The position numbers and the translations under genes were made by a program. A stretch of 64,000 bases of DNA from Natronolimnobius baerhuensis (lineage in GTDB: Archaea; Halobacteriota; Halobacteria; Halobacteriales; Natrialbaceae): contig NZ_MWPH01000003.1 of NCBI RefSeq assembly GCF_002177135.1, forward strand, positions 248,001 through 312,000, written 5' to 3'. Under the pieces are notes generated by a model. That model made no database searches. It saw only the letters and a list, made by a program, of their open reading frames with translations, and was not told the origin of the DNA. The stretch's first letter is position 1. Each line of letters begins with the position of its first letter. Positions 1 through 64,000 of this stretch are shown piece after piece.

Positions 1-849
1 GCTGCGACCGAGCAGTACCAGATTCTCGACCAGCGCGACACCGTTGAGGGGGTCCGCGATTTCATGCTGACGATCATCCCACTCGAGCAGGCAGCCGACG
101 CGCCAGCGGCCGCCGACTGCGAAGGCCTGCTCGTCTACGACGATATCACCGAGTCCAAGCGACGAGAACTCGAACTCGCCGCCGCGAACGCCCGTCTCGA
201 GCGAGTCGCCGATCTGATCGACGACGACCTCGAGCAGCCGCTGTCGACGGCACGAAACTACCGTGAACTGGCCGCCAAGACGGGCAGTAACGATCACTTC
301 GCCGTGATCGCGGAGGCCCACGAGCAACTCGCGGCGCGACTCGAGGATCTCGAGGCCGTCGCCGCGTGGGACGATGCCTCGGACGAGACGGAGCCGATTG
401 CGCTGCAGGACGTTGCCCGACGCGCGTGGACCGATATCGACACGGGCAACGCGCAGTTAGTTGCAGAGGATGACCTCATTCTCGAGGCCGACAGAGCGGA
501 CTTACGGGAGTTATTCGAGTACGTGCTTGACGCTGCGATTGACGACGACGGCAGGTCGGACACCGACGAGGAGACGCCGGCGACGATCACCGTCGGCGCG
601 ACTGACGACGGCTTTTACGTGGCCGGTGATCGACCGACGGGCACTGAGAACGCAACTGGCGACGGCCGGCAGGACGCGCCCACACCCGGCCGATTAACTG
701 CCTCCGATGGTGCCGGCGTGCAACTCGGGCTGGTCGAGCGAATCGCCGACCAGCACGGCTGGGACATCGGCGTCGCCGAAGACGATGACGGGACCGCATT
801 CGCGTTCCGCGGGGTCGACGCGATCAGCGTGAACCGAAATCGAGTGTAG
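1..849 (+). CDS. Degenerate sensor histidine kinase-like protein (5' end outside window)
   Basis: The reading frame is open from base 1, so the gene starts upstream; 282 residues are visible. The first ~50 residues look like the end of a PAS domain (the typical VYDDITESKRRELE transition), followed by a helical stretch where the DHp domain of a histidine kinase should be, then a C-terminal ATPase-like part that ends in a recognisable G2-like segment (GLVERIADQHGW). The usual H-box S-H-D-L-R-N-P-L reads D-D-D-L-E-Q-P-L here, so the phospho-accepting histidine is an aspartate (codon near 223-225). The N-box asparagine and the D-x-G-x-G motif are also not recognisable. I infer a pseudokinase-like sensor or scaffold of the haloarchaeal PAS/HisKA type rather than an active kinase. 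It is transcribed away from its right-hand neighbours and lies 79 bases before a small membrane protein gene. Confidence 0.75.
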   Translation, partial: AATEQYQILDQRDTVEGVRDFMLTIIPLEQAADAPAAADCEGLLVYDDITESKRRELELAAANARLERVADLIDDDLEQPLSTARNYRELAAKTGSNDHFAVIAEAHEQLAARLEDLEAVAAWDDASDETEPIALQDVARRAWTDIDTGNAQLVAEDDLILEADRADLRELFEYVLDAAIDDDGRSDTDEETPATITVGATDDGFYVAGDRPTGTENATGDGRQDAPTPGRLTASDGAGVQLGLVERIADQHGWDIGVAEDDDGTAFAFRGVDAISVNRNRV

Positions 850-927
850 CCGGCGCTGGGACTCGAGTTGTACGTACGTAGCGCAGTGTTTGAGAAAATT
901 CATGTATCCATCGTAACTTGTTCTGGT

Positions 928-1098
928 ATGAACCGCACAGAACTGTTCCTCGCGATTATCGCGTACACGCTCATCGTGCAGGTGTTCGTCGACGGCAGCG
1001 GAGACGTCTCGTTCGCGTACCTCCCGCTTTTCGTCCTCTTGTTTGCCCTCCCGATATTCGTCGTCCTCGACCTGCTGAAAAACCCGCAGTTCGAGTAG
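928..1098 (+). CDS. Small membrane protein, 56 residues
   Basis: Short hydrophobic protein with two predicted membrane segments (about residues 5-21 and 30-48) joined by a short acidic turn and ending in a charged tail (KNPQFE). The frame can be extended back to 868, but the ATG at 928 gives a clean N-terminus (MNRTELF) that begins just before the first membrane helix. It ends one base before the end of the convergent clamp-loader gene, so the two 3' ends abut. Function unknown; small two-helix proteins of this kind are common in haloarchaea. Confidence 0.65.
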   Translation: MNRTELFLAIIAYTLIVQVFVDGSGDVSFAYLPLFVLLFALPIFVVLDLLKNPQFE

Positions 1099-1099
1099 C

Positions 1100-2095
1100 C
1101 TATTCGCCGTCGCCCTCGAGCGCCAGCGACGCGAGCAGCGCCTCGAGTTGCAGGCGCTCGTTTGCACCCTCAGTGATCCGGTAGTCGACCTCGCCGAGGC
1201 GCTCGAGGAGCCGAACTGTGGCTTGCTCGGAGATGTCGAACTCCCAGGCGGAGCGATGGAGTTGGTCAATCACGTCGCCGCCGGCCAGTCCGCGGTCCAT
1301 CAGCAGGTCCTCGAGTGCGGCGCGGGCGGCGGTGAAGTCGCCGCCGATGGCGTGGGTCACCATCTCCTCGACCTCCTCCGGGCGCGCGGTGGCGGTAATC
1401 GCGAAGACGGTTTCCTCGTCGACGGTTTCGCCCATCACGGCCGCGGCCTGCAGGGCGTTGATCGCCTTGCGCATGTCGCCGTCTGCCGCGTAGACGAGCG
1501 CGTCGACGCCGTCGTCGGTGACTTCGATATCTTGGTCGGCGGCGATTTCGCGCACCTGCGCCTCGATTGCGGTCTCGGTAAGTTGGGTGAATCGGAACAC
1601 CGCACAGCGAGATTGAATCGGATCGATAATCTGACTCGAGTAGTTACAGGAGAGGATAAAGCGGGTGTTGTTGGAGAACTGCTCCATCGTCCGGCGCAGC
1701 GCTGACTGAGCGTCAGAAGTGAGCGCGTCCGCCTCGTCCAGAAAGATGATCCGGTGGTCGTAGCCGCCGAAGGAGGAGCGCGCGAAGTCTTTGATCCGGT
1801 CGCGGACGACGTCGATGCCGCGCTGATCGGAGGCATTGAGCTCGAGGAAGTTCTCGCGCCAGTCGTCGTCGTAGACTTCGCGGGCGATAGCCTGTGCAGC
1901 CGTCGTTTTTCCTGTTCCGGCTGGGCCTGCAAACATGAGATGCGGCAAGTCGTCCTGCTCGACGTACCGTTGCAGGCGCGGGACGATGTTCTCGTGGCCC
2001 TTGATCTCGTCGAGCCGCTGCGGGCGGTACTTTTCGATCCAGACTTCGGTTTTCCCGGGTGTGGGCTCCGCCGCCTCGGCGTCGGCCTCGCTCAT
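1100..2095 (-). CDS. rfcS: Replication factor C small subunit (sliding clamp loader)
   Basis: A 331-residue AAA+ ATPase that, with the large RFC subunit, loads the PCNA clamp onto primer-template DNA. Visible motifs: the RFC box [13 protein letters not shown] near residue 21, Walker A GPAGTGKT at 57-64, Walker B/DEAD at about 120-123, sensor-1 LSCNYS near 150, and the SRC arginine-finger motif at about 161. The length matches archaeal small subunits. The frame stays open upstream to 2584, but the ATG at 2095 ([10 protein letters not shown], acidic haloarchaeal extension) is the sensible start because the RFC box follows directly. No intein is present. It is divergent from the bactofilin-like gene at 2253. 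Confidence 0.95.
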
Positions 2096-2252
2096 ACCGG
2101 TCCAAGGGTGGGCCGGGAAATAAATCGACCGAAGGTGGTTCCGGCTCCGACGTCCGAGCGCCAGCGCCGATACGTCCCCCTCGAGTAGTTCGCCTCCTCC
2201 CTGCGTGACAGCTTTTTCTCGCTGCTCGAGGTAGCTCGAGAGAGTGAGTGAG

Positions 2253-3377
2253 ATGACACGAACACCAAAGCGATTACAGACACGAGCCCGGTCGGTCCGA
2301 ATCGTCGCCGTCGTCGTGCTCGCCATCGCCTGTACGCTGGCGCTGGTTCCGACTGCGGTGCTCGCCCAGACCGATGCACAGACCGGCGGCACGGTGATAG
2401 TTGAGGAAGGAGAGACCGTCAGCGACCTCGAGGCGTTCGCGGGGTCGGTCGTCGTCGAGGGAACGGTCACGGGTGATGCAAGCGCCGTCGCGGGCTCGAT
2501 ACAGGTCGCAGAGAGCGGCGAGATCGGTGGCGACTTCGAAGCAGCCGGCGGCAGCGTCGTCATCGAGGGCACTGTCGAGGGCAACCTTCAGGCCGCAACG
2601 GGGAGCCTCGAGATCCGCGAGGACGCGACTATCGGCGGCGACCTCTCGGCCGGCGCTGGCAGCATCGTTATCGACGGCACGCTCGAGTCGAACGCAGAGG
2701 TCGGTGCCGACACGATCCGACTCGGTGACGACGCAGCAATCGCGGGCGATCTGCGCTACGGCGGCGACCTCGAGGGCAACACCGACGCCGTCGCGGGCAC
2801 AATTACGGAAGATTCCTCGCTCGGTGTGACCGGCGACGTGGTACCGTCGATTGAGCCGGTGGCCTCCTGGCTGTTTTCGGCGTACATTTTCGCGGCAAAC
2901 CTGCTCCTCGGTGTGGTGTTGCTCGCGCTCTTCCCGCGCTTTTCGGCGGGCGTCGCCGCTCGTGTCGCAAGCGATCCGATTCGGACCGGACTGGCCGGGC
3001 TAGGGTTGCTCATCGGTGTGCCAATCGCGCTCATTGCGCTCGCGATTACCGTCATCGGCATCCCACTGTCGGTCATTGGATCGTTCCTGTTCGCGCTGCT
3101 CGTCTGGGTCGGCGTCGTCTACGGGCGATTCGCCGTCGCGGCGTGGCTGCTCGGTTTGGTCGGCCTCGAGAATCGCTGGCTCGCGCTCGTCGTCGGGCTG
3201 GTCGCCGGCGCGCTGGTTGCGCAGATCCCCTACGTCGGCGGGCTGATCAATTTCGTCGTCTTCCTGCTCGGACTGGGCGCACTCGGCTGGGGGCTGTACG
3301 CACACCGACGAGCGGCGCGAAACCGGGAACGCGACTCGCCGGCTGGAGTCGGACCGTCCGAGTCGCCGATGGACTGA
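2253..3377 (+). CDS. Bactofilin-like polymer-forming membrane protein
   Basis: About 374 residues. An N-terminal hydrophobic segment (residues ~17-38) acts as a signal or anchor. Next come ~150 residues of short glycine- and valine-rich beta-helix repeats ([18 protein letters not shown] type) that match the polymer-forming cytoskeletal (bactofilin) fold. The C-terminal half has about four membrane helices (residues ~205-355) and a short basic tail. Beta-helix plus C-terminal membrane domain is a known haloarchaeal arrangement; I infer a cell-surface or cytoskeletal scaffold anchored in the membrane. A GTG at 2244 is in frame and could be the start; the ATG at 2253 is preferred. The gene is divergent from rfcS with about 155 bases between them. 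Confidence 0.8.
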
Positions 3378-3430
3378 ACGTGACGACGCCGAGCGACGCG
3401 CTCAAGTCCGCGCCCTCACAACCGTCGCGT

Positions 3431-3661
3431 ATGCACGTCACCGTCGATATCAAAGGCGAGGGGACCCACGAGTTCGACCTCGAGGAGGTTGCAGACGGAA
3501 CCGACGGCCGACCGACGTACGCCGCGTTGCTCCGCGCGGTCGACCTCAGTCCCCACGAGGTAAGCGTGCTCGTCGACGGGCGACCGGTGCCGGAGGATCA
3601 GCCAGTCGAAAGCGAGCACGTGACCGTGTTGCGACTGATCAAAGGCGGTTGCGTCGACTGA
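3431..3661 (+). CDS. samp2: Ubiquitin-like SAMP (SAMP2 type) with residues after the diglycine
   Basis: A 76-residue beta-grasp protein of the ThiS/MoaD/SAMP group. The stretch LVDGRPVPEDQPVE and the tail VLRLIKGG match Haloferax SAMP2, which is conjugated to lysines by E1 (UbaA) and also delivers sulfur for tRNA thiolation. Known SAMPs end in a bare Gly-Gly whose carboxylate is adenylated. Here the reading frame continues for three codons, so the protein ends GGCVD; the stop at 3659-3661 is unambiguous. If the diglycine chemistry is kept, the tail must be removed first. The ATG at 3431 fits the family N-terminus. The gene lies 53 bases after the bactofilin-like gene, on the same strand. Confidence 0.85.
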   Translation: MHVTVDIKGEGTHEFDLEEVADGTDGRPTYAALLRAVDLSPHEVSVLVDGRPVPEDQPVESEHVTVLRLIKGGCVD

Positions 3662-3741
3662 GACGGCCTGACATCCCGAGTTCCGGGGTCGTGGGATATG
3701 AAAGCTCGAGGGTTTTGACGGTGGCACTGATACAGAGACAT

Positions 3742-4317
3742 ATGACTGATGGTGCCCGCGTCACACTGGCGAACGTCGGTCCGGGTCCGGACACGCTCAC
3801 ACTTGCGGAGTTGGCCGACCCAGTCGAGCCGACGGATCCGACAACGACGGAGGAGCCGGATCCGGCCTACGAGGCGGTCGTCGTCTTGCTCCACCGCGAC
3901 CACCACTGCGGGCAGTGTCGCCGCCAGGTTCGGGCAGTCGCCGACCGGTACGACGAATTTCGCGAGCGCGGGTGTCAGGTGGTCTCGATTGTCCCCGAGC
4001 CACGCGAGCGTGTCACAGAGTGGCAAGAACGCTACGACCTTCCGTTCCCGATCTGTGCCGACCCCGACGCGGTCGCCGGCGAGGCGTTCGACCAGCCGAT
4101 CCGACTCGGTGCGCTCGGCGAACACTTTGACCTCGTCGGGCGGATGCCAGCCGCGCTCGTCTTCAACGTTCGATCTGACGACGCCACCGAACTGGACGCC
4201 CCGGATCAGGACTCGAGCGAGGCCAAACTCACGCTGACCGCGAGTCACCGCGGCCGAACGACCATGGATCGCCCCGACATCGACGACTTGTTGGCCACGG
4301 TCGACCGACAGGCGTGA
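3742..4317 (+). CDS. Thioredoxin-fold / AhpC-TSA-like protein with CGQC motif
   Basis: 191 residues. The central part reads like a peroxiredoxin-like thiol protein: a beta strand VVVLLHRDHHCGQCRRQ puts a C-x-x-C pair (CGQC) at the N-terminus of the first active-site helix, followed by REFRERGCQVVSIVPE-type text and LPFPICADPD, a frequent peroxiredoxin-like_2 pattern. Cells use such proteins to reduce peroxides or disulfides; the exact substrate cannot be told. The ATG at 3742 follows a TATA-like stretch and gives the expected N-terminus; the frame is open further upstream without family features. The stop is one base before the ATG of the acetyltransferase gene at 4319, so the two are probably cotranscribed. 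Confidence 0.7.
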   Translation: MTDGARVTLANVGPGPDTLTLAELADPVEPTDPTTTEEPDPAYEAVVVLLHRDHHCGQCRRQVRAVADRYDEFRERGCQVVSIVPEPRERVTEWQERYDLPFPICADPDAVAGEAFDQPIRLGALGEHFDLVGRMPAALVFNVRSDDATELDAPDQDSSEAKLTLTASHRGRTTMDRPDIDDLLATVDRQA

Positions 4318-4318
4318 G

Positions 4319-4756
4319 ATGGCCGTCTTTGTCCGTCCTGCAACGCCCGACGACCGCCTCGAGGTCCGGCGGATCCTCGACGCCGCGATGCTCGAGCCGG
4401 GCGATGTCGAAACCCGGCTCGACGCTGGCGACGTATTCGTCGCGGGCGATCACCGCGGGAGTGCTTCGGCAGAGTCAGCGACCGCGTCCGGGCGCGAACG
4501 CATCCTCGGCACCATCGTCCTCGAGCCACTCGCAGACGACGACGGCGCACACATCGCAGCCATCGGCGTTCGTCGGAGCCACCGCGGTCGCGGCTTCGGC
4601 CGCGCGCTGATCGAACACGCCCTCGAGCGGGAGGGACGACTCACCGCGCGATTCGACGAGGGGGTGCGGCCGTTCTACGAGCGACTGGGGTTTTCCATCG
4701 AGTCGATTGACGACAAGCGCCATCGCGGTGTGGCTGTCGCCGCTGATCACGTATAG
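4319..4756 (+). CDS. GNAT-family N-acetyltransferase
   Basis: 145 residues of a single GNAT domain: an N-terminal strand (VFVRPATPDDRLEVRRIL), the central beta strands ending IAAIGV, the acetyl-CoA pyrophosphate loop RRSHRGRGFGRALIE (R-x-x-G-x-G/A pattern) at about residues 85-100, and a C-terminal RPFYERLGF motif that is typical of the family. It transfers acetyl from acetyl-CoA to an amine; the acceptor is unknown. It starts one base after the stop of the thioredoxin-fold gene, which suggests an operon. The stretch around residues 40-55 is acidic and low in complexity. Confidence 0.85.
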   Translation: MAVFVRPATPDDRLEVRRILDAAMLEPGDVETRLDAGDVFVAGDHRGSASAESATASGRERILGTIVLEPLADDDGAHIAAIGVRRSHRGRGFGRALIEHALEREGRLTARFDEGVRPFYERLGFSIESIDDKRHRGVAVAADHV

Positions 4757-4849
4757 TCCCAAAACCGGGGGACAACCTCGAGTTCCAACACTCATGTTGA
4801 TATGATGATACAGCGATACGATTATGTGTCAGTTACAATGATTATGGGT

Positions 4850-5386
4850 ATGACCAGTCGTCGCCCCGACGAGTCCTCGTGGCGCAGGTGGCACGCACTC
4901 GTCGAACACTATACGCCGGATGGTGCCCTCGGGCGGTGGCTTCTTGGCTCGCTGAGTAGCTTTTTTGGCCTCTGGCTGCTCGCGATCTTCGGTGCCGAAG
5001 TGATCTACTGGGGGCTGTCGCTTGCCATGCTGTTCTGGACGACGGTGTTACTCGGCGTCGGCATTCCCATGGTCCTCGTGGGACTGCTCACACTCTGGCC
5101 GCTGTACCTCTCGCTCATCGGCAACCTCGAGTCGGCGGCCGACTACTCCGTTCCGGGGATGGACCGGGCGAATCCGCCGGTCGAAACGCCACAGCGCGAT
5201 CCGTCCGCGAAGGACGACGTCGATGCGACGGACCCGTTCGCTGATCTCAAGCGCCAGTACGCAGCCGGTGACCTCTCCGAAGACGAGTTTGAACGCCGAC
5301 TGGATGCTCGCCTCGACGAGGTCGATTCATCAACTCGAGGGGCCGACGACAACACGACTCGAGACCGACTTCAAGATCACAACTGA
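4850..5386 (+). CDS. SHOCT-domain membrane protein
   Basis: About 178 residues. A short N-terminal basic part is followed by two strong membrane helices (about residues 28-52 and 58-85), an acidic linker, and a C-terminal SHOCT-type motif (DPFADLKRQYAAGDLSEDEFERRLDARL). SHOCT modules are short oligomerisation elements found on many haloarchaeal membrane proteins; no function is known. In-frame ATGs exist at 4802, 4838, 4844 and 4850. I chose 4850 because TATA-like DNA (around 4815-4826) lies at the right distance for a leaderless start; 4844 is nearly as good. Confidence 0.75.
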   Translation: MTSRRPDESSWRRWHALVEHYTPDGALGRWLLGSLSSFFGLWLLAIFGAEVIYWGLSLAMLFWTTVLLGVGIPMVLVGLLTLWPLYLSLIGNLESAADYSVPGMDRANPPVETPQRDPSAKDDVDATDPFADLKRQYAAGDLSEDEFERRLDARLDEVDSSTRGADDNTTRDRLQDHN

Positions 5387-5436
5387 CACTTAGCCGCTCG
5401 AAGAAAGCCTAAATACTCACCGTGCAAACGATTGAC

Positions 5437-5610
5437 TTGCACCGAAAGGTGCGGTATGTGAGAGTGCGATCCCTACCACAACCACCCTCTCACATACGTG
5501 CTTCCACCTGGAAGCGACTGGGTGTTGTCACCCACTCTCCTAAACGATAGTGGCTGCTTAGTCATGCATTCGGCCGTGGGAGGCGTTCACGACGATGGCC
5601 GTCGTTTTCT
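5437..5610 (+). ncRNA. Candidate free-standing structured RNA (~174 nt)
   Basis: No convincing ORF lies between 5387 and 5679. The plus strand instead has four hairpins in a row: GCACC-GAAA-GGTGC (5439-5452, a GNRA tetraloop, extendable by two wobble pairs), an 11-bp perfect stem GTATGTGAGAG/CTCTCACATAC (5454-5464 with 5487-5497), GCTTCC/GGAAGC (5500-5515), and TGGGTG/CACCCA (5519-5534). A TATA-like CCTAAATAC (about 5409-5417) sits ~25 bases before the first stem. The block ends in ACGACG/CGTCGT (5589-5605) followed by TTTCTT, which looks like a terminator. The next gene at 5680 has its own TATA-like region, so this is probably not its leader. Class unknown; it is not recognisable as SRP RNA, RNase P RNA or tRNA. 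Confidence 0.55.
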
Positions 5611-5679
5611 TATCGACTCTCTGACTCGAGTATCGACTGGAACCGGTTGACTTACTAATTAGTTACGGTATTTTACACT

Positions 5680-6513
5680 ATGAACCGCCGGGATCTTTTC
5701 GCGATAGCTGGGTCAGGGGTTACGATTCCAGTTGTCGGATGTCTACAACGTGGGTCCTCAAATACTGACGTACTCACCCCGTCACCGTCGATTGATACAG
5801 AAGCGCCGGCGGACTGCGGTCCCGCAGCACTGTCGCTCTCCGAGCGACTCGGCGACAATCCGGGCGACGAGGGGCCGTGTCCTGAGGACGCGAAGCCGGC
5901 GATTGCCGTGGAAAACGAACGGGACGAAGACGTCACGGTCTCCGTGGATATCGACCACGACGATGCGCTGACGGAGTCGTACGCGCTCGATTCGGGCGAA
6001 CGGGTCCTCGAGCGGCAGGCGTTTCAGTCGGTCGAATCGGGCTGGTTTGGGTCGACGGAGCTGCGGGCGACTATCCAGATCGAGAACGAACCGGATCGAG
6101 AGGTCGTCTGGCCTGACCGGTCGTGTTACAGACACGCCATCGCAATCGTTCCCGATGGCCTCGAGATCGGATGGATCGAACCGCTGGACGGGGTCGGTGA
6201 CATCGATCACGACTGTTATACGGGTGATACCGTGTCGTTCCGGCTCGAATCCCTCGGAGAGGTCCGAACGGTGTCGGTCACGATTGTCGACGTCTGTGCC
6301 GAAACGGAAACGACTGAAACGGTCGACGCGGGTGCGTACGAAGAAGGCGTTTGGCTATCCGACGTGCTCACGAACGGCGGCGTCTACGAAATCACGGTGT
6401 CCGTCGAGAACGGGCCGACGGAAACGTACGCGTTTGACGCGGAGTGTGGCGGACTAAACGCCGTGATCGACGAGGACGGTGACCTCGACGTGTTTCCAAT
6501 CCCGATGGAATAG
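5680..6513 (+). CDS. Tat-type lipoprotein of unknown function
   Basis: 277 residues. The N-terminus MNRRDLF with a hydrophobic stretch and a lipobox VVGC (Cys21) marks a twin-arginine lipoprotein exported folded and anchored outside the cell. The mature part is very acidic and beta-rich, with paired cysteines around residues 46 and 67, 147, 178, 206 and 258 and repeats of ETVSFRLESLGE-type strands, resembling the Ig-like domains of haloarchaeal surface proteins. No catalytic motif is visible. The ATG at 5680 is preceded by an AT-rich promoter-like region (TTACTAATTAGTTACGG), consistent with a leaderless transcript. It lies between the candidate ncRNA and the convergent helicase gene. Confidence 0.8.
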   Translation: MNRRDLFAIAGSGVTIPVVGCLQRGSSNTDVLTPSPSIDTEAPADCGPAALSLSERLGDNPGDEGPCPEDAKPAIAVENERDEDVTVSVDIDHDDALTESYALDSGERVLERQAFQSVESGWFGSTELRATIQIENEPDREVVWPDRSCYRHAIAIVPDGLEIGWIEPLDGVGDIDHDCYTGDTVSFRLESLGEVRTVSVTIVDVCAETETTETVDAGAYEEGVWLSDVLTNGGVYEITVSVENGPTETYAFDAECGGLNAVIDEDGDLDVFPIPME

Positions 6514-6589
6514 CCGTTCATGAATCCGAGTTCATTGGTACTCGGTCGAAAAGATCAGTTCCGTCCCGAACGCGGTCGACTCGTCCAGT

Positions 6590-8992
6590 TTACGAGGACG
6601 GCGACCTCGACTGATCCGACTCGAGTGTCGACCGAAACCGGTCCAGTCCCATCTCGAGCATGTCCGGACTCACGGTCTGGAACTCGCCGTCGTCGGGCAG
6701 ATACGGACGCACAGAATCCCAGCTTTCGCGTGCGTAGCGTTCGTCGAGCAGGACACGCACGCCGACATCCTCCGGACTGCGAATCACGCGACCGATTGCC
6801 TGGCGGGCCTTGCGAACGGCGGGGATCGTCAGCGCGTAGGTAAAGCCGTCGCCGAACTCGTCGTCGTAGGCCCGCCGAACCGCCTTCGTGCGCGGGCTCG
6901 CGGTGTTGACGAGTGGAACGCCACAGACGACCGCGGCGGAGAGGCGGTCGCCGCTGTAGTCGACGCCCTCCGTGAGTGTCCCTCGCAAACTCGTCACGAG
7001 CACTTTCCCCTCGCCCGCGAAGAACTCGCTTTTGAGCGACTCCGTCGCCTCGTCGTCGCTCGAGGCGTCGAGCAAGATCGGTTTCGAGAGGTGGTCCTCG
7101 AGTGCGCCGGCGATCCACTTTGCTTCCGAATAGCTTGGCATGCCGACGAGGACGTTCCCCGGCAGGCGGCCGATCTTCGCGACCGCGTTGGCGTAGTGGG
7201 TTCGGGTTCGATTCTCGTCGCCCGGCTGCCCCCGATTATCGTAGGTAAACTTCGGTGCGGCGACGGCGAAGCTCTCGCGGTTTTCCGCGGGAAAGTGCAG
7301 CCCGTAGCGACGTTCGACGACCGGGCGGTCGTCCTCGCGTGCAAGGTACTCGAGCCCGGTCACCTCGGTGAAGGCGTCCATCGGCTCGAGGGTGGCGCTC
7401 ATCAGGACGCCGCCGCCGAACGAGGCGAGGCGCTCGCCGATGGCATCGCTCGGGACGCAGTTGTGCAAGGCGAGACGGGCGTTGTAGGCGCGACGCCACG
7501 AGTCGCCGGGTTCGGTGTCGTCCCAGGTACGCTCGAGTTCGATTTCGCGGAAGTACTCGGTGTGATCGCAGCGATACCATTCGCCGAGGACGCGGCCCGC
7601 GGCGGGGGCGGCGCGCGTCCGATCTTCGTCTTCGGCTTCGTTGAGAATGCGGGCGACGACGGCGCCGACGGATTCGGCGCGAACCCACTCGGCGTCGCTG
7701 TAGCCCTCGGATCTCGCCCACTCGGTCAACTCGTCTTCGGCCGGCTGAGACGGGTCTCGGAGCGGAATTTCGTCGTCCGAGAGGTCGGTGAGGTCCGACT
7801 GCCACCCCCTGTGTTTCCGGTCGAGATGGGCAGTGACACGCCGGTCGAGTTCGATACGAAGATCCTCGACGAACTCGAGGGTGCGATTGAGTTCTTCGTA
7901 GGTGACGTCGCTGTCGTTCAGTTCGGCGCGTACGAGGTCGGCGTCGGCGGTTTTCGAGCCGCCCTGGGCCTGGCGGCCCTCGCGTTCGAATTTGATCGGC
8001 TGGAGCACGCGGGAAATCTCGGTGGCGGCGTCTCGCAGCGTCCGGTCGCCGACGCCCTCGCTGACCAGATCGCGCACGCGTGGCTCGAGCATGTGGGCTT
8101 CATCGCAGACGACGAACGTCGAGTCGTCGAGTAGGGCTCCCGTAAACGTGCCCGTCGTGCGCGGATCGAAGGCGTGGTAGTAGTTGCCGACGACGACCTC
8201 GGCGTGGCCGAGCACCGCGCCCATCACCGAGTGCGGGCAGGTGCCGTGGGCGACCGAGCGCGCGACGAGGTCATCGGGCGTGATCATCCCCGCTTCGGTG
8301 AAGTCGTACGGAACGGCTTCGCTCGCATCGCCGTCGCTGTCTTCCTCCGGAAGGTCCTCGAGGTACTGCGCGTAGAACGGGCAGTACTCGGTTTCGGCCC
8401 CGACGGGGCCGCCTTCGCCGTACTCGGGCAGATCGCGCGGATAGGGCGAGGGCTCGCCGGCGCTCTCGAGATAGGTTGCATTGCCCCCGCCTTGATTTCC
8501 ACTGTCGGCGAGGCCGATCTGCTGGCTGCGGGCGCGTGCGGCGAGATTCTGAGCGGTCGTCTCGCCGGCTTCGCCGGTCAGATCGCGGGTCCGGTCCCGC
8601 AGCGTCTCACAGCGGTCGTAGACGTTCCCGTCGTCGAACCCTGCTGCACGTTCGCGGTTGTACGGACAGACGTCCGCCTTGCCGACCAGCGTGAGCCCCG
8701 AGACGGGGTTCCAGTCGTCGGGCAGATTCGCGTTGATCGTCTCTAAGTCTTCTTCGAACTGGCGCAGTTGCTGTTTGACGCTCGTGAGCACGAGCACGCG
8801 CTCGTAGTCGGTGTCTGGATCGCGCACGAGGTCGATCCCCGCAGTGAGTGCGATCATCGTCTTGCCCGTGCCGCAGGCTCCCTCGATGACCGTATAGCCG
8901 CCGTCTCGAGCGGTCTCGATGGCGGTTTCGATGCCGTCGACTTGCGGGTCGTACGGCTGGGGGTGGCCGAAGATCGAGCGCCAGTCCGTCAT
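6590..8992 (-). CDS. Rad3/XPD-like (DEAD_2) ATP-dependent DNA helicase
   Basis: 800 residues of superfamily 2 helicase. Walker A GACGTGKT is at 38-45, motif II DEAH near 297, and motif VI QAIGRVIRSPED near the C-terminus. Four cysteines between motifs Ia and II (in VCPYN, DRCET, EYCPFY and GTCPHS) match the 4Fe-4S cluster ligands of XPD/Rad3/DinG enzymes, which unwind DNA 5' to 3'. An extra acidic insertion lies in the Fe-S/arch region. The ATG at 8992 gives MTDWRSIFGHPQPYDPQ, which leads directly into the Q-like motif. A second, clearly different member of the family is encoded at 37413-39569. Probable role: repair or recombination; the exact substrate is not known. Confidence 0.9.
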   Translation of the reverse strand: MTDWRSIFGHPQPYDPQVDGIETAIETARDGGYTVIEGACGTGKTMIALTAGIDLVRDPDTDYERVLVLTSVKQQLRQFEEDLETINANLPDDWNPVSGLTLVGKADVCPYNRERAAGFDDGNVYDRCETLRDRTRDLTGEAGETTAQNLAARARSQQIGLADSGNQGGGNATYLESAGEPSPYPRDLPEYGEGGPVGAETEYCPFYAQYLEDLPEEDSDGDASEAVPYDFTEAGMITPDDLVARSVAHGTCPHSVMGAVLGHAEVVVGNYYHAFDPRTTGTFTGALLDDSTFVVCDEAHMLEPRVRDLVSEGVGDRTLRDAATEISRVLQPIKFEREGRQAQGGSKTADADLVRAELNDSDVTYEELNRTLEFVEDLRIELDRRVTAHLDRKHRGWQSDLTDLSDDEIPLRDPSQPAEDELTEWARSEGYSDAEWVRAESVGAVVARILNEAEDEDRTRAAPAAGRVLGEWYRCDHTEYFREIELERTWDDTEPGDSWRRAYNARLALHNCVPSDAIGERLASFGGGVLMSATLEPMDAFTEVTGLEYLAREDDRPVVERRYGLHFPAENRESFAVAAPKFTYDNRGQPGDENRTRTHYANAVAKIGRLPGNVLVGMPSYSEAKWIAGALEDHLSKPILLDASSDDEATESLKSEFFAGEGKVLVTSLRGTLTEGVDYSGDRLSAAVVCGVPLVNTASPRTKAVRRAYDDEFGDGFTYALTIPAVRKARQAIGRVIRSPEDVGVRVLLDERYARESWDSVRPYLPDDGEFQTVSPDMLEMGLDRFRSTLESDQSRSPSS

Positions 8993-9078
8993 TGGGTTCG
9001 GAGTCGTCGGCGGTCGTCCATAGCGTTGACGAACCGACCTTGCCGCCTCCTGATAGATAAAGTCGCGGATCGGGACGG

Positions 9079-10059
9079 CTACTCGGAGTCTGGTTCCGGG
9101 TCGCCATCAGCGGGATCGGCCGTCTCGAGGCCTGTGTCGTCGGTATCGGCATCGGCTTCGGCGTCTGCCTCCTCGAGTGCCCAGTCGCGATCAAGCGTCG
9201 GCGTGCCGGTCAGGACAATCGCGAGGGCTGCGAGACCGAAGACGGCGATCCCAATCCCGCCAACGGGGTTGACGAGGAGTTCGTGGCCGCCCTGTGCGAA
9301 GACGAGCATCGTCGTCGCAAAGCCGTTGAAGACGCCGTGAAGCACCGTTGGCGCGACGACCGACTTCGCGCGGACGGCGACGTAGGTGTAGACCGGCGAC
9401 ATCGCGAGACAGGCAAGCGTCATCACGGCGACGCCCTCGAGCGGGTACGACGGGTAGTTGTACCCCTCGAGGATGATCGGTGCGTGCCAGAGTCCCCAGA
9501 CGACGCCGATGGCGGCCGAGGCACCCCAGAAGCCAAGCGGCGCGAGTTCGGTCAGGAGGACGCCGCGCCAGCCGAACTCCTCGCCGAGCGCGAAGACGGC
9601 GTTGATCGTTGCGCCGACGACGAGCGCCGCGATGATCGCTACGATGAGGTTCAGCGGCCAGTCGAACGACGGGCCGGCGGGTGTCTCGCCGTCAGCACCC
9701 TCCGGAACCTGTGCGAAATCCGTTCCCTCGCCGGTCAGCGGGTTCGCGTCGGGGACGAACTCGACCCCCGGCAGGCCGAGTGCGAGCCCGGTGCCAAGCA
9801 GGACGAGGATGATTGGGATAACCGCGGCGAGAGCGAGCCACTGCAGGCGGTTCCACGGGAAGCGAAGGCCCGCTCGCTCGAACGATTTGCCGGTCGCGAT
9901 GTAGGTCGCGAGCCCGGCGAAAAACGGCGTGAACATGTACGCCGGTGCAAGCAGAATCAGACTCACGCCGGTCAGCCACGAGACGGCGACGAACCCGCCC
10001 GCGAGCGCGACGAGCGACCCGACAAAGACGACGAGTGCCTGGCGGTCGATCACGGCCAC
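9079..10059 (-). CDS. CPBP-family intramembrane metalloprotease (CAAX/Abi)
   Basis: 326 residues with about eight membrane helices. Motifs of the CPBP family are in order: E-E-x-x-x-R (EEFGWR, Glu160-Glu161, Arg165), the F/W-x-x-x-H motif (WGLWHAP, His192) and the third motif VLHGVFN, which together bind the metal and do the chemistry in Rce1-like proteases. The C-terminal ~45 residues are a hydrophilic, extremely acidic tail. The start is a GTG at 10059 (a second in-frame GTG is six bases in); a CAAATAG box ~25 bases upstream suits a leaderless start. The promoter lies inside a 110-bp near-palindrome. Substrate unknown; known relatives process prenylated proteins or give bacteriocin self-immunity. 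Confidence 0.88.
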   Translation of the reverse strand: MAVIDRQALVVFVGSLVALAGGFVAVSWLTGVSLILLAPAYMFTPFFAGLATYIATGKSFERAGLRFPWNRLQWLALAAVIPIILVLLGTGLALGLPGVEFVPDANPLTGEGTDFAQVPEGADGETPAGPSFDWPLNLIVAIIAALVVGATINAVFALGEEFGWRGVLLTELAPLGFWGASAAIGVVWGLWHAPIILEGYNYPSYPLEGVAVMTLACLAMSPVYTYVAVRAKSVVAPTVLHGVFNGFATTMLVFAQGGHELLVNPVGGIGIAVFGLAALAIVLTGTPTLDRDWALEEADAEADADTDDTGLETADPADGDPEPDSE

Positions 10060-10061
10060 TC

Positions 10062-10171
10062 ATACTGTTGGACAGAACTATTTGAAGATCGGTCGCTCCA
10101 CTGCGGCCGTCTCCGAGGGCGACGGCCGCGAATTCGCGACCGGCTTCTCACTAACTTCTGTCCGACAGTAT
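10062..10171. repeat. 110-bp near-palindrome with three nested stems
   Basis: Three inverted repeats share one centre (about 10116): ATACTGTTGGACAGAA (10062-10077) with TTCTGTCCGACAGTAT (10156-10171, one mismatch), CGGTCGC (10090-10096) with GCGACCG (10136-10142), and GCGGCCGTC (10103-10111) with GACGGCCGC (10121-10129). Both outer arms also contain the small dyad CTGT-N3-ACAG. It could be a miniature inverted-repeat element, or two copies of an operator flanking a cruciform; the left arm overlaps the CPBP promoter. No clear target duplication is visible. Confidence 0.7.
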
Positions 10172-10322
10172 CACCCACGACGATCTCGAGGTGTCGCATC
10201 GGTGAGTCGTTGTCGCGAGACTCGAAAAGCCTTGCGTCAGCGCCGCGAGTGGCACACAACGCCGTCTCGAGGGGGACTGCCCAAAGCGCAACCCATTCCA
10301 GTCCCGAGGTGGTAGCACCCGT

Positions 10323-10949
10323 ATGACCGACTCCAGCGAGCCGAGCGATACCGCTGCAACCGCCGACGACGGACTCGAGGGCGACATCGACGTCGAGCAG
10401 TGGCGGGCCGAACTCGAGGACAAGCGCGCCGAAAAGGACGAGTTCTTCGCACAACATCCGCAGTCGCCGGTGCCGCCCGAAGAGCGCGACGACTTCGCGG
10501 GCGTCGAGTACTTCGATCCGGACCCGACCTATCGCGTCCACGCGACCGCGACGGTCCACGACGACCCCGAGGTCGTCCTGATGGACACGACCGCGGGCCG
10601 AGAGATGCGCTACCTTCGGCTCGTCACGCTCGAGTTCGACCTCGAGCGCGACGAGGCAGATCTCGAGGACGGCACCTACGAACTCGCGGCCTACCAACTC
10701 GAGAGCCCGAACGAACAGCAGTTGTTCATCCCGTTCCGGGACAAGACGACGGGGCAGCAGACCTACGAGGGCGGGCGCTACATGGAACTCGCACCGGATC
10801 GCGACCTCGAAACGGGCGACGACCTCGTCGTGGACTTCAACCTCGCGTACACGCCCTTCTGTGCCTACAGCGAGACCTACGACTGTCCGCTTCCGCCCGA
10901 GGAAAACTGGCTCGAGGTCACGATTCCGGCGGGCGAGCGCTTCGAGTAG
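10323..10949 (+). CDS. DUF1684-family protein
   Basis: 208 residues. The text LFIPFRDKTTGQQTYEGGRYMEL followed by a V-D-F-N-L-A-Y-x-P-F-C-A-Y segment and C-P-L-P-P-E-E-N-W-L is the hallmark of DUF1684, a soluble family present in bacteria and haloarchaea with no established biochemical role. The conserved Cys pair (in PFCAY and DCPLPP) lies near residues 180 and 189. The first ~25 residues are an acidic low-complexity extension. The 150 bases between the palindrome at 10062-10171 and this ATG show no other gene. Confidence 0.85.
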   Translation: MTDSSEPSDTAATADDGLEGDIDVEQWRAELEDKRAEKDEFFAQHPQSPVPPEERDDFAGVEYFDPDPTYRVHATATVHDDPEVVLMDTTAGREMRYLRLVTLEFDLERDEADLEDGTYELAAYQLESPNEQQLFIPFRDKTTGQQTYEGGRYMELAPDRDLETGDDLVVDFNLAYTPFCAYSETYDCPLPPEENWLEVTIPAGERFE

Positions 10950-11024
10950 TGTGGTAGGGTAGTTGACTCTCGAGCACTCGTCAGGAACCGAAACCATCGC
11001 CTTGCTCCACCCGGTTGTTCGAGT

Positions 11025-11804
11025 ATGCCGACTGCTGTGACCGACTCCGTCTCGCTGTATTACGACCGCACAGGCGACGGTCCGTCCGTTGTCTTCGTCC
11101 CCGAAGCCGGCCTCGGCGGCTGGTCGTGGGGGTGGCAACACGGATCCATCGCCGGCCTCTACGAGGCCGTCGTCTGGGACCTCCGTGGCACCGGCCGCTC
11201 CGATTCGCCACCGGGCCCCTACGCGCTCGAGACGCTCGCAGCCGACCTCGAGGCGGTCCTCGCCGATTGCGGCATCCGGAAGGCCCACGTCGTCGGCTGC
11301 GGACTCGGCGGCGCGGTCGCACTCGAGGCCGCCCGTTCCTCGAGTCGCGTCGCAACGCTCTCGCTGATCGGCACCGCGGCCGAGGGCTCGGCGTTCGACC
11401 TCGAGACGCTGTTCGCCCCGCCGGACGATCCGGACGCACTTCGGAAGTCGCTCGAGGCAGGTCTCTCCACCGAGTTTCTCGCTGCACAGCCCGACGCTGT
11501 GTCAGGAATGGTCGACTGGCGCGCCGACGGCGACGCCGACTGCGCGGGCTGGGATGCGCAGGTTGGCGCACTCGAGGACTTCGACGCGCGCGACTGGCTC
11601 GTCGAGGTGGCCCAGCCAACGCGAGTTTTCCACGGAACCGACGATGCACTCGTGCCAGCGTCGGCGGGTCGCGACCTCGCGCGCGGGCTGCCACGCGGTG
11701 AGTTCGTCTCGCTCGAGGGTGCGGGCCACCTTGCAATGATCGAGCAATCGCGGACGCTCAACGACCGGTTGGTTGGCTTTCTCGAGGACCAGACGAACGA
11801 CTGA
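11025..11804 (+). CDS. Alpha/beta-hydrolase-fold protein lacking the nucleophile serine
   Basis: 259 residues with the full alpha/beta hydrolase layout: an oxyanion-loop segment (FVPEAGLGGWSWGW), a dipeptide WDLRGTGRSD, a nucleophile-elbow region, FHGTDDALVP (acid residue) and GAGHLAMIEQ (histidine). The elbow normally reads G-x-S-x-G; here it is V-G-C-G-L-G-G, so glycine replaces the catalytic serine, with cysteine one residue earlier. The acid and histidine positions are kept. Either catalysis is lost or the cysteine or another group is used. The ATG at 11025 fits the fold. Spacing from the DUF1684 gene is 75 bases, same strand, so shared transcription is possible. Confidence 0.8.
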   Translation: MPTAVTDSVSLYYDRTGDGPSVVFVPEAGLGGWSWGWQHGSIAGLYEAVVWDLRGTGRSDSPPGPYALETLAADLEAVLADCGIRKAHVVGCGLGGAVALEAARSSSRVATLSLIGTAAEGSAFDLETLFAPPDDPDALRKSLEAGLSTEFLAAQPDAVSGMVDWRADGDADCAGWDAQVGALEDFDARDWLVEVAQPTRVFHGTDDALVPASAGRDLARGLPRGEFVSLEGAGHLAMIEQSRTLNDRLVGFLEDQTND

Positions 11805-11853
11805 TTCATGTCAAAAGTATAACTTATTGTGGGAGGGCACGAAAATTCGCGGT

Positions 11854-11922
11854 ATGAGCAGGGACACTGACCGCTCGCTCCGCCGACGTGCCGACGACGG
11901 ACGAGACGGTATCGAACGATAG
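11854..11922 (+). CDS. Possible 22-residue basic ORF
   Basis: An ATG at 11854 lies about 30 bases after a TATA-like GTATAACTTA and opens 22 codons of a very basic, arginine-rich peptide before TAG. Position and promoter suggest a leaderless message, but composition and length give no family, and the ORF could be chance. It is the only coding candidate in the 277-base gap between the hydrolase-like gene and the amidotransferase gene. Confidence 0.2.
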   Translation: MSRDTDRSLRRRADDGRDGIER

Positions 11923-11972
11923 TGGTCTCGTGTGGCTATCTGGTTCAGGAACAAACGAGCTCGGACTGACTA

Positions 11973-12057
11973 TGAGACATCCATTGTCTCACATCGGATG
12001 TGGACGGTCACATGTCCATGGTTGCGGCAACGTCCGCATCGGACAGAAAGCCTTTCT
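11973..12057 (+). other. Array of short perfect hairpins before the amidotransferase gene
   Basis: Within 85 bases: TGAGACA/TGTCTCA (11973-11991), CACAT/ATGTG (11990-12002, overlapping its neighbours), TGGAC/GTCCA (12001-12018), GTTG/CAAC (12021-12031), GTCCG/CGGAC (12032-12044) and AGAAA/TTTCT (12045-12057). Neighbouring stems share bases, so alternative folds are possible. A TATA-like CTTTCTTTATC overlaps the last one, so the array may lie upstream of the transcript (as operator DNA) or be a small RNA of its own. Confidence 0.45.
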
Positions 12058-12081
12058 TTATCGAGTTGCCAGTAGGGGACA

Positions 12082-12879
12082 ATGAGTCAACTACGCATTG
12101 CCGTCCTGAACGCCGCCCACCAGGACGAGAACACGACGCGGAACTTCCGGCGCGAACTGGATGCCTCGCTGTCGGAATTCGACGTAACAAGCGGAACGGT
12201 ACCCGACCACTTCGCGTTCGACGGGGTCGTGGTCACCGGTTCGCGGTCCTCCGTGTACTGGGACGATGACTGGATTGCGACGACCGCTGAGTGGGTCGAT
12301 GACGCTATCTCTCGAGACATTCCGCATCTTGGTATCTGTTGGGGACACCAACTTCTCGCGCATGTCCTCGGTGGCACCGTCTCCGATATGGGTGCCTACG
12401 AAGTCGGCTACAGCGATATCGAGCAGACCGCTGACTCCCGCCTGTTCGATGGCATCTCGAGCGAGTTCAGCGCCTTCACCAGCCACTCCGACGAAGTCGC
12501 CGACCTCCCGCCCGGCGCATCCCCGCTCGCCGAGAATCACTACTCCAATCACGGCTTCCGCAAGGACCGGGTCTTCGGCGTGCAGTTCCACCCCGAATAC
12601 GACACCAAAACCGCCCGCGACCTCGTCCACCGCAAGGAACTCTCCGACGAACGCCTCGAGTCCATTCTCGGGGAAATCACCCAGGAGAACTATCGAGCGG
12701 CCTGCCCCGCAAAACTCGTCTTCGACAACTATCTCGAGTTCGTCCAGGAAGTGCGCGAGCAGGAGCAAGCACAGACGCAAATGCAAGCCACAGCCATCGA
12801 AACTCCATCCAGCGTCGACACCGATGCCGATGCAGATATCGACGCCGATGCGACGACCGAGGTTGGTTGTTCCGATTGA
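12082..12879 (+). CDS. Class I glutamine amidotransferase (GMP synthase-like)
   Basis: 265 residues. The nucleophile elbow GICWGHQLL places Cys86, and VQFHPEYD gives His170 and Glu172, completing the C-H-E triad that hydrolyses glutamine to ammonia. It stands alone without a synthase domain, like the GuaA-type and related free-standing amidotransferases common in haloarchaea, whose acceptor is usually unknown. The last ~35 residues are a Gln-rich and then Asp-Ala-repeat tail that ends EVGCSD, outside the enzyme fold. The start at 12082 is about 22-26 bases after a TATA-like box, fitting a leaderless transcript. Base composition changes sharply right after its stop. Confidence 0.87.
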   Translation: MSQLRIAVLNAAHQDENTTRNFRRELDASLSEFDVTSGTVPDHFAFDGVVVTGSRSSVYWDDDWIATTAEWVDDAISRDIPHLGICWGHQLLAHVLGGTVSDMGAYEVGYSDIEQTADSRLFDGISSEFSAFTSHSDEVADLPPGASPLAENHYSNHGFRKDRVFGVQFHPEYDTKTARDLVHRKELSDERLESILGEITQENYRAACPAKLVFDNYLEFVQEVREQEQAQTQMQATAIETPSSVDTDADADIDADATTEVGCSD

Positions 12880-13404
12880 ATTTTCGGTTTTCTTGAACCT
12901 CACCGTCGTCCAGTGGGTCCGTGCTGATACCCTCAAGTTCGGGTGGTTCTACATATGATAGTAGTTTCAATGAGTACTCGAGCGCATAGTTTTCGTGTGA
13001 TCGGTACGCAAATAGTTTTAACTGTACGATAGCGAGTGGAACCCTCTGCCTGAAGTTTCTAGTCTGCGAAAATTCCCGTTTGCGCCGGTAACGAGTGCCT
13101 CACAGCATCTTCGTTTGGTGAACATCCAGCGGTCACCTGTTACTACGATCAATGGCTGAGTAATTATTATTAGAAAATACTAAAGCTAATCAGCAAAAAC
13201 ATCATTCTGTTATTGCCTACCCAAGAACCTATCAAAGTAACAGCGTCTTCCAGCGCTTACTATCGGAAACGCACTAGGGGACATATTATTATGCATATGA
13301 ATATGAAAAAGAAATAGGATTACCGAGGTATTATATATTTAGAAATAGTGGTTGAAAATAGAATAAATCACTGATGACATTTTTCGAGATTAAGAGGCTA
13401 TAAT
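12880..13404. other. Gene-free left edge of the AT-rich island
   Basis: No ORF with coding character is visible in 525 bases. Composition drops from GC-rich to AT-rich after about 13,140. The part 13,020-13,150 is GC-moderate and reads like old coding or insertion-element debris, but I cannot name it. A TATA-like TTATATATTTA (about 13,330-13,340) and a weak GAGG ahead of 13,405 probably serve the exporter gene. Confidence 0.5.
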
Positions 13405-15909
13405 ATGATTAGTAAACCGTTAGAAAGGCTGGTAAACTTTGTTACAACTCATAATCGTGTTGTCGTTCTCGTACTCCTCGTTCTCACGGCGGGAGTGGCC
13501 GTCGGTATCGGGAATATCGAAGGTGGTGAAGCAGAAGACGAGGATCTATTTCCCGAGACTACTCCCGCTGAGAAGGCCGAGTACGTCGATGAACGGTATT
13601 CCACCGAGGACGGTACTGAGACCGATACTGCGTACACTGAAGTATACGTAAGGGACGAATCAAATAACGCACTCTCGAAAGAACCGTTACTTGACACACT
13701 CCAGTACAAACAAACGGTTCTCGAAAACGAGTCGGTCGCAGTTGCGATTCCCGCTGATGGCGAGATCACAAGCATCGCAAGTATCGTTGCGGCGGCCGCT
13801 GCGGACGATCCGGATGCCACCCTCGATGAGCAGATCGGTGCGCTCGAATCAACTAGCGAAGCGGAGGTAACGTCGATTGTCTCGGAGGCACTTTCCGAGG
13901 AACCCGAAGCGCGTCAACTCGTCTCGAACAGTTACGACCCAGAAACGACGTCAGCCGAAAGCCATCAAATCATATTTGTATTCGAAACAACCGAGGATGG
14001 GGAAATCAACGATGCGGTGACGAGCCACCTCTTCGAAACAGCTAGTGACCGGGAAAACCCCGAGTATTTCACGTTGAATGAGCACGCCCTTGTCGAAGCT
14101 AACGAGCAGATGAACGAGAACACGATAGGACTAATCCTCCCGGTTGCATTAGCTCTCATTCTAGGCGTGCTCGCGTTCACGTACCGCGATCTCGTTGACG
14201 TTATCGTCGGAATGGTCGGCGTCGTCGTTTCGATTATCTGGATGTTCGGTATCCTTGGATGGCTCGAGATTTCTGCCGGAATAACGATGATCGTCGGTCC
14301 GGTGTTGATTGCCGCACTCAGTATCGACTATGGATTTCATATATTCATGCGGTACCGTGAACAACGGGACAGCGGCGAACCGATACGTCCGCCAATGAAC
14401 CGTGCCGTTCGGTCGGTCTCGATTGCCCTCTGTCTCGTGACGATCACTGCAGGAATCGGATTCCTCTCGAATATTGTGAACCCACTCGAAAATATTCGAG
14501 ATCTCGGACTCGGAATCACGTTCGGAGTCATTTCCGCGTTTCTCATCTTCGTCACGCTCGTCCCGGCTCTGAAGGTTAGCATCGACCAGACACTGGAGCG
14601 CTTCAGACTCGACCGCCAGAAACACCCATTAGGGGATGGAGCGGTGCTGCGACCGTTCCTTCAAAGTGGAGTCGTTCTCGCGAAACGGGCTGCACCAATC
14701 GTTGTCGTTGTCGCGTTGGTCGCTACCGCTGGTTCGGCAGCTGCTTGGACGGCACTCGACGAAGAACCCTTCGAACAGCAGACAGAGCCCGCTCCCGAGT
14801 GGATGGGCGAGCTTCCCGGCCCACTCGCCTGGGAGGACCCTGAGTATAACCTTAACGAAATTTATGTCCAGGAACAGTTCCAGCCAGTTGCACAAAACGA
14901 GGGTGATCGGATTCAAATTTTAATCCAAGGTGATGTGACAAACGATGAGACGCTTACGCGAATCCACGAAGCGAAAGACACCGGTGTCTTCGCTGAGAGT
15001 ACCGGGAACACTGATACCGTTTCGGTCTTAACAGCAATGGACGACCTCGCCGAGGAAGACGACGAGTTCGCTGCAGCTATTTCGGAAGCCGACACGTCCG
15101 GAAACGGTGTTCCTGATACGAATCTCGAAGCACTGTATAACGAGATGTACACTCTCTCACCTGAGTCAGCGAGTCAGGTAATTGAATCGACTGATGGAAC
15201 CTATCAATCGATTCGGATAATCGGTCCGGCCGATGGCGGTGGCAGTCTCAGCGAACGAGCTGATGATCAGACGGCTGTCGCATCGACTGTCGAGGACGAC
15301 AGCAATCTCACGGCGACGGCAGTCAGCGAGACAACGATCCTCCAATCAGGAATCGAAGCAATTACTGACGGAATCTTGCACGTGATGGTGCTCGCCCTCG
15401 TTTCTGTTTTCGTTGTCTATACGATAATTGCACGATATCTATACGGCAGTGCAACTCTCGGTGCCGTAACGGTCATTCCTATCGTTCTCGTGACCGGCCT
15501 CGTCATCTCCGGAATGTACGTCCTGGATCTCCCCCTCACATTGGTGACTGCATTGTTAATGAGCCTAGTCATCGGTCTCGGTATCGATTACAACATCCAC
15601 GTTAGCGATCGGTTCGCTCAGGAACTCGAGGCCGGACGCAATTTCTCCCAGGCCCTCGAGGCTGCCGTCGTCAACACTGGTGGTGCCTTACTGGGGAGTG
15701 CCCTAACTACTGCCGTCGCTTTTGCTGCAATAATTTTGCATCCCCATCCTCAACTCGAGAATTTAGGGACACTGGTTGTTCTGGCGTTGCTTATGTCGTT
15801 CCTCGTCAGTGTGTTCGTTCTCCCGAGCCTGCTCACAATCTGGGCACGGTTCACGTTACCGACTGAGGAGGTGACAGAGACGGAAACGACATCGCCGAGT
15901 GATGACTGA
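13405..15909 (+). CDS. RND/MMPL-family exporter
   Basis: 834 residues in the classic two-fold RND layout: a membrane helix at 18-36, a large outside domain (about 37-240), five to six helices (245-430), a second outside domain (~460-650) and a final helix bundle (~655-815). Both halves carry the I-D-Y motif in the proton-relay helix (SIDYGFH near 307, GIDYNIH near 725), as in MMPL and SecDF-like proton-driven transporters, which move lipids, sterol-like compounds or peptides outward. No helper protein gene is adjacent. It is the first gene of the island. A weak GAGG lies ~10 bases before the ATG. Cargo unknown; export of the nearby peptide is an inference. Confidence 0.88.
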   Translation: MISKPLERLVNFVTTHNRVVVLVLLVLTAGVAVGIGNIEGGEAEDEDLFPETTPAEKAEYVDERYSTEDGTETDTAYTEVYVRDESNNALSKEPLLDTLQYKQTVLENESVAVAIPADGEITSIASIVAAAAADDPDATLDEQIGALESTSEAEVTSIVSEALSEEPEARQLVSNSYDPETTSAESHQIIFVFETTEDGEINDAVTSHLFETASDRENPEYFTLNEHALVEANEQMNENTIGLILPVALALILGVLAFTYRDLVDVIVGMVGVVVSIIWMFGILGWLEISAGITMIVGPVLIAALSIDYGFHIFMRYREQRDSGEPIRPPMNRAVRSVSIALCLVTITAGIGFLSNIVNPLENIRDLGLGITFGVISAFLIFVTLVPALKVSIDQTLERFRLDRQKHPLGDGAVLRPFLQSGVVLAKRAAPIVVVVALVATAGSAAAWTALDEEPFEQQTEPAPEWMGELPGPLAWEDPEYNLNEIYVQEQFQPVAQNEGDRIQILIQGDVTNDETLTRIHEAKDTGVFAESTGNTDTVSVLTAMDDLAEEDDEFAAAISEADTSGNGVPDTNLEALYNEMYTLSPESASQVIESTDGTYQSIRIIGPADGGGSLSERADDQTAVASTVEDDSNLTATAVSETTILQSGIEAITDGILHVMVLALVSVFVVYTIIARYLYGSATLGAVTVIPIVLVTGLVISGMYVLDLPLTLVTALLMSLVIGLGIDYNIHVSDRFAQELEAGRNFSQALEAAVVNTGGALLGSALTTAVAFAAIILHPHPQLENLGTLVVLALLMSFLVSVFVLPSLLTIWARFTLPTEEVTETETTSPSDD

Positions 15910-15936
15910 GCAATTGTCGTTTAGATACTCGATTGA

Positions 15937-15956
15937 TGTACCCGAGTGAGGGTACA
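15937..15956. terminator. Hairpin between convergent exporter and DUF6895-like genes
   Basis: Perfect 7-bp stem TGTACCC/GGGTACA with a six-base loop, 28 bases after the exporter stop and 100 bases from the end of the convergent gene. It could end transcription from either side, although no long T-run follows. Confidence 0.4.
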
Positions 15957-16056
15957 ACTGTAGTTGCGCGAAAGCCTACGACTGACATCGTGGGAGCGGT
16001 CGACTTCTAAATTCTTCATACGCAATACGAGACGTGGGCACTGATTCGGGGGACGT

Positions 16057-17442
16057 TCACTCTCTATCTCTGTCAGTTTCATCCGATTTCACGGCAGAGA
16101 GTGCTGCTTCACACCGATTCGTACACTGATTCCGGAATTCGCGATCGAACGTATCGGTAGTTCCCACTCCGTTGCAGTATACGTACTGTTCGTCAGTAAA
16201 GTATCCAATGTGGTCGTCGGGGGTTCGTTGGTTCTGAAGGAATTTCACGCACGCGTTGAAGACATCGCTGTATGCGCGCGCAACTCGAGACCCGGTGAGA
16301 GATTCCAACAGCGGTGCGGCCTCCGTGAGTTTGTACTCGGATAGTACTGCAACGAGATTTCCGAGAGTCAGTAGTTGCGTGGCCGAGTCTGATAACCAGT
16401 AGCCGAAATCTCTTGTCGGTGCCTCGTTTCGAAGTCGGTCCCACTCTTGTTCGAGAACGGCGAAACAAAGACCGGACGCGATGACGGTGTGATAATCGTG
16501 GAACCAGTGTTCACTGTTTTCATCCCACTCACCCAACGAATCTATATCGATATCTGAATTTTGAATCCGTTGAGTTGACGACGCGATAGCGTCTCTCACT
16601 CCCGATCCTGGAACAATTCCATTCTCACTTCTGGTTTGCAGCCAGGAGAGTACGAACTTCACAAATTCCGGATCAAGCTGTCGCTGGATAATTCCAGCCA
16701 GCAGGAGTTCTGCAACGGCGTCAGTGTCGTCAATCGCAAGGAACCGAAGAAGAAGACCGGATAGACACGTCGAAAGATCGGTGGGGACGATGGTATCCGG
16801 AAACCCTTCTCCAGGGATTCCGAAGTTCGTGTAATAAAATATATTGTGAGTAATAGCGTATACATCACGGCGATTACACTGAATAAATCCTGGTTCCTTT
16901 CGGATATTACTAACGGACAAAATAGTGGCGGGATCAAGATGTTCCGTCTGGAACCCTAACTGTTCAAGAATATGATAATAGTGGAGTTGAACGAACGGGT
17001 ACCGTTCTGGAGAGTGAATTGGTTTTTGTGTGACCGTCCGTTCGAGAACCATCGTGGCTTCGGTCCTTAACCTCCCGCGAGTAGCGGGAATGGCGAACGG
17101 GTACCCATACTGTACGATATCTGTAGGATAGCGGGACAACAACTCGAAGTACCGTCGATCGTTGACAGTTTCCGTGATAGAGTCTACTAGTTTGTCGTGG
17201 TTTGCTTCTTGATCCGTGATCTGACTCGTAACTTGGAGAAAGAGGCTAAGTTCACTAAATGCTTTCCGACGAATCTGTCGTTTCCTCTTATCTTTCCACA
17301 CTAGTGGATTGTATTCTTCTATGTAGTTTGTGTGCCAATCAACGGAGGCATCGGCCATTTTGGCTGCTTCAGACGGCACGTTTTCCGTTGCAATTGGTTC
17401 GAGATCATGAAACCGTGAATCGACTTTTTCATCACTACCCAT
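16057..17442 (-). CDS. DUF6895-like protein of the island
   Basis: 461 residues, soluble and largely helical, with no signal peptide. The middle contains YAITHNIFYYTNFG (about residues 190-203) and a following segment of the type LLLAGI...DPEFVKFVLSWLQ...NGIVPG, which I recall as the core pattern of DUF6895 proteins of actinobacteria (T-H-x-x-F-x-x-T-D-x-G). This match is from memory and unverified. A C-x-x-x-C pair (QCTNRC) is near the C-terminus. No known catalytic motif is visible. The ATG at 17442 is followed by a charged N-terminus; the promoter region is shared with the divergent S12 hydrolase gene at 17640. Possible roles include peptide modification or an accessory protein; not established. 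Confidence 0.7.
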   Translation of the reverse strand: MGSDEKVDSRFHDLEPIATENVPSEAAKMADASVDWHTNYIEEYNPLVWKDKRKRQIRRKAFSELSLFLQVTSQITDQEANHDKLVDSITETVNDRRYFELLSRYPTDIVQYGYPFAIPATRGRLRTEATMVLERTVTQKPIHSPERYPFVQLHYYHILEQLGFQTEHLDPATILSVSNIRKEPGFIQCNRRDVYAITHNIFYYTNFGIPGEGFPDTIVPTDLSTCLSGLLLRFLAIDDTDAVAELLLAGIIQRQLDPEFVKFVLSWLQTRSENGIVPGSGVRDAIASSTQRIQNSDIDIDSLGEWDENSEHWFHDYHTVIASGLCFAVLEQEWDRLRNEAPTRDFGYWLSDSATQLLTLGNLVAVLSEYKLTEAAPLLESLTGSRVARAYSDVFNACVKFLQNQRTPDDHIGYFTDEQYVYCNGVGTTDTFDREFRNQCTNRCEAALSAVKSDETDRDRE

Positions 17443-17639
17443 GATTAAAATAATTATATGTTAGGGCTATAAGTATATTGTGTAGAAAATGGTCGAGCAG
17501 TCGTCTGAGAATTCTTTATTAATAATGGGTACTGTATTCTTTCTATACCTGTTTGGACTAAACGTTGAGAGACGCGAAGCAACACGTAAATGTCAACCAA
17601 TCTCAAAAACTTTATCTGTGTATTAAATAAAGAGTTATT

Positions 17640-19049
17640 ATGAAGAAAATTAATAAGGACGATGTCGACGGAGTATCTCAAAATTTAGTATCGAAAATCG
17701 AATCATTTGTTCTCGATTGGATGAATGACAACACCGTTCCCGGTGTGAGCTTCGCATTGGTCGATGGCGATGAAATTATCTACACAGACGGTTTCGGCGC
17801 CAGAAACCTGGAGACGAACGCGCCTGCAACATCGAACACAATATATGGACTCGGATCTGCTACGAAACCGGTTACGGCCACGGCGATACTGCAATTACTC
17901 GAGCGAGAGAAACTAACCCTTGACGACGATCTATCTGATTATTTGCCAGTATTTGAGGATCTATCCGGTGATCCAATTACGATCGAGCAACTACTGACGC
18001 ATACGTCCGGAATGCCCAGCGACGGGGCGGCTATTACCCTCGTTACTCGAGCGGAAATCGGGGCCGGTCCTGAAGTACCGCTCAGCAGTCGATCAGATTT
18101 TTACCGTCATGTTGACGGAGCGACTGAGTGTCGTGTAACCGATAGGCGAGACGAGTTTCTATACTATAATTCGGGATTTGTCCTTCTCGGACACCTTATC
18201 GAAGAGATAACTGGCAGAAAATACACGGACTACGTTGCGAATGAGATTCTTGAACCGTTGGGTATGGAACGGTCGACGTTCACCCAGGCCGCGTTCGAGA
18301 ATAAAGAAGACACGATGCAGCCATATTACTCAGACGGAGACAACATAAAACAGGGCCGTACCGTTTTTGATGAGAATATCTCCCCTGCTGGCGGGTTATT
18401 CGGCTCCGTTACTGATATTGCGACATTTGTTTCGAATACTATCACTTGTCCAGACCAGTGTTCCATTCCAAATATCGATACTGACGTGATAACCGAAATG
18501 CAACAACCACAAGCGGTTATGACGACTCGACTTGACGGCACAGAGACCCGATACGGATACGGTTGGATGAGACAACCGTTGACGGATCGTACTCTCGTTG
18601 GCCATGGAGGTGCCTCTGCAACATCTAGCTTTGGGTACTGGGGCGAGCAGAACGGTACTCTTGGGGTAGCAATCGGGTGCAATAAGGCTCCGCGAATTTC
18701 GTCGAGATACGTAGGGGAGGCTATTATTTCGATCGCCCGCGGGCATGCCCCATCTCAGACGGTGCTTCCATTTATGCTGGAAAAAAAGTATAACCAGATT
18801 GTTGGAGAATACCAAATGTACCGCGATATTCAGTCGGCAACTGTCGAAAAGAACGGGCAAATACTAGAAATAAGCTACGACACTCCCGTTGGGAAACAGA
18901 GTCAACCCCTATTTCCAGAATCTCCTGCACCGGATGAGTTTTCCTTTTTTACACTTACTGGAGCTGGTACACGAGTTCCCGTGGAATTCCATCTAAAAGA
19001 CGGTTATGTCGAGTTAGAACAAAGCCGACTGCGACTCCGTCAGGAATAG
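17640..19049 (+). CDS. Serine hydrolase of the beta-lactamase / S12 family
   Basis: 469 residues without a signal peptide. The three active-site elements of the class C beta-lactamase/D-peptidase fold are present: S-x-x-K (SATK, Ser73-Lys76), Y-x-N (YYNSG near 175) and H-x-G replacing K-T-G (VGHGGA near 321). The last ~100 residues form the lipocalin-like C-terminal domain frequent in this family. Such enzymes act as D-aminopeptidases, esterases or peptidases rather than as antibiotic resistance proteins in archaea without murein. The start at 17640 lies behind an AT-rich promoter. It converges with the S9 peptidase gene 37 bases away. In this context a role in peptide processing is plausible but unproven. 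Confidence 0.85.
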   Translation: MKKINKDDVDGVSQNLVSKIESFVLDWMNDNTVPGVSFALVDGDEIIYTDGFGARNLETNAPATSNTIYGLGSATKPVTATAILQLLEREKLTLDDDLSDYLPVFEDLSGDPITIEQLLTHTSGMPSDGAAITLVTRAEIGAGPEVPLSSRSDFYRHVDGATECRVTDRRDEFLYYNSGFVLLGHLIEEITGRKYTDYVANEILEPLGMERSTFTQAAFENKEDTMQPYYSDGDNIKQGRTVFDENISPAGGLFGSVTDIATFVSNTITCPDQCSIPNIDTDVITEMQQPQAVMTTRLDGTETRYGYGWMRQPLTDRTLVGHGGASATSSFGYWGEQNGTLGVAIGCNKAPRISSRYVGEAIISIARGHAPSQTVLPFMLEKKYNQIVGEYQMYRDIQSATVEKNGQILEISYDTPVGKQSQPLFPESPAPDEFSFFTLTGAGTRVPVEFHLKDGYVELEQSRLRLRQE

Positions 19050-19086
19050 ATCCCACAGTGGGTCATGGACTACTGTCCAATGACAG

Positions 19087-20898
19087 TTACAGGAGATGCG
19101 TTTCGAAAAAGTCAGTTGCTCTTTTACAGATTTCGATTCGATGTGCTCGATCATCTATTCGGTGACCTACGTCTGGAATGAACAGCGTTTCGACAGGGAT
19201 ATTCTGGTCTTTTGCCTGTTTCGCAAATTGTCGTACTTGGTTAATCGGGATCCGAGAATCATTTTCACCATGAACGATAAGTAATGGTGATTGGATATTT
19301 TCAACGTCAGTGATCGGACTGAGGTCTTCGAGTAATTCCCTGTGTTCGTCCAGCGATCCGTATTCGGCCTCCCGAAGTTCGCGACGCCACGGACCCGTGT
19401 TCTTTAGATACGTTTCGAAGTCGACGATCGGTGAGATAGCGAGTCCGCCGGCGAACTTCTCCGGCCATCGGGTCATTGCGGCTAGGACGAGAAACCCGCC
19501 GTAGGAAATACCACTAAGTAATATTTGGTCGCTATTGATACTATTCTTCTCGCTGAGCCAATCAGCAGCGGCTTCGACATCTCGGATCCCATCCGGCCGC
19601 TTCTCCACATCATCTAGTCCGAGGTACTCTTTGCCGTACCCTGAGGAGCCCCTGAAATTGGGTTCGAGTCGAGCAAAACCTTGCTCGAGATAATATTCTC
19701 GAAACGGGTCGATAGTTGGATAAATCTGGCTCCGCGGACCGCCGTGAAGGTGTATCATTGCAGGATACGAAGCCCCGGTAAATTGTTCCGGTGTCGTGTA
19801 GAACGATGGGACATCGAGTCCGTCGAATGAGGGATACGTTACGGGCTCCGGTTCGGTATAGGTTCGATCAGGGACGGGGGCAGTAAAGTCCGTCCATCGT
19901 GTGATATCCCCGGTTTTGATCTCGACTGTATAGACGTCGGGCTTCCCGTCGGAAGGATAGTGGACCAATCCGAGACGAGTTCCTTCTCGATCTATTGTTA
20001 GGGACCGAGACACACCGGCTGGAAAGGTCGGAGAGGGAAACGTGGTTACCTCGTCCGGTTTCACAAATCGAGCTGCTTTGACCGCCGAGTACCCATTTTT
20101 CGACTGGATATATCCGAGTTGTTTCGAGGGCGAGTGATAGACTAATCGTTTGATATTCGCCTCCGGCTGAAGAACCGGCACTAGGTCGAGAGAAATGAGA
20201 TCAAGGCGGGCGAGATACAGCCAGTTAGCGTCCTTATCTGTGAGAAGATAGAGTGAATCCTCATCTGAGCCCCAGACGATCGATTTGTAGCGCGTTTCGT
20301 TTGTCGGACCGTCGGTAAGTAGTTCCGACTCACCTGTTTCGATATTGATTAGGTGAATGTCTGTATTAAAACTAGAATGTTTCTCTATGACTAGTAGTTT
20401 GTCATCAGTTGGACTCCATCCTAATGGAACGATAATTGACTGATGATCATGCTCGTAGATGCATCTGGCAGTTCCATACGACTGATTGCGGTTCTGTACG
20501 TAGATATCGAACACATCTGATTGGCGGCTATTCGCCGCGTAGGCAACTTGCTCACCATTACTTGACCACCCTCCCCATCGGTGGACCACCGACGGTTCAG
20601 TCGTTAGTTTTGTTACAGTCTTTTGATCGCTGGTGAGGAGGGATATTTGTATTCGGCCATCACCGAATTGATCCAATCCGAAAGCAATCTCGGTACCCGT
20701 TGGGGACCATGCATACCACTGTACACTACCATCGGTAAACGTTCGCTGCTGTGGCCACTGTCCGGGTTCTGTGAGTTCCCAAATTTCACGAGTAGACGAC
20801 AGGTCACTTATAAAAAAAAGGCGGTCACCGGCTGGTCCAAACGTTGGTTTCGTAACAGCACGAACATGCATATATCGATCAATCGGATATCCAGTCAT
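19087..20898 (-). CDS. S9-family (prolyl oligopeptidase-like) serine peptidase
   Basis: 603 residues: an N-terminal seven-bladed beta-propeller (residues ~1-340, with repeated WSPTG/WSSNG-type blade motifs) and a C-terminal alpha/beta hydrolase domain. Catalytic residues are visible as the serine in SGISYGGF (~464), the aspartate in GENDSRIP (~547) and the histidine in DVGHRID (~577). The propeller limits substrates to short peptides; no signal peptide is seen, so it should act in the cytoplasm. It is divergent from the 28-residue peptide gene, 200 bases away, which makes it a good candidate for leader removal or peptide turnover (inference). ATG 20898 gives MTGYPIDRY; a second Met is nine residues in. 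Confidence 0.9.
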   Translation of the reverse strand: MTGYPIDRYMHVRAVTKPTFGPAGDRLFFISDLSSTREIWELTEPGQWPQQRTFTDGSVQWYAWSPTGTEIAFGLDQFGDGRIQISLLTSDQKTVTKLTTEPSVVHRWGGWSSNGEQVAYAANSRQSDVFDIYVQNRNQSYGTARCIYEHDHQSIIVPLGWSPTDDKLLVIEKHSSFNTDIHLINIETGESELLTDGPTNETRYKSIVWGSDEDSLYLLTDKDANWLYLARLDLISLDLVPVLQPEANIKRLVYHSPSKQLGYIQSKNGYSAVKAARFVKPDEVTTFPSPTFPAGVSRSLTIDREGTRLGLVHYPSDGKPDVYTVEIKTGDITRWTDFTAPVPDRTYTEPEPVTYPSFDGLDVPSFYTTPEQFTGASYPAMIHLHGGPRSQIYPTIDPFREYYLEQGFARLEPNFRGSSGYGKEYLGLDDVEKRPDGIRDVEAAADWLSEKNSINSDQILLSGISYGGFLVLAAMTRWPEKFAGGLAISPIVDFETYLKNTGPWRRELREAEYGSLDEHRELLEDLSPITDVENIQSPLLIVHGENDSRIPINQVRQFAKQAKDQNIPVETLFIPDVGHRIDDRAHRIEICKRATDFFETHLL

Positions 20899-21039
20899 AT
20901 AGCATATATGTTGGGTGTTGAATTAATATCTATTGGAATGTAATACGTATGTAGCTTTATATGTGGTTGGGCCAAAGTGCAAACCTATTAGTATTTTTTA
21001 TCATCTATGTTTAAAATACTAACACCAAAAGAATTAATA

Positions 21040-21098
21040 TAATGGGGTCACATATACTATATACTGGGACTTGATAACGCCCTCGGAGGTGACACACA
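21040..21098 (+). promoter_or_regulatory. Promoter and strong Shine-Dalgarno of the 28-residue peptide gene
   Basis: An AT-rich block with CATATACTATATACT (about 21,052-21,066) provides a TATA-like box. GGAGGTGA at 21,085-21,092 pairs with eight bases of the 16S rRNA 3' end and is six bases from the ATG. This is unusually strong for haloarchaea, where most transcripts are leaderless. Confidence 0.65.
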
Positions 21099-21185
21099 AT
21101 GGAAAATATTTCAGACCTTACCGACATTGCCGCAGCAGAGTCCGATGAAGATGACTGTGGATGTCTAATCATCGTCGACGAATAA
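21099..21185 (+). CDS. 28-residue acidic peptide with C-terminal Cys-Gly-Cys tail (candidate RiPP precursor)
   Basis: The ORF is ATG-GAA-AAT ... GAC-GAA-TAA. The first 19 residues are acidic and helix-prone (MENISDLTDIAAA at the start, then an S-D-E-D-D run), and the last nine are CGCLIIVDE. Length, acidic leader-like N-terminus and a short cysteine-containing tail are what ribosomally made, modified peptides look like. It has its own promoter, an excellent Shine-Dalgarno and a terminator hairpin directly after the stop, so it is very unlikely to be a chance ORF. Neighbours are an S9 peptidase, an S12 hydrolase, an RND exporter and a DUF6895-like protein. No lanthionine synthetase, YcaO or radical-SAM gene is visible, so any modification is unknown. 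Alternatives: a small toxin, signal or metal-binding peptide. Confidence 0.7.
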   Translation: MENISDLTDIAAAESDEDDCGCLIIVDE

Positions 21186-21186
21186 G

Positions 21187-21206
21187 CACGGTATCCGTGT
21201 TTTGTT
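21187..21206 (+). terminator. Terminator hairpin of the peptide gene
   Basis: CACGG-TAT-CCGTG (21,187-21,199) followed by TTTTGTT begins one base after the stop codon of the 28-residue peptide gene. It marks the message as monocistronic. Confidence 0.6.
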
Positions 21207-21344
21207 GAATAGATATATGACTATTTTTAGCTGTAAGTTAGCGTTGACTTCGCATTTTAACACCCATGCTATTATTAAATCAACATACTTATAAATATTA
21301 AAATCATATTAGATATTGATGGAAGAAAAACCAGATGGTAAGAT

Positions 21345-21800
21345 ATGATGAAAGCGATAAAATATACTGTGGGCCTCCTAGTCGTCGTTGGTTTGCTTTT
21401 CGGGCTGTTCACTGCATACGTGAACGGTGTTGGAGGAATCTATCCGCACGATCATGGCGAACTTGATGTCACGGTCGACGGTGAGTCCATCAACTTCGAT
21501 CAATCGGAGCACCACAACCAGCATCCAACATTCCACTTTCACGAGGGATACGGTCAAACGTGGCACCACCACCCAGAAAGTCCCCTGCAACCATGGGAGT
21601 TCGAACGAATGACCGTCGCGGAAGCGCTAGCAACGTTAGATATGGCCGTTACCGAATCGACTTTCACTCTCGATGGTACCACATACGATGACGATCACTC
21701 CGAAACAACAGTTGAGATTGAAGTAAACGACACTTCGATTAATCCGCAAGAACATCTCATTCACGACGAAGATTACATTAGTATCACCGTCGAATCATAG
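21345..21800 (+). CDS. Membrane-anchored histidine-rich protein (probable metal binding)
   Basis: 151 residues. One N-terminal membrane helix (residues ~5-26) is followed by an exported domain that is exceptionally rich in histidine: PHDHGE, EHHNQHPTFHFHEG and TWHHHPES lie within ~50 residues. This resembles a small archaeal family with the pattern F-H-F-H-E-G-x-G-x-x-W-H-x-H, probably binding Cu, Zn or Ni outside the cell (family recall, unverified). A beta-grasp-like C-terminal half follows (VTVDG, LDGTTYDDD, VEIEVNDTSI). The N-terminus is MMKAIKY; the second ATG (21,348) is equally possible. A nine-codon ORF (21,319-21,348) placed ~25 bases after a TATA-like box overlaps the start, suggesting a leaderless transcript with re-initiation. 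Confidence 0.75.
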   Translation: MMKAIKYTVGLLVVVGLLFGLFTAYVNGVGGIYPHDHGELDVTVDGESINFDQSEHHNQHPTFHFHEGYGQTWHHHPESPLQPWEFERMTVAEALATLDMAVTESTFTLDGTTYDDDHSETTVEIEVNDTSINPQEHLIHDEDYISITVES

Positions 21801-21890
21801 AAAACCGGTATTCATTGTTTCGGGTTCCTTTGGCCGCCGAAGCAATGCTTATTCTCGTCATATACATGATTTCATTGGAATCAATTATTG

Positions 21891-22411
21891 CTACCGTTCG
21901 AGTCGTCCACAATAACCGAGAACGGTGATTCGAGGTGACTCAAGCGAATCTCCGTTGCTACGTTGTTGGGGTTTCCTTACAACGCCACTCCGAGATTCGA
22001 TCTCGAACTCGTAGAGCGTTACGTCGGTTGTATATGGCCCTTCTTCGAATAGCGTCGGGTGCCACGCTTTCTCGAAGGCTGACCCGACGTGGTCCCACTC
22101 ATCGGAGGGCACCTCCCCAAGCCGGCCCATCAGCTGGACGCTTTGCCAGTCGACCGGAGAGGACGCCTCGTAGACCAGAAACTGCGTGGCTTTGGCCCTG
22201 TCGCTCAACTCTCGCTTGCGGCTCTCGTCGTCGTACAGGTACGTAAAGTAGAGCCGCGAGTCGCCGTCGAAGCCAAAGGAAAGCGGGATCAGATACGGGT
22301 CCCTGCCGTTGGCGAGTCCTAGGACGCCGACGCCCTGCCGTCCAAAACGTCTCGGATCTCGTTGTCGTCCAGTCACTCAATGTCGATCCCCCCGAGTACG
22401 TCGACAATCAT
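21891..22411 (-). pseudogene. Broken pyridoxamine 5'-phosphate oxidase (PPOX)-like gene
   Basis: The frame 21,891-~22,350 encodes a clear flavin-binding split-barrel: GVGVLGLANGRDPYLIPLSFGFDGD, then LYFTYLYDDESRKRELSDRA and VQLMGRLGEVPSDEWD, as in the small haloarchaeal PPOX proteins. Its proper N-terminus is in another frame: reading from an ATG at 22,411 gives MIVDVLGGIDIE, then TGA (probably once TGG), then LDDNEIRDVLDG, after which one base is missing before QGVGVLG. So there is one in-frame stop and one frameshift. It lies at the right edge of the AT-rich island and could have been damaged by its arrival. A sequencing error could explain one lesion but hardly both. Confidence 0.75.
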
Positions 22412-22526
22412 GTGCGACAGTGCCACCGGCGGCCGGATTAACCCGCCTGACAATTGCCACTGAAAGGGAATTTTCGACGTGTCTCTCGTGATTCGGGGTC
22501 GACGACTGCTGCTTCTGTTTACTGAG

Positions 22527-22931
22527 TTACCGCCAGTACTTGAGAAGTCGGCACAGGAGGCCGTCGGTCTCGTTCTTGTTCGACATTGTGTTGTCGTCCT
22601 GAGTCGTGTCGTCAGTTCGCTCCGCAAGCAGTCGCTCGTACTGTGTGATGAGATCGTATTGGCGTTCTTCGCTCGTCTTGAGGGTACGTTCCAGCGCGGT
22701 CACCTGCGTCTGGAGTTTCGTGCGCTCAATTCGGTGTGCCAGCGGGGCGTCCGACTCGGCCGCCCGAGTCTTCGGTTTCGAGTCGCCGACCGACTGTGAA
22801 CGCGGGCCTATCGGAGATTCGAACTCGAGTTCGACGCCGTCGGTTGGGTGGGCGTCATTGTCTCGCTCGCTGGAATCGTTTGACGTGTCGGCTTGGCGGT
22901 CAGTCGGGATGGGGTGCTGGTCGACGGACAT
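22527..22931 (-). CDS. Hypothetical coiled-coil protein
   Basis: 134 residues, hydrophilic and low-complexity at the N-terminus (many D, S, T, P), with a predicted coiled coil at about residues 75-110 (RIERTKLQTQVTALERTLK and following heptads), then a Q/D/N-rich linker and the end LLCRLLKYWR, which may be a short amphipathic membrane-binding tail. ATG 22,931 (MSVDQHPIP) is preferred over the upstream ATG at 22,940. No family is recognised. It stands alone between the PPOX pseudogene and threonine synthase. Confidence 0.55.
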   Translation of the reverse strand: MSVDQHPIPTDRQADTSNDSSERDNDAHPTDGVELEFESPIGPRSQSVGDSKPKTRAAESDAPLAHRIERTKLQTQVTALERTLKTSEERQYDLITQYERLLAERTDDTTQDDNTMSNKNETDGLLCRLLKYWR

Positions 22932-23023
22932 GGACAGCACAACCGTATGCGAGACAGTGACAAAAGGTTCAGTCAGTCGCGCGTCAGACGCGTCTGACGC
23001 AAGTCATTCGAATGACGGCTGTG

Positions 23024-24289
23024 TTACTCGGAGAGGTGCTCGAGGATTCCGTCGGTCTCTGCGGGCACTGGCTCCGGCTCTGCTCCGGCGGCGGCCGCAG
23101 CGTCGGGGTCTTTGAGCAGGTGGCCGGTCGTCAGGCAGGCAACGCGCTCGTCGTCGTCAACGATGCCCTCGGCACGCAGCTTGCGGAGGCCGGCGACGGA
23201 GGCCGCAGACGCCGGTTCGACGCCGATGCCTTCGCCCGCGAGATCGCGCTGGGCGTCCGTGATTTCCTCGTCGGAGACCGAAATCGCGGTCCCGCCAGTT
23301 TCGCGGATACCCGGCAGCGCCTTCGGTGCGTTGACCGGGTTACCGATTCGGATCGCCGTCGCGCGCGTTTCGACATCTTCCCAGCGTCGGACCTCGTCTG
23401 CGCCGTTCTCAACTGCTTCGACCATCGGCGCTGCGCCCTCGGCCTGGACGCCCGTCAGTTTCGGCACCTCGTCTTCCTCGAGTGAGCCCACCTGGACAAG
23501 TTCGCGGAAGGCCTTGTACAGCGCCGACGTGTTGCCCGCGTTGCCGACGGGGAGAACGATTCGATCCGGCACGGTGTCGTAGTCCGCGAGAAAGCCCTCG
23601 AGAATCTCGAGGCCAATCGTCTTCTGGCCCTCGAGGCGGAACGGGTTCAGCGAGTTCAGCAGGTAGGCTTCACCCTGCTGGGCGAGTTCCTGGACGATGT
23701 CGAGGCAGGCGTCGAAGTTGCCGTCGACCTCGAGAATGCGCGCGCCGTGCAGGCTGGCTTGGGCGATCTTGCCCGCTGCAACTTTCCCTGCTGGCAGGAG
23801 CACAAGCGTCTCCATCCCGCCGCGGGAGCCGTAGGCGGCGAGTGCGGCGCTCGTATTTCCGGTCGACGCACAGGCGAGTCGCCCGACGCCCAACTCTTTC
23901 GCGACGGCGACGCCGACGGTCATGCCGCGGTCTTTGAACGATCCCGTCGGGTTCATCCCCTCGTGTTTGATTCGCAGGGCCTCGACGCCGATATCCTCCT
24001 CGAGCCGTGGCACCTCGTACAGCGGCGTTGCGCCCTCCTGGGTCGTCACGCCTTCTTCGAGCGGGAGTGCGTCGGCGTAGCGCCAGACTCCCTGGCCCTG
24101 GCCCTCGTAGTCTTCAAGCGTCGGGAGGTCGTCGTAGCGAACCTCGAGCAAGCCGTCACACTCGTCGCAGGTGTAGCGCACGTCGTCGAAGGGCGCGAAC
24201 GTTTCACCGCACTCGATACACTCGAGCCAGACGCCGTCGTCGGCGTCGTCGGGCACGGTCGGCTGGTCGGCCGAGAGACTGAGACTCAT
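23024..24289 (-). CDS. thrC: Threonine synthase
   Basis: 421-residue PLP enzyme that converts O-phosphohomoserine to threonine. The N-terminus has the zinc-ribbon-like pair of C-x-x-C motifs (CIECG and CDECD) found in archaeal threonine synthases. The PLP lysine is in NPTGSFKDRG (~residue 115), the phosphate loop in VGNAGNTSA, and the substrate loop in ACASTGNTSAAL. Length and motif order match the family throughout. ATG 24,289 is the first in frame. The gene has no obvious operon partner; the next gene on the left is the coiled-coil protein. Confidence 0.95.
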   Translation of the reverse strand: MSLSLSADQPTVPDDADDGVWLECIECGETFAPFDDVRYTCDECDGLLEVRYDDLPTLEDYEGQGQGVWRYADALPLEEGVTTQEGATPLYEVPRLEEDIGVEALRIKHEGMNPTGSFKDRGMTVGVAVAKELGVGRLACASTGNTSAALAAYGSRGGMETLVLLPAGKVAAGKIAQASLHGARILEVDGNFDACLDIVQELAQQGEAYLLNSLNPFRLEGQKTIGLEILEGFLADYDTVPDRIVLPVGNAGNTSALYKAFRELVQVGSLEEDEVPKLTGVQAEGAAPMVEAVENGADEVRRWEDVETRATAIRIGNPVNAPKALPGIRETGGTAISVSDEEITDAQRDLAGEGIGVEPASAASVAGLRKLRAEGIVDDDERVACLTTGHLLKDPDAAAAAGAEPEPVPAETDGILEHLSE

Positions 24290-24444
24290 TGTCGAGCGAG
24301 AAGTGGGCGAGTGGCAAAAAGCACGTGGATTGGTTCTCGCCTACTCCGTACGTGTTTTGCTCGCTCCTCTCGGTTGAATCGTGACTCGTTTCTCGAGTTC
24401 CAGTAGCGATGACGAGAACCCCCAGTGACACCGGCAAAAGACTT

Positions 24445-24459
24445 GTATACATTGTATAC
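24445..24459. promoter_or_regulatory. Palindromic operator of the toxin-antitoxin pair
   Basis: GTATAC-ATT-GTATAC lies 13-27 bases before the antitoxin ATG, where the TATA box is expected. A third related half-site (CATGTATTC) follows. A palindrome over the promoter suggests autorepression by the antitoxin. Confidence 0.55.
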
Positions 24460-24471
24460 CATGTATTCACC

Positions 24472-24762
24472 ATGGGGACGATTTCAGCGCGCGTTCCAGA
24501 CGACCTCGAGTCGGAACTCGAGGAGTACCTCGAGGAGGAACGACTCGACCGGAGTACAGCCGTCCGAAAACTCCTCTCGGAGGGCCTCGACGAGTGGCGT
24601 CGCGAGCGGGCACTCGAGCGACTCGCCGCGGGCGAGACGACGCTCTCGAAGGCCGCCGACACGGCCGGACTCTCCGTTTGGGAGTTCGCACAACTCGCGG
24701 ACGAATGCGACGTGACGTGGGTCTCGAGCGATCATCTCGAGTCGGATCTCGAGGAGTTGTGA
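24472..24762 (+). CDS. UPF0175-type antitoxin
   Basis: 96 residues. The N-terminal ribbon-helix-helix (ISARVPDDLESELEEYLEEERLDRSTAVRKLLSEGL) is a DNA-binding antitoxin module. The second half (ALERLAAGETTLSKAADTAGLSVWEFAQLADECDV) is the UPF0175 signature found next to DUF3368 PIN-like toxins. The start at 24,472 (MGTISARVPD) is chosen because the RHH fold begins there and a palindromic operator sits over the promoter; an upstream in-frame ATG lacks family features. The stop TGA is directly followed by the toxin ATG, with no spacer, so translation is coupled. Confidence 0.88.
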   Translation: MGTISARVPDDLESELEEYLEEERLDRSTAVRKLLSEGLDEWRRERALERLAAGETTLSKAADTAGLSVWEFAQLADECDVTWVSSDHLESDLEEL

Positions 24763-25275
24763 ATGTGGGTTTTCGACGCGACACCGCTCATTTATCTCGC
24801 GAAAGTCGAGCAACTGGATCTCGTTTCGGCGCTCAATGGGACGTGTTACATCCCTGACCGGGTGTACGCAGAAGTCGTGACGACCGGTCTCGAGGAAGGC
24901 TATCCTGATGCCCGCCGCATCGAACAGCGTGTCGATGCAGGGGCTCTCGAGGTCGTTTCAACCCCTGACTCCCCACTCTGGGATCGATTACAGGGCAATC
25001 CTCGGTTGAGCGATGCGGATGGTGCGGTGCTTGTCTGTGCCGACCAGTTCGATGCAACTGCCGTCATGGACGAAGCCGCCGGTCGAACGGCTGCGGCGGT
25101 CGAAGATATCGAGACCAAAAGAACGGCATACCTTGTCCTCTCGTGCACTAAGAACGGCCATCTTCCTGTTGCAGAAGCGCGTGAGACTATCGACGCGATG
25201 GTCGAAGCTGGCTGGCACTGTGCGCCTGCTCTCTACGCGAAAATCGTCCACAAATTGGATTCGTTCGACAACTGA
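24763..25275 (+). CDS. DUF3368-type PIN-domain-like toxin
   Basis: 170 residues. The N-terminus has the PIN motif VFDATPLIYLAKV (first acidic residue), followed by IPDRVYAEVV (conserved Glu), LSDADGAVLVCA (the third acid pair) and a late A-V-M-D-E region. This is the layout of DUF3368 ribonuclease-like toxins that pair with UPF0175 antitoxins. It is translated from an ATG immediately after the antitoxin stop and converges with argF 27 bases away. The catalytic acids are all present, so it may be active. Confidence 0.85.
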   Translation: MWVFDATPLIYLAKVEQLDLVSALNGTCYIPDRVYAEVVTTGLEEGYPDARRIEQRVDAGALEVVSTPDSPLWDRLQGNPRLSDADGAVLVCADQFDATAVMDEAAGRTAAAVEDIETKRTAYLVLSCTKNGHLPVAEARETIDAMVEAGWHCAPALYAKIVHKLDSFDN

Positions 25276-25302
25276 AAATCGGTTATTGCTCGCAGTCGAT
25301 GC

Positions 25303-26235
25303 TCACTCGAGGAGCCAACTCAACAGCGCCTTCTGTGCGTGCAGCCTGTTTTCGGCCTGATCAAAGACAATCGAGTGGTCGCTTTCGACGACTGCGTCGG
25401 TGATCTCTTCGCCGCGGTGGGCCGGCAGGCAGTGCATGACCGAGGCGTCGGGGGCGTGCGAGAGCAGGTCCGCGTTGACCTGAAAGCCCTGGAAGTCGTT
25501 CATGCGGACGTCGCGTTCGTCCTCCTGGCCCATGCTGATCCAGACGTCGGTGTAGATGATGTCGGCGTCAGCGACGGCTTCGGTCGGATCGGTCGTGATC
25601 GTTGGATCGCCACCGAGGTCGCGGGCGCGCTCGAGGACATCGTCGTCGATAGCGTAGCCCTCAGGCGTCGCGACGGTCAGATCGAGGTCGGTCAGCGCAG
25701 CGCCGACCGCGAACGACTGGGCGACGTTGTTGCCGTCGCCGACCCAGGCGACCGACACGTCCTCGAAGCCGCCCTGTTGCTCGCGGATCGTCAGCAGGTC
25801 CGCGAGCGTCTGGCAGGGGTGGGCGTCGTCGGTGAGGCCGTTGACGATGGGGACCGAGGCGTACTCCGCCAGCACCTCGATGTTGTCGTGTTTGAACACG
25901 CGCGCCATCACCGCGTCGACGTAGCGCGACAGCGTTCGCGCGGTGTCTTTCAGCGGCTCGCCGTGGCCAAGCTGGATGTCGTCTTCGCCAAGGAAGACCG
26001 CGTGGCCGCCGAGTTGGGTCATCCCCGTCTCGAAGGAGACGCGGGTGCGCGTACTCGGCTTCTGGAAGATCATCCCCAGGGTCTGGCCCTCGAGGTCTTC
26101 GTGATCCTCGCCCGCGTGTTGGGCGCGTTTGTACGTCTCGGCGCGCTCGAGGACCGTCTGCAGTTCGCTCGCAGAGAGGTCGTCGATCTCGAGGAAGTGT
26201 CGCAACTCTGTCGCTGTCGAATCTGATGCTGTCAT
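25303..26235 (-). CDS. argF: Ornithine carbamoyltransferase
   Basis: 310 residues. It makes citrulline from ornithine and carbamoyl phosphate. The carbamoyl-phosphate site STRTRVS, the H-P-C-Q-T-L-A-D motif and the ornithine-binding MHCLPAHRGEE are all visible. The frame is open to 26,379, but the ATG at 26,235 (MTASDSTATELRHFL) gives the family N-terminus and overlaps the stop of lysK by four bases (ATGA), so translation is coupled. Last gene of the nine-gene arginine cluster. Confidence 0.95.
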   Translation of the reverse strand: MTASDSTATELRHFLEIDDLSASELQTVLERAETYKRAQHAGEDHEDLEGQTLGMIFQKPSTRTRVSFETGMTQLGGHAVFLGEDDIQLGHGEPLKDTARTLSRYVDAVMARVFKHDNIEVLAEYASVPIVNGLTDDAHPCQTLADLLTIREQQGGFEDVSVAWVGDGNNVAQSFAVGAALTDLDLTVATPEGYAIDDDVLERARDLGGDPTITTDPTEAVADADIIYTDVWISMGQEDERDVRMNDFQGFQVNADLLSHAPDASVMHCLPAHRGEEITDAVVESDHSIVFDQAENRLHAQKALLSWLLE

Positions 26236-27347
26236 TCGTTGGCTCCTCCACACAGTGTTTGGGAAACGCGTTCTAAGATTTCGACCGCCTGATCGAACTC
26301 CGAAAGCGAGAGGCGTTCGTCTGGCGCGTGATCGAGGTCGGAGTTGCCCGGGCCGTAGGTAGCTATCGGGCAGTCCCACGCACCGGCGTAGATGTTCATG
26401 TCGCTGGTTCCAGTTTTCCGGACCAGACGCGGGTCTTCGCCCACGTCGCGGATCGCGACGCGGAACGCTCGAGCGACCGCCGTTCGCGGGCTCGTCATCA
26501 CGGGCGGGACCGTATCCTTCCAGGTGACGGTCCCGACCTCGAGTTCGGCTTCCGCGGCCTCGCGGACGGTTTCGACAGTGAGGGCTGGGGGGACGCGCAG
26601 TTGGACGTCCATCGTCGCCTCGACGGAGAGGCCGTCCTCGCTGATCCCGCCGTCGATGTCGACCGGTTTGGTCGTCACCTGCTCGAAGATGGGTTCGTAC
26701 TCGTCACCTTCGAAGCGGTCTTCGACGGCTGACCACCAGCGAACGGCGTGCTGGATGGCGTTCGGGTCTGGCCGAGACGTGTGGCCGGACTCGCTCGTCG
26801 CGACGTAGGTGCCGGCGATCAGGCCTCGATAGCCGAGCGTGATTCCGTCGGTTCCGGACGGCTCGCCGTTGACGACGGCGTCCGGCGTCGCATCGCGGTC
26901 GTCGACCAGATAGCGTGCGCCTTTCGAGTCGACTTCCTCGCCGACGACGCCGACGAACGAGACGCCCGTTCGGACGGCGGCCGCGGCCATCGCAGCGAGC
27001 GGTCCCGTCGCGTCGACGCTGCCGCGGCCCCAGAGAACGTCTTCGCCGGTCTCTTTGGCGATCTCGGCGGCGACGTCGTCCTCGTCTGCTGGGTTGACCT
27101 CGACCGGAATCTCGCCGGGGACGGTATCGATGTGCGAGGTCAGCAGTACCGAATCGTCCGCGGGCGCACGGACGTTGCCGACCTCATCGATCCAGACCTC
27201 CCGGTCGTGGGCCTCGAAGAACTCGACGAGTCGCTCCGCGGCCGCGTGTTCCTCGCGAGAAAGCGAGGGGATCGAGACAAGATCGATCAACAACTGTCGT
27301 GCGTCCGCGGACGAAACGTCGGACGAATCGGTGGTGCTCGCGTTCAT
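26232..27347 (-). CDS. lysK: [LysW]-ornithine/lysine hydrolase (M20 peptidase)
   Basis: 371 residues of an M20 metallopeptidase that releases the finished amino acid from the LysW C-terminus. Zinc ligands are visible in TSHIDTVPGE, the acidic EEVDSKGAR segment and the final TSDMN...ATYGPG region. In haloarchaea, which make lysine through diaminopimelate, the product here should be ornithine. It overlaps both neighbours by four bases. Also annotated in some genomes as acetylornithine deacetylase. Confidence 0.9.
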   Translation of the reverse strand: MNASTTDSSDVSSADARQLLIDLVSIPSLSREEHAAAERLVEFFEAHDREVWIDEVGNVRAPADDSVLLTSHIDTVPGEIPVEVNPADEDDVAAEIAKETGEDVLWGRGSVDATGPLAAMAAAAVRTGVSFVGVVGEEVDSKGARYLVDDRDATPDAVVNGEPSGTDGITLGYRGLIAGTYVATSESGHTSRPDPNAIQHAVRWWSAVEDRFEGDEYEPIFEQVTTKPVDIDGGISEDGLSVEATMDVQLRVPPALTVETVREAAEAELEVGTVTWKDTVPPVMTSPRTAVARAFRVAIRDVGEDPRLVRKTGTSDMNIYAGAWDCPIATYGPGNSDLDHAPDERLSLSEFDQAVEILERVSQTLCGGANE

Positions 27348-28501
27348 GATTCAGCCTCTGCGGCGTCGGGCGCGATGATCTCGGTCAGCGCCGCGACGAT
27401 CTGGTCTGCCTCCGACTCGTCGATTACAAGCGGCGGCAGCAGGCGCAGGACGGTCCGACCCGCCGGCAGCGCCAGAATCTGGTGATTGATCGCCAGATCT
27501 CGAGCGACGCGGTTTGCCCCGCGTTTCAACTCGAGGCCGATCAGCAGTCCCTCGCCGCGAATCTCGCGGACCTCGTCGCCGAGGGCATCCTCGAGTTCAC
27601 TGGTGAGATAGTCGCCCATCTCGGCGGCGTGGGTGGGCCATTCTTCCTCGACGAGCGTCGAGATGGTCGCGTGGACGGCCGCGGCAACGACGGGGCCGCC
27701 GCTGAACGTGGCGTTGTGCGAGGCCGCGCCGTCTGCGATCCAGTCCGCGACGGCGACGGCACCGACGGGCAGGCCGTTACCGAGGCCCTTCGCGGTCGTG
27801 AGGATATCGGGCGTGACGCCCACGTTTTCGCAGGCCCACATCGAGCCCGTGCGGCCCATGCCGGTCTGGACCTCGTCGAAGATGAGCGCCGCGTCGGCCT
27901 CGTCGGTGACCTCGCGAGCGGTCTCGAGGTAGCCCTGCGGGGGCACGTTGATCCCGCCTTCGCCCTGAATCGGCTCTAAGATCACGGCCGCGGTCTCGTC
28001 GTCCACGGCGGCCGCGAGTTCCTCGCTATCGCCGTAGGGGACGAACTCCACGTCGCCGGCGAGGGGTTCGAACGGCTCCTTGTACTTGTCTTTCCAAGTG
28101 GCCGCGAGCGATCCCATCGTTCGGCCGTGGAACGAGCGGGTCGCTGCGATGATCTTCGAATTTCCTGTGGCCGAGCGGGCGAATTTCAGTGCGGCCTCGT
28201 TGGATTCGGTTCCGGAGTTACAGAACCAGGCCTGATCCAGTCCGTCGGGTGTCGCCGCCACGAGCGAGGCGTAGGCGTCCTCTCGGGACTGGACGGGGAA
28301 CGAGGAATCGACGAACGTCAGATTTCCGACTTGCTCTGTGACAGCGTCGACAACGGCAGGGTGGGAGTGCCCGAGCGGCGTGCACGCGAAACTCGCGCCC
28401 GCGTCGAGGTAGTCCGTTCCGTCCGCGGTATAGAGCGAGACGCCCTCGCCGCGCTCGAGACCGATCGGCTTGCTGCCGGAGACGAAATCGTGGTCGCTCA
28501 T
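27344..28501 (-). CDS. lysJ: LysW-linked semialdehyde aminotransferase (class III)
   Basis: 385 residues of an ArgD/LysJ-type class III PLP transaminase. The PLP lysine lies in TTAKGLGNGLPVGA and the phosphate-binding D-E-x-Q in IFDEVQTGMGRTG. It aminates the LysW-bound glutamate semialdehyde using glutamate as the donor. ATG 28,501 gives MSDHDFVSGSKPIGLERGEG. The four-base overlaps with lysZ and lysK show a tightly packed operon. Confidence 0.93.
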   Translation of the reverse strand: MSDHDFVSGSKPIGLERGEGVSLYTADGTDYLDAGASFACTPLGHSHPAVVDAVTEQVGNLTFVDSSFPVQSREDAYASLVAATPDGLDQAWFCNSGTESNEAALKFARSATGNSKIIAATRSFHGRTMGSLAATWKDKYKEPFEPLAGDVEFVPYGDSEELAAAVDDETAAVILEPIQGEGGINVPPQGYLETAREVTDEADAALIFDEVQTGMGRTGSMWACENVGVTPDILTTAKGLGNGLPVGAVAVADWIADGAASHNATFSGGPVVAAAVHATISTLVEEEWPTHAAEMGDYLTSELEDALGDEVREIRGEGLLIGLELKRGANRVARDLAINHQILALPAGRTVLRLLPPLVIDESEADQIVAALTEIIAPDAAEAES

Positions 28502-29361
28502 TGGTCGACCTCCGTCGCTGCGTTTTCAGCGTCCAAGACGCCGGGCTCGAGCGTCGTGCCCTCGCCCTCGAGTGCGCTCGTGATCGGTGCGTCCGCGTTC
28601 GCCGACGCGACGATAACGGACGAGGCCCCGCCCTCGAGTGCCTCTTCGGCGGCCATGACCTTCTTCGTCATGAACCCTTCAGCGGCGTCTTTGACGCCCT
28701 CGAACTCTGCAGGGGTCGCAGCCGAATCGATCTTCGTCGACTCGTCGTCGGGGTCTTCGTAGATCCCCGACACGTCCGTGAGGACGACGAGGTCTGCCTC
28801 GAGTGCGCCCGCAATTGCGGCCGCGGCGCGGTCGGCGTCGGCGTTAACTGCCGTATAGCCGCCTTCCTTCTCCTTGCCCAGCATCGGGACGGAGACGACA
28901 GGCGTGTAGCCACCCGCGAGGACGGTCTCGAGCAGGTCGGCGTTGACCGATTCGATCTTGCCCGAGTGATCGCCACGTTTGATCTTCTTCTTGCCATCCT
29001 CTTTGACGCGGACGGCGGACTTGCGCTTGCCCTCGAGCAACTTTCCGTCAGTACCCGAGAGGCCGACCGCGTTCACGTCGAGGTTCTGCAGGCTCTCGAC
29101 GAGGTCCGTGTTGAGCTTGCCCGGCATCACCATCTTGAACACGTCCATGGTGTCCTCGTCGGTGAACCGGCCGACGACGCCGCCGGGCGTCTCGACGTAG
29201 GTCGGCTCTTCGCCGAGTTCCTCTAAGGTCTCGTCGACGGCGGTCGAGCCGCCGTGGGTGAGGACGACATCTTCGCCCTCGGCGACGAGTGCTGCAACGT
29301 CGCTGAGTGCTCCTTCGGGGTCGACGGCGCGTGCGCCGCCGATTTTCACTACTACCGTCAT
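28498..29361 (-). CDS. lysZ: [LysW]-glutamate/aminoadipate kinase
   Basis: 287-residue amino-acid kinase of the ArgB/LysZ family that phosphorylates the side-chain carboxylate of the LysW-bound substrate. The glycine-rich N-terminus (VVKIGGARAVDPEG), LTHGGS and VVLTDVSGIYEDPDDE (ATP and acid site) are visible. Length is typical. ATGA overlaps at both ends. Confidence 0.93.
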   Translation of the reverse strand: MTVVVKIGGARAVDPEGALSDVAALVAEGEDVVLTHGGSTAVDETLEELGEEPTYVETPGGVVGRFTDEDTMDVFKMVMPGKLNTDLVESLQNLDVNAVGLSGTDGKLLEGKRKSAVRVKEDGKKKIKRGDHSGKIESVNADLLETVLAGGYTPVVSVPMLGKEKEGGYTAVNADADRAAAAIAGALEADLVVLTDVSGIYEDPDDESTKIDSAATPAEFEGVKDAAEGFMTKKVMAAEEALEGGASSVIVASANADAPITSALEGEGTTLEPGVLDAENAATEVDQ

Positions 29362-30425
29362 GGTGCCCCCACGGGGTGTAGTCCCGTAAACTCGAGTCCG
29401 GCCGTCTCCTCGAGCCCGAGCGCGATGTTGGCGGCGTGGACGGCCTGTCCCGCCGAGCCTTTCATCATGTTATCGATGGCCGAGAAGACGACGATGCGTT
29501 TGTTCGATGGGTCGAGTTCGAAGCCGACTTCGGCGAGGTTCGTTCCGGCAACCGCTTTGGGTTCCGGATATCGATAGACGCCGGAGCCACCGGCGGCCAT
29601 GCGGACGAACGGCTCGTCCTCGTAGCAGCCGCGATACGCTTTCCAGAGGTCGCCCTTCGAGACTGGTCCCGATGGGAAGACGTGACTCGTCGCGCTCGCA
29701 CCGCGGATCATGTCCACGGCGTGGCAGGTAAAGGCCACCGAGGTGCCGAGGAACTGCTCGATCTCGGCCTCGTGGCGGTGGCCCGTCGGCGCGTAGGGAC
29801 GAACGACGCCCGAGCGTTCGGGATGACTCGAGGCCTCGCCGCCGCCGGCCCCGCCTTCGGAGGAGCCGACTTTCACGTCGACGACGACCTGTTCTCCCCC
29901 CTCGAGAATCCCGTGCTCGAACAGCGGGTACAGCCCCAGAATCGTCGCGGTGGCGTTACAGCCGCCGCCGGCGATGAGGTCTGCGCCCGCGAGGTTTTCG
30001 CGGTTGATCTCGGGGAGTGCGTACTCGGCCTTCTCTAAGTATTCCGGCGCGCTGTGGCCGTCGTACCACTCGTCGTACTGCTCCTCTGTATTGAGGCGGA
30101 AGTCAGCCGAGAGGTCGACGACGGTGTCAGCGATGTCGAAAAAGTCGTCGACCTGTCCCATCGAGACGCCGTGTGGCGTCGCCGCGAACAGCACGTCGAC
30201 GCTCTCGAGATCCTCGGGTTCCGTAAACCGAAGGTCCATGCCGCGAAGCGGCGGGTGGACAGAGCCGACGCTCTTGCCGGCTTTCGACCGGCTCGTGACC
30301 TCGGCGATTTCGACGTTCGGGTGCCCAGCGAGCAGGCGAAGTAGTTCGCCGCCCGTAAAACCCGAGCCGCCGATGACCGTCGCGGTGACGGTGTCGGCGC
30401 TCTCGTCGGTTGCTCCAATCGCCAT
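29358..30425 (-). CDS. lysY: [LysW]-glutamyl/aminoadipyl phosphate reductase
   Basis: 355 residues of an ArgC/LysY reductase that uses NADPH to turn the acyl phosphate into the semialdehyde. The Rossmann glycine loop GGSGFTGGELLRLL is at residues ~18-31 and the catalytic cysteine in GGGCNATATI at ~155. ATG 30,425 shares one base with the lysX stop (TGATG). Confidence 0.93.
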   Translation of the reverse strand: MAIGATDESADTVTATVIGGSGFTGGELLRLLAGHPNVEIAEVTSRSKAGKSVGSVHPPLRGMDLRFTEPEDLESVDVLFAATPHGVSMGQVDDFFDIADTVVDLSADFRLNTEEQYDEWYDGHSAPEYLEKAEYALPEINRENLAGADLIAGGGCNATATILGLYPLFEHGILEGGEQVVVDVKVGSSEGGAGGGEASSHPERSGVVRPYAPTGHRHEAEIEQFLGTSVAFTCHAVDMIRGASATSHVFPSGPVSKGDLWKAYRGCYEDEPFVRMAAGGSGVYRYPEPKAVAGTNLAEVGFELDPSNKRIVVFSAIDNMMKGSAGQAVHAANIALGLEETAGLEFTGLHPVGAP

Positions 30426-31303
30426 CAGGCGCTCACCTCGAGTTCGTCGTCGGCCGCAGCAGCGGCCTTCTGCTCGAGCCAGTCGACGACGGTGCCGGCG
30501 ATGTCGGTCTCGACGGCCCCGTCGAGGGCCTTGAACTCGACCGTGTGGTTGACTTCGTGAACCGTATAGCCATCCTCGGTCTCCATCAGGTCGATACCGA
30601 GCAGACCGCCGCCGACGGCGTCGCTGGCCTTCTGTACCAGCGCTTTCGCTTCCTCGTCGGGTTCGAAGACATCAGTCTCTGCACCCTTCGCTGCGTTGGT
30701 GATCCAGTGATCCGAGGAGCGGACCATGCCGGCGATTGGCTCGCCGTCGGTCGCGAGCACGCGAATATCCTGTCCGGGTTTGTCGACGAACTCCTGGACG
30801 TAGAACACCTTGTGCTCGTAGTGGCCAAGGGTCGCCTTGTGCTCGAGAATGGCCTCTGCGGCGTCGGGCGAGTCGATTTTCGCCATCAGGCGACCCCACG
30901 ATCCCACGACGGGTTTGAGGACGCACGGATAGCCAAACTCCTCGATGGCGTCCATCGCGGTCTCTTTCGTAAAGGCGACTTTCGTCGCGGGCGTGGGTAC
31001 GCCAGCCTGCTCGAGTGCGAGGCTGTTTTTGACTTTATCGGCGCAGATATCCGCGGTCTCGTGGCTGTTGATCACCGGGATGCCGTACGCCTCGAAGAAC
31101 TGCGTGGCGTACAGGCTCCGGCTGGTGGCGAGACAGCGGTCCACGACGATGTCGAGGTCCGCGAACGCCTCGGGGGCCTCGCTAATGTCGAACGTCTGTT
31201 TGCGAACGTCGATCTTTTCGACCTCGTGATCGCGCTCGCGAAGCTCGTTCAACAGCAGCTTCTCGTCCTTGCGAATACGGGAGTAGAGTATTCCTACTTG
31301 CAA
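30425..31303 (-). CDS. lysX: LysW-glutamate/aminoadipate ligase (ATP-grasp)
   Basis: 292-residue ATP-grasp ligase that joins the amino acid to the gamma-carboxylate of LysW's last glutamate. The family N-terminus VGILYSRIRKDEK, the ATP-binding VLKPVVGSWGRL and the metal-site EVNHTVEFK are visible. The start is a TTG at 31,303, two bases after the lysW stop; the next ATG is far inside the fold, so the TTG is well supported. Substrate choice (glutamate versus aminoadipate) cannot be read with certainty; the cluster context favours glutamate. Confidence 0.92.
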   Translation of the reverse strand: MQVGILYSRIRKDEKLLLNELRERDHEVEKIDVRKQTFDISEAPEAFADLDIVVDRCLATSRSLYATQFFEAYGIPVINSHETADICADKVKNSLALEQAGVPTPATKVAFTKETAMDAIEEFGYPCVLKPVVGSWGRLMAKIDSPDAAEAILEHKATLGHYEHKVFYVQEFVDKPGQDIRVLATDGEPIAGMVRSSDHWITNAAKGAETDVFEPDEEAKALVQKASDAVGGGLLGIDLMETEDGYTVHEVNHTVEFKALDGAVETDIAGTVVDWLEQKAAAAADDELEVSA

Positions 31304-31305
31304 GG

Positions 31306-31470
31306 TTACTCACCCCAGTCCTCTTCGAGCTCCGGGGCTCGCTCGAGGACTGGCGGCTCGGTGTCGACGACTTCCAGTTCGGCTCCGCACGTGGTACAGT
31401 CAACGATCTCTCCAACTTCCAGATCGTCGTGCAGGGACACTTCTGCCCCACACTCGACGCATTCGGTCAT
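31306..31470 (-). CDS. lysW: Amino-group carrier protein LysW
   Basis: 54 residues, shorter than usual ORF cut-offs. A zinc ribbon with C-x-x-C pairs (CVECG and CTTCG) is followed by an acidic middle part and the invariant tail EDWGE, whose last glutamate carries the intermediates. ATG 31,470 has a TATA-like CTTTAAGGG ~26-36 bases upstream (minus strand), suggesting a leaderless transcript. It opens the lysW-X-Y-Z-J-K-argF run; argH ends 219 bases upstream on the same strand. Confidence 0.92.
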   Translation of the reverse strand: MTECVECGAEVSLHDDLEVGEIVDCTTCGAELEVVDTEPPVLERAPELEEDWGE

Positions 31471-31689
31471 TGTACTCCCCACTCGGAGCCGATATCCCTT
31501 AAAGCCTTCGAACTTAACAACAAAATTACACGATACGTACTATCCTCTAACGGTGAAAGCGCCCTACGTTACGGCGATTTTAAACTGACATATCATGTGG
31601 TAGGTAGTATGTCCCCGGGCGGGGACCGCCGCGGTCGCGGCTGTGCGTGTCGCCCGCCAGACAGCGCTGCGGTGTGACCAACTGCGCGC
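31471..31689 (-). promoter_or_regulatory. Spacer with argH terminator hairpin and lysW promoter
   Basis: GTCCCC-GGGC-GGGGAC (around 31,612-31,629) forms a stable hairpin behind argH. Nearer to lysW the minus strand has CTTTAAGGG as a TATA-like box and TTAAGTTC just upstream of it. The same eight bases (GAACTTAA on the plus strand, 31,510-31,517) recur before argG at 34,510-34,517. Confidence 0.4.
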
Positions 31690-33198
31690 TCACACATACT
31701 CGGTCACCTCCGAACGCAGCGCCTCGTGGGTGTCCTCGAGCGCGCCGGCTGTCTCCTCGAGCATCGCCTCGTCGGCTGCCAACGCGTCGCGCCCTGACTC
31801 GAGTTGGTCGGCAACGGCGTCGGGTGCCGGGCCGCCCTGAGAGTCGCGACTCGCGACGCTTTCGACGGGATCGAGTGCGTCTTCGACCGCTGCGGGGTCG
31901 ACGAACGACTCGAGGGAGTCACCGAGAACGTCCTGGGCAGCGGCCTCGAGGGCGTCGTAGTCCGCGCCATTTTCAGCAGCAACAGCCACCATTTCGTGGG
32001 CTGTGCGGAACGGAAGGCCGTTTGCCGCAAGCAGGTCCGCGACGCCGGTTGCGGTAGAGAACCCTTCGCCGGCCTCGGCAGCAAGTGCCTCCTCGTTCCA
32101 GTCGGCGGTTGCGACCGCGCCTGCGGCGACTTCGCTCGCGTCGGTGACTGCATCTACGATGTCCCAGGCGTGGGTCGTCGCACGCTGCAAGTCGCGGTTG
32201 TACGCACGCGGGAGTCCCTTGAGCGTCGTCGTCAGTCCTTGAACGCTCCCCGCAGCGTCACCCGCGACTGCGCGAACTAACTCGAGCGTATCGGGATTTT
32301 TCTTCTGGGGCATGATCGACGAGGTCGAGGCATAATTGTCGTTGAGGTCGACGAAGCCGCGATTCGCGAAGATGATTACGTCTTCTGCGATCCCCGACAG
32401 GGTCGTCGCGTGCGTCGACAGCGCCTGGGTCGTCTCGAGCAGGAAGTCCCTGCTCGAGGAGGCGTCCATCGAGTTTTCCACCACACTGTCGAAGCCAAGC
32501 AACTCGGCGGTGCGTTCGCGGTCGATGTCGAACGTGGTGCCGGCGAAGGCTGCTCCGCCGAGTGGCGATTCGTTGATCCGGTCGTAAGCGGCAAGCAAGC
32601 GCGCCGTATCACGACGCACGGCCCCCTCATACGAGAGCGCCCAGTGGGCGACCGTAATCGGCTGGGCGGGCTGGAGGTGGGTGTAGCCGGGCATCACCGT
32701 CTCGGTGTGCGAATCGGCCACCTCGAGCAGCGCCTCGCGCAGTGCGAGCGTCGTCTCGATTGCCTCGAGGATGTCCTCGCGCAGGCGATAGCGGATGCAG
32801 GTTGCGACTTCGTCGTTACGCGAGCGCGCGGTGTGCATCTTGCCGCCGTCGTCGCCGATGCGTTCGATGACGGCCGTTTCGATGGCCTCGTGGACGTCCT
32901 CGCCGTCCGGCAGGTTCTCGTGGCCGTCGACTTCTATCGTATCGAGAGCGGTGAGGACCTCACCCGCCGTCTCGGCGTCGATAATCCCCTGCTCGGCGAG
33001 CATCACGACGTGTGCGCGATCAACCTCGAGATCGGCCTCGAAGATTCGCCGGTCGGCTGCAAGCGAGGAGAGGAAACTCCGGGCTGGGCCGCCGCTGAAG
33101 CGGTCTCGTCGGACGACGCTGTCGCTTCCTGCGTCGCCGCTGCCGTCGGTTTCGAGCGCCGGTTCGTCGTCACCGTCGTGAGTGCTCTCCTCGGTCAT
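31690..33198 (-). CDS. argH: Argininosuccinate lyase
   Basis: 502 residues; splits argininosuccinate into arginine and fumarate. The fumarase-superfamily signature SSIMPQKKNPD is near residue 295, with the catalytic-serine loop; THLQPAQPITVAHW and TARSRNDEV are also present. The protein has a short acidic extension at the N-terminus compared with bacterial enzymes. It follows argG with a four-base gap and is surely cotranscribed. Confidence 0.95.
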   Translation of the reverse strand: MTEESTHDGDDEPALETDGSGDAGSDSVVRRDRFSGGPARSFLSSLAADRRIFEADLEVDRAHVVMLAEQGIIDAETAGEVLTALDTIEVDGHENLPDGEDVHEAIETAVIERIGDDGGKMHTARSRNDEVATCIRYRLREDILEAIETTLALREALLEVADSHTETVMPGYTHLQPAQPITVAHWALSYEGAVRRDTARLLAAYDRINESPLGGAAFAGTTFDIDRERTAELLGFDSVVENSMDASSSRDFLLETTQALSTHATTLSGIAEDVIIFANRGFVDLNDNYASTSSIMPQKKNPDTLELVRAVAGDAAGSVQGLTTTLKGLPRAYNRDLQRATTHAWDIVDAVTDASEVAAGAVATADWNEEALAAEAGEGFSTATGVADLLAANGLPFRTAHEMVAVAAENGADYDALEAAAQDVLGDSLESFVDPAAVEDALDPVESVASRDSQGGPAPDAVADQLESGRDALAADEAMLEETAGALEDTHEALRSEVTEYV

Positions 33199-33202
33199 GG
33201 TC

Positions 33203-34483
33203 TTACTCGTCGTCCGTTCCTACGTCGGACACGTCCGACGAGGATCCGCTCGCTTCGCTCGCGTCACCGCTCCCGTCCGTTGCGACCTCAACCTCCTCGT
33301 CCGCGTTCGCCGCAATCGCCTCGTTCGCGAGACGGCGCTGGAAGCCGTGGTACTTCGCGACGCCGGTTGCGTCTTCCTGGGTGATCTTGCCAACCGTCTC
33401 GGTGTCGAAGGAAGCGTGCTCGGCCGAGTAGGCCGCATAGTTGCTGTCGCGTGCAACCGGACGGGCCTGGCCGCCTTCGAAGCGGATCGTCACGGTGCCA
33501 CTGACGCGTTTTTGGGTGTCAGCGATGAAGCCCTCGAGTGCGCTCACGAGTGGCGCGTCGACGAGGCCTTCGTAGCCTTTCTTCGACCACTTCTGGTCGA
33601 TGAGCTGTTTGAACTCGCGTTCCTCTTGCGTGAGGACGAGGCCCTCGAGTGCTTCGTGGGCGTTGAGCAACGTTGTTGCGGCTGGGTGCTCGTAGTTCTC
33701 GCGAACTTTCAGGCCGAGCATGCGGTCTTCCATCGAGTCGGTGCGGCCAACGCCGTAGGCACCGGCGACCTCGTTCAGGTGCTCGATAAGCTCGATAGGC
33801 TCGTACTCCTCGCCGTTGACAGCGACGGGATAGCCCTGCTCGAACTCGATTTCGATCTCTTCGCTTTCGCCGGTTGGTGCGTCGGTCCAGTCGTAGATGT
33901 CCTCCGGCGGGACGTAGCTCGGGTCCTCGAGATCGTCGCCTTCGACGGAGCGACTCCAGAGGTTGGTGTCGATCGACCAGTCGCCGCCGCTGCCGCCTTC
34001 AACTGGTAGGTCGCGCTCGTCGGCGTACTCCTGTTCCCACTCGCGGGTGAGGCCGAGTTCACGCACGGGCGCGATGACTTCCAGATCGGAGTCGCGCCAG
34101 ACGGCCTCGAAACGAAGTTGGTCGTTACCTTTGCCCGTACAGCCGTGGGCAATGCCAGTACAGTCCTGTTCTTCGGCGACCTCGAGAATCGCTTTCGCGA
34201 TGACGGGGCGAGCGAGTGCCGTCCCGAGGGGGTAGCCCTGGTACGTCGCGTTCGCTCGGACGCTATCGAAACAGAGATCCGCAAATTCCTCTTTCGCGTC
34301 GACGACGTAGTGTTCAAGATCGAGGGCCTCGGCGGTTTCTTCTGCTTCGTCGAACTCTTCGGCCGGCTGGCCGACGTCGACGGTAACGCCGATAACCTCA
34401 TCATATCCATACTCCTCTTCGAGCAGCGGAACACAGACAGTCGTGTCAAGGCCGCCCGAGAACGCAAGTGCCACGCGGGTCAT
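33203..34483 (-). CDS. argG: Argininosuccinate synthase
   Basis: 426 residues; joins citrulline and aspartate using ATP. The PP-loop AFSGGLDTTV is at residues ~7-16, followed by the citrulline/ATP sites (GCTGKGNDQLRFE, NLWSRSVEGDDLEDP). The last ~35 residues are a D/S/E-rich haloarchaeal tail. ATG 34,483 is ~27-35 bases after TTTAAGTTC, a good TATA for a leaderless start. First gene of the arginine cluster. Confidence 0.95.
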   Translation of the reverse strand: MTRVALAFSGGLDTTVCVPLLEEEYGYDEVIGVTVDVGQPAEEFDEAEETAEALDLEHYVVDAKEEFADLCFDSVRANATYQGYPLGTALARPVIAKAILEVAEEQDCTGIAHGCTGKGNDQLRFEAVWRDSDLEVIAPVRELGLTREWEQEYADERDLPVEGGSGGDWSIDTNLWSRSVEGDDLEDPSYVPPEDIYDWTDAPTGESEEIEIEFEQGYPVAVNGEEYEPIELIEHLNEVAGAYGVGRTDSMEDRMLGLKVRENYEHPAATTLLNAHEALEGLVLTQEEREFKQLIDQKWSKKGYEGLVDAPLVSALEGFIADTQKRVSGTVTIRFEGGQARPVARDSNYAAYSAEHASFDTETVGKITQEDATGVAKYHGFQRRLANEAIAANADEEVEVATDGSGDASEASGSSSDVSDVGTDDE

Positions 34484-34837
34484 ATCGTACTCGAGTGAAA
34501 CGGAAGGATGAACTTAAACACGTTGGTTTCAAATTCGTAAAATATCGACAGAGCGCTTGCTACGCAAGAATTCGACGTTTTCTGAGTCAGTCGAACGATG
34601 AATCAAACCGGACGCGAGGGGTGAAAGAGAGTACGGGCTCGGGGGCCCGCCGCGGTCGTCGTGGTCGCCGTCGAAGAGACGGAGTCCTGTCGGTGGCGAC
34701 GGCAGCGGACGCGTAGCCGACAGTACGACTCATTGGTAGGGCTATACCACTTACGTCTATTAAAACTTGCCCGGCTGGCAAGTCTTACAGCAGGAACTGT
34801 GTCTCGACTCGAGTGTGTGGCGCTGGCGAGTCGGTGT
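34484..34837. other. Gene-free 354-base stretch
   Basis: Holds the argG promoter at its left end and the terminator hairpin of the HTH membrane protein gene at about 34,765-34,783. The middle is a GC-rich block with several runs of CG pairs but no ORF with coding character and no clear RNA fold. Confidence 0.5.
34765..34783 (-). terminator. Hairpin plus T-run after the membrane HTH gene
   Basis: On the minus strand ACTTGCC-AGCCG-GGCAAGT is followed by TTTAATAG, 55 bases after the stop of the gene at 34,838. This is a good intrinsic terminator shape. Confidence 0.6.
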
Positions 34838-36109
34838 TCACTCGTCGGTCCCGGTGTCGTCGCCGTTCGTGTCGTCTGTCTCGGACTCGGTCGTCCCGGG
34901 TGACGTTGCGTCTCCAGTCGCCTGCTCATCGCCGTCGGGAAGCGAAAGCACGTTCTCGCGACCGATTCGGAAGACCTCGATGTCGTCGTCTTCGCGCAGT
35001 CCGCTGACGACCTGACTCGTCTTGGCCTCAGTCCAGTCGAGTTGCGAGACCACTTCCTGTTGTTTGATCCGACCGCCACGCTGCTCGAGCAGTCGGAGGA
35101 CGCGTTCTTCGTTGCTCAGCAGTTCCGGTGGTGGTTCGGTGACGGATTTGGCGGGATCGGGCTGTGCCTCTGGCCCTGACGCGGCTGTTTCTTCCGGTTG
35201 TGTCACCTCTGTGGGGCCGACAATGCCCGTGTCTCTGAGCCACCAGCCGACAGCGGCGACAACGACGAGCAGTACCAGCGCAGCGGCGACGATCAGCCAT
35301 GGCATGGCTGGATTGGGTTCGGGGTCAGGATCGGGCGATTCCGGTTCCGTCTCAGCCTCGTTCGTATTGCCGTTCTCGATCATGACGACGGTTGGTGGAT
35401 CACTGGCGAAATCGACTTCATCGCCGTGCCAGAAGACGCTTTCTGCAGTTGCTTCGTCGGTGTCGTCCTCGGTGTCTTCGTCGCCGTTACTGATGACGTA
35501 CCCCGCAGGCGGGAACAACTGCATCGTCGTATCCTGCATGAGCGTCATGCCCGTCAGCGACTCGTCGACCTCGAGGCGGTTGAGTTCGCCGTAGGCGAAT
35601 GCGGTCCACTCGAACGAGATTTTGACGTGACCCAGGTCCTGTGGTGCGGAACTGGTATCCGTCTCAATCGAGAGATCTCTGATCTCCATCTCTCGCTCTG
35701 TCGCGTTCTCGCCTTCTGCTTTCGTGTTGTTCCAGGCGCTTCGCTCTGCCTCGGCGTACTCCTCAGTGTTCGTCTCGATATCGTCACGGAGCGTCTCCCA
35801 GTTCGACTCGGAGTTGTTCTCGAATCGGTAATCGACCTCGAACGTCGCCGAGTGGTTCTCGTGAACGGATACGACGATATGGATCTCGCTGGCATCGGTG
35901 AGCCGATCACTCCCGGTCTGGTCGTCAGGGACTGCGTTGCCATTTTCTGTTTCGTCTTGTATCTGTCCTAGCGAGATATCGCCTTGAGCAGGTGCTCCTG
36001 GTCCAGTGTCCACTGGCTCTGCCGCGACGACCGGCATGACCGCGAGTGAACACCCCGCAAGCACAACCACAAGCACGCAAAGCAGGGCTCGAAGCCCCTT
36101 CCCCTCCAT
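34838..36109 (-). CDS. Membrane-anchored winged-helix regulator with exported sensor domain
   Basis: 423 residues. An N-terminal signal/anchor (LLCVLVVVLAGCSLAVMPVVAAEP) is followed by ~220 residues of a beta-rich outside domain (IHIVVSVHENHSATFEVDYRF onward; DUF7345 type by recall). A membrane helix (~residues 270-292) and, inside the cell, a winged helix (LLSNEERVLRLLEQRGG, QQEVVSQLDWTEAKTSQVVSGLREDDDIEVFRIGRENVL; DUF7343 type by recall) follow. One-component membrane regulators of this layout are common in haloarchaea; the target genes are unknown. A cysteine in LAGC could be a lipobox. ATG 36,109 is preferred; 36,118 is also in frame. Confidence 0.8.
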   Translation of the reverse strand: MEGKGLRALLCVLVVVLAGCSLAVMPVVAAEPVDTGPGAPAQGDISLGQIQDETENGNAVPDDQTGSDRLTDASEIHIVVSVHENHSATFEVDYRFENNSESNWETLRDDIETNTEEYAEAERSAWNNTKAEGENATEREMEIRDLSIETDTSSAPQDLGHVKISFEWTAFAYGELNRLEVDESLTGMTLMQDTTMQLFPPAGYVISNGDEDTEDDTDEATAESVFWHGDEVDFASDPPTVVMIENGNTNEAETEPESPDPDPEPNPAMPWLIVAAALVLLVVVAAVGWWLRDTGIVGPTEVTQPEETAASGPEAQPDPAKSVTEPPPELLSNEERVLRLLEQRGGRIKQQEVVSQLDWTEAKTSQVVSGLREDDDIEVFRIGRENVLSLPDGDEQATGDATSPGTTESETDDTNGDDTGTDE

Positions 36110-36192
36110 CACATGCAACTGCTGTTGCCGACTAAATAGGTCTTTCCGACCACGTCGGTGCGTTTTTTACACTGGTCGGAGCAGATAACCGT

Positions 36193-36375
36193 ATGAACGA
36201 TACGCGCGCCGAACTCGAGGTCGAAACGCTCCTGAAGATCGTCCTCGGGCTGATCGCGGTGTTGCTCGTCCTCGAGATCATCTCGATGGCCTTTGCCATC
36301 GTCAGCATGCTCATCCCCGTCATCTTGCTGGTGATGGCGGTCCTCATCGTGTTGTGGCTGCTTGACCGTATCTAA
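36193..36375 (+). CDS. Small membrane protein, 60 residues (DUF7554-like)
   Basis: A charged 14-residue N-terminus (MNDTRAELEVETLL) is followed by two tightly packed hydrophobic helices (about 15-36 and 38-56) and the end LLDRI. The name DUF7554 is from memory. It is divergent from the regulator gene (83 bases between starts), so the two may share control. Confidence 0.75.
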   Translation: MNDTRAELEVETLLKIVLGLIAVLLVLEIISMAFAIVSMLIPVILLVMAVLIVLWLLDRI

Positions 36376-36450
36376 GCCGATTTTCACGCCGCGTCGTCAG
36401 TAACCTCCCAGAGCGTCACACTGATACCCGATCCGCGGGTAGCTGGAGAC

Positions 36451-36951
36451 GTGTACAGCGTCACCGTACCGATCCCCGGTCGCGTCCGCCAGCTTGCACA
36501 CGAGCTTCACCCGGACCTGCTCGGGTTCGAGACCATCCGCGAGGAGCATTCGTGTCTGCTCAAACGGCTTGGCGACGTCGACCACGTCTCCCAGTTACAG
36601 CATCGAACCACCCGCGCACTCGAGGGTACATCCGCTGTCGACGCCGAAATTACTGGTATCGACTACTTCGAAGACCCGCCACTCGGCGCTGCTCCCGTCG
36701 TCTACCTCGCCGTCGAGAGTCCCGGCCTCGAGGCGCTTCATGCGGACCTTACCGAGACGTTCGCGCCCATCGAAGGTCTCGAGGGCGAGGATTACGTCCC
36801 CCACGTCACCCTCGCGCGCGGTGGTGACGTGACGACCGCAAAGCGTCTCGCTGACCGCGAGATCGAGCCGATGTCGTGGACGGTCGACGCACTCGAGTTC
36901 TGGAACGGAGCTACGAAGTTGCCAGTGAGTCGGGTGTCGTTGTCAGCGTAG
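36451..36951 (+). CDS. 2H phosphoesterase / 2'-5' RNA ligase-like protein
   Basis: 166 residues with the two-repeat 2H fold. The second H-x-T motif is intact (PHVTLAR, His118), while the first reads H-S-C (His33-Cys35) instead of H-x-T. Members act on 2'-5' linkages or cyclic phosphates of RNA; with an altered first motif activity is uncertain. The start is a GTG at 36,451 (MYSVTVPIPG), which fits the family N-terminus, and the next Met is far inside. Same strand as the lipoprotein gene 44 bases downstream. Confidence 0.8.
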   Translation: MYSVTVPIPGRVRQLAHELHPDLLGFETIREEHSCLLKRLGDVDHVSQLQHRTTRALEGTSAVDAEITGIDYFEDPPLGAAPVVYLAVESPGLEALHADLTETFAPIEGLEGEDYVPHVTLARGGDVTTAKRLADREIEPMSWTVDALEFWNGATKLPVSRVSLSA

Positions 36952-36995
36952 CAAACGGCCAGAAGCTATTATTGGGCAGTGTCACAACTGCCGGT

Positions 36996-37367
36996 ATGCA
37001 CCGACGCTCGTTTCTCGCGCTCGCTGCGGTCACACCGCTTGCCGGCTGTACGTCGCTGCTCGGCGGCGGCGTCGACACGACGCTGAGTGAGGGTGAACTC
37101 GTCGAGTTCGACGCCGATGAGGGTGCCGAACTCACCGTGACGGTTGACGTTGTAGAAATCGAACAGCCCGGCGACGACGATGACCTGACGACCGATGAGG
37201 CGGACGTCGAACGCGACTCGGTCGGCTTCCAGATCCGTCATGATGAGGAAGGGGTCGTCGATACGTGGTCGGTCGAAGACACTGAAGAGTTCGATATCAC
37301 AATCGAACACGGCGGATCCCACTCTGCAATGGTGATGAGCGGCGAGGCTGACGTCACGATTAGCTAA
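36996..37367 (+). CDS. Small Tat lipoprotein
   Basis: 123 residues. MHRRSFLALAAVTPLAGC carries the twin-arginine motif and a lipobox with Cys18. The mature part is a short, very acidic beta-rich domain (LVEFDADEGAELTVTVDVVEIEQPG) with a His-Ser-His-like end (EHGGSHSAMV). No family recognised. The start is clear from the signal; the upstream in-frame ATG at 36,876 lies within the preceding gene. Confidence 0.8.
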   Translation: MHRRSFLALAAVTPLAGCTSLLGGGVDTTLSEGELVEFDADEGAELTVTVDVVEIEQPGDDDDLTTDEADVERDSVGFQIRHDEEGVVDTWSVEDTEEFDITIEHGGSHSAMVMSGEADVTIS

Positions 37368-37412
37368 TCTCGCTGTTCTCGCTCGAGCGAGGCGCTTCGG
37401 CTCCGACTTCGG

Positions 37413-39569
37413 CTACGGCGCTGGTGGCTCACCATCGTAGGCGTTGTGGCCGCCGTAGAAGTTGAGCATCGCAAATTTGAGTTTTTCCGGATCGAGATCG
37501 ATCAGTTCTTCGCGCTCTTCGTGCGGGAAGGTACCGTTGACGCTGTACCGGCCGAGGTCAGACTTCGCGCGCCTCGAGTAGCGCCGATCCAGCAGTGCGC
37601 GGACGCCGATGTCCTCGGGCGAGCGGATGACGCGTCCGAGTGCCTGTCTGGTCTTTCGAACGGTTGGAATCTCGACGGCGTAGCGCCAGCCGGTTTCGGT
37701 GCCGTCGAAGGCCGCGTCGTAGGCTTCTTGAACCGCCTCAGCACGGTCGTCGAGATGTGGGTAGGGGACGCCGACCACGAGCACCGTGTGCGCGTCGTCG
37801 CCGTCGAAGCTGACACCCTCCGCGAGGGTGCCCCACAGCGAGGTACAGAGCACGGCATCGTCGTCCGCGATGAACTCCTGGCGAAGGTCCTCGACTGAGA
37901 CACCGGGTTCATCCAGATACACCGCGTCCGCGGAGCCGATCCGTCGCTCGAGGCGGTCTGCATAGCGTTCGGCTTCGCCGTAGTTCGGGAAAAAGGCGAG
38001 CGTGTTTCCAGGGGTCATCCGGGCCGCATCGAAGATGGCCTCTGTGACTTCCTCTTGGACCGCGGAGTCGTCCCGATCCGAAGCGAACAACGCCGGCGTT
38101 TCGACGGCGTACGTTCGCCGGCGCTCCTCGGGAAACTGTAGGCCGTAGGCCATCGTTACCGGGTCCTCGAGTCCGAGGACGTTTTCGGTCACGTCGAACG
38201 GTTGGAGCGTCGCGCTCATCAACACGGTCGAGTACACTTCCTCGAATAGCTGTCCGGTGACCTGGCGGGGGAGACACGTATAGAGTTCCGCGCGGCCGTA
38301 GACCTCGTCGGTGCCGGCGTCGCGGGTGACGGCGACGACCGGGTACAGGCCCTCCGTCGTGCCCTCGTTCATCCACGCGCTGACGAACGCCGCAGCTTGG
38401 AGGGTTTGACACTCTGTTCGCGTCGCGGTTTCGCCCTCGCGATAGGCCTCCTCGTACTGCTCGTCTAACTCCTGACCGAGTTGCATTGCCGCCTCGAGAT
38501 CATCGTCGATCCCCTGCCCGGCGTAGCGCTGGAGGAACTCGAGGGTGAGGTCGTCGCGGCGACCCTCGTTGGCGATTGGGATATCCTCCCAGTTCTCGCC
38601 AATCTGTTCCCGTTCGCCAAAGCCAAAGGAGTCCTCGTAGGTTTCGACGAGTGCGCGATGGAACGCAGAGAGGACGTTCACGGCGTCGTCGGCTCGGATA
38701 TCGTCCGTCTCGGCTAACTCCTCGAGGGCGGAGTCGAACGTTCGCTCTGAACAAGCGCGACTGGCGTGATCGCGCGCGGCGTCCTCGACGTTGTGGGCCT
38801 CGTCGAAGACGGCGATGACGTCCTCGGGGTCGCGGCCGAGCCAGCGGAAGAACTGTTCGCGAATGGTGGAATCCAGCAAATGGTGGTAGTTACAGACGAC
38901 GAGATCGACGCCTTCGATCCCCTCTTTTAACAACTCATAGCCACAGAACTGCTGGTTCTCGGCGTACTCGTAGATTTCGTCGGGCGTGCGTACGTCGTCG
39001 AACAGCCACGCGAAGAAGTCGTCCGTGTTCTCGGTGAGGTTATTCCGGTAGTAGTCACAGACGTTTTTCTCTTCGAGATCCTCGAGATCGTCTTCAATCG
39101 ACTCGAGTTCGTCCATGACGGCCGAGCGGGCGTCGGTTGCGGAACCGTCTCCAGCCTGACTCTCTGCGAGAAGTTCGCGCTGTCGCGCCTCGAGTTTGTC
39201 GCGGTCGCGTTCGGTTTCGACGACCGACCGCGTGGTATCCCGCAGGGCCTGGCATTCCTCGTAGCCCACGTCGATGTGACACATCGAGCCTTTGCCTTTG
39301 AAGACGACAGCGCGAATCTGCTCTTCGCGGGTGATCGCCCGGGCTTCGGCGACGAACTGGCGCATCTGCTGGTGGACGTTCGTCGTGATGACGACCGTCT
39401 TGCCCTGCTCGCGGGCCACCTCGAGGGCGGGCACGAGCGACGAGAGGGTTTTGCCGGTCCCGCAGGCTCCCTCGAAGAGGACGTTTTGCCCTCGCGTGAG
39501 GGAGTTATGGATGCGGTCCATCGCGTCGCGCTGGTTGCCGTACGGCTCGTCGTACGGGAAAAAGCGCAT
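37413..39569 (-). CDS. Rad3/XPD-like ATP-dependent DNA helicase
   Basis: 718 residues. Walker A GACGTGKT at 34-41, Fe-S cysteines at about 98, 107, 172 and 210, DEAH at 257-260, and motif VI QALGRVIRSPEDIG near the C-terminus identify an archaeal XPD helicase, a 5'-3' enzyme of nucleotide-excision-type repair. MRFFPYDEPYGNQRDAMD is the usual archaeal N-terminus, so ATG 39,569 is preferred over an in-frame GTG at 39,590. It is shorter and closer to canonical XPD than the family member at 6590-8992. Confidence 0.92.
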   Translation of the reverse strand: MRFFPYDEPYGNQRDAMDRIHNSLTRGQNVLFEGACGTGKTLSSLVPALEVAREQGKTVVITTNVHQQMRQFVAEARAITREEQIRAVVFKGKGSMCHIDVGYEECQALRDTTRSVVETERDRDKLEARQRELLAESQAGDGSATDARSAVMDELESIEDDLEDLEEKNVCDYYRNNLTENTDDFFAWLFDDVRTPDEIYEYAENQQFCGYELLKEGIEGVDLVVCNYHHLLDSTIREQFFRWLGRDPEDVIAVFDEAHNVEDAARDHASRACSERTFDSALEELAETDDIRADDAVNVLSAFHRALVETYEDSFGFGEREQIGENWEDIPIANEGRRDDLTLEFLQRYAGQGIDDDLEAAMQLGQELDEQYEEAYREGETATRTECQTLQAAAFVSAWMNEGTTEGLYPVVAVTRDAGTDEVYGRAELYTCLPRQVTGQLFEEVYSTVLMSATLQPFDVTENVLGLEDPVTMAYGLQFPEERRRTYAVETPALFASDRDDSAVQEEVTEAIFDAARMTPGNTLAFFPNYGEAERYADRLERRIGSADAVYLDEPGVSVEDLRQEFIADDDAVLCTSLWGTLAEGVSFDGDDAHTVLVVGVPYPHLDDRAEAVQEAYDAAFDGTETGWRYAVEIPTVRKTRQALGRVIRSPEDIGVRALLDRRYSRRAKSDLGRYSVNGTFPHEEREELIDLDPEKLKFAMLNFYGGHNAYDGEPPAP

Positions 39570-39830
39570 GTACCCGTCGGTTTCGGACACGGTAGAGGAT
39601 TGGTTCCCGCTGCGATAAAAGCATTCGTCTCTCCCAATTAATATAAATCGACTGTTGGGATTGGGTGGCGCTGCTATCGTGGCAACAGGGAATTGCCGCG
39701 CCCTCCCCAACCGATTCGTTCGCTCCGGGGTCGCTCACTCATCCCTCGCGTGCGGTCGACCGCCAGTTCGCCGCTGGCTCACTGGCTGTCAGCACGCGCC
39801 ACCGTAGAACGTCAGTCGTCAGTCGCCTAC

Positions 39831-40787
39831 TCAGACCACCCGATTCTCCATCTCCTCGAGTCGCCCCTCAGCGACAGCCTCGTAATTCGGCTCGAGGATC
39901 TCGAGCCAGCGGTCGAACCGGTGTGGCGTCGAGCCGGCCATGTGGGGCGTGATGATGACGTTCGAGAGGTCCCACAGCGGCGAGTCTTGTGGGAGCGGTT
40001 CGGTCTCGAAGACATCGAGTCCTGCGCCACGGATGCGGCCCTGCTGGAGCGATTCGACGAGCGCGTCCTCGTCCGCGAGTTCGCCGCGGCCGATATTGAC
40101 CAGGACCGAATCGCGGCCCATCACGTGTAACTCGCGTTCGCCGATCAGGCCGCGCGTGTCCTCGGTGAGCGGACACGCCAGCACGACGTAGTCCGCGCGG
40201 GCGAGCACCTCGTGATGGTCCTCTGCGGCGTAGATTTCGTCGACGGCGTCGGGCACGTCCTCGAGATCGCGTTTCGTCCCCAGGACGTCCATCCCGAACG
40301 CCGCACAGAGTTCGGCGACGCGCTCGCCGATTGCACCGACGCCGATGATGCCGACGGTCTGGCCGTGGAGTTCCCCGGCGCTGACGCGCTCCCAGACCGA
40401 CCGGCGCTGCTGGCGGACGCTTTCGGTGAGGCCGCGTTCGAACATGAGCATGTACCCGAGCACCTGTTCTGCAATCGGCTGGGCGTGAATCCCCGCCGAG
40501 TTCGTCAGGACGATTTCGCGCTCCTCGAGCGCCTCGAGCGGGTAGCTGTCGATGCCGGAACTGAGCGCGTGGACCCACCGCAGGTTCTCAGCGTGCTCGA
40601 GTAGTTCCGGAGAGAGTCGGTTGGTAACGACGATGTCGGCGTCTTCGATTAGATCGCGCGTTTCTTTGGGAATCGCCGCCCGTTCGACGACGCCGTCGGG
40701 AAGGGCTGACTCGAGTCGGTCGACGAGTTCGGTTGCCGTCTCTCGAGCGACGTAATCCGTCACGAGCACCGTCGGCTGTGTTGACAT
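39831..40787 (-). CDS. D-2-hydroxyacid dehydrogenase (NAD-dependent)
   Basis: 318 residues. The Rossmann motif GVGAIGERVAEL is near residue 150; the catalytic set is visible as Arg in NIGRGELADE, Glu in DVFETEPLP and His in ITPHMAGSTP. It interconverts 2-keto and D-2-hydroxy acids; the substrate (glycerate, phosphoglycerate-like or other) cannot be told, and the domain needed for SerA serine regulation is absent. ATG 40,787 (MSTQPTVLVTD) is favoured over the upstream frame. Confidence 0.9.
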   Translation of the reverse strand: MSTQPTVLVTDYVARETATELVDRLESALPDGVVERAAIPKETRDLIEDADIVVTNRLSPELLEHAENLRWVHALSSGIDSYPLEALEEREIVLTNSAGIHAQPIAEQVLGYMLMFERGLTESVRQQRRSVWERVSAGELHGQTVGIIGVGAIGERVAELCAAFGMDVLGTKRDLEDVPDAVDEIYAAEDHHEVLARADYVVLACPLTEDTRGLIGERELHVMGRDSVLVNIGRGELADEDALVESLQQGRIRGAGLDVFETEPLPQDSPLWDLSNVIITPHMAGSTPHRFDRWLEILEPNYEAVAEGRLEEMENRVV

Positions 40788-40943
40788 GGCTAGTCGTTCG
40801 CCATCGTCGTAGTAAACACTTCTCGCGTCAGCTGCAGCCCGCGGGGTGTGCGGGGTCACCCACGTCCCGCCACCGAATTTTCACGCTCGGGGGCCGGCTA
40901 TCGCGCGGTTCAGACCCATCCGTCTCGAGGCCCTCGCTCCGAT

Positions 40944-41360
40944 ATGGCTATTCCGGGCTACGATTCCGACAGTGTCGCCCAAGACACACTCGAGTACGCT
41001 GGCGCGCAGGTTGCCGTCGTCGCCGGCGTCGTTCCTGACGAGTTCGGGCTTCGAAAAAGCGACAGCGAGTCACCGGTGGACGCGCTCAGTGACCCAGTCG
41101 ATATCTCGGGACTCGAGGGTGTGAAAGCACTCGAGGCGATTCGCGTCTCGCTCGTCTACGATCCCGCCAAACTACCGCCCGGTGCGAGCCCGACGGATGT
41201 CGCGGTCGCTGTCGACACGGATGAGGGGTGGGAACCGCTCGGGTCGACCGTCGATCTCGAGGAGACGACGGTAACGGCAGTGTTGAACGAGGTGCCGCCG
41301 GGCTCGACGGTCGTGGCAGGGTACGATAATCGCGATACGGAGTCAGGTCCGCTGGCCTAA
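40944..41360 (+). CDS. Hypothetical acidic beta-sandwich protein
   Basis: 138 residues, no signal peptide. The second half (VSLVYDPAKLPPGASPTDVAVAVDTDEGWEPL...STVVAGYD) looks like the small immunoglobulin-like modules repeated in haloarchaeal surface proteins, here as a single cytoplasmic copy. Function unknown. ATG 40,944 is the first Met of the folded part; the frame upstream is GC-rich without coding sense. Confidence 0.6.
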   Translation: MAIPGYDSDSVAQDTLEYAGAQVAVVAGVVPDEFGLRKSDSESPVDALSDPVDISGLEGVKALEAIRVSLVYDPAKLPPGASPTDVAVAVDTDEGWEPLGSTVDLEETTVTAVLNEVPPGSTVVAGYDNRDTESGPLA

Positions 41361-41429
41361 GACGGTCCGTTGTACCGATTTCCTGGTGGATCCGCGATTT
41401 TGAGATACTGTCTCCAGTCCTTTTGTAAC

Positions 41430-42044
41430 TTAGAAGATTCCCATAACCAGCGGAACGAACACGGCAGCGATGACGGCCGCGGCCGCTGCGCGGCGGACGC
41501 TTACGTCGTGGGTGCGTGCCATCCCGTAGGTCCAGATGTAGATCGCCCATATCGTCGTCACCAGCAGTGCTGCAAGCGTTCCGATAACGAAGAGAGCGGG
41601 TGCGTCACCGCCGAACTGGAGCGCAATCTCCGCTGGGTCTTCGGCCGTAATCGGCTCCGACGGCGTGGTAAATGGCGTTGTTGCGGCCTGGATAAGAACG
41701 GCAATCGCGTACGCACCGAGTCCCCAGGCTGCAATCTCGAGGCTCGATTTGAGCGAGCCTGAGCCGCCGGCGACGCGCGTGACACCGTGGAGAATCGTCG
41801 TGATGAGTAGCCAGATCAGTACGACGATCATTCCCATCAACAGTGCCGTCATCGGAACAATGCCGCCGAGTGACGCGTCGGGTAACTCCGTTGCTGCGTC
41901 GAAGAGATACCACATGTAGATGCTCATGTAGGCGACCATCGCGATCCAGAAGACAGCAGCCACGGTGACTGCTGCTGTCAGCGAGGCGTCCCCCTCGCGC
42001 GCGAAGTACTCCTCGGGATCGAAAAGCGGGGTCGTTGGGACCAT
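41430..42044 (-). CDS. Yip1-like membrane protein
   Basis: 204 residues with five predicted membrane helices and an N-terminal cytoplasmic segment (PLFDPEEYFAREGDA), a layout resembling haloarchaeal Yip1-domain proteins. The loop IQAATTPFTTPSEPITAED lies outside. No catalytic residues. Divergent from the phosphoesterase gene with 107 bases between starts. Confidence 0.75.
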   Translation of the reverse strand: MVPTTPLFDPEEYFAREGDASLTAAVTVAAVFWIAMVAYMSIYMWYLFDAATELPDASLGGIVPMTALLMGMIVVLIWLLITTILHGVTRVAGGSGSLKSSLEIAAWGLGAYAIAVLIQAATTPFTTPSEPITAEDPAEIALQFGGDAPALFVIGTLAALLVTTIWAIYIWTYGMARTHDVSVRRAAAAAVIAAVFVPLVMGIF

Positions 42045-42151
42045 GCGCTGTCATTCGACCACTCGAGTCTACAATCTGTCGCTCTCGGTCGCGTGCGTGC
42101 CGCCGCGCCAAAGCCGAAACAAAGGTTTTACTCGCCAACGAAGCAACCGGT

Positions 42152-42670
42152 ATGACCACGATTGCGATTTTCTCGGATACGCACAGCAGCCACGGCCACT
42201 GCCTCGAGGGGGAGGCGCTTTCGGCGGCGCGCGAGGCCGACGCCGTCATCCACGCTGGTGATTTCAACAGTGAGGCGGCGCTCGAGGCCTTCCAGTCGGT
42301 GAATTCGAGCCTCTACGGCGTCTTCGGCAACACTGATTCGATGAGCGTCCGCGACCGGTTGCCGGAGGCACGGACCGTCGACCACGCGGGCCTTCGAATC
42401 GCGGTGACTCACCGCCGCGACGGTGGTCAGACGGGACTGAAGATGTTCGGGCGCTCGCGCGACGCTGACATCGTCGTCTCGGGTCATACCCATCGGCCGA
42501 CGGTTATCGACGCCGACGACTGCGTCCTGTTGAATCCGGGGAGTCACGCCGATCCACGCGGGAACCGACCGGGATTTGCCGTTCTCGAGGATACTGGTGA
42601 CTCGCTCGCAGGTGAGATTCGAGAACCCGAGGGCACGCTCATCGAGTCGTTCGACATTGCACTCGAGTAA
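42152..42670 (+). CDS. YfcE/MJ0936-type metallophosphoesterase
   Basis: 172 residues. The metal ligands of the calcineurin-like fold are in order: FSDTHS (D, H), HAGDF (D), FGNTD (N), VTHRRD (H) and SGHTHRP (H-x-H). Small stand-alone members cleave phosphodiesters in vitro; the cellular substrate is unknown. ATG 42,152 follows directly on a TATA-like AAAGGTTTTA at the correct distance, and begins the first beta strand (MTTIAIFSDTH). Confidence 0.9.
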   Translation: MTTIAIFSDTHSSHGHCLEGEALSAAREADAVIHAGDFNSEAALEAFQSVNSSLYGVFGNTDSMSVRDRLPEARTVDHAGLRIAVTHRRDGGQTGLKMFGRSRDADIVVSGHTHRPTVIDADDCVLLNPGSHADPRGNRPGFAVLEDTGDSLAGEIREPEGTLIESFDIALE

Positions 42671-43073
42671 TCGGGGTGTGTCCCAGCGCAGTTAAAACGG
42701 GACGAGAGTGCGTCAGCGGGGGCGGGGTGTCAGACAGCGCCAGCGGGGACGGTGACGAGCGGGGGCGGCTACCTGGTCCATCAAACGCGAGCGGGAGGGC
42801 GATCTGCTCGGTGGTTCGATGGTCGCTGCGGGGACGGCAGGGACGGTCGCCAGGTGGTCTCGAGTCGACACTCACGGTCAGCGGCCCGTGCGATTGTCGA
42901 CCCGCAGTACTCAGTAGGACCGGACAGTCAATATAAACGACGCAAGGTCAAACACCGATTTTAGCTACGGCGATATCGACCGCACGACGGGCAGCAGTGC
43001 CTTTTACTCGAGCAAGTCTTGTGTCGACGAAACGTCGAAACTGTTTTGCACAGTGACACAGTACCGGTGTCGT
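42671..43073. other. 403 bases without a recognisable gene
   Basis: The first ~240 bases are very GC-rich (runs such as AGCGGGGGCGGG), the last ~100 are AT-richer and hold the promoter of the small gene at 43,074. No ORF keeps coding sense in either direction, and I see no tRNA, SRP-RNA or RNase P RNA landmark. Confidence 0.45.
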
Positions 43074-43214
43074 ATGTTCATATTCGACCTCCTGCCGGAC
43101 GATCCCGTTATCATCGCGATCGTCGTCATCCTGCTTTCGCTGATCTTCTTCTCGTATCTGCTGCTTCGCCGGACGGTCCTCGAGTTCCGCGACGGGATGC
43201 GCGGCCAGGAGTAA
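43074..43214 (+). CDS. Tiny membrane protein, 46 residues (DUF7859-like)
   Basis: ATG 43,074 opens MFIFDLLPDD, one strong membrane helix (about residues 11-31) and a basic-acidic tail LRRTVLEFRDGMRGQE. The charged tail after the helix and the GC-rich third positions mark it as coding although it is short. It ends six bases before the stop of the convergent aldolase gene. The DUF name is from memory. Confidence 0.65.
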   Translation: MFIFDLLPDDPVIIAIVVILLSLIFFSYLLLRRTVLEFRDGMRGQE

Positions 43215-43220
43215 CTCACG

Positions 43221-44237
43221 TCAGTCAAACCGGCCGGACAGTCGCTCGAGCGCCTGTTCGATATCCGCTCGCGAGATATCGCGGTGCGTACAGAACCGAA
43301 TTGTCGTCGGCCCAAACGGCGTCGCCAGCACGCCCTCGTCCTGACAGCGCTCGAGCACCGCGTCGGGTTCGAGACCAGTCTCCGAAACGTCCGCGAGGAC
43401 GATGTTCGTCTCCGGGTTCTGGACGTCGAAGCCGGCGAGTGCGTCGAGTCCGTGCGCGAGTAGCTGTGCGTGCTCGTGGTCTCGCTCGAGATCAGCGACG
43501 TTTTCGAGCGCCTCGAGTGCGGGGCCGGCGATGATCCCGGCCTGGCGCATCCCGCCGCCGAACAGTTTGCGCGTTCGGCGTGCGTCCGCGATGAACGCCT
43601 CGGTTCCGGCGAGCATCGAGCCGACGGGTGCGCCGAGGCCCTTCGAGAGCGAGCACATGACGGAGTCGACGGGCGCGACAATGTTGCTGGCGGGCACGTC
43701 GAGTGCCGTCGCGGCGTTGAACAGCCGCGCGCCGTCGAGGTGAACCGGCACATCCCGATCCTGGGCTGTCTCGGCTGCAGCCGCGATTTTGTCCGGTTCG
43801 ATGGCGAGCCCGCCGCGGGCGTTGTGCGTGTTCTCGAGACAGAGTAATCCCGTTCCTGCGCGATGGAGGTCTTCGGTCACGACGCTCTCGGCAACCTGTT
43901 GTGCAGTTGGGACGCCTCGATCTGCCTCGAGCATGCGAACCTGCAGCCCCGAGTGCTGGGCGAGACCGCCGAGTTCGTACTTCACGACGTGGCTCTGTCG
44001 GTCCGCGAGCACCTCCTGGCCGCGTTCGGTGTGGACGCGCGCGCCGATCTGATTGGCCATCGTCCCTGTCGGACAGTACAGCGCGGCCTCGGTTCCCAGC
44101 CGCTCGGCGACGCGGGCCTCGAGTTCGTTCACGGTCGGGTCCTCGCCGTAGACGTCGTCGCCCACGTCGGCGGTCGCGGCGGCCTCGCGCATGGTCTCGT
44201 CGGGCGTCGTCACGGTATCCGAGCGCAGATCGATCAT
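43221..44237 (-). CDS. Threonine aldolase (low-specificity, PLP)
   Basis: 338 residues, fold type I. MIDLRSDTVTTPDETMREA and DVYGEDPTVNELE are the family's start, the PLP lysine is in SLSKGLGAPVGS (~residue 196), and LDGARLFNAA holds the conserved Asp. It splits threonine into glycine and acetaldehyde. ATG 44,237 is chosen because it begins the family N-terminus; the frame continues upstream without meaning. Divergent from the methyltransferase gene. Confidence 0.92.
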   Translation of the reverse strand: MIDLRSDTVTTPDETMREAAATADVGDDVYGEDPTVNELEARVAERLGTEAALYCPTGTMANQIGARVHTERGQEVLADRQSHVVKYELGGLAQHSGLQVRMLEADRGVPTAQQVAESVVTEDLHRAGTGLLCLENTHNARGGLAIEPDKIAAAAETAQDRDVPVHLDGARLFNAATALDVPASNIVAPVDSVMCSLSKGLGAPVGSMLAGTEAFIADARRTRKLFGGGMRQAGIIAGPALEALENVADLERDHEHAQLLAHGLDALAGFDVQNPETNIVLADVSETGLEPDAVLERCQDEGVLATPFGPTTIRFCTHRDISRADIEQALERLSGRFD

Positions 44238-44394
44238 GTCTCGCGTGTATCCTCGGGAGCGCCAATACGCTGTCGTCTCGAGCGCTCCGTGTCCGGGTTT
44301 GAGACACCTCCCAGCCGAAATTCTGCTGCCCCAGATATAAAACACCGATAGGCTTCGTGAGTATCTACTCCTGTTGCCCGGTGAACACGGACGT

Positions 44395-45069
44395 ATGGGA
44401 ACGGACACACCGGAATCGGCGACGGCACAGGCCGAACGACGAGCACACCTCGAGCGAAGCCGCACCCAGTGGGACCGTTGGAGTAACTGGTACGCCCTGA
44501 GCGAGTCGGATTTCGAGCCGATGCGCGAGGACGCAATCGACCACCTCGAGTTACGGCCGGGTGATCGCGTCCTCGATATCGGCTGCGGGCCGGGCGTGAA
44601 CCTCGAGCGACTTCAGGCCGATGTCGGCGAACAGGGGGAAGTCGTCGCCGTCGATTACAGCCCGGCGATGGTCGCGAAAGCGCGCGCTCGCGTCGACGAC
44701 CACGGCTGGACCACCGTCGAGGTCCGGCGCGGCGACGCCACGACGGTCGACTTCGACGAGCCGTTCGACGCCGCAATCGCCAGCCTCTCGATGAGCGTCA
44801 TGCCGGACGTTCACGCCGCGGTCGAGAACGTCCACCGACTGCTCGAGCCTGGCGGTTCGTTCGTCGTCTTCGATATCAGGCCGATTCAGTCCGGTCCCGG
44901 ACGACTCGTTAACCCACTCCTGCGGCGCTTCCTTCGCTGGTACGCCAACTGGAATCCGGACGGCGATGTCCTCGAGTCGCTTTCGACTGTGTTCGAGGAG
45001 TGTGCTGTTCTCGAGACGTACACCGCTGGAACGACCTATACGGCGCTGTGTCGCACGGCTGAGTCGTAG
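44395..45069 (+). CDS. Class I SAM-dependent methyltransferase
   Basis: 224 residues. Motif I VLDIGCGPGVNLERL (~residue 60), the acid residue in VVAVDYSPAMV and the motif RGDATTVDFDEPFDAAI are clear. The fold matches methyltransf_11/25 type enzymes; substrate unknown. ATG 44,395 (MGTDTPESAT) is preferred over an in-frame TTG at 44,374. Confidence 0.87.
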   Translation: MGTDTPESATAQAERRAHLERSRTQWDRWSNWYALSESDFEPMREDAIDHLELRPGDRVLDIGCGPGVNLERLQADVGEQGEVVAVDYSPAMVAKARARVDDHGWTTVEVRRGDATTVDFDEPFDAAIASLSMSVMPDVHAAVENVHRLLEPGGSFVVFDIRPIQSGPGRLVNPLLRRFLRWYANWNPDGDVLESLSTVFEECAVLETYTAGTTYTALCRTAES

Positions 45070-45075
45070 CGCAGG

Positions 45076-45723
45076 TTACCGCTGGCGCTCGAGCGTCTGT
45101 CCGATTATCTGTGCCTCCCCACGCCGGAGCAGTTCTGACGCCGTCGATATCGCACAGTCTAACGCCTCGGCGACCGTCTCGATGCCGTTCCGTCGCGGGA
45201 CTTCGTAGTAGCCCACCTCCCAGGCCGTCTCGAGTGCCGCAAGTTGGCGGTCCGACACCGGCGTCTCGGTGGTCGTCACGCGGTCGCTCGTCCACAGAAT
45301 ATCGATTGTCGTGCCCGCGGAGATTTCTTCGATCACGCTCGAGAGCGCACTCGAGTGACCCACAAGTGTCAGGCGAATCGTTCGATCAGATCGTACCTCC
45401 ATCGGCGGGACAACGACGACGGTCTCCTGTGTGAGCGCGTCGAGCAACGACCGACCGTCCGGGCCGAGACCGCGGCGCAGGTACAGAAAGAACCCCTCCT
45501 CGGCCGGCGTCATCTCGTACTCGCGGACGGACTCGAGATCAGTCAGCAGCGACTCGTAGGCCTCCGGGTCGCCGTAAACGAACGAGGTGATCGTCTCGAT
45601 GCCGTCAACTGCGTGCCCACCCAAAATGAGTTCGCGGCTGATATCAGGTGACGCACAGATGCCCTCGTGAATCGGCGCGAGCGCCTCCTGATCGTGGCCG
45701 AGCGAGACGCGAACTGATTTCAT
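45076..45723 (-). CDS. HTH-10 (Bat-type) transcription regulator
   Basis: 215 residues. The last ~60 (VSDRQLAALETAWEVGYYEVPRRNGIETVAEALDCAISTASELLRRGEAQII) are the HTH-10 helix-turn-helix of bacterio-opsin-activator type regulators. The first ~150 are the usual unassigned sensor-like domain of this family. Converges with the methyltransferase gene with a six-base gap. Target genes unknown. Confidence 0.87.
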   Translation of the reverse strand: MKSVRVSLGHDQEALAPIHEGICASPDISRELILGGHAVDGIETITSFVYGDPEAYESLLTDLESVREYEMTPAEEGFFLYLRRGLGPDGRSLLDALTQETVVVVPPMEVRSDRTIRLTLVGHSSALSSVIEEISAGTTIDILWTSDRVTTTETPVSDRQLAALETAWEVGYYEVPRRNGIETVAEALDCAISTASELLRRGEAQIIGQTLERQR

Positions 45724-45890
45724 CGACTACGCGAGGGGACGGGCGGCCCGAACATAAATTACCGAGACAGTTCGTCCCACTGGTCGAGTTTTCACGAATC
45801 GGCGTCGGGACGCCCTTACCCGAGTGAGCGCTACTCGAGTCATCACCAGCGACCAACACGTTGAATATCCTATCGTTTCTCGTCGAATAT

Positions 45891-46898
45891 ATGGTCCCCA
45901 CACCCGAGGAACCGCCCGGAGACGATTTCGACTCGGGCGACTCGTCGGCCAGCCAGTTAGGCAGTCCGTTCCCGAGACACGTCTCTCGAGCGACCGACCG
46001 GTTCGACAGCCTCCTTCCGTTTGCAATCATCCCGTTCGTCCTCTCGCTGTTCCCGCTCGAGCAGTTCGCGCGCACGCTCGAGCCGCGGCGCGGAGTTTCG
46101 ATCAGTCTCGACCTCCAGTTCCCGTCACCAATCCTCGACCTGTGGACGTTTATCGACCCGGTGGAGCCGGTTCCGTCGATGACAGTCGGCGAGCCCACGT
46201 CACCGGGCGCGCCGGGATCTGATCCGTTCGCAACCGGACCGGGGCGGGGCTCCAGCTCTGAGTTCACCATCGACACACCCCTCGAGTCCATTGCCATGCC
46301 GGTCCAATCGCTCGGCCTCGAGACGCTCGGCTGGATCGGGTTCCTGTTGCTTATCTACGGCGTGATCGCCGCTGCCGTCACCGCTGGCTACCTCGGCGGA
46401 ATCGACCGTCGACTCCGCGGTGAGCGCGCCGCACCGCTGACGTGTCTCGCCCAGTTCGCGCCGCGAATGCTGTTGTACTACGCCGTTTTCTTCGGAGCGA
46501 TGTTCCTTGCACTTCCAATCCTGCTGATCGCACCTCCGCTGTTGCTGCTCGCGATCCCGTTCATCATCCTCATCGGCTACCTCTTCTATGCAGTGCCGTT
46601 CCTGCTCGTCGTCGCCGATGAAGGCGTCCTCGAGAGTTTCCGGCGCTCCTATGGCTTTGCACTCTCTGGCGGTCCCTACCTCTCCTTTGCACTCTGGCAC
46701 GTCGTCGTCACTGGCATCTGTTCGCTCGTCCTGTCGGTGCTCGCAAGCGGCGGTGGCGTAGGCGTGCTCATCGCCCTCCTCGTGGTCGTTCCGCTCTCGC
46801 TCGTGCTGACGGCTGCGACGGTGTCGTTCTGTCAGGAACTCGTCGACGACGACTCCTCGGAACCCGACACTGGCGCACGTGACTCACAGCCCTGGTAA
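45891..46898 (+). CDS. Polytopic membrane protein (DUF7544-like)
   Basis: 335 residues. A hydrophilic N-terminus, one membrane segment near residue 45, a Pro/Ser-rich outside loop (~60-140), then five closely spaced helices, and an acidic C-terminal tail. No known catalytic site. ATG 45,891 is preferred over an in-frame TTG at 45,861. The DUF name is recalled, not checked. Confidence 0.75.
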   Translation: MVPTPEEPPGDDFDSGDSSASQLGSPFPRHVSRATDRFDSLLPFAIIPFVLSLFPLEQFARTLEPRRGVSISLDLQFPSPILDLWTFIDPVEPVPSMTVGEPTSPGAPGSDPFATGPGRGSSSEFTIDTPLESIAMPVQSLGLETLGWIGFLLLIYGVIAAAVTAGYLGGIDRRLRGERAAPLTCLAQFAPRMLLYYAVFFGAMFLALPILLIAPPLLLLAIPFIILIGYLFYAVPFLLVVADEGVLESFRRSYGFALSGGPYLSFALWHVVVTGICSLVLSVLASGGGVGVLIALLVVVPLSLVLTAATVSFCQELVDDDSSEPDTGARDSQPW

Positions 46899-46987
46899 CA
46901 GCGTTGATATCCGAACCTTTCTCCCCCAGCACTGTGGAGAACCGATATGAACAACCAGAACGGTCGCGAGCGGGTGAGTAAACCTCC

Positions 46988-47224
46988 ATGACCGACGAGC
47001 GACCCGAGACGACCGGGACTCAAAACGGGCGCGCCCGACAACTCGTTTCCGTCCTTCGACTCGCGGCGGTCGCGCTCGTCGTCGTCGGCTTTATCGGCTG
47101 GCTCGAGGCCGGATACGTCGACCTCGAGTCGCCGTTCACGCTCGCCTTCGGCCTCGGCGTCGCGTGTGCGCTGGGGTCGATCTACCTGGGGATTTTTCTG
47201 GCTGAGGGCGGCGACGGCGAATAG
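46988..47224 (+). CDS. Small membrane protein, 78 residues
   Basis: A polar N-terminus of ~20 residues is followed by two helices (about 22-42 and 51-72) and the tail AEGGDGE. Function unknown. A 14-codon ORF (46,947-46,991) overlaps its ATG by ATGA, which may be chance or translational coupling. Sixty bases upstream of the aminopeptidase start on the same strand. Confidence 0.6.
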   Translation: MTDERPETTGTQNGRARQLVSVLRLAAVALVVVGFIGWLEAGYVDLESPFTLAFGLGVACALGSIYLGIFLAEGGDGE

Positions 47225-47285
47225 CGACGGCAGAGGCGCGTTTCGATTCGAAAACGGTATCCCGCCGTCTCCGATACCGTGTGAC

Positions 47286-48380
47286 ATGGATCCGCGAATC
47301 CGCGAACACGCCGAAATCATCGCGAATCACTCGGTCGATCTCGAGGCAGGCGACAACGTCGTTATCGACGCTCATCCGGTTGCAGAGGATCTGGTCGTCG
47401 CACTCCACGAGGTCATTGGTGACCGTGGCGCGAACCCGGTGACAACGAGCCAGCGCACCGGAAAACGCAGCCAGCGAGCCTATCTCCGTGCCAGCGACGA
47501 CGAGTTCGAGACGCCCGACCACGAACTCGCGCTGATCGAGAACACGGACGTCTACATCGCGATTCGGGCAAGCGACAATGTCACCCAGAGCAGTGACGTC
47601 GATCCCGAAACGCAGGCTGCTCACCGCCAGGCCCACCAGCCGATTCTCGAGGAGCGACTCGGAACGCGGTGGTGTCTCACGCAGTTCCCCGCGCCGGCGA
47701 ACGCCCAACTCGCCGAGATGAGCACCGAAGGCTACGAGAACTTCGTCTGGGATGCGGTCAACAAGGACTGGGACGAACAGAAAGCACACCAGGCCAACAT
47801 GGTCGACCTCATGGACGGCGCAGACGAGATCCGCATCAAAAGCGGCGACACGACCGACGTGACGATGTCCATCGCGGGCAACCCGACGCTGAACGACCAC
47901 GGCAAGCACAACCTGCCCGGCGGCGAGGTCTTCACCGCGCCGATTCCCGACAGCGTCGAGGGCGAGGTGCTGTTCGACATGCCGCTGTATCATCAGGGTA
48001 GAGAGATCACGGACGTCTACCTCGAGTTCGAGGGCGGCGAAGTCATCGAGCACTCGGCGGCGAAAAACGAGGAGACGCTGACTGAGGTCCTGAACACGGA
48101 CGAGGGAGCGCGCCGACTCGGTGAACTCGGGATCGGGATGAACCGCGATATCGACCAGTTCACTTACAATATGCTGTTCGACGAGAAGATGGGCGATACG
48201 GTCCACATGGCGGTCGGGCGAGCCTACGACGATACGATTGGCGAGGACAACGAGGGCAACGACTCCGCCGTCCACGTCGATATGATCGTGGATATGAGCG
48301 AGGGTTCGGTCATCGAGATCGACGGAGAGGTCGTCCAGCGCAATGGGACGTTCCGGTTTGAGGACGGATTCGAAGCATAG
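47286..48380 (+). CDS. M29-family aminopeptidase
   Basis: 364 residues of a thermophilic-aminopeptidase (M29) metallopeptidase. The metal-site regions LPGGEVFTAP (~residue 215), HSAAKNEE (~258) and the late acidic NEGNDSAVHVDMIVDM segment (His and Asp ligands) are visible. It removes N-terminal residues from peptides in the cytoplasm. ATG 47,286 (MDPRIREHAEI) is the family start. Confidence 0.92.
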   Translation: MDPRIREHAEIIANHSVDLEAGDNVVIDAHPVAEDLVVALHEVIGDRGANPVTTSQRTGKRSQRAYLRASDDEFETPDHELALIENTDVYIAIRASDNVTQSSDVDPETQAAHRQAHQPILEERLGTRWCLTQFPAPANAQLAEMSTEGYENFVWDAVNKDWDEQKAHQANMVDLMDGADEIRIKSGDTTDVTMSIAGNPTLNDHGKHNLPGGEVFTAPIPDSVEGEVLFDMPLYHQGREITDVYLEFEGGEVIEHSAAKNEETLTEVLNTDEGARRLGELGIGMNRDIDQFTYNMLFDEKMGDTVHMAVGRAYDDTIGEDNEGNDSAVHVDMIVDMSEGSVIEIDGEVVQRNGTFRFEDGFEA

Positions 48381-48492
48381 TCGCGGTTTTTCATCGAAGT
48401 TTTGGCTGGGTTTGAGCGAGCGTAGCGAGCGAAAACCCAGTTGAAAAGTTCGGAGTACCCGGATTTATCTTCGTCGCAGACCAATCTGCTGT

Positions 48493-48906
48493 ATGGCAAT
48501 TCTCGTCGCGTACGACGGCTCAGAGCCCGCACAGAAAGCAGTTCGACGCGCGTTCGACGAGTACCCTGACGAGGAGATCGTCCTTCTACGGGTCATCGAG
48601 GTCGCAGACAGCTTTACGAAACTGAGCATGCAGGCGGTCCAAGAGATGATCGGCAACCGACGCGAGGAAGTCACCGAGGAGTTGCATGCTGATGTCGGTG
48701 ATCTCAGCACCAACGGCGTCGATTTCCGGACGGAAGTCACAAGCGGTGACCCCGCTCGAGAGATCGTCGCCTACGCCGAGGAGCACGATATCGATCACAT
48801 TCTCGTCGGCAGTCACGGTCGAGAAGGCGTCTCGCGCGTCCTCCTCGGGAACGTCGCCGAAGGCGTGGTGCGTCGGGCACCCGTTTCGGTGACCGTCATC
48901 CGGTGA
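48493..48906 (+). CDS. Universal stress protein (UspA family)
   Basis: 137 residues. MAILVAYDGSEPAQKAVRRA opens the fold, and the nucleotide loop VGSHGREGVSRVLLGNVAEG (G-2x-G-9x-G-N) is at the C-terminus, fitting an ATP-binding member, except that Asn replaces the usual Ser/Thr. Converges with the cupredoxin-like lipoprotein gene with three bases between stops. Confidence 0.9.
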   Translation: MAILVAYDGSEPAQKAVRRAFDEYPDEEIVLLRVIEVADSFTKLSMQAVQEMIGNRREEVTEELHADVGDLSTNGVDFRTEVTSGDPAREIVAYAEEHDIDHILVGSHGREGVSRVLLGNVAEGVVRRAPVSVTVIR

Positions 48907-48909
48907 GAC

Positions 48910-49419
48910 TCACTCGAGGGCGGCCGACTTGAGGACGGTTACATCCCCACGTTGACCCTCCTGTTGGTACTCACAGCGGTAGGTCGCCATCTCGGCCGTC
49001 GCCTCGAACGTCAGCGTTTCGCGTTCGCCTTCGACATCGGTGCCGTCGGTCGTGTAGTTGTCGACGACCTCCCGATCAGCGTCCCAGAAGGCGATATTGT
49101 GGTGCATGCCGTCCTGATTCTCCCAGGTGAGGTCGTACTCACGTCCCTCGAGCAGCACCAGCGTCGGGTTCTCGACCAGCTCGATTGGGGCGGGGTCGCG
49201 CCCGACCCAGCCGCCGACGTAGCCGTCGAAGCGGATGCTCGAGACGTCCGCCCAGGCTTCGGGGTCGGTGTCGCCCTCGGTCGTCTCGGCGATGTCGACG
49301 ACGGGGTCGTCTGCGGTGCTGTCCGCGTCGTCTCCGAGACAGCCCGCTGTGACCGCGACTGCGGTCGTCGCTCCGATGCCGGCGAGGAACGCTCGCCGGC
49401 CGATTCCGTTTGTCCCCAT
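48910..49419 (-). CDS. Cupredoxin-like Tat lipoprotein with incomplete copper site
   Basis: 169 residues. GRRAFLAG followed by TAGC (Cys27) is a Tat lipoprotein signal. The mature part ends in a halocyanin/plastocyanin-like domain: LTWENQDGMHHNIAFWDAD gives His106/107 and YRCEYQQEGQRGD gives Cys149. Type 1 copper proteins need a second His and usually a Met after the Cys (C-x2-4-H-x2-4-M); neither is present. ATG 49,419 is chosen; 49,446 is possible. May bind copper weakly or serve a structural role. Confidence 0.8.
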   Translation of the reverse strand: MGTNGIGRRAFLAGIGATTAVAVTAGCLGDDADSTADDPVVDIAETTEGDTDPEAWADVSSIRFDGYVGGWVGRDPAPIELVENPTLVLLEGREYDLTWENQDGMHHNIAFWDADREVVDNYTTDGTDVEGERETLTFEATAEMATYRCEYQQEGQRGDVTVLKSAALE

Positions 49420-49542
49420 TGAGCGCTTTAGGCCGCGAGCACGCATAAACGACCGTTCAGGACGCTTTGACTGTCGCCTCGAGCGAGCGGTTTTCGAGCA
49501 TCGACCGAAGTCGCTTAGTGTGATCACCGCCGAATATCGGCC

Positions 49543-50211
49543 GTGAATTTCCCGCACTGGCAGACCTATCTCGTCACGCAGGCGTCGATCTCGGCTGGGC
49601 GTTCAACGGCCGAAATCGTCGAGCGCGCGATTTCCGGCGGCGTCGACGCCGTGCAACTGCGCGAAAAGGAAACTGACGCGCTCGAGCGCTACGAACTCGG
49701 CCTCGAACTGCGCGAGTTGACGGCCGCGGCGGGCGTCGACCTGCTCGTCAACGACCGGGTGGATATCGCCCAGGCCATCGACGCCGACGGCGTCCACGTG
49801 GGCCAGTCGGACCTGCCGGTCGCGGTTGCCCGTGACTTGCTCGGACCGGATGCGATCATCGGCTGCTCGACGGGCACCGTGGCGGAAGCCGAGCAGGCCG
49901 AAGCCGATAGCGCGGACTACCTCGGCGTCGGGACGATCTACGGCACCACCTCGAAGGACGTGAGTCGGTACAAAGACGGCGTCGGCCCGGATCGCGTCGC
50001 CGAGATCGTCGACGCGGTTGACATACCGGTCGTCGGCATCGGCGGCATTACCGCGGAGAACGCAGGACCGGTCGCCGAAGCGGGCGCGACTGGCGTCGCC
50101 GTCATCTCCGAAATCACCGCCGCGGACGATCCCCAAGCCGCCACCGAAGCGCTTGCGCGTGCCGTCGAAACCGCCACGCCGCTCGAGAACGGAGGGCCGA
50201 CCAATGAGTAG
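49543..50211 (+). CDS. thiE: Thiamine-phosphate synthase
   Basis: 222 residues, TIM barrel. Joins the pyrimidine pyrophosphate and thiazole phosphate. VQLREKETD, LLVNDRVDIA and the phosphate loop GTIYGTTSK are visible. The start is a GTG at 49,543 (MNFPHWQTYLVTQ), matching the family. Its stop lies eight bases inside thiM, so the two are translationally coupled. Confidence 0.93.
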   Translation: MNFPHWQTYLVTQASISAGRSTAEIVERAISGGVDAVQLREKETDALERYELGLELRELTAAAGVDLLVNDRVDIAQAIDADGVHVGQSDLPVAVARDLLGPDAIIGCSTGTVAEAEQAEADSADYLGVGTIYGTTSKDVSRYKDGVGPDRVAEIVDAVDIPVVGIGGITAENAGPVAEAGATGVAVISEITAADDPQAATEALARAVETATPLENGGPTNE

Positions 50212-51046
50212 TGACTTCGACCCGTCGAGTCTGACCGGCGACGACCTCGCGGAGGCGCTCGAGACGCTCGAGTCGGGCGGCCCGCTCGTACATTCGATCA
50301 CCAACGAGGTGACGATGAACGACGTGGCGAACCTGATTCTGCACTGGGACGCGCTGCCGGTGATGGCCGACTCGGACGGCGACGCGGGCGAGATGGCGTC
50401 CATCGCGGACGCCGTGTTGTTCAATACGGGGCAGGTGCCGGAGCGACGCGTCGACGCCATGCACGACGCGGCCGAATCGGCCGCCGAGAGCGGCGTACCG
50501 ATTGTGCTGGATCCGGTCGGCGTTGGCTCGACGCCGACGCGTCAGGCCGTCGCCGAGGACTTACTCGAGGACACTAACTTCGCGATCATCAAGGGCAACT
50601 ACGGCGAGATCAGCGCGCTCGCGGGCGTCGAAGCCGAGGTCAAAGGCGTCGAATCCGTCGGCGAGTACGACAATATCGAGGAGACGGCCCGCTCGCTCGC
50701 CGAATCGACCGGCTCGGTCGTCGTCGCCAGCGGCGTCGAGGATGTCGTCGCGACGGGCGACACTGTCGTCCGCATCACAGCAGGGGACGAGATGCTCTCG
50801 ACGGTCGTCGGCACCGGCTGTATGCTCGGCGGTACCATCGCTGCCTTCCGCGGTGCACTCGAGGACGACGCGGCTGCCGCCGTCTACGGGACGCTCGCGT
50901 TCGGAATCGCAGGCGAGCGCGCGGCAGAGACCGACTATGCGGGACCGGCGAGCTATCGGACTGCGTTCCACGATACGGTTGCTGCCCTGTCCGCGGGCGA
51001 CCTCGAGTCGGTCGATCTCGAGGGGCGACTCGAGTTCATCGAGTGA
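50204..51046 (+). CDS. thiM: Hydroxyethylthiazole kinase
   Basis: 280 residues of the ribokinase-like fold. It phosphorylates the thiazole alcohol for thiE. LVHSITNEVTMND, MADSDGDAGEM and the anion-hole GTGCMLGGT (catalytic Cys region, ~residue 205) are present. ATG 50,204 overlaps the thiE end by eight bases. Confidence 0.93.
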   Translation: MSSDFDPSSLTGDDLAEALETLESGGPLVHSITNEVTMNDVANLILHWDALPVMADSDGDAGEMASIADAVLFNTGQVPERRVDAMHDAAESAAESGVPIVLDPVGVGSTPTRQAVAEDLLEDTNFAIIKGNYGEISALAGVEAEVKGVESVGEYDNIEETARSLAESTGSVVVASGVEDVVATGDTVVRITAGDEMLSTVVGTGCMLGGTIAAFRGALEDDAAAAVYGTLAFGIAGERAAETDYAGPASYRTAFHDTVAALSAGDLESVDLEGRLEFIE

Positions 51047-51111
51047 CGGAGCGCCGGAATTTCCGATTGCCGACTGAAATCGTTTTATTCGCGACTGCTG
51101 AACGATACCGC

Positions 51112-51383
51112 ATGGCACGAGAGAAGCTCGAGGACGCCGCCGAGACGCTCCAACACGCGGCCGATCAGCCACAGACGAGGAGACACGGGATCGCCTCCGG
51201 ACGCAGTCGAGCCAGCTCGCCGACCACGCGACGGCCGACCGCGGCCCCGACCACGGCACGCTCGCCCGACACGAGCACATCTTGACGGAGATCGCCGACG
51301 AGGAAGGCGGTGACGTTGCTGCGTCCGTCGAGGACGCACTCGAGTCGATTCGGTCGTTTCGGGAGACCGTCTCCGGCGTCTGA
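51112..51383 (+). pseudogene. Frameshifted small helical protein gene (DUF7553-like)
   Basis: ATG 51,112 opens MAREKLEDAAETLQHAADQ in one frame. From about 51,168 the coding sense moves to another frame (DEETRDRLRTQSSQLADHA, later ADRGPDHGTLARHEHIL, EEGGDVAASVEDALESIRSF) and ends at TGA 51,381-51,383. The total of 272 bases is one short of a whole frame. Adding one base near CAG-CC restores an ~90-residue helical protein found widely in haloarchaea (family name from memory). Either a recent frameshift or a sequencing error. Confidence 0.7.
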
Positions 51384-51461
51384 TCGCTCTTGGATACCGA
51401 CTCTTCTCACCCTGTAGGAACAGGTGTGAGTGCTATACGCATTGACGTTCTATACACTCGT

Positions 51462-51893
51462 ATGACCATCCTCGTCGCAACCGATGGCTCGGAAGTGAGT
51501 GATACCGCAGTCGAACACGCCGCACGGGCCGCACGCGCCTGGGATGAGCCACTCGAGATCGTCCACGTGCTGACGCCCGAGACGGAACTCGTCGACGGGA
51601 CGCTCGTCCTGCCCGGCGAAGACGAGGCCGTCGAATACGGCGAGCGGACGGTCCAACAGGCAAAAACCATCGCGGCCGACACCGTCGTCGGCCCCGGCGC
51701 AGACCTCGAGGTCACGACGGAACTGCTCGCCGGCCGGCCTGCCGACGCGATCACGGACCACGCGGCAGCGACCGAGGCGCGCGCAATCTTCGTCGGTCAC
51801 CGCGGCCTCTCGGAGGAACGCGAACAGGTCGTCGGCAGCGTCGCGAAAACGGTCGTCGACAAGGCGACGGTGCCGGTAACGATCATCAAGTAA
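51462..51893 (+). CDS. Universal stress protein (UspA family)
   Basis: 143 residues. MTILVATDGSEVSDTAVEHA and the ATP loop VGHRGLSEEREQVVGS (G-2x-G-9x-G-S) are complete, so ATP binding is likely. ATG 51,462 is favoured; upstream codons are not family-like. It converges with the rubrerythrin-like gene (stops touch). Confidence 0.9.
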   Translation: MTILVATDGSEVSDTAVEHAARAARAWDEPLEIVHVLTPETELVDGTLVLPGEDEAVEYGERTVQQAKTIAADTVVGPGADLEVTTELLAGRPADAITDHAAATEARAIFVGHRGLSEEREQVVGSVAKTVVDKATVPVTIIK

Positions 51894-52529
51894 TCAACAG
51901 ACTGGCTTCGGATTCGCGCCCATCGCCTCGAGATTCTCGACGTACTCGCCGTAGGCGGCCTCGATTGCACCCGTCGCGGCGTCTTCGGCGCGCTCCCAGT
52001 CGTCGTCGCTTGCACAGACATCCTCGAGCAGGTCGTCGACGCGCTCGAGTTGGGCGTCTAAATCGTCGCCAAAGTCGCGGAAGACGCCGGCGGTCTGGGG
52101 ATCGGCGTCGCCGACGAAGTAGCCGACGACCTGTTCTTTCGAGCGCTTGCTCGCGAGCACGCGCCCCGCGAACGCGCCGACGCGCTCGACGGTCGACTCG
52201 AGGCCGCGCAGGTACTCGTGGAGTGCGGGCACCGACTGGGGCTCGTACGCCTCGTTTCCGAGGTGCTCGCAGACGGTCTCGAAGTGTCCTTCCTCCTCCG
52301 CAGCGGTGTCCGCGAACGCCTCGCTCGCGGCGTCGGTGTCCTCGTCGTCGGCCCACGCGCTGAAGGTCTGCCAGGCGGCGTATTCGGCGTCCGCCGTCGC
52401 CTCGAGGACGGGTTCGGTGTCGATGTCACCGCCGGTGTCGGCGTACAGCGATTTCGAGGAGCCGAGTCGCGAGAGGGCGGTCTGATTTGTTTCGCGAACG
52501 GTCTCGAGGAAGACGTCTGCGTCGGTCAT
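51894..52529 (-). CDS. Rubrerythrin-family / ferritin-like protein
   Basis: 211 residues, all helical. Pairs such as ADAEYAAWQTF and EEEGHFETVCEHL give the carboxylate and histidine ligands expected for a di-iron ferritin-like bundle; a second repeat of helices follows. No rubredoxin C-x-x-C domain is attached. Probable role in oxidative stress or iron handling (inference). The neighbour on the convergent side is a stress protein. Confidence 0.75.
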   Translation of the reverse strand: MTDADVFLETVRETNQTALSRLGSSKSLYADTGGDIDTEPVLEATADAEYAAWQTFSAWADDEDTDAASEAFADTAAEEEGHFETVCEHLGNEAYEPQSVPALHEYLRGLESTVERVGAFAGRVLASKRSKEQVVGYFVGDADPQTAGVFRDFGDDLDAQLERVDDLLEDVCASDDDWERAEDAATGAIEAAYGEYVENLEAMGANPKPVC

Positions 52530-52595
52530 GGACGGGCGTTCGGGCGGGCGGGAGTTAGGCCTGTCGTCGCAGGTTTGGCCGAGCGAGTGGCTCCC

Positions 52596-52805
52596 CTACG
52601 GTTCGGTGAACAGCAAGTACCCGAGCGCGGTCACGAACAGCCCGAAAAAGAGGATCATAAGGAAGCGGTCGGCAATGATCCGAATATTGTAGAATTCGTC
52701 ACCACCGAGACTGACGAAGCCAGTCGTGAGGACGGCGATCAGTACCAGCAGGAGCTGATTCGTCGCTTTCCGACTCGAGAGCCACGGTCGATTCGTGTCG
52801 CTCAT
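52596..52805 (-). CDS. Small membrane protein, 69 residues
   Basis: A polar N-terminus (MSDTNRPWLSSRKATNQ) is followed by two helices (about 18-38 and 46-66). Function unknown. ATG 52,805 is preferred over 52,820. Confidence 0.6.
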   Translation of the reverse strand: MSDTNRPWLSSRKATNQLLLVLIAVLTTGFVSLGGDEFYNIRIIADRFLMILFFGLFVTALGYLLFTEP

Positions 52806-52892
52806 TAGTTGGGAATCCAACTCGAGTGTGATACGGGTTCCGATGGCTACTCGAGAGCGATAAAGAGGACGTCTGTCGTTCGCAGGGTACGT

Positions 52893-53750
52893 CTACTCGC
52901 CCTTCTCAATCGGCGCGTTCACGAGATTCCCCCACTCGGTCCACGAGCCGTCGTAGTTGACGGCGTCGTCGTAGCCGAGCAGTTCGTGCAGCGCGAACCA
53001 CGCGACCGACGAGCGCTCGCCGATGCGGCAGTAGGCGACGGTCGTCTCGTTCCCGTCAATGTCCTCCTCGCCGTAGAGGTCCTCGAGTTCCTCGCGCGTT
53101 TTGAAGGTGCCGTCGTCGTTCGTGACGGCGGCCCACGAGATGTTCTTCGCGCCGGGGATGTGACCGCCGCGCTGGGCGGTTTCCTGCAGTCCTGGTGGCG
53201 CGAGGATCTCGCCGCTATACTCCTCGGGCGAGCGAACGTCGACGAGTGGCACGCCGCGCTCGATTGCGTTCTCGACGTCCTCACGGTAGGCGCGGATGCT
53301 CTCGCGCGGGCCGGCGGCGTCGTACTCGACTGCTGAGAACTCCGGTACCTCGTCCGTGGTCGGATAGTCGTTCTCGAGCCAGTAGCTGCGAGCGCCGTCG
53401 AGCAGGTAGACGTCCTCGTGGCCGTAGTACTTGAACTGCCAGTAGGCGTAGGCGGCGAACCAGTTGGCGTTGTCACCGTAGAGGACGACCGTCGAGTCCT
53501 CGCTGATGCCGTGGCTTCCGAGCAGGTCCTCGAAGTCCTCCTTCGAGAGGATGTCTCGAGTCGTCTGGTCCTGCAGTTGGGTCTCCCAGTTGAAGCCGAT
53601 TGCACCGGGTGCGTGTTCCTCCTCGTAGGCTTCCGTGTCGACGTCGACCTCGACGAGTCGAAGGTCGGCGTCGTCATCCTGGAACTCCTCGAGACGGTCC
53701 TCGACCCAGTCAGCCGTGACGAGCACGTCGTTGGCGTAGTCTGTTGCCAT
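52893..53750 (-). CDS. Thiosulfate sulfurtransferase (tandem rhodanese)
   Basis: 285 residues in two rhodanese domains. The C-terminal active-site loop is VAYCRIGERSS, with the cysteine that carries the persulfide (~236). The N-terminal domain keeps the fold without cysteine (VVLYGDNANW). The family moves sulfur from thiosulfate or mercaptopyruvate. Divergent from a second rhodanese gene, 280 bases apart. Confidence 0.92.
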   Translation of the reverse strand: MATDYANDVLVTADWVEDRLEEFQDDDADLRLVEVDVDTEAYEEEHAPGAIGFNWETQLQDQTTRDILSKEDFEDLLGSHGISEDSTVVLYGDNANWFAAYAYWQFKYYGHEDVYLLDGARSYWLENDYPTTDEVPEFSAVEYDAAGPRESIRAYREDVENAIERGVPLVDVRSPEEYSGEILAPPGLQETAQRGGHIPGAKNISWAAVTNDDGTFKTREELEDLYGEEDIDGNETTVAYCRIGERSSVAWFALHELLGYDDAVNYDGSWTEWGNLVNAPIEKGE

Positions 53751-54032
53751 ACCTATTCCTACGGATGCGGTAGTTATAGGGCCTCTCGAAGCGGTTAATG
53801 CAGTCGCTGGTCGACCGTCGCGGACACAGTTGCCGGTATCTCGGCTGGGATCGATTCGGCGACTGGCGAGCGCCTGCTCCCGTCAGCCGATTCCAGACGC
53901 CCCCCTCATACGACCCGTCATTTGCAACGGGGACCGCAGCAAGAACCAGAGATACTTGCCACAACCTCGGTACCCAGGGGAGTGGTGCCGTGATCGATGC
54001 GTTATGAACGCTGGAGTGGCTACCGTCGGCCA

Positions 54033-54830
54033 ATGGACGATTCCTTCGTTGTCTCCCCCGACTGGCTCGCCGCGCATCTCGAGGACGCCGCCGTTCGCGT
54101 CGTCGACGTTCGCGACGCCTGGGAGTACGACGGCATCGGGCACGTGCCCGGCGCTGTCAACGTCCCGTTCGACAGCTATCGTGACGAAACCGACGTGGAT
54201 CGGGGCACGCTGCCGGGAGCCGACGCCTTCGCCGACCTGCTCTCCGACGCCGGGATCAGCCCCGAGGACACCGTCGTTGCCTACGACGACACCCACGGCG
54301 TCTTCGCCGCCCGGTTCGTGCTCACCGCCCTCGAGTACGGCCACGACGACGTTCGCCTGCTCGACGGCGACTTCAGCGCCTGGAACCGCGACCACGAAAC
54401 GACGAGCGACGTGCCTGATGTGCAGTCGACCGGCTACGAAGCCGATCCGCTCGAGCGCGACGACAGCCCGCTCGTCGGCCTCGAGGCGGTCGAGAACGCC
54501 CTCGAGCGCGACGCCGTCTTCGTCGATACGCGCGAACAAGATGAGTTCGAGGAGGCCCACCTGCCGGGTGCAGTGCGCTTCGACTGGCGCGAGGTCGTCG
54601 ACGACGAAACCCGCCGACTGAAGCCCGCGGACGAACTCGAGGCCCTGCTCGCCGAGCACGCCATTACGCCCGACCGCGAGATCGTCCTCTACTGTAACAC
54701 CGCCCGGCGGATCAGCCACACCTACGTCGTGCTTCGGGCGCTCGGCTACGAGACCGTCGCCTTCTACGAGGGCAGTTTGACGGAGTGGCTGGCAAACGAC
54801 GGTGAGGTGGTGACGGGCTCGAGCGAGTGA
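54033..54830 (+). CDS. Sulfurtransferase (tandem rhodanese)
   Basis: 265 residues, two rhodanese domains, the second with active loop VLYCNTARRIS, the cysteine at about residue 219. The first has VAYDDTHGV in place of the loop. ATG 54,033 (MDDSFVVSPDW) is preferred over an in-frame ATG at 53,997. Differences in the active loop (CNTARR versus CRIGERSS in the neighbour) suggest different substrates. Confidence 0.9.
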   Translation: MDDSFVVSPDWLAAHLEDAAVRVVDVRDAWEYDGIGHVPGAVNVPFDSYRDETDVDRGTLPGADAFADLLSDAGISPEDTVVAYDDTHGVFAARFVLTALEYGHDDVRLLDGDFSAWNRDHETTSDVPDVQSTGYEADPLERDDSPLVGLEAVENALERDAVFVDTREQDEFEEAHLPGAVRFDWREVVDDETRRLKPADELEALLAEHAITPDREIVLYCNTARRISHTYVVLRALGYETVAFYEGSLTEWLANDGEVVTGSSE

Positions 54831-54846
54831 CTGGACGGTACCAGTG

Positions 54847-55242
54847 TTACGTGAATTTATGCGAGACAGAGACGAGGTAGAAGAGGATGATCCCCGAAAT
54901 GAGTGCGCCGATTACATCCACCATGACGAGATCGAGGAGTAGCCCGATCCCGTAGAACACGTACGCCCACGTCAGCGCAGTTGCGCTCATCTGCAACAAC
55001 CCGATGATGACGAGCAGGTGAGCAATGTTGAGTCCGAACAAAAAGAGCGCGAGGGTAGCAGCGCCGCCGCCCATTCCGAGTAACTGGAGAATTGGACCGA
55101 ACGCCAAGAGAAAGCCGAGAATGCCGAGCGCACAGATGATCGTGACGCCAAGCGGGCGGTCCGTCTCGCCTGACGCTGGCGGTGATCGTTTCCTCGAGTG
55201 ACTCGTTGCGGTTCCTGTTGACGAACGAGACCCTGATTGCAT
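54847..55242 (-). CDS. Small polytopic membrane protein
   Basis: 131 residues. A polar, Ser/Arg-rich start of ~28 residues is followed by three to four helices, with a glycine-rich turn LLGMGGGAA. Function unknown; it resembles haloarchaeal membrane proteins of the DUF2127-like type only in general layout. ATG 55,242 is upstream of an AT-rich promoter-like region. Confidence 0.7.
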   Translation of the reverse strand: MQSGSRSSTGTATSHSRKRSPPASGETDRPLGVTIICALGILGFLLAFGPILQLLGMGGGAATLALFLFGLNIAHLLVIIGLLQMSATALTWAYVFYGIGLLLDLVMVDVIGALISGIILFYLVSVSHKFT

Positions 55243-55383
55243 ACCCTATCGTTCAAGTAATCAAACAAGTGCTTTGTGACTGGTTGCAGCAGTTTCATAT
55301 TCTGACACTGCGACGCTCGAGCGCTCATCCCCATAGTTCCGCGATCCGAAGAGTAAACCGCCCGCCTCGCAAACGCCGACCCA

Positions 55384-56196
55384 ATGCCACGCGACTCGTT
55401 CCCACGGATCGGACTCGGCACGTACTCTGACGACAACCGCGAGCAGTGGGCCGACAACGTCCAGACCGCCCTCGAGGTCGGCTATCGCCACGTCGACACC
55501 GCGCAGGTGTACGAAAACGAGCAGTACGTCGGCGAGGGACTCCGCTCGAGTGCGGTCGACCGCAACGACATCTTCCTCTCGACGAAGACCGTTCACCACA
55601 ACGTGCCGGCAGAGCCCGCGGACGTACCGGACGCCATCGACGGCTGCCTCGAGCGCCTCGGGGTCGACGCCGTCGACTTGCTGTACGTCCACTGGCCGTC
55701 GGGAATCTACGACCACGAGACGGTGCTTCCACACTACAACGACGCCTACGAGGCGGGCAAAACGCGCCGCATCGGGCTCTCGAATTTCACACCCGAACTC
55801 CTCGACGAGGCTCGCGAGGTGCTCGAGGCCCCGCTGTTCGCCCATCAGGTCGAGATGCATCCGCTGCTCCCGCAGGAGGAACTGGTGGCCTACGCGCAGG
55901 AACACGACCACTGGCTCGTTGCCTACTCGCCGCTGGCGAAAGGCGAGGTGTTCGACGTGCCCGAAATTCAGGACGTCGCCGACAAACACGACGCGACGCC
56001 AGCGCAGGTGTCGCTCGCCTGGCTACTCAGTCACGACAACGTCGCCGCGATTCCGAAAGCCAGCAGCCGCGAACACATGCAACAGAATCTCGCTGCGGCC
56101 GACCTCGAGTTGGACGACGACGATCTCGAGCGAATCAATTCAATCGACCGCCGGCATCGCGTGATCGACGCCGGTCACGGTCCCTGGAACTGGTAG
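55384..56196 (+). CDS. Aldo/keto reductase (AKR5-like)
   Basis: 270 residues, TIM barrel. The tetrad regions are present: YRHVDTAQVYENE (Asp, Tyr), LSTKTVHHN (Lys) and LYVHWPSG (His). NADPH contacts IPKASSREHMQQN lie at the C-terminus. Close to 2,5-diketogluconate reductase-type enzymes. Substrate unknown. Confidence 0.92.
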   Translation: MPRDSFPRIGLGTYSDDNREQWADNVQTALEVGYRHVDTAQVYENEQYVGEGLRSSAVDRNDIFLSTKTVHHNVPAEPADVPDAIDGCLERLGVDAVDLLYVHWPSGIYDHETVLPHYNDAYEAGKTRRIGLSNFTPELLDEAREVLEAPLFAHQVEMHPLLPQEELVAYAQEHDHWLVAYSPLAKGEVFDVPEIQDVADKHDATPAQVSLAWLLSHDNVAAIPKASSREHMQQNLAAADLELDDDDLERINSIDRRHRVIDAGHGPWNW

Positions 56197-56216
56197 ACTG
56201 GGACTGCATCGGTCGA

Positions 56217-57716
56217 TTACGCCACGTCTCGCCAGTCCGGCGCGGTCGAATACGGCCGCGCGGACAGTTCGTCGAACGCCGCGTGAACCACCTCCGACAG
56301 CGCGGGGTGGACGTGGACGGGGTCCGCCACGTCGTCGACGGTTCCCGACCCGCTGTCCATCGCGACGACGACCTCCTGAATCAGCGTCGAGGCGTCGGGG
56401 CCGGCGATATGGCAGCCCAGAATCTCGCCGTCCGGGCCAGCGAGGACTTTCACGATTCCGTCGTCCGCCCCGCGGATCAGCCCCAGCGGCGCGGCGGTGA
56501 ACGGGACCGTCGCTGACTCGTATTCCCGACTATCGTCCTCGAGTTCCCCTTCCGTTTTCCCGACGCTCGCGACCTGTGGCGACGTGAAAATTGCGTGGGG
56601 CATCGCCCTGTAGTCGACTTCTGTCTCTGCAGCATCGAGGACGTTCGCCGAGACGATTCTCGTCTCGTAGTCTGCCGCGTGTTTGTACGGCTCCTCGCCG
56701 ACGATATCGCCCAGCGCCCAGACGTCCTCGACAGCCGTCTCGAGTCGGGTATCCGTCTCGACGTGGCCCGACTCGTCCGTTTCGATGCCCGTGTTCTCGA
56801 GGGCGAGCGTGTCGGTGTTCGGCTGGCGGCCAGTTGCGAGCAAGAGATCATCCGCCTCGAGATCGACGCTTGCGGGTTCGTCACCGCCGTCATCGCTCTC
56901 TTTGTTGGTCGGCTCCGCGGTGACGACCACGCCGCCGCCCTCGCCCGACTCGACTGCGCTGGCCTCGTAGCCGGTGTAGACGTCGCAGTAGCGCTCGAGC
57001 GAGTCGGTTACGACGGCGCTGATCTCGTCGTCCTCTCGCGGGACGAGGTGCTCGCTGCGCCCGATTAGCGAGACCTCGGTGCCGAGCGCGCCGAAGACGT
57101 AGCCGAGTTCGACCCCGATGTAGCCCCCGCCGACGATGACGAGCGAGTCGGGCTGGGCGGAAAGAAAGAGTGCGTCGTCGCTCGTGAGGAAATCCACGGT
57201 CTCGAGCCCGTCGATTGGCGGTACCACGGGTCGGCCTCCGACCGCGAGGACGATTGTTTCGCTCTCGATCTCGAGCCCCTCGACCCCGTCGTCGCGTTCG
57301 GTACCGTCGACTGCGACCGCGTCGCGGTCGTCGCCCGGTTCGACCCTGATCGTGTGGTCGTCGGCAAATCTCCCCTCGCCGCGATAGAGCGTGACGTGCG
57401 CGTTGTCCTCAAGGCTCCGGGCCTGTCGCTCGGCCTTCTCGTAGACGGTGTCGTGAATCGTGTCGGTGAACGCGCCGTAGTCGACCGACTCGAGGTCGGC
57501 GTCGATCCCGAACTCGCCCGCGCGTCGAACCGTCTCGGCCACGTCCGCACGGTGGATGAGCGCCTTCGAGGGGATACAGCCGCGAGTGATACAGGCCCCG
57601 CCGAGGGGGCCGGGTTCGATGACGGCCGCCTTGAGGCCCTGCTCGGCCGCTGCGGTCGCTACCTGACTGCCCGAGCCGCCGCCGATGACGACGACATCGT
57701 ACGCCGTGGTGGTCAT
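56217..57716 (-). CDS. Dihydrolipoamide dehydrogenase-like flavoprotein
   Basis: 499 residues of the pyridine-nucleotide disulfide oxidoreductase class I. FAD motif GGGSGSQVATAAAEQG, redox pair C-I-T-R-G-C (C-x4-C; usual G-G-T-C-x-N-x-G-C), NAD motif GGGYIGVELGYVFG and the C-terminal H-P-A-L-S-E base are present. Could be lipoamide dehydrogenase or a mercuric-reductase-like paralogue; it is not next to 2-oxoacid dehydrogenase genes. The long acidic insertion near residue 120-140 is unusual. Confidence 0.87.
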   Translation of the reverse strand: MTTTAYDVVVIGGGSGSQVATAAAEQGLKAAVIEPGPLGGACITRGCIPSKALIHRADVAETVRRAGEFGIDADLESVDYGAFTDTIHDTVYEKAERQARSLEDNAHVTLYRGEGRFADDHTIRVEPGDDRDAVAVDGTERDDGVEGLEIESETIVLAVGGRPVVPPIDGLETVDFLTSDDALFLSAQPDSLVIVGGGYIGVELGYVFGALGTEVSLIGRSEHLVPREDDEISAVVTDSLERYCDVYTGYEASAVESGEGGGVVVTAEPTNKESDDGGDEPASVDLEADDLLLATGRQPNTDTLALENTGIETDESGHVETDTRLETAVEDVWALGDIVGEEPYKHAADYETRIVSANVLDAAETEVDYRAMPHAIFTSPQVASVGKTEGELEDDSREYESATVPFTAAPLGLIRGADDGIVKVLAGPDGEILGCHIAGPDASTLIQEVVVAMDSGSGTVDDVADPVHVHPALSEVVHAAFDELSARPYSTAPDWRDVA

Positions 57717-57782
57717 GCGAACTGCGTCTACCGTCTGCGGGGTAAAACCGAGACCTGCGATGCCAGCCGCGTCGGCCGCCGG

Positions 57783-58670
57783 CTACGCGCTCGTGGCGAA
57801 TTGGTCCGGAATCGCTCGAGCAACGCCCCGGGCGACGAGACTCGAGGCGAGCGAACAGAGCGCGTACCAGGCGAGCCACGCCTGGACGGGGCCGACGACG
57901 CGGGCGGTCCAGACGATGTCGCCGAGAATCGGGGCGACCGTCACCAGCGGCGCGGTCGCGCGGGCTGGCGAGGTGACCAGCCACGAGAGATAGATGATGA
58001 CGGGAACGGTCATGAGCATCGTCCACGCGAGGATTCTGAGGTGATCGGTCAGCAGGAGCGCCTGGCGCTCCAGCAGGGCTTGGCGCTGTGACGTGAGCCG
58101 GGTCGCTGTCGTCTCGTCACCTCGCGCTCGAGCGGCGGCGAGCCGCGCTTGCAGTTCGCGACTCCGGTGGCGCAGCCCGCCCATATCGGGCGAGTCGATT
58201 CGGTGGCGGACGATCACTGCAGTGATGGTCGTCGCGGCCGCACACAGGAGAACAAGCCCCGGGAACGGGAGGAGCGTCGCAAGCGGCCCGAGCGCGAGAT
58301 CCAGCGCGGCTCCCAGCGCTGCTCGAGTAGCGCCGATCCAGTAACTCGCAAGCAGTGCGAACGCGCCGACGGCGGCGACGACATCCGCGCGGGACCACCC
58401 CTTCGGTTCGGGTGGAACGAACTCGCGTTCCTCGAGCGTCTCGGCGACCGCGGTCGGATTCGCGAAGACGAACCGATCACCGTCGCCGTCGCTTGCTGCC
58501 GGAACGAGGACGCCCTGCTCGAGCATTGCACCCCAGTGCCTGCGTTCGATTTCGGCGCTGACATCGTCCCAGGCGATGGTGCCATCACCTTCTTCGGCGG
58601 TCCGGAGGACGACCGCCAGGGCCGCCGCACCGTCGTCGTCGGTTGCAACTGCTGTTCCAGCGGCTGTCAT
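57783..58670 (-). CDS. EMC3/TMCO1-like (DUF106) membrane protein
   Basis: 295 residues. A soluble N-terminal ~85 residues are followed by a membrane helix, a second helix with a long cytoplasmic coiled coil (HRSRELQARLAAARARGDE, TTATRLTSQRQALLERQ), then two helices. This is the Oxa1-superfamily layout shared by archaeal DUF106, EMC3 and TMCO1, which insert membrane proteins. The assignment rests on architecture, so it is tentative. The N-terminal extension is unusual for DUF106. Confidence 0.6.
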   Translation of the reverse strand: MTAAGTAVATDDDGAAALAVVLRTAEEGDGTIAWDDVSAEIERRHWGAMLEQGVLVPAASDGDGDRFVFANPTAVAETLEEREFVPPEPKGWSRADVVAAVGAFALLASYWIGATRAALGAALDLALGPLATLLPFPGLVLLCAAATTITAVIVRHRIDSPDMGGLRHRSRELQARLAAARARGDETTATRLTSQRQALLERQALLLTDHLRILAWTMLMTVPVIIYLSWLVTSPARATAPLVTVAPILGDIVWTARVVGPVQAWLAWYALCSLASSLVARGVARAIPDQFATSA

Positions 58671-58755
58671 GCCGGACGAAATGATGCCGGCAACAGTAGC
58701 CGTTACTCGCGGTTACTCGCTGTGAAACAGCCCCACCGATCCCGACAGTCGTGTC

Positions 58756-58989
58756 CTATAACCAGTCGTCGCCCGTCGTATCCTCGTCCGCTTCCCGGTG
58801 GGTGTCGACCGCGGCCGCGAGGTTTTCGACGGCCGTTCGCTCGTCCGGTCCCTGACTCGAGACGCCCGTGATCTCGTCTTCGGCGATGTGGAGGCCGTTT
58901 TCGTCCACCCACGTTTCGACGTCTGCGTCCACGAGTTCGTCGTACTCGTCGGGGTCGACTGTCTCGGTCTCGTCTCCGTCGGAACTCAT
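58756..58989 (-). CDS. Small HicB-like acidic protein
   Basis: 77 residues. The core VDENGLHIAEDEITGVSSQGPDERTAVENLAAAVD follows the HicB antitoxin fold (strand, ETGV-x-S/T-Q-G, helix). No HicA toxin gene is adjacent, so it is a solitary family member. Very acidic ends. ATG 58,989. Confidence 0.65.
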   Translation of the reverse strand: MSSDGDETETVDPDEYDELVDADVETWVDENGLHIAEDEITGVSSQGPDERTAVENLAAAVDTHREADEDTTGDDWL

Positions 58990-59043
58990 ACTCCGCTCTC
59001 GGGTCGCGCGGGTGAAATACGCATCGACAGCGTGGGACTAGGC

Positions 59044-60015
59044 TTAGATTCCGATTACCGGCTGTGGCTCGTACGGCTCCTCGAGATACTCCACGTCCGA
59101 GTCGGAGAGGTCGATCTCGAGGGCTTCGACGGCGTCCTCGAGATGCTCGATGCTCGAGGTGCCAACGATTGGCGCGTCGACGTACTCGTTCTGGAACTGC
59201 CAGGCGAGGGCGATCTGGGCCATCGTGACGCCCTTGTCGGCTGCCAGTTCCTGAATGCGGGCGTTGATCTCGCGTCCGCCGCCGCGGTCGTACTCCGGGG
59301 CCGGGTTGTGGCGATTCTCGGGGTCGCCACGCGTGGTGGACTCGAGGTCGTCGACGGGACGGGTCAGGTAGCCCTGGCCGAGTGGCCCCCATGGGATGAC
59401 GGCGATGTCGTTTTTATCGCACATCGGCAGCATGTCGCGCTCTTCCTCGCGGTAGGCGAGGTGGTAGTGATTCTGCATCGTCTCGAAAGACGCGAGGCCC
59501 TCGCGCTCGCTCGTGCGCAGTCGCTCTGCGAGGTCGTGGGCGTACATCGAACTCGTCCCGACGTGTCTGACTTTCCCGCGGCGGACGGCATCATCCAGTG
59601 CGCGAAGGGTGGTTTCCGGCGGCGTGTTCGGATCGACGCGATGGGTCTGATAGAGGTCGATTGTGTCCATACCCAATCGGTCGAGCGAGGCCTCGAGTTC
59701 CTGTTCGATGGTCTTTCTCGAGAGGCCTGCGGCGTTCGGGTGGTCGCTGTCGGATGGGAACCGGACTTTCGTCGCGACGACCTGCTCGTCGCGGTCGTAA
59801 TCGGCGAGTACGTCGCCTAAAATTTCCTCTGACTCGCCACTCGAGTACATATTCGCGGTATCGAAGAAGTTGATCCCGAGGTCGATGGCGCGCTCGATGA
59901 GTTCGCGACTCTCCTTGCGGTCTAACATCCACGATTCGCCGCTGCCGAAGCTCATACAGCCGAGACAGATCTTACTGACCTGCATGCCCGTCGAGCCGAG
60001 TGTGGTGTATTCCAT
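59044..60015 (-). CDS. Aldo/keto reductase (YajO/voltage-gated-channel beta-like)
   Basis: 323 residues. MEYTTLGSTGMQVSKICLGCMSFG is the usual AKR start, and the tetrad segments FDTANMYSSGESEE (Asp, Tyr), VATKVRF (Lys) and LYQTHRVD (His) are all visible; the coenzyme region GTSSIEHLEDAVEAL closes the barrel. ATG 60,015 is preferred over 60,030. Reductase of unknown substrate. Confidence 0.92.
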   Translation of the reverse strand: MEYTTLGSTGMQVSKICLGCMSFGSGESWMLDRKESRELIERAIDLGINFFDTANMYSSGESEEILGDVLADYDRDEQVVATKVRFPSDSDHPNAAGLSRKTIEQELEASLDRLGMDTIDLYQTHRVDPNTPPETTLRALDDAVRRGKVRHVGTSSMYAHDLAERLRTSEREGLASFETMQNHYHLAYREEERDMLPMCDKNDIAVIPWGPLGQGYLTRPVDDLESTTRGDPENRHNPAPEYDRGGGREINARIQELAADKGVTMAQIALAWQFQNEYVDAPIVGTSSIEHLEDAVEALEIDLSDSDVEYLEEPYEPQPVIGI

Positions 60016-60098
60016 GGGTGTGTCTCTCACGTATGGTCACGCCGGTCGAACATATACCGCTGGTGTTCCCAGAAGCCGCTCGTCGCCACTGATGGGGG

Positions 60099-60181
60099 TA
60101 TAGTAACAACTGAAACTGTGTACACCCAATCGAATCGCTGTCGTGCGATTGGGTGTGCACTGACTTGCAGTGGCTACTATA
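60099..60181. repeat. 83-bp near-perfect palindrome (MITE-like or terminator)
   Basis: The inner stem GTGTACACCCAATCG (60,118-60,132) pairs with CGATTGGGTGTGCAC (60,146-60,160) with one wobble. The outer ends TATAGTAACAACTG (from 60,099) and CAGTGGCTACTATA (to 60,181) pair imperfectly, so the whole 83 bp is one hairpin around 60,139. Both ends have the TATAGTA pattern. It lies downstream of the receiver gene, whose transcript it may also end. Confidence 0.7.
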
Positions 60182-60217
60182 TTACCGAAACGAGTCACAG
60201 ACTGGTGTCCGGATCTG

Positions 60218-60676
60218 TCAGTTACCGACTGGGTCCTCTTGGATGATCGCCATCCAAAACCCTTCAATTTCCTGTACGAACCCGATGTAATCTTCCGGCT
60301 CGACTGGTTTTTGAACGTAATGATCCGCATCGATGCCATGCGATTTGATGATGTCTTCTCCGGCCGCCGAACTCGTGAGGATGACCACCGGAATGTCAGC
60401 TAGTGCTGGCTCATCATTCAGTTCGGTGATGACGTCTGTCCCGTTCGTTCCGGGCACATTCGGCTCGAGCAGGATGAGATCCGGCTTCGGATCGGTCGCA
60501 TACTCGCCGCGCTGATTAATAAAATCTAGAGCGTCGTCAGCATCGGAGACGGTGTATAGCTGATTTGTGAGCTTTGCGTCTTTGAACGATTCCGTAAAGA
60601 GTCGCGTATCGCCGGGGCTTGGTTCGACAAGAAGAATAGTCACGAGCTCATCCCCGTGTTCAACGTCAGAGACCAT
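60218..60676 (-). CDS. Receiver-domain protein without phospho-acceptor aspartate
   Basis: 152 residues of a stand-alone CheY-like domain. ILLVEPSPGDTRLF opens the fold, where E-D of the acidic pocket is E18-P19. The phosphorylation site, normally D-L-I-L-L-D-L-N-L-P, reads PDLILLEPNVPG, with Glu71 in the Asp position. Thr101 and the conserved Lys123 (YVQKPV) remain. So it cannot be phosphorylated in the normal way and may be fixed in an active-like state. ATG 60,676 is preferred over an upstream one (60,763) that adds a Cys-containing extension. No kinase gene is next to it. Confidence 0.85.
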   Translation of the reverse strand: MVSDVEHGDELVTILLVEPSPGDTRLFTESFKDAKLTNQLYTVSDADDALDFINQRGEYATDPKPDLILLEPNVPGTNGTDVITELNDEPALADIPVVILTSSAAGEDIIKSHGIDADHYVQKPVEPEDYIGFVQEIEGFWMAIIQEDPVGN

Positions 60677-60841
60677 TGCACCCTCTTTTTCGTAGGTGAA
60701 TAAAAAGTTGCGGTCAGGTGGATTGATCAGTTCACACCCGCTACTCGAGTCCATGAATACCACTTATCTCGGCGTTGAGTCGGTCTCTGCGATCCGCGGG
60801 TAGAAAAAGCCTTTAACGCCGTCGCCTCGTAGGGAGTACAA

Positions 60842-62236
60842 ATGGTACTCGACGATCTCGGCAGTTCGCTACGGGGCACGCTCGACAAGCTCCGTGGCAA
60901 GTCCCGGATCAGCGAGGAAGATGTCGAGGAAATCGTCAAGGAGATCCAGCGCTCGCTGATCTCCGCCGACGTCGACATCTCGCTCGTCCAGGAACTCTCA
61001 AGCAACATCAAACAGCGCGCACTCGAGGAGGAACCACCCGCCGGGACGCCCGCGCGGGACTTCGTCCTCCGCATCGTCTACGAGGAACTGGTCGATCTCA
61101 TCGGTGACTCGACGGAACTCCCGCTCGAGGAACAGACCATCCTCCTCGCCGGGCTGCAGGGGTCGGGTAAGACGACCTCCTCGGCCAAGATGGCCTGGTG
61201 GTTCTCGACGAAGGGGCTGCGCCCGGCAGTGATCCAGACCGACACCTTCCGACCCGGTGCCTACCAGCAGGCAAAAGAAATGTGCGAACGCGCCGAGGTC
61301 GACTTCTACGGCAACCCAGATGCCGAGGACCCAGTCGAAATCGCACGCACGGGACTCGAGGAGACGAGCGACGCGGACGTACACATCGTGGACACGGCCG
61401 GTCGCCACGCGCTCGAGGACGACCTGATCGACGAGATCGAGCAGATCGAGGGTGTCGTCGAGCCGGATACGTCCCTGCTCGTCCTGGACGCCGCAATCGG
61501 TCAGGGCGCGAAGGATCAGGCTGCTCAGTTCGACGAGTCGATTGGGATCGACGGCGTGGTAATCACGAAACTCGACGGTACTGCGAAGGGTGGTGGTGCC
61601 CTGACGGCAGTCGATCAGACCGATTCGTCGATTGCCTTCCTCGGGACCGGTGAGGAAGTACAGGACGTCGAGCGATTCGAGCCTGACGGCTTCATCTCGC
61701 GGCTGCTCGGCATGGGTGATCTCGGCCAACTCGCAGAGCGCGTCGAGCGCGCGATGGAGCAGACCGAGATCGAAGAAGAGGACTGGGACCCAGAGGACAT
61801 GCTCAAGGGCCAGTTCACCCTGAACGACATGCAAAAGCAGATGGAGGCGATGAACAACATGGGGCCGCTCGATCAGGTCATGGACATGATCCCCGGCTTC
61901 GGCGGCGGGATCAAAGACCAGTTGCCTGACGATGCGATGGACGTCACCCAGGAACGGATGCACACCTTCAGCGTCATCATGGATTCGATGACCGACGCCG
62001 AAAAGGAGTATCCGAAAGCCATCGGCGCGAACCAGATCGAACGCATCGCCCGCGGTTCGGGAACGAGCGAAGAGAAGGTCCGCCAACTGCTCCAGCAGTA
62101 CAAGATGATGGAAAAGACCATCAAGCAGTTCCAGGGCATGGGCTCCGATCAGGAGATGCAACGCATGATGCAACAGATGCAACAGGGCGGTGGCGGAGGC
62201 GGCGGTGGCATGGGCGGCATGGGGCCGTTCGGCTAA
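60842..62236 (+). CDS. ffh: Signal recognition particle protein SRP54
   Basis: 464 residues. The N domain (1-~90), the GTPase with [13 protein letters not shown] (~105), DTAGRH (~184) and TKLDG (~243), and the Met-rich M domain (~300-464) with a Gly/Met tail. It binds signal sequences and SRP RNA. ATG 60,842 follows a promoter-like CTTTAACG. The receiver gene is divergent. Confidence 0.96.
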
Positions 62237-62374
62237 TCGACCACAACCTCAAATTTTCAGGTATTCCTCGAGTTGTTTTTCACCGAGAGACAGACCTCTC
62301 TCCGACCATGATTGTGCTGTTCGCGTGACAGTCCGGTCGTCACGTTAAAGAGAGCCGAGACGAACGCTCGAGTC

Positions 62375-63343
62375 ATGAATCGTCGACAGTGTCTCGCCCG
62401 TGGCGGTGCCGGGCTGGGCGTCGTTACACTCGCAGGTTGTCTCGGAACGCTTACTGGGGATGACGAGGGCCACGAAGTCGCGGATCGGACCGGCGAACGG
62501 GCGCTCTCTCGAGCCGTCGGCGAACTGAACGACGCCGCACTCGCAATCTACGAGGCGGACCTCGATGCGGCCGACGCCGATGACGTCGAGTTCGACGCCG
62601 CTGCACCGCAAGCGCATCTCGAGCAGGCGGCGGACTACCTCGACACCGCCGAGTCCGAACTGGACGGTCGAGACGCCGACCTCGCGGAACTTCGCGCCTA
62701 CGCCGACGTGCTCGCAGTCGTCGTCGAGACGACCGCCGTTGTCACCGACGGGGCGCTTACTGACGAAATCGAGCAGGTCAGCGCCGCACTCGAGGCCGAG
62801 GGCGACGACGACCTCGCAGACGCACAGGAGACGATTGACCAGCGAACGTCGACGCTCGAGGCTGCAGGGGCGGAGTTTGCCGAGGCGACCGCCGAGTTGG
62901 CGGCGCTTGAGGAGGATCGTCTTTCGGATCTCGCGGTCATCGCCCTCGAGGAAATCGAGTCCGGCGTCGACGAGTTGGAGTCGGTGCTCGAGGCCCAAAC
63001 GGCGCTTGCCGCCGGCTACGATGTGTTACTGGGCGGCTACGACCATCTCGAGACTGGCCGCGAGTACGCTGACGACGAGGACCACGAGGCCGCGGCGGCT
63101 GCGTTCCGTGAGGCAAAACAGGAGTTCGAGGCCGCAACCGAGACGTTCGAATCGCCAGACGAAGACGCGCCGTCGAATCTGGCTGAGGCCTTTGACACCG
63201 CACACTGTCAGAGCCACAATCTGACCGACGCCGCAGCCAACTTTGCGGCGGCAGCCGACGCATCGAAGGAGTACGATCTCAGCACCGCACAACAGCGCCA
63301 GTCCGAGGCTGAAGACGCACTCGAGGCTGCTCGAGCGTGTTAG
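62375..63343 (+). CDS. Tat lipoprotein of helical repeats
   Basis: 322 residues. RRQCLARGGAGLGVVTLAGC (Cys22) is a Tat lipoprotein signal. The mature protein is nearly all amphipathic helices with AA/EE-rich heptads (SELDGRDADLAELRAYADVL, ALEAEGDDDLADAQE, AAAFREAKQEFEAATE), giving a coiled-coil or TPR-like bundle. No enzyme motif. Start clear from the signal. Confidence 0.8.
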   Translation: MNRRQCLARGGAGLGVVTLAGCLGTLTGDDEGHEVADRTGERALSRAVGELNDAALAIYEADLDAADADDVEFDAAAPQAHLEQAADYLDTAESELDGRDADLAELRAYADVLAVVVETTAVVTDGALTDEIEQVSAALEAEGDDDLADAQETIDQRTSTLEAAGAEFAEATAELAALEEDRLSDLAVIALEEIESGVDELESVLEAQTALAAGYDVLLGGYDHLETGREYADDEDHEAAAAAFREAKQEFEAATETFESPDEDAPSNLAEAFDTAHCQSHNLTDAAANFAAAADASKEYDLSTAQQRQSEAEDALEAARAC

Positions 63344-63444
63344 ATTGAGCCGTTTGGCAGTCTCCAGACGGCTGTGTACCGGTATCCACTAAACTGACGC
63401 TTTGGAAGAAGGGAATCGTTCGGTGTTCCGTGTCGGCGCAGCGC

Positions 63445-63858
63445 TTACTTCTCAACCGGTCTGCCGTCCTCTGTCGGCGGTGCGATGTGGTCGATATACT
63501 CCTCGAGCGTTGGCTCGTCGACGCGGACGCGGACGCTGATCTCCCCGAGTTCGTCGGGTTCGCCGACCGAGAAGTTGATTCGATCCTCGAAGGCCGCTTG
63601 TTTCTTGAGCGCGAACGAGAACGTCTGTCCGTCGCGGTTCGCAAAGAACTCGCCGCGGGCTGTATCGAGGATTTCCTGCTGGTGAAGCAACTCCGAGACG
63701 TGGTCCAGTGCGTGGGCCTCGGCGCGGATCTCGCCGAACTCCTCGCTGATCTCTGCGTTGGGGAAGATGTTCCCGACAGCGTCGGCGACACGACTCGTTA
63801 CCTCGGTGTCGTAAATCGGTGCCGTGATCTCTACGTCGACACGGTAAATTTCTGTCAT
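63445..63858 (-). CDS. UPF0201 RNA-binding-domain protein
   Basis: 137 residues. MTEIYRVDVEITAPIYDTEVTSRVADAV, ILDTARGEFFANRDGQTFSFALKKQAAF and the DRINFSVGEPDELGE segment match archaeal UPF0201, of unknown role, with an RNA-binding-like fold. ATG 63,858 lies five bases after the stop of the UPF0200 gene, the usual partner. Confidence 0.88.
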   Translation of the reverse strand: MTEIYRVDVEITAPIYDTEVTSRVADAVGNIFPNAEISEEFGEIRAEAHALDHVSELLHQQEILDTARGEFFANRDGQTFSFALKKQAAFEDRINFSVGEPDELGEISVRVRVDEPTLEEYIDHIAPPTEDGRPVEK

Positions 63859-63863
63859 GGGTG

Positions 63864-64000
63864 TCAGTTGTTCTCGGGCTGCTCGAGTGTCGTCTCGCTC
63901 TCGCCATCAGTCGGTCCGTTGCGGATCACGCGCCGCACTCGCTCGTGGAACGCCTCGAGCGAGTCCGTGTTCTCGATGACCACATCCGCGCGATCCATCG
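63864..64000 (-). CDS. UPF0200 / dephospho-CoA-kinase-like ATPase, C-terminal fragment
   Basis: The frame enters from the right edge and ends at 63,864. The visible end MDRADVVIENTDSLEAFHERVR followed by an acidic tail TTLEQPENN matches the C-terminus of UPF0200 proteins (P-loop kinases of dephospho-CoA kinase type), which precede UPF0201 in haloarchaea. Upstream part not in the window, so the P-loop cannot be checked. Confidence 0.7.
   Translation of the reverse strand, partial: MDRADVVIENTDSLEAFHERVRRVIRNGPTDGESETTLEQPENN

Follow-up and report, generated by a model that had tools for sequence, protein, structure and literature searches.

A candidate free-standing structured RNA of haloarchaea with relatives at the head of small zinc-ribbon operons

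The locus examined here lies in a window of 64,000 nucleotides from contig NZ_MWPH01000003.1 (positions 248,001 to 312,000 of the forward strand) of Natronolimnobius baerhuensis (GCF_002177135.1), a member of the Natrialbaceae. An intergenic region between a gene for a SHOCT-domain membrane protein and a lipoprotein-like gene on the same strand contains a TATA-like box followed by successive hairpins (Table 1). The only ORF of 50 amino acids or more inside this region runs past the end of the conserved RNA. Positions 5437-5610 fold at -68.8 kcal/mol, far better than dinucleotide shuffles (z = -3.5, with 0 of 200 shuffles as stable), and positions 5437-5574 give z = -4.2. The reverse strand folds equally well, as any inverted-repeat array would. 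The + strand is therefore assigned by the upstream box, the GNRA loops and the covariance model hits described below.

Table 1. Features of the locus, in window coordinates.
Position	Strand	Feature	Conservation
4802-5386	+	SHOCT-domain membrane protein gene
5409-5415	+	TATA-like box CTAAATA, 28 nt upstream of H1	conserved in the sister genome
5437-5571	+	conserved structured RNA (type I member)	homology to the sister genome ends at 5571
5438-5453	+	H1, 6-bp hairpin UGCACC-GAAA-GGUGCG with GAAA (GNRA-type) tetraloop	type I members
5454-5497	+	H2, 11-bp perfect stem (5454-5464 / 5487-5497) with 22-nt loop (5465-5486) containing CCCUACC	type I members
5498-5650		50-aa GTG ORF
5500-5515	+	H3, hairpin GCUUCC-ACCU-GGAAGC	almost invariant in sequence
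5519-5534	+	H4, hairpin UGGGUG-UUGU-CACCCA	specific to the genus; weakened in the sister genome
5540-5549	+	unpaired segment CUAAACGAUA	A106-A108 invariant in 13 aligned members, T105 and G110 nearly so
5550-5565	+	H5, weak hairpin GUGGCU-GCUU-AGUCAU	G-U to G-C change in the sister genome keeps the pair; not conserved further
5572-6620		segment with the 277-aa lipoprotein-like gene	absent from the sister genome
5589-5612	+	terminator-like hairpin plus T-rich tail (hairpin plus T-run at 5589-5605)	only in this genome
5680-6513	+	lipoprotein-like gene, starting 109 nt downstream of the RNA

In the only other genome of the genus (G096, the sister genome), the RNA is found at the same place after the SHOCT gene, with 126 of 134 aligned bases identical (94%). 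By comparison, identity is 82% for the spacer, 82-89% for the two upstream genes and 92% for the end of a helicase gene downstream. Three of the differences fall in paired positions and six in unpaired ones, too few to test. Beyond the end of the homology, the RNA of G096 abuts the 3' end of the convergent helicase gene, while in the window the segment with the lipoprotein-like gene intervenes. The left edge of this segment (5620-5650) resembles the helicase 3'-end sequence at ~6615-6645, suggesting an insertion with a short duplication. Though the terminator-like hairpin would be expected only 0.1 times by chance, it lies within this segment and is therefore not part of the conserved unit, leaving the 3' end of the RNA unresolved.

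Sequence search alone misses the wider family, as BLASTn with the RNA recovered only the sister species and one short match of 32 bases. A covariance model built from the two sequences, however, found full-length distant hits in other Natrialbaceae at E-values of 4e-10 to 1e-5. A model rebuilt from 12 of these sequences found 21 convincing copies in 17 genomes, with E-values down to 4e-22, all in the same family, and a named Natrialbaceae MAG adds one more. These members are referred to as type I. In a pattern scan of named genomes, two Natrarchaeobius chitinivorans strains and this MAG are members, while the other hits look like chance, being nearly all in bacteria, and one hit in Thermoplasmata was not recovered by the model. 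Two further model hits (L047 and L054) lie in what reads as coding sequence and were rejected. Among viral contigs, the type I pattern gave one hit, which was not recovered by the model. The window's genome has one copy, and the model hit L204 there (E = 0.015) is not convincing.

Over 22 aligned members, 12 pairs of the three-helix structure are changed on both sides, in comparison to 6.7 +/- 1.3 in shuffles. There are 37 such cells (12.6 +/- 2.8 in shuffles), and the covariation score is 0.239 (0.133 +/- 0.012). None of 500 shuffles reached any of these values, and every slid register is worse. In H2, 8 of 9 modelled pairs show changes on both sides, while H1 accounts for 3 such pairs. H1 is paired in 94.7% of cells and H3 in 99.2%. 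H2 is paired in only 64% of cells on the covariance model alignment because its arms vary in length, but most H2 regions fold on their own better than shuffles (mean z = -3.6). Conservation of sequence is seen in H1, H3, the H2 loop CCACCUACC, of which the window carries the CCCUACC variant, and a 3' UAAA-GAU segment. In addition, a YTAARTR box with at least 6 of 7 matches is found at -25 to -28 in 13 of 20 members, versus 2.5% of background windows.

Type I members lie beside different genes in different lineages, with no neighbor in common, and the downstream gene is convergent in most of the loci examined. Orthologues of the upstream SHOCT gene in other genera have no RNA beside them, so the RNA is not tied to that gene. 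Together with the upstream box at a constant distance, this recurrence at unrelated loci supports a gene of its own rather than a leader of the next gene. The preliminary description, which proposed a free-standing structured RNA of unrecognized class with four hairpins, a promoter and a T-rich terminator, is thus supported in its main claim, and its own criterion of compensatory changes in related genomes was satisfied. The terminator and the fourth hairpin are not supported as features of the family, and the conserved unit ends near 5571 rather than 5610.

Following weak model hits (L050 and L096) led to a second, better conserved branch, referred to as type II. A covariance model of this branch, searched against 392 genomes, gave 46 genomes with a match at E<=0.01, most of them strong Natrialbaceae hits with up to nine scored copies per genome, and convincing members in three other haloarchaeal families. 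The type II pattern gave no hit among viral contigs. Type II RNAs are preceded by a conserved palindromic box TATCCTAACGTTCTTTAGGATA and almost always lie ~80-130 nt upstream of a zinc-ribbon microprotein ORF on the same strand (about 59 amino acids, ending RGP in most), usually followed by a HalOD1 ORF (PF18545, 45.5 bits). In one genome (locus L073), three such units, each with zinc-ribbon and HalOD1 ORFs, occur within about 7 kb. Shorter zinc ribbons follow the RNA in four loci (L194, L196, L197 and L202), and another (L198) shows neither ORF convincingly. At locus L271, the upstream RNA of a zinc-ribbon relative was not found, and the upstream sequence folds into strong hairpins and may carry an inserted element. 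Two of the RNA units, L194 in G096 and L195 in a second genus, are nearly identical, only a few bases apart within the 205 bases compared, suggesting recent horizontal transfer. No zinc-ribbon ORF lies beside type I loci. In the genomes with type I alone that were searched, including that of the window, no convincing zinc-ribbon relative turned up beside an RNA, so type I must work without it and this protein cannot be the general partner.

The models of the two branches detect each other at the exact sites and strand. The type II model finds 8 type I loci at E<0.01 and a ninth at E=0.1, plus locus L092, while the 12-sequence type I model finds all 20 type II loci plus both L050 copies and L092, the weakest at E 0.2-2, with one off-target hit in each list. 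As these E-values are for ~69 kb chosen to contain the RNAs, the argument rests on position and on the near absence of off-target hits, not on E alone. The branches share architecture and short motifs rather than long sequence identity. Their common core comprises H1 (mostly GNRA-capped), H2 with its strongly covarying stem and conserved C-rich loop (CCACCUACC or similar), and H3 ending GGAAGC/GGGAGC, followed by the UAAA-GAU segment. It is likely that both branches belong to one superfamily.

Within type II, the whole H2 hairpin occurs in both orientations among paralogues. Of 33 copies examined from five multi-copy genomes, 9 (L160, L162, L163, L170, L171, L180, L185, L187 and L189) carry the H2 loop as the reverse complement of the others, and such copies are present in all five genomes. 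For example, in one genome (G044) L161 carries GCCTCCAAGC and L160/L162 carry GCTTGGAGGC, and the loop of L162 matches the reverse complement of that of L161 at 20 of 21 bases. The persistence of both orientations means either that the loop is tolerant or that complementary loops are used.

No Rfam 15 family matches the RNA. There was no match in the window, none up to E=5 for positions 5300-5750, and for eight related loci only sub-threshold matches away from the RNAs. No tRNA or tmRNA was found, the plasmid database gave no match, and neither the C box RUGAUGA nor the D box CUGA was recognized by eye on the member alignment, where the conserved unpaired segments are CCACCUACC and CUAAACGAUA. 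Among the papers searched, which did not extend to subscription literature, none describes this RNA. What appears to be new is the RNA class, rather than a demonstrated mechanism.

In combination, these observations make it very likely that positions 5437-5571 belong to a real structured RNA class and, in the absence of expression data, likely that the RNA is made as a free-standing transcript from its own archaeal promoter. More tentatively, the RNA may work in trans as a ribonucleoprotein, in which the sequence-conserved H1 and H3 hairpins, the H2 loop and the UAAA-GAU segment form a docking surface for a haloarchaeal protein, not yet identified, that the RNA titrates or guides. In type II loci, the same RNA at the head of the operon would couple it to the microprotein/HalOD1 output. 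Taken as a whole, this explanation is held with moderate confidence. A more speculative and improbable reading is that these regulatory RNAs form RNPs with tiny zinc-ribbon/HalOD1 signalling proteins, with orphan copies such as this one acting in trans. In the operon copies, flipping of H2 between paralogues would allow specific RNA-RNA pairing within one cell, as an RNA-based identity or switching code.

Among the alternatives, an antisense-type sRNA is possible but doubtful. The conserved, exposed C-rich H2 loop could pair with G-rich sites in mRNAs, or loops of paralogous RNAs could kiss each other, as complementary loops coexist in one cell in type II. However, the window's genome has a single copy and no complementary partner RNA, sites complementary to the loop (<=2 mismatches) are fewer there than for the reversed control pattern (3+3 against 6+7), and H1 and H3 are conserved in sequence beyond the need for pairing. 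A cis-acting leader or riboswitch, suggested by the same-strand genes downstream of the window RNA and of type II, is unlikely given the differing and mostly convergent genes that follow type I, and the gene downstream in the window lies in DNA missing from the sister. Similarly unlikely is a non-functional relic of a type II operon or mobile unit that lost its protein genes. Type II is multi-copy and dispersed, the near-identity of L194 and L195 indicates that these units move, and type I has no partner genes, but a relic would not be conserved better than its flanks, keep its stems by compensatory change or keep its promoter box. An RNA antitoxin of type III toxin-antitoxin logic, with type I as orphan antitoxins, is suggested by the structured RNA immediately upstream of one or two tiny ORFs in type II and by its multi-copy, patchy distribution, but is improbable because type III antitoxin RNAs tend to be tandem repeats with an endoribonuclease partner, whereas here there is one unit, the type II partners are a zinc ribbon and HalOD1, and type I has no protein gene beside it in common.

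Few structured RNA classes are known in haloarchaea beyond the universal ones. Haloferax sRNA132 is likewise a free-standing intergenic haloarchaeal sRNA with its own basal promoter between unrelated genes (PMC6560208). Homologues of sRNA132 are reported only in Haloferax, with two stems joined by a pyrimidine-rich linker, and judging from this description, without direct alignment of the sequences, it does not share the GNRA-H1/H2/H3/UAAA core. The type II branch links RNA to stand-alone HalOD1 proteins, a domain with over 2,000 copies, up to 49 per genome, and no known function, which is proposed to belong to haloarchaeal signal transduction (PMC5847659). No RNA partner is mentioned in the parts of that work consulted, and the 24 HalOD1 genes of the window's own genome are preceded neither by this RNA nor by the zinc-ribbon ORF. 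The type II HalOD1 has a sub-threshold match to the DdfA shape factor family, and a signalling role for type II is plausible but unproved. Lastly, replication template switching between stem arms is a proposed route to inverted loops (PMC8794818), and the orientation-flipping H2 hairpin is a natural data set for this mode of RNA stem evolution. The inversions described there also occur between identical stem arms but mostly concern four-nucleotide rRNA loops, while those of type II H2 concern ~20-nt loops in paralogues within one genome.
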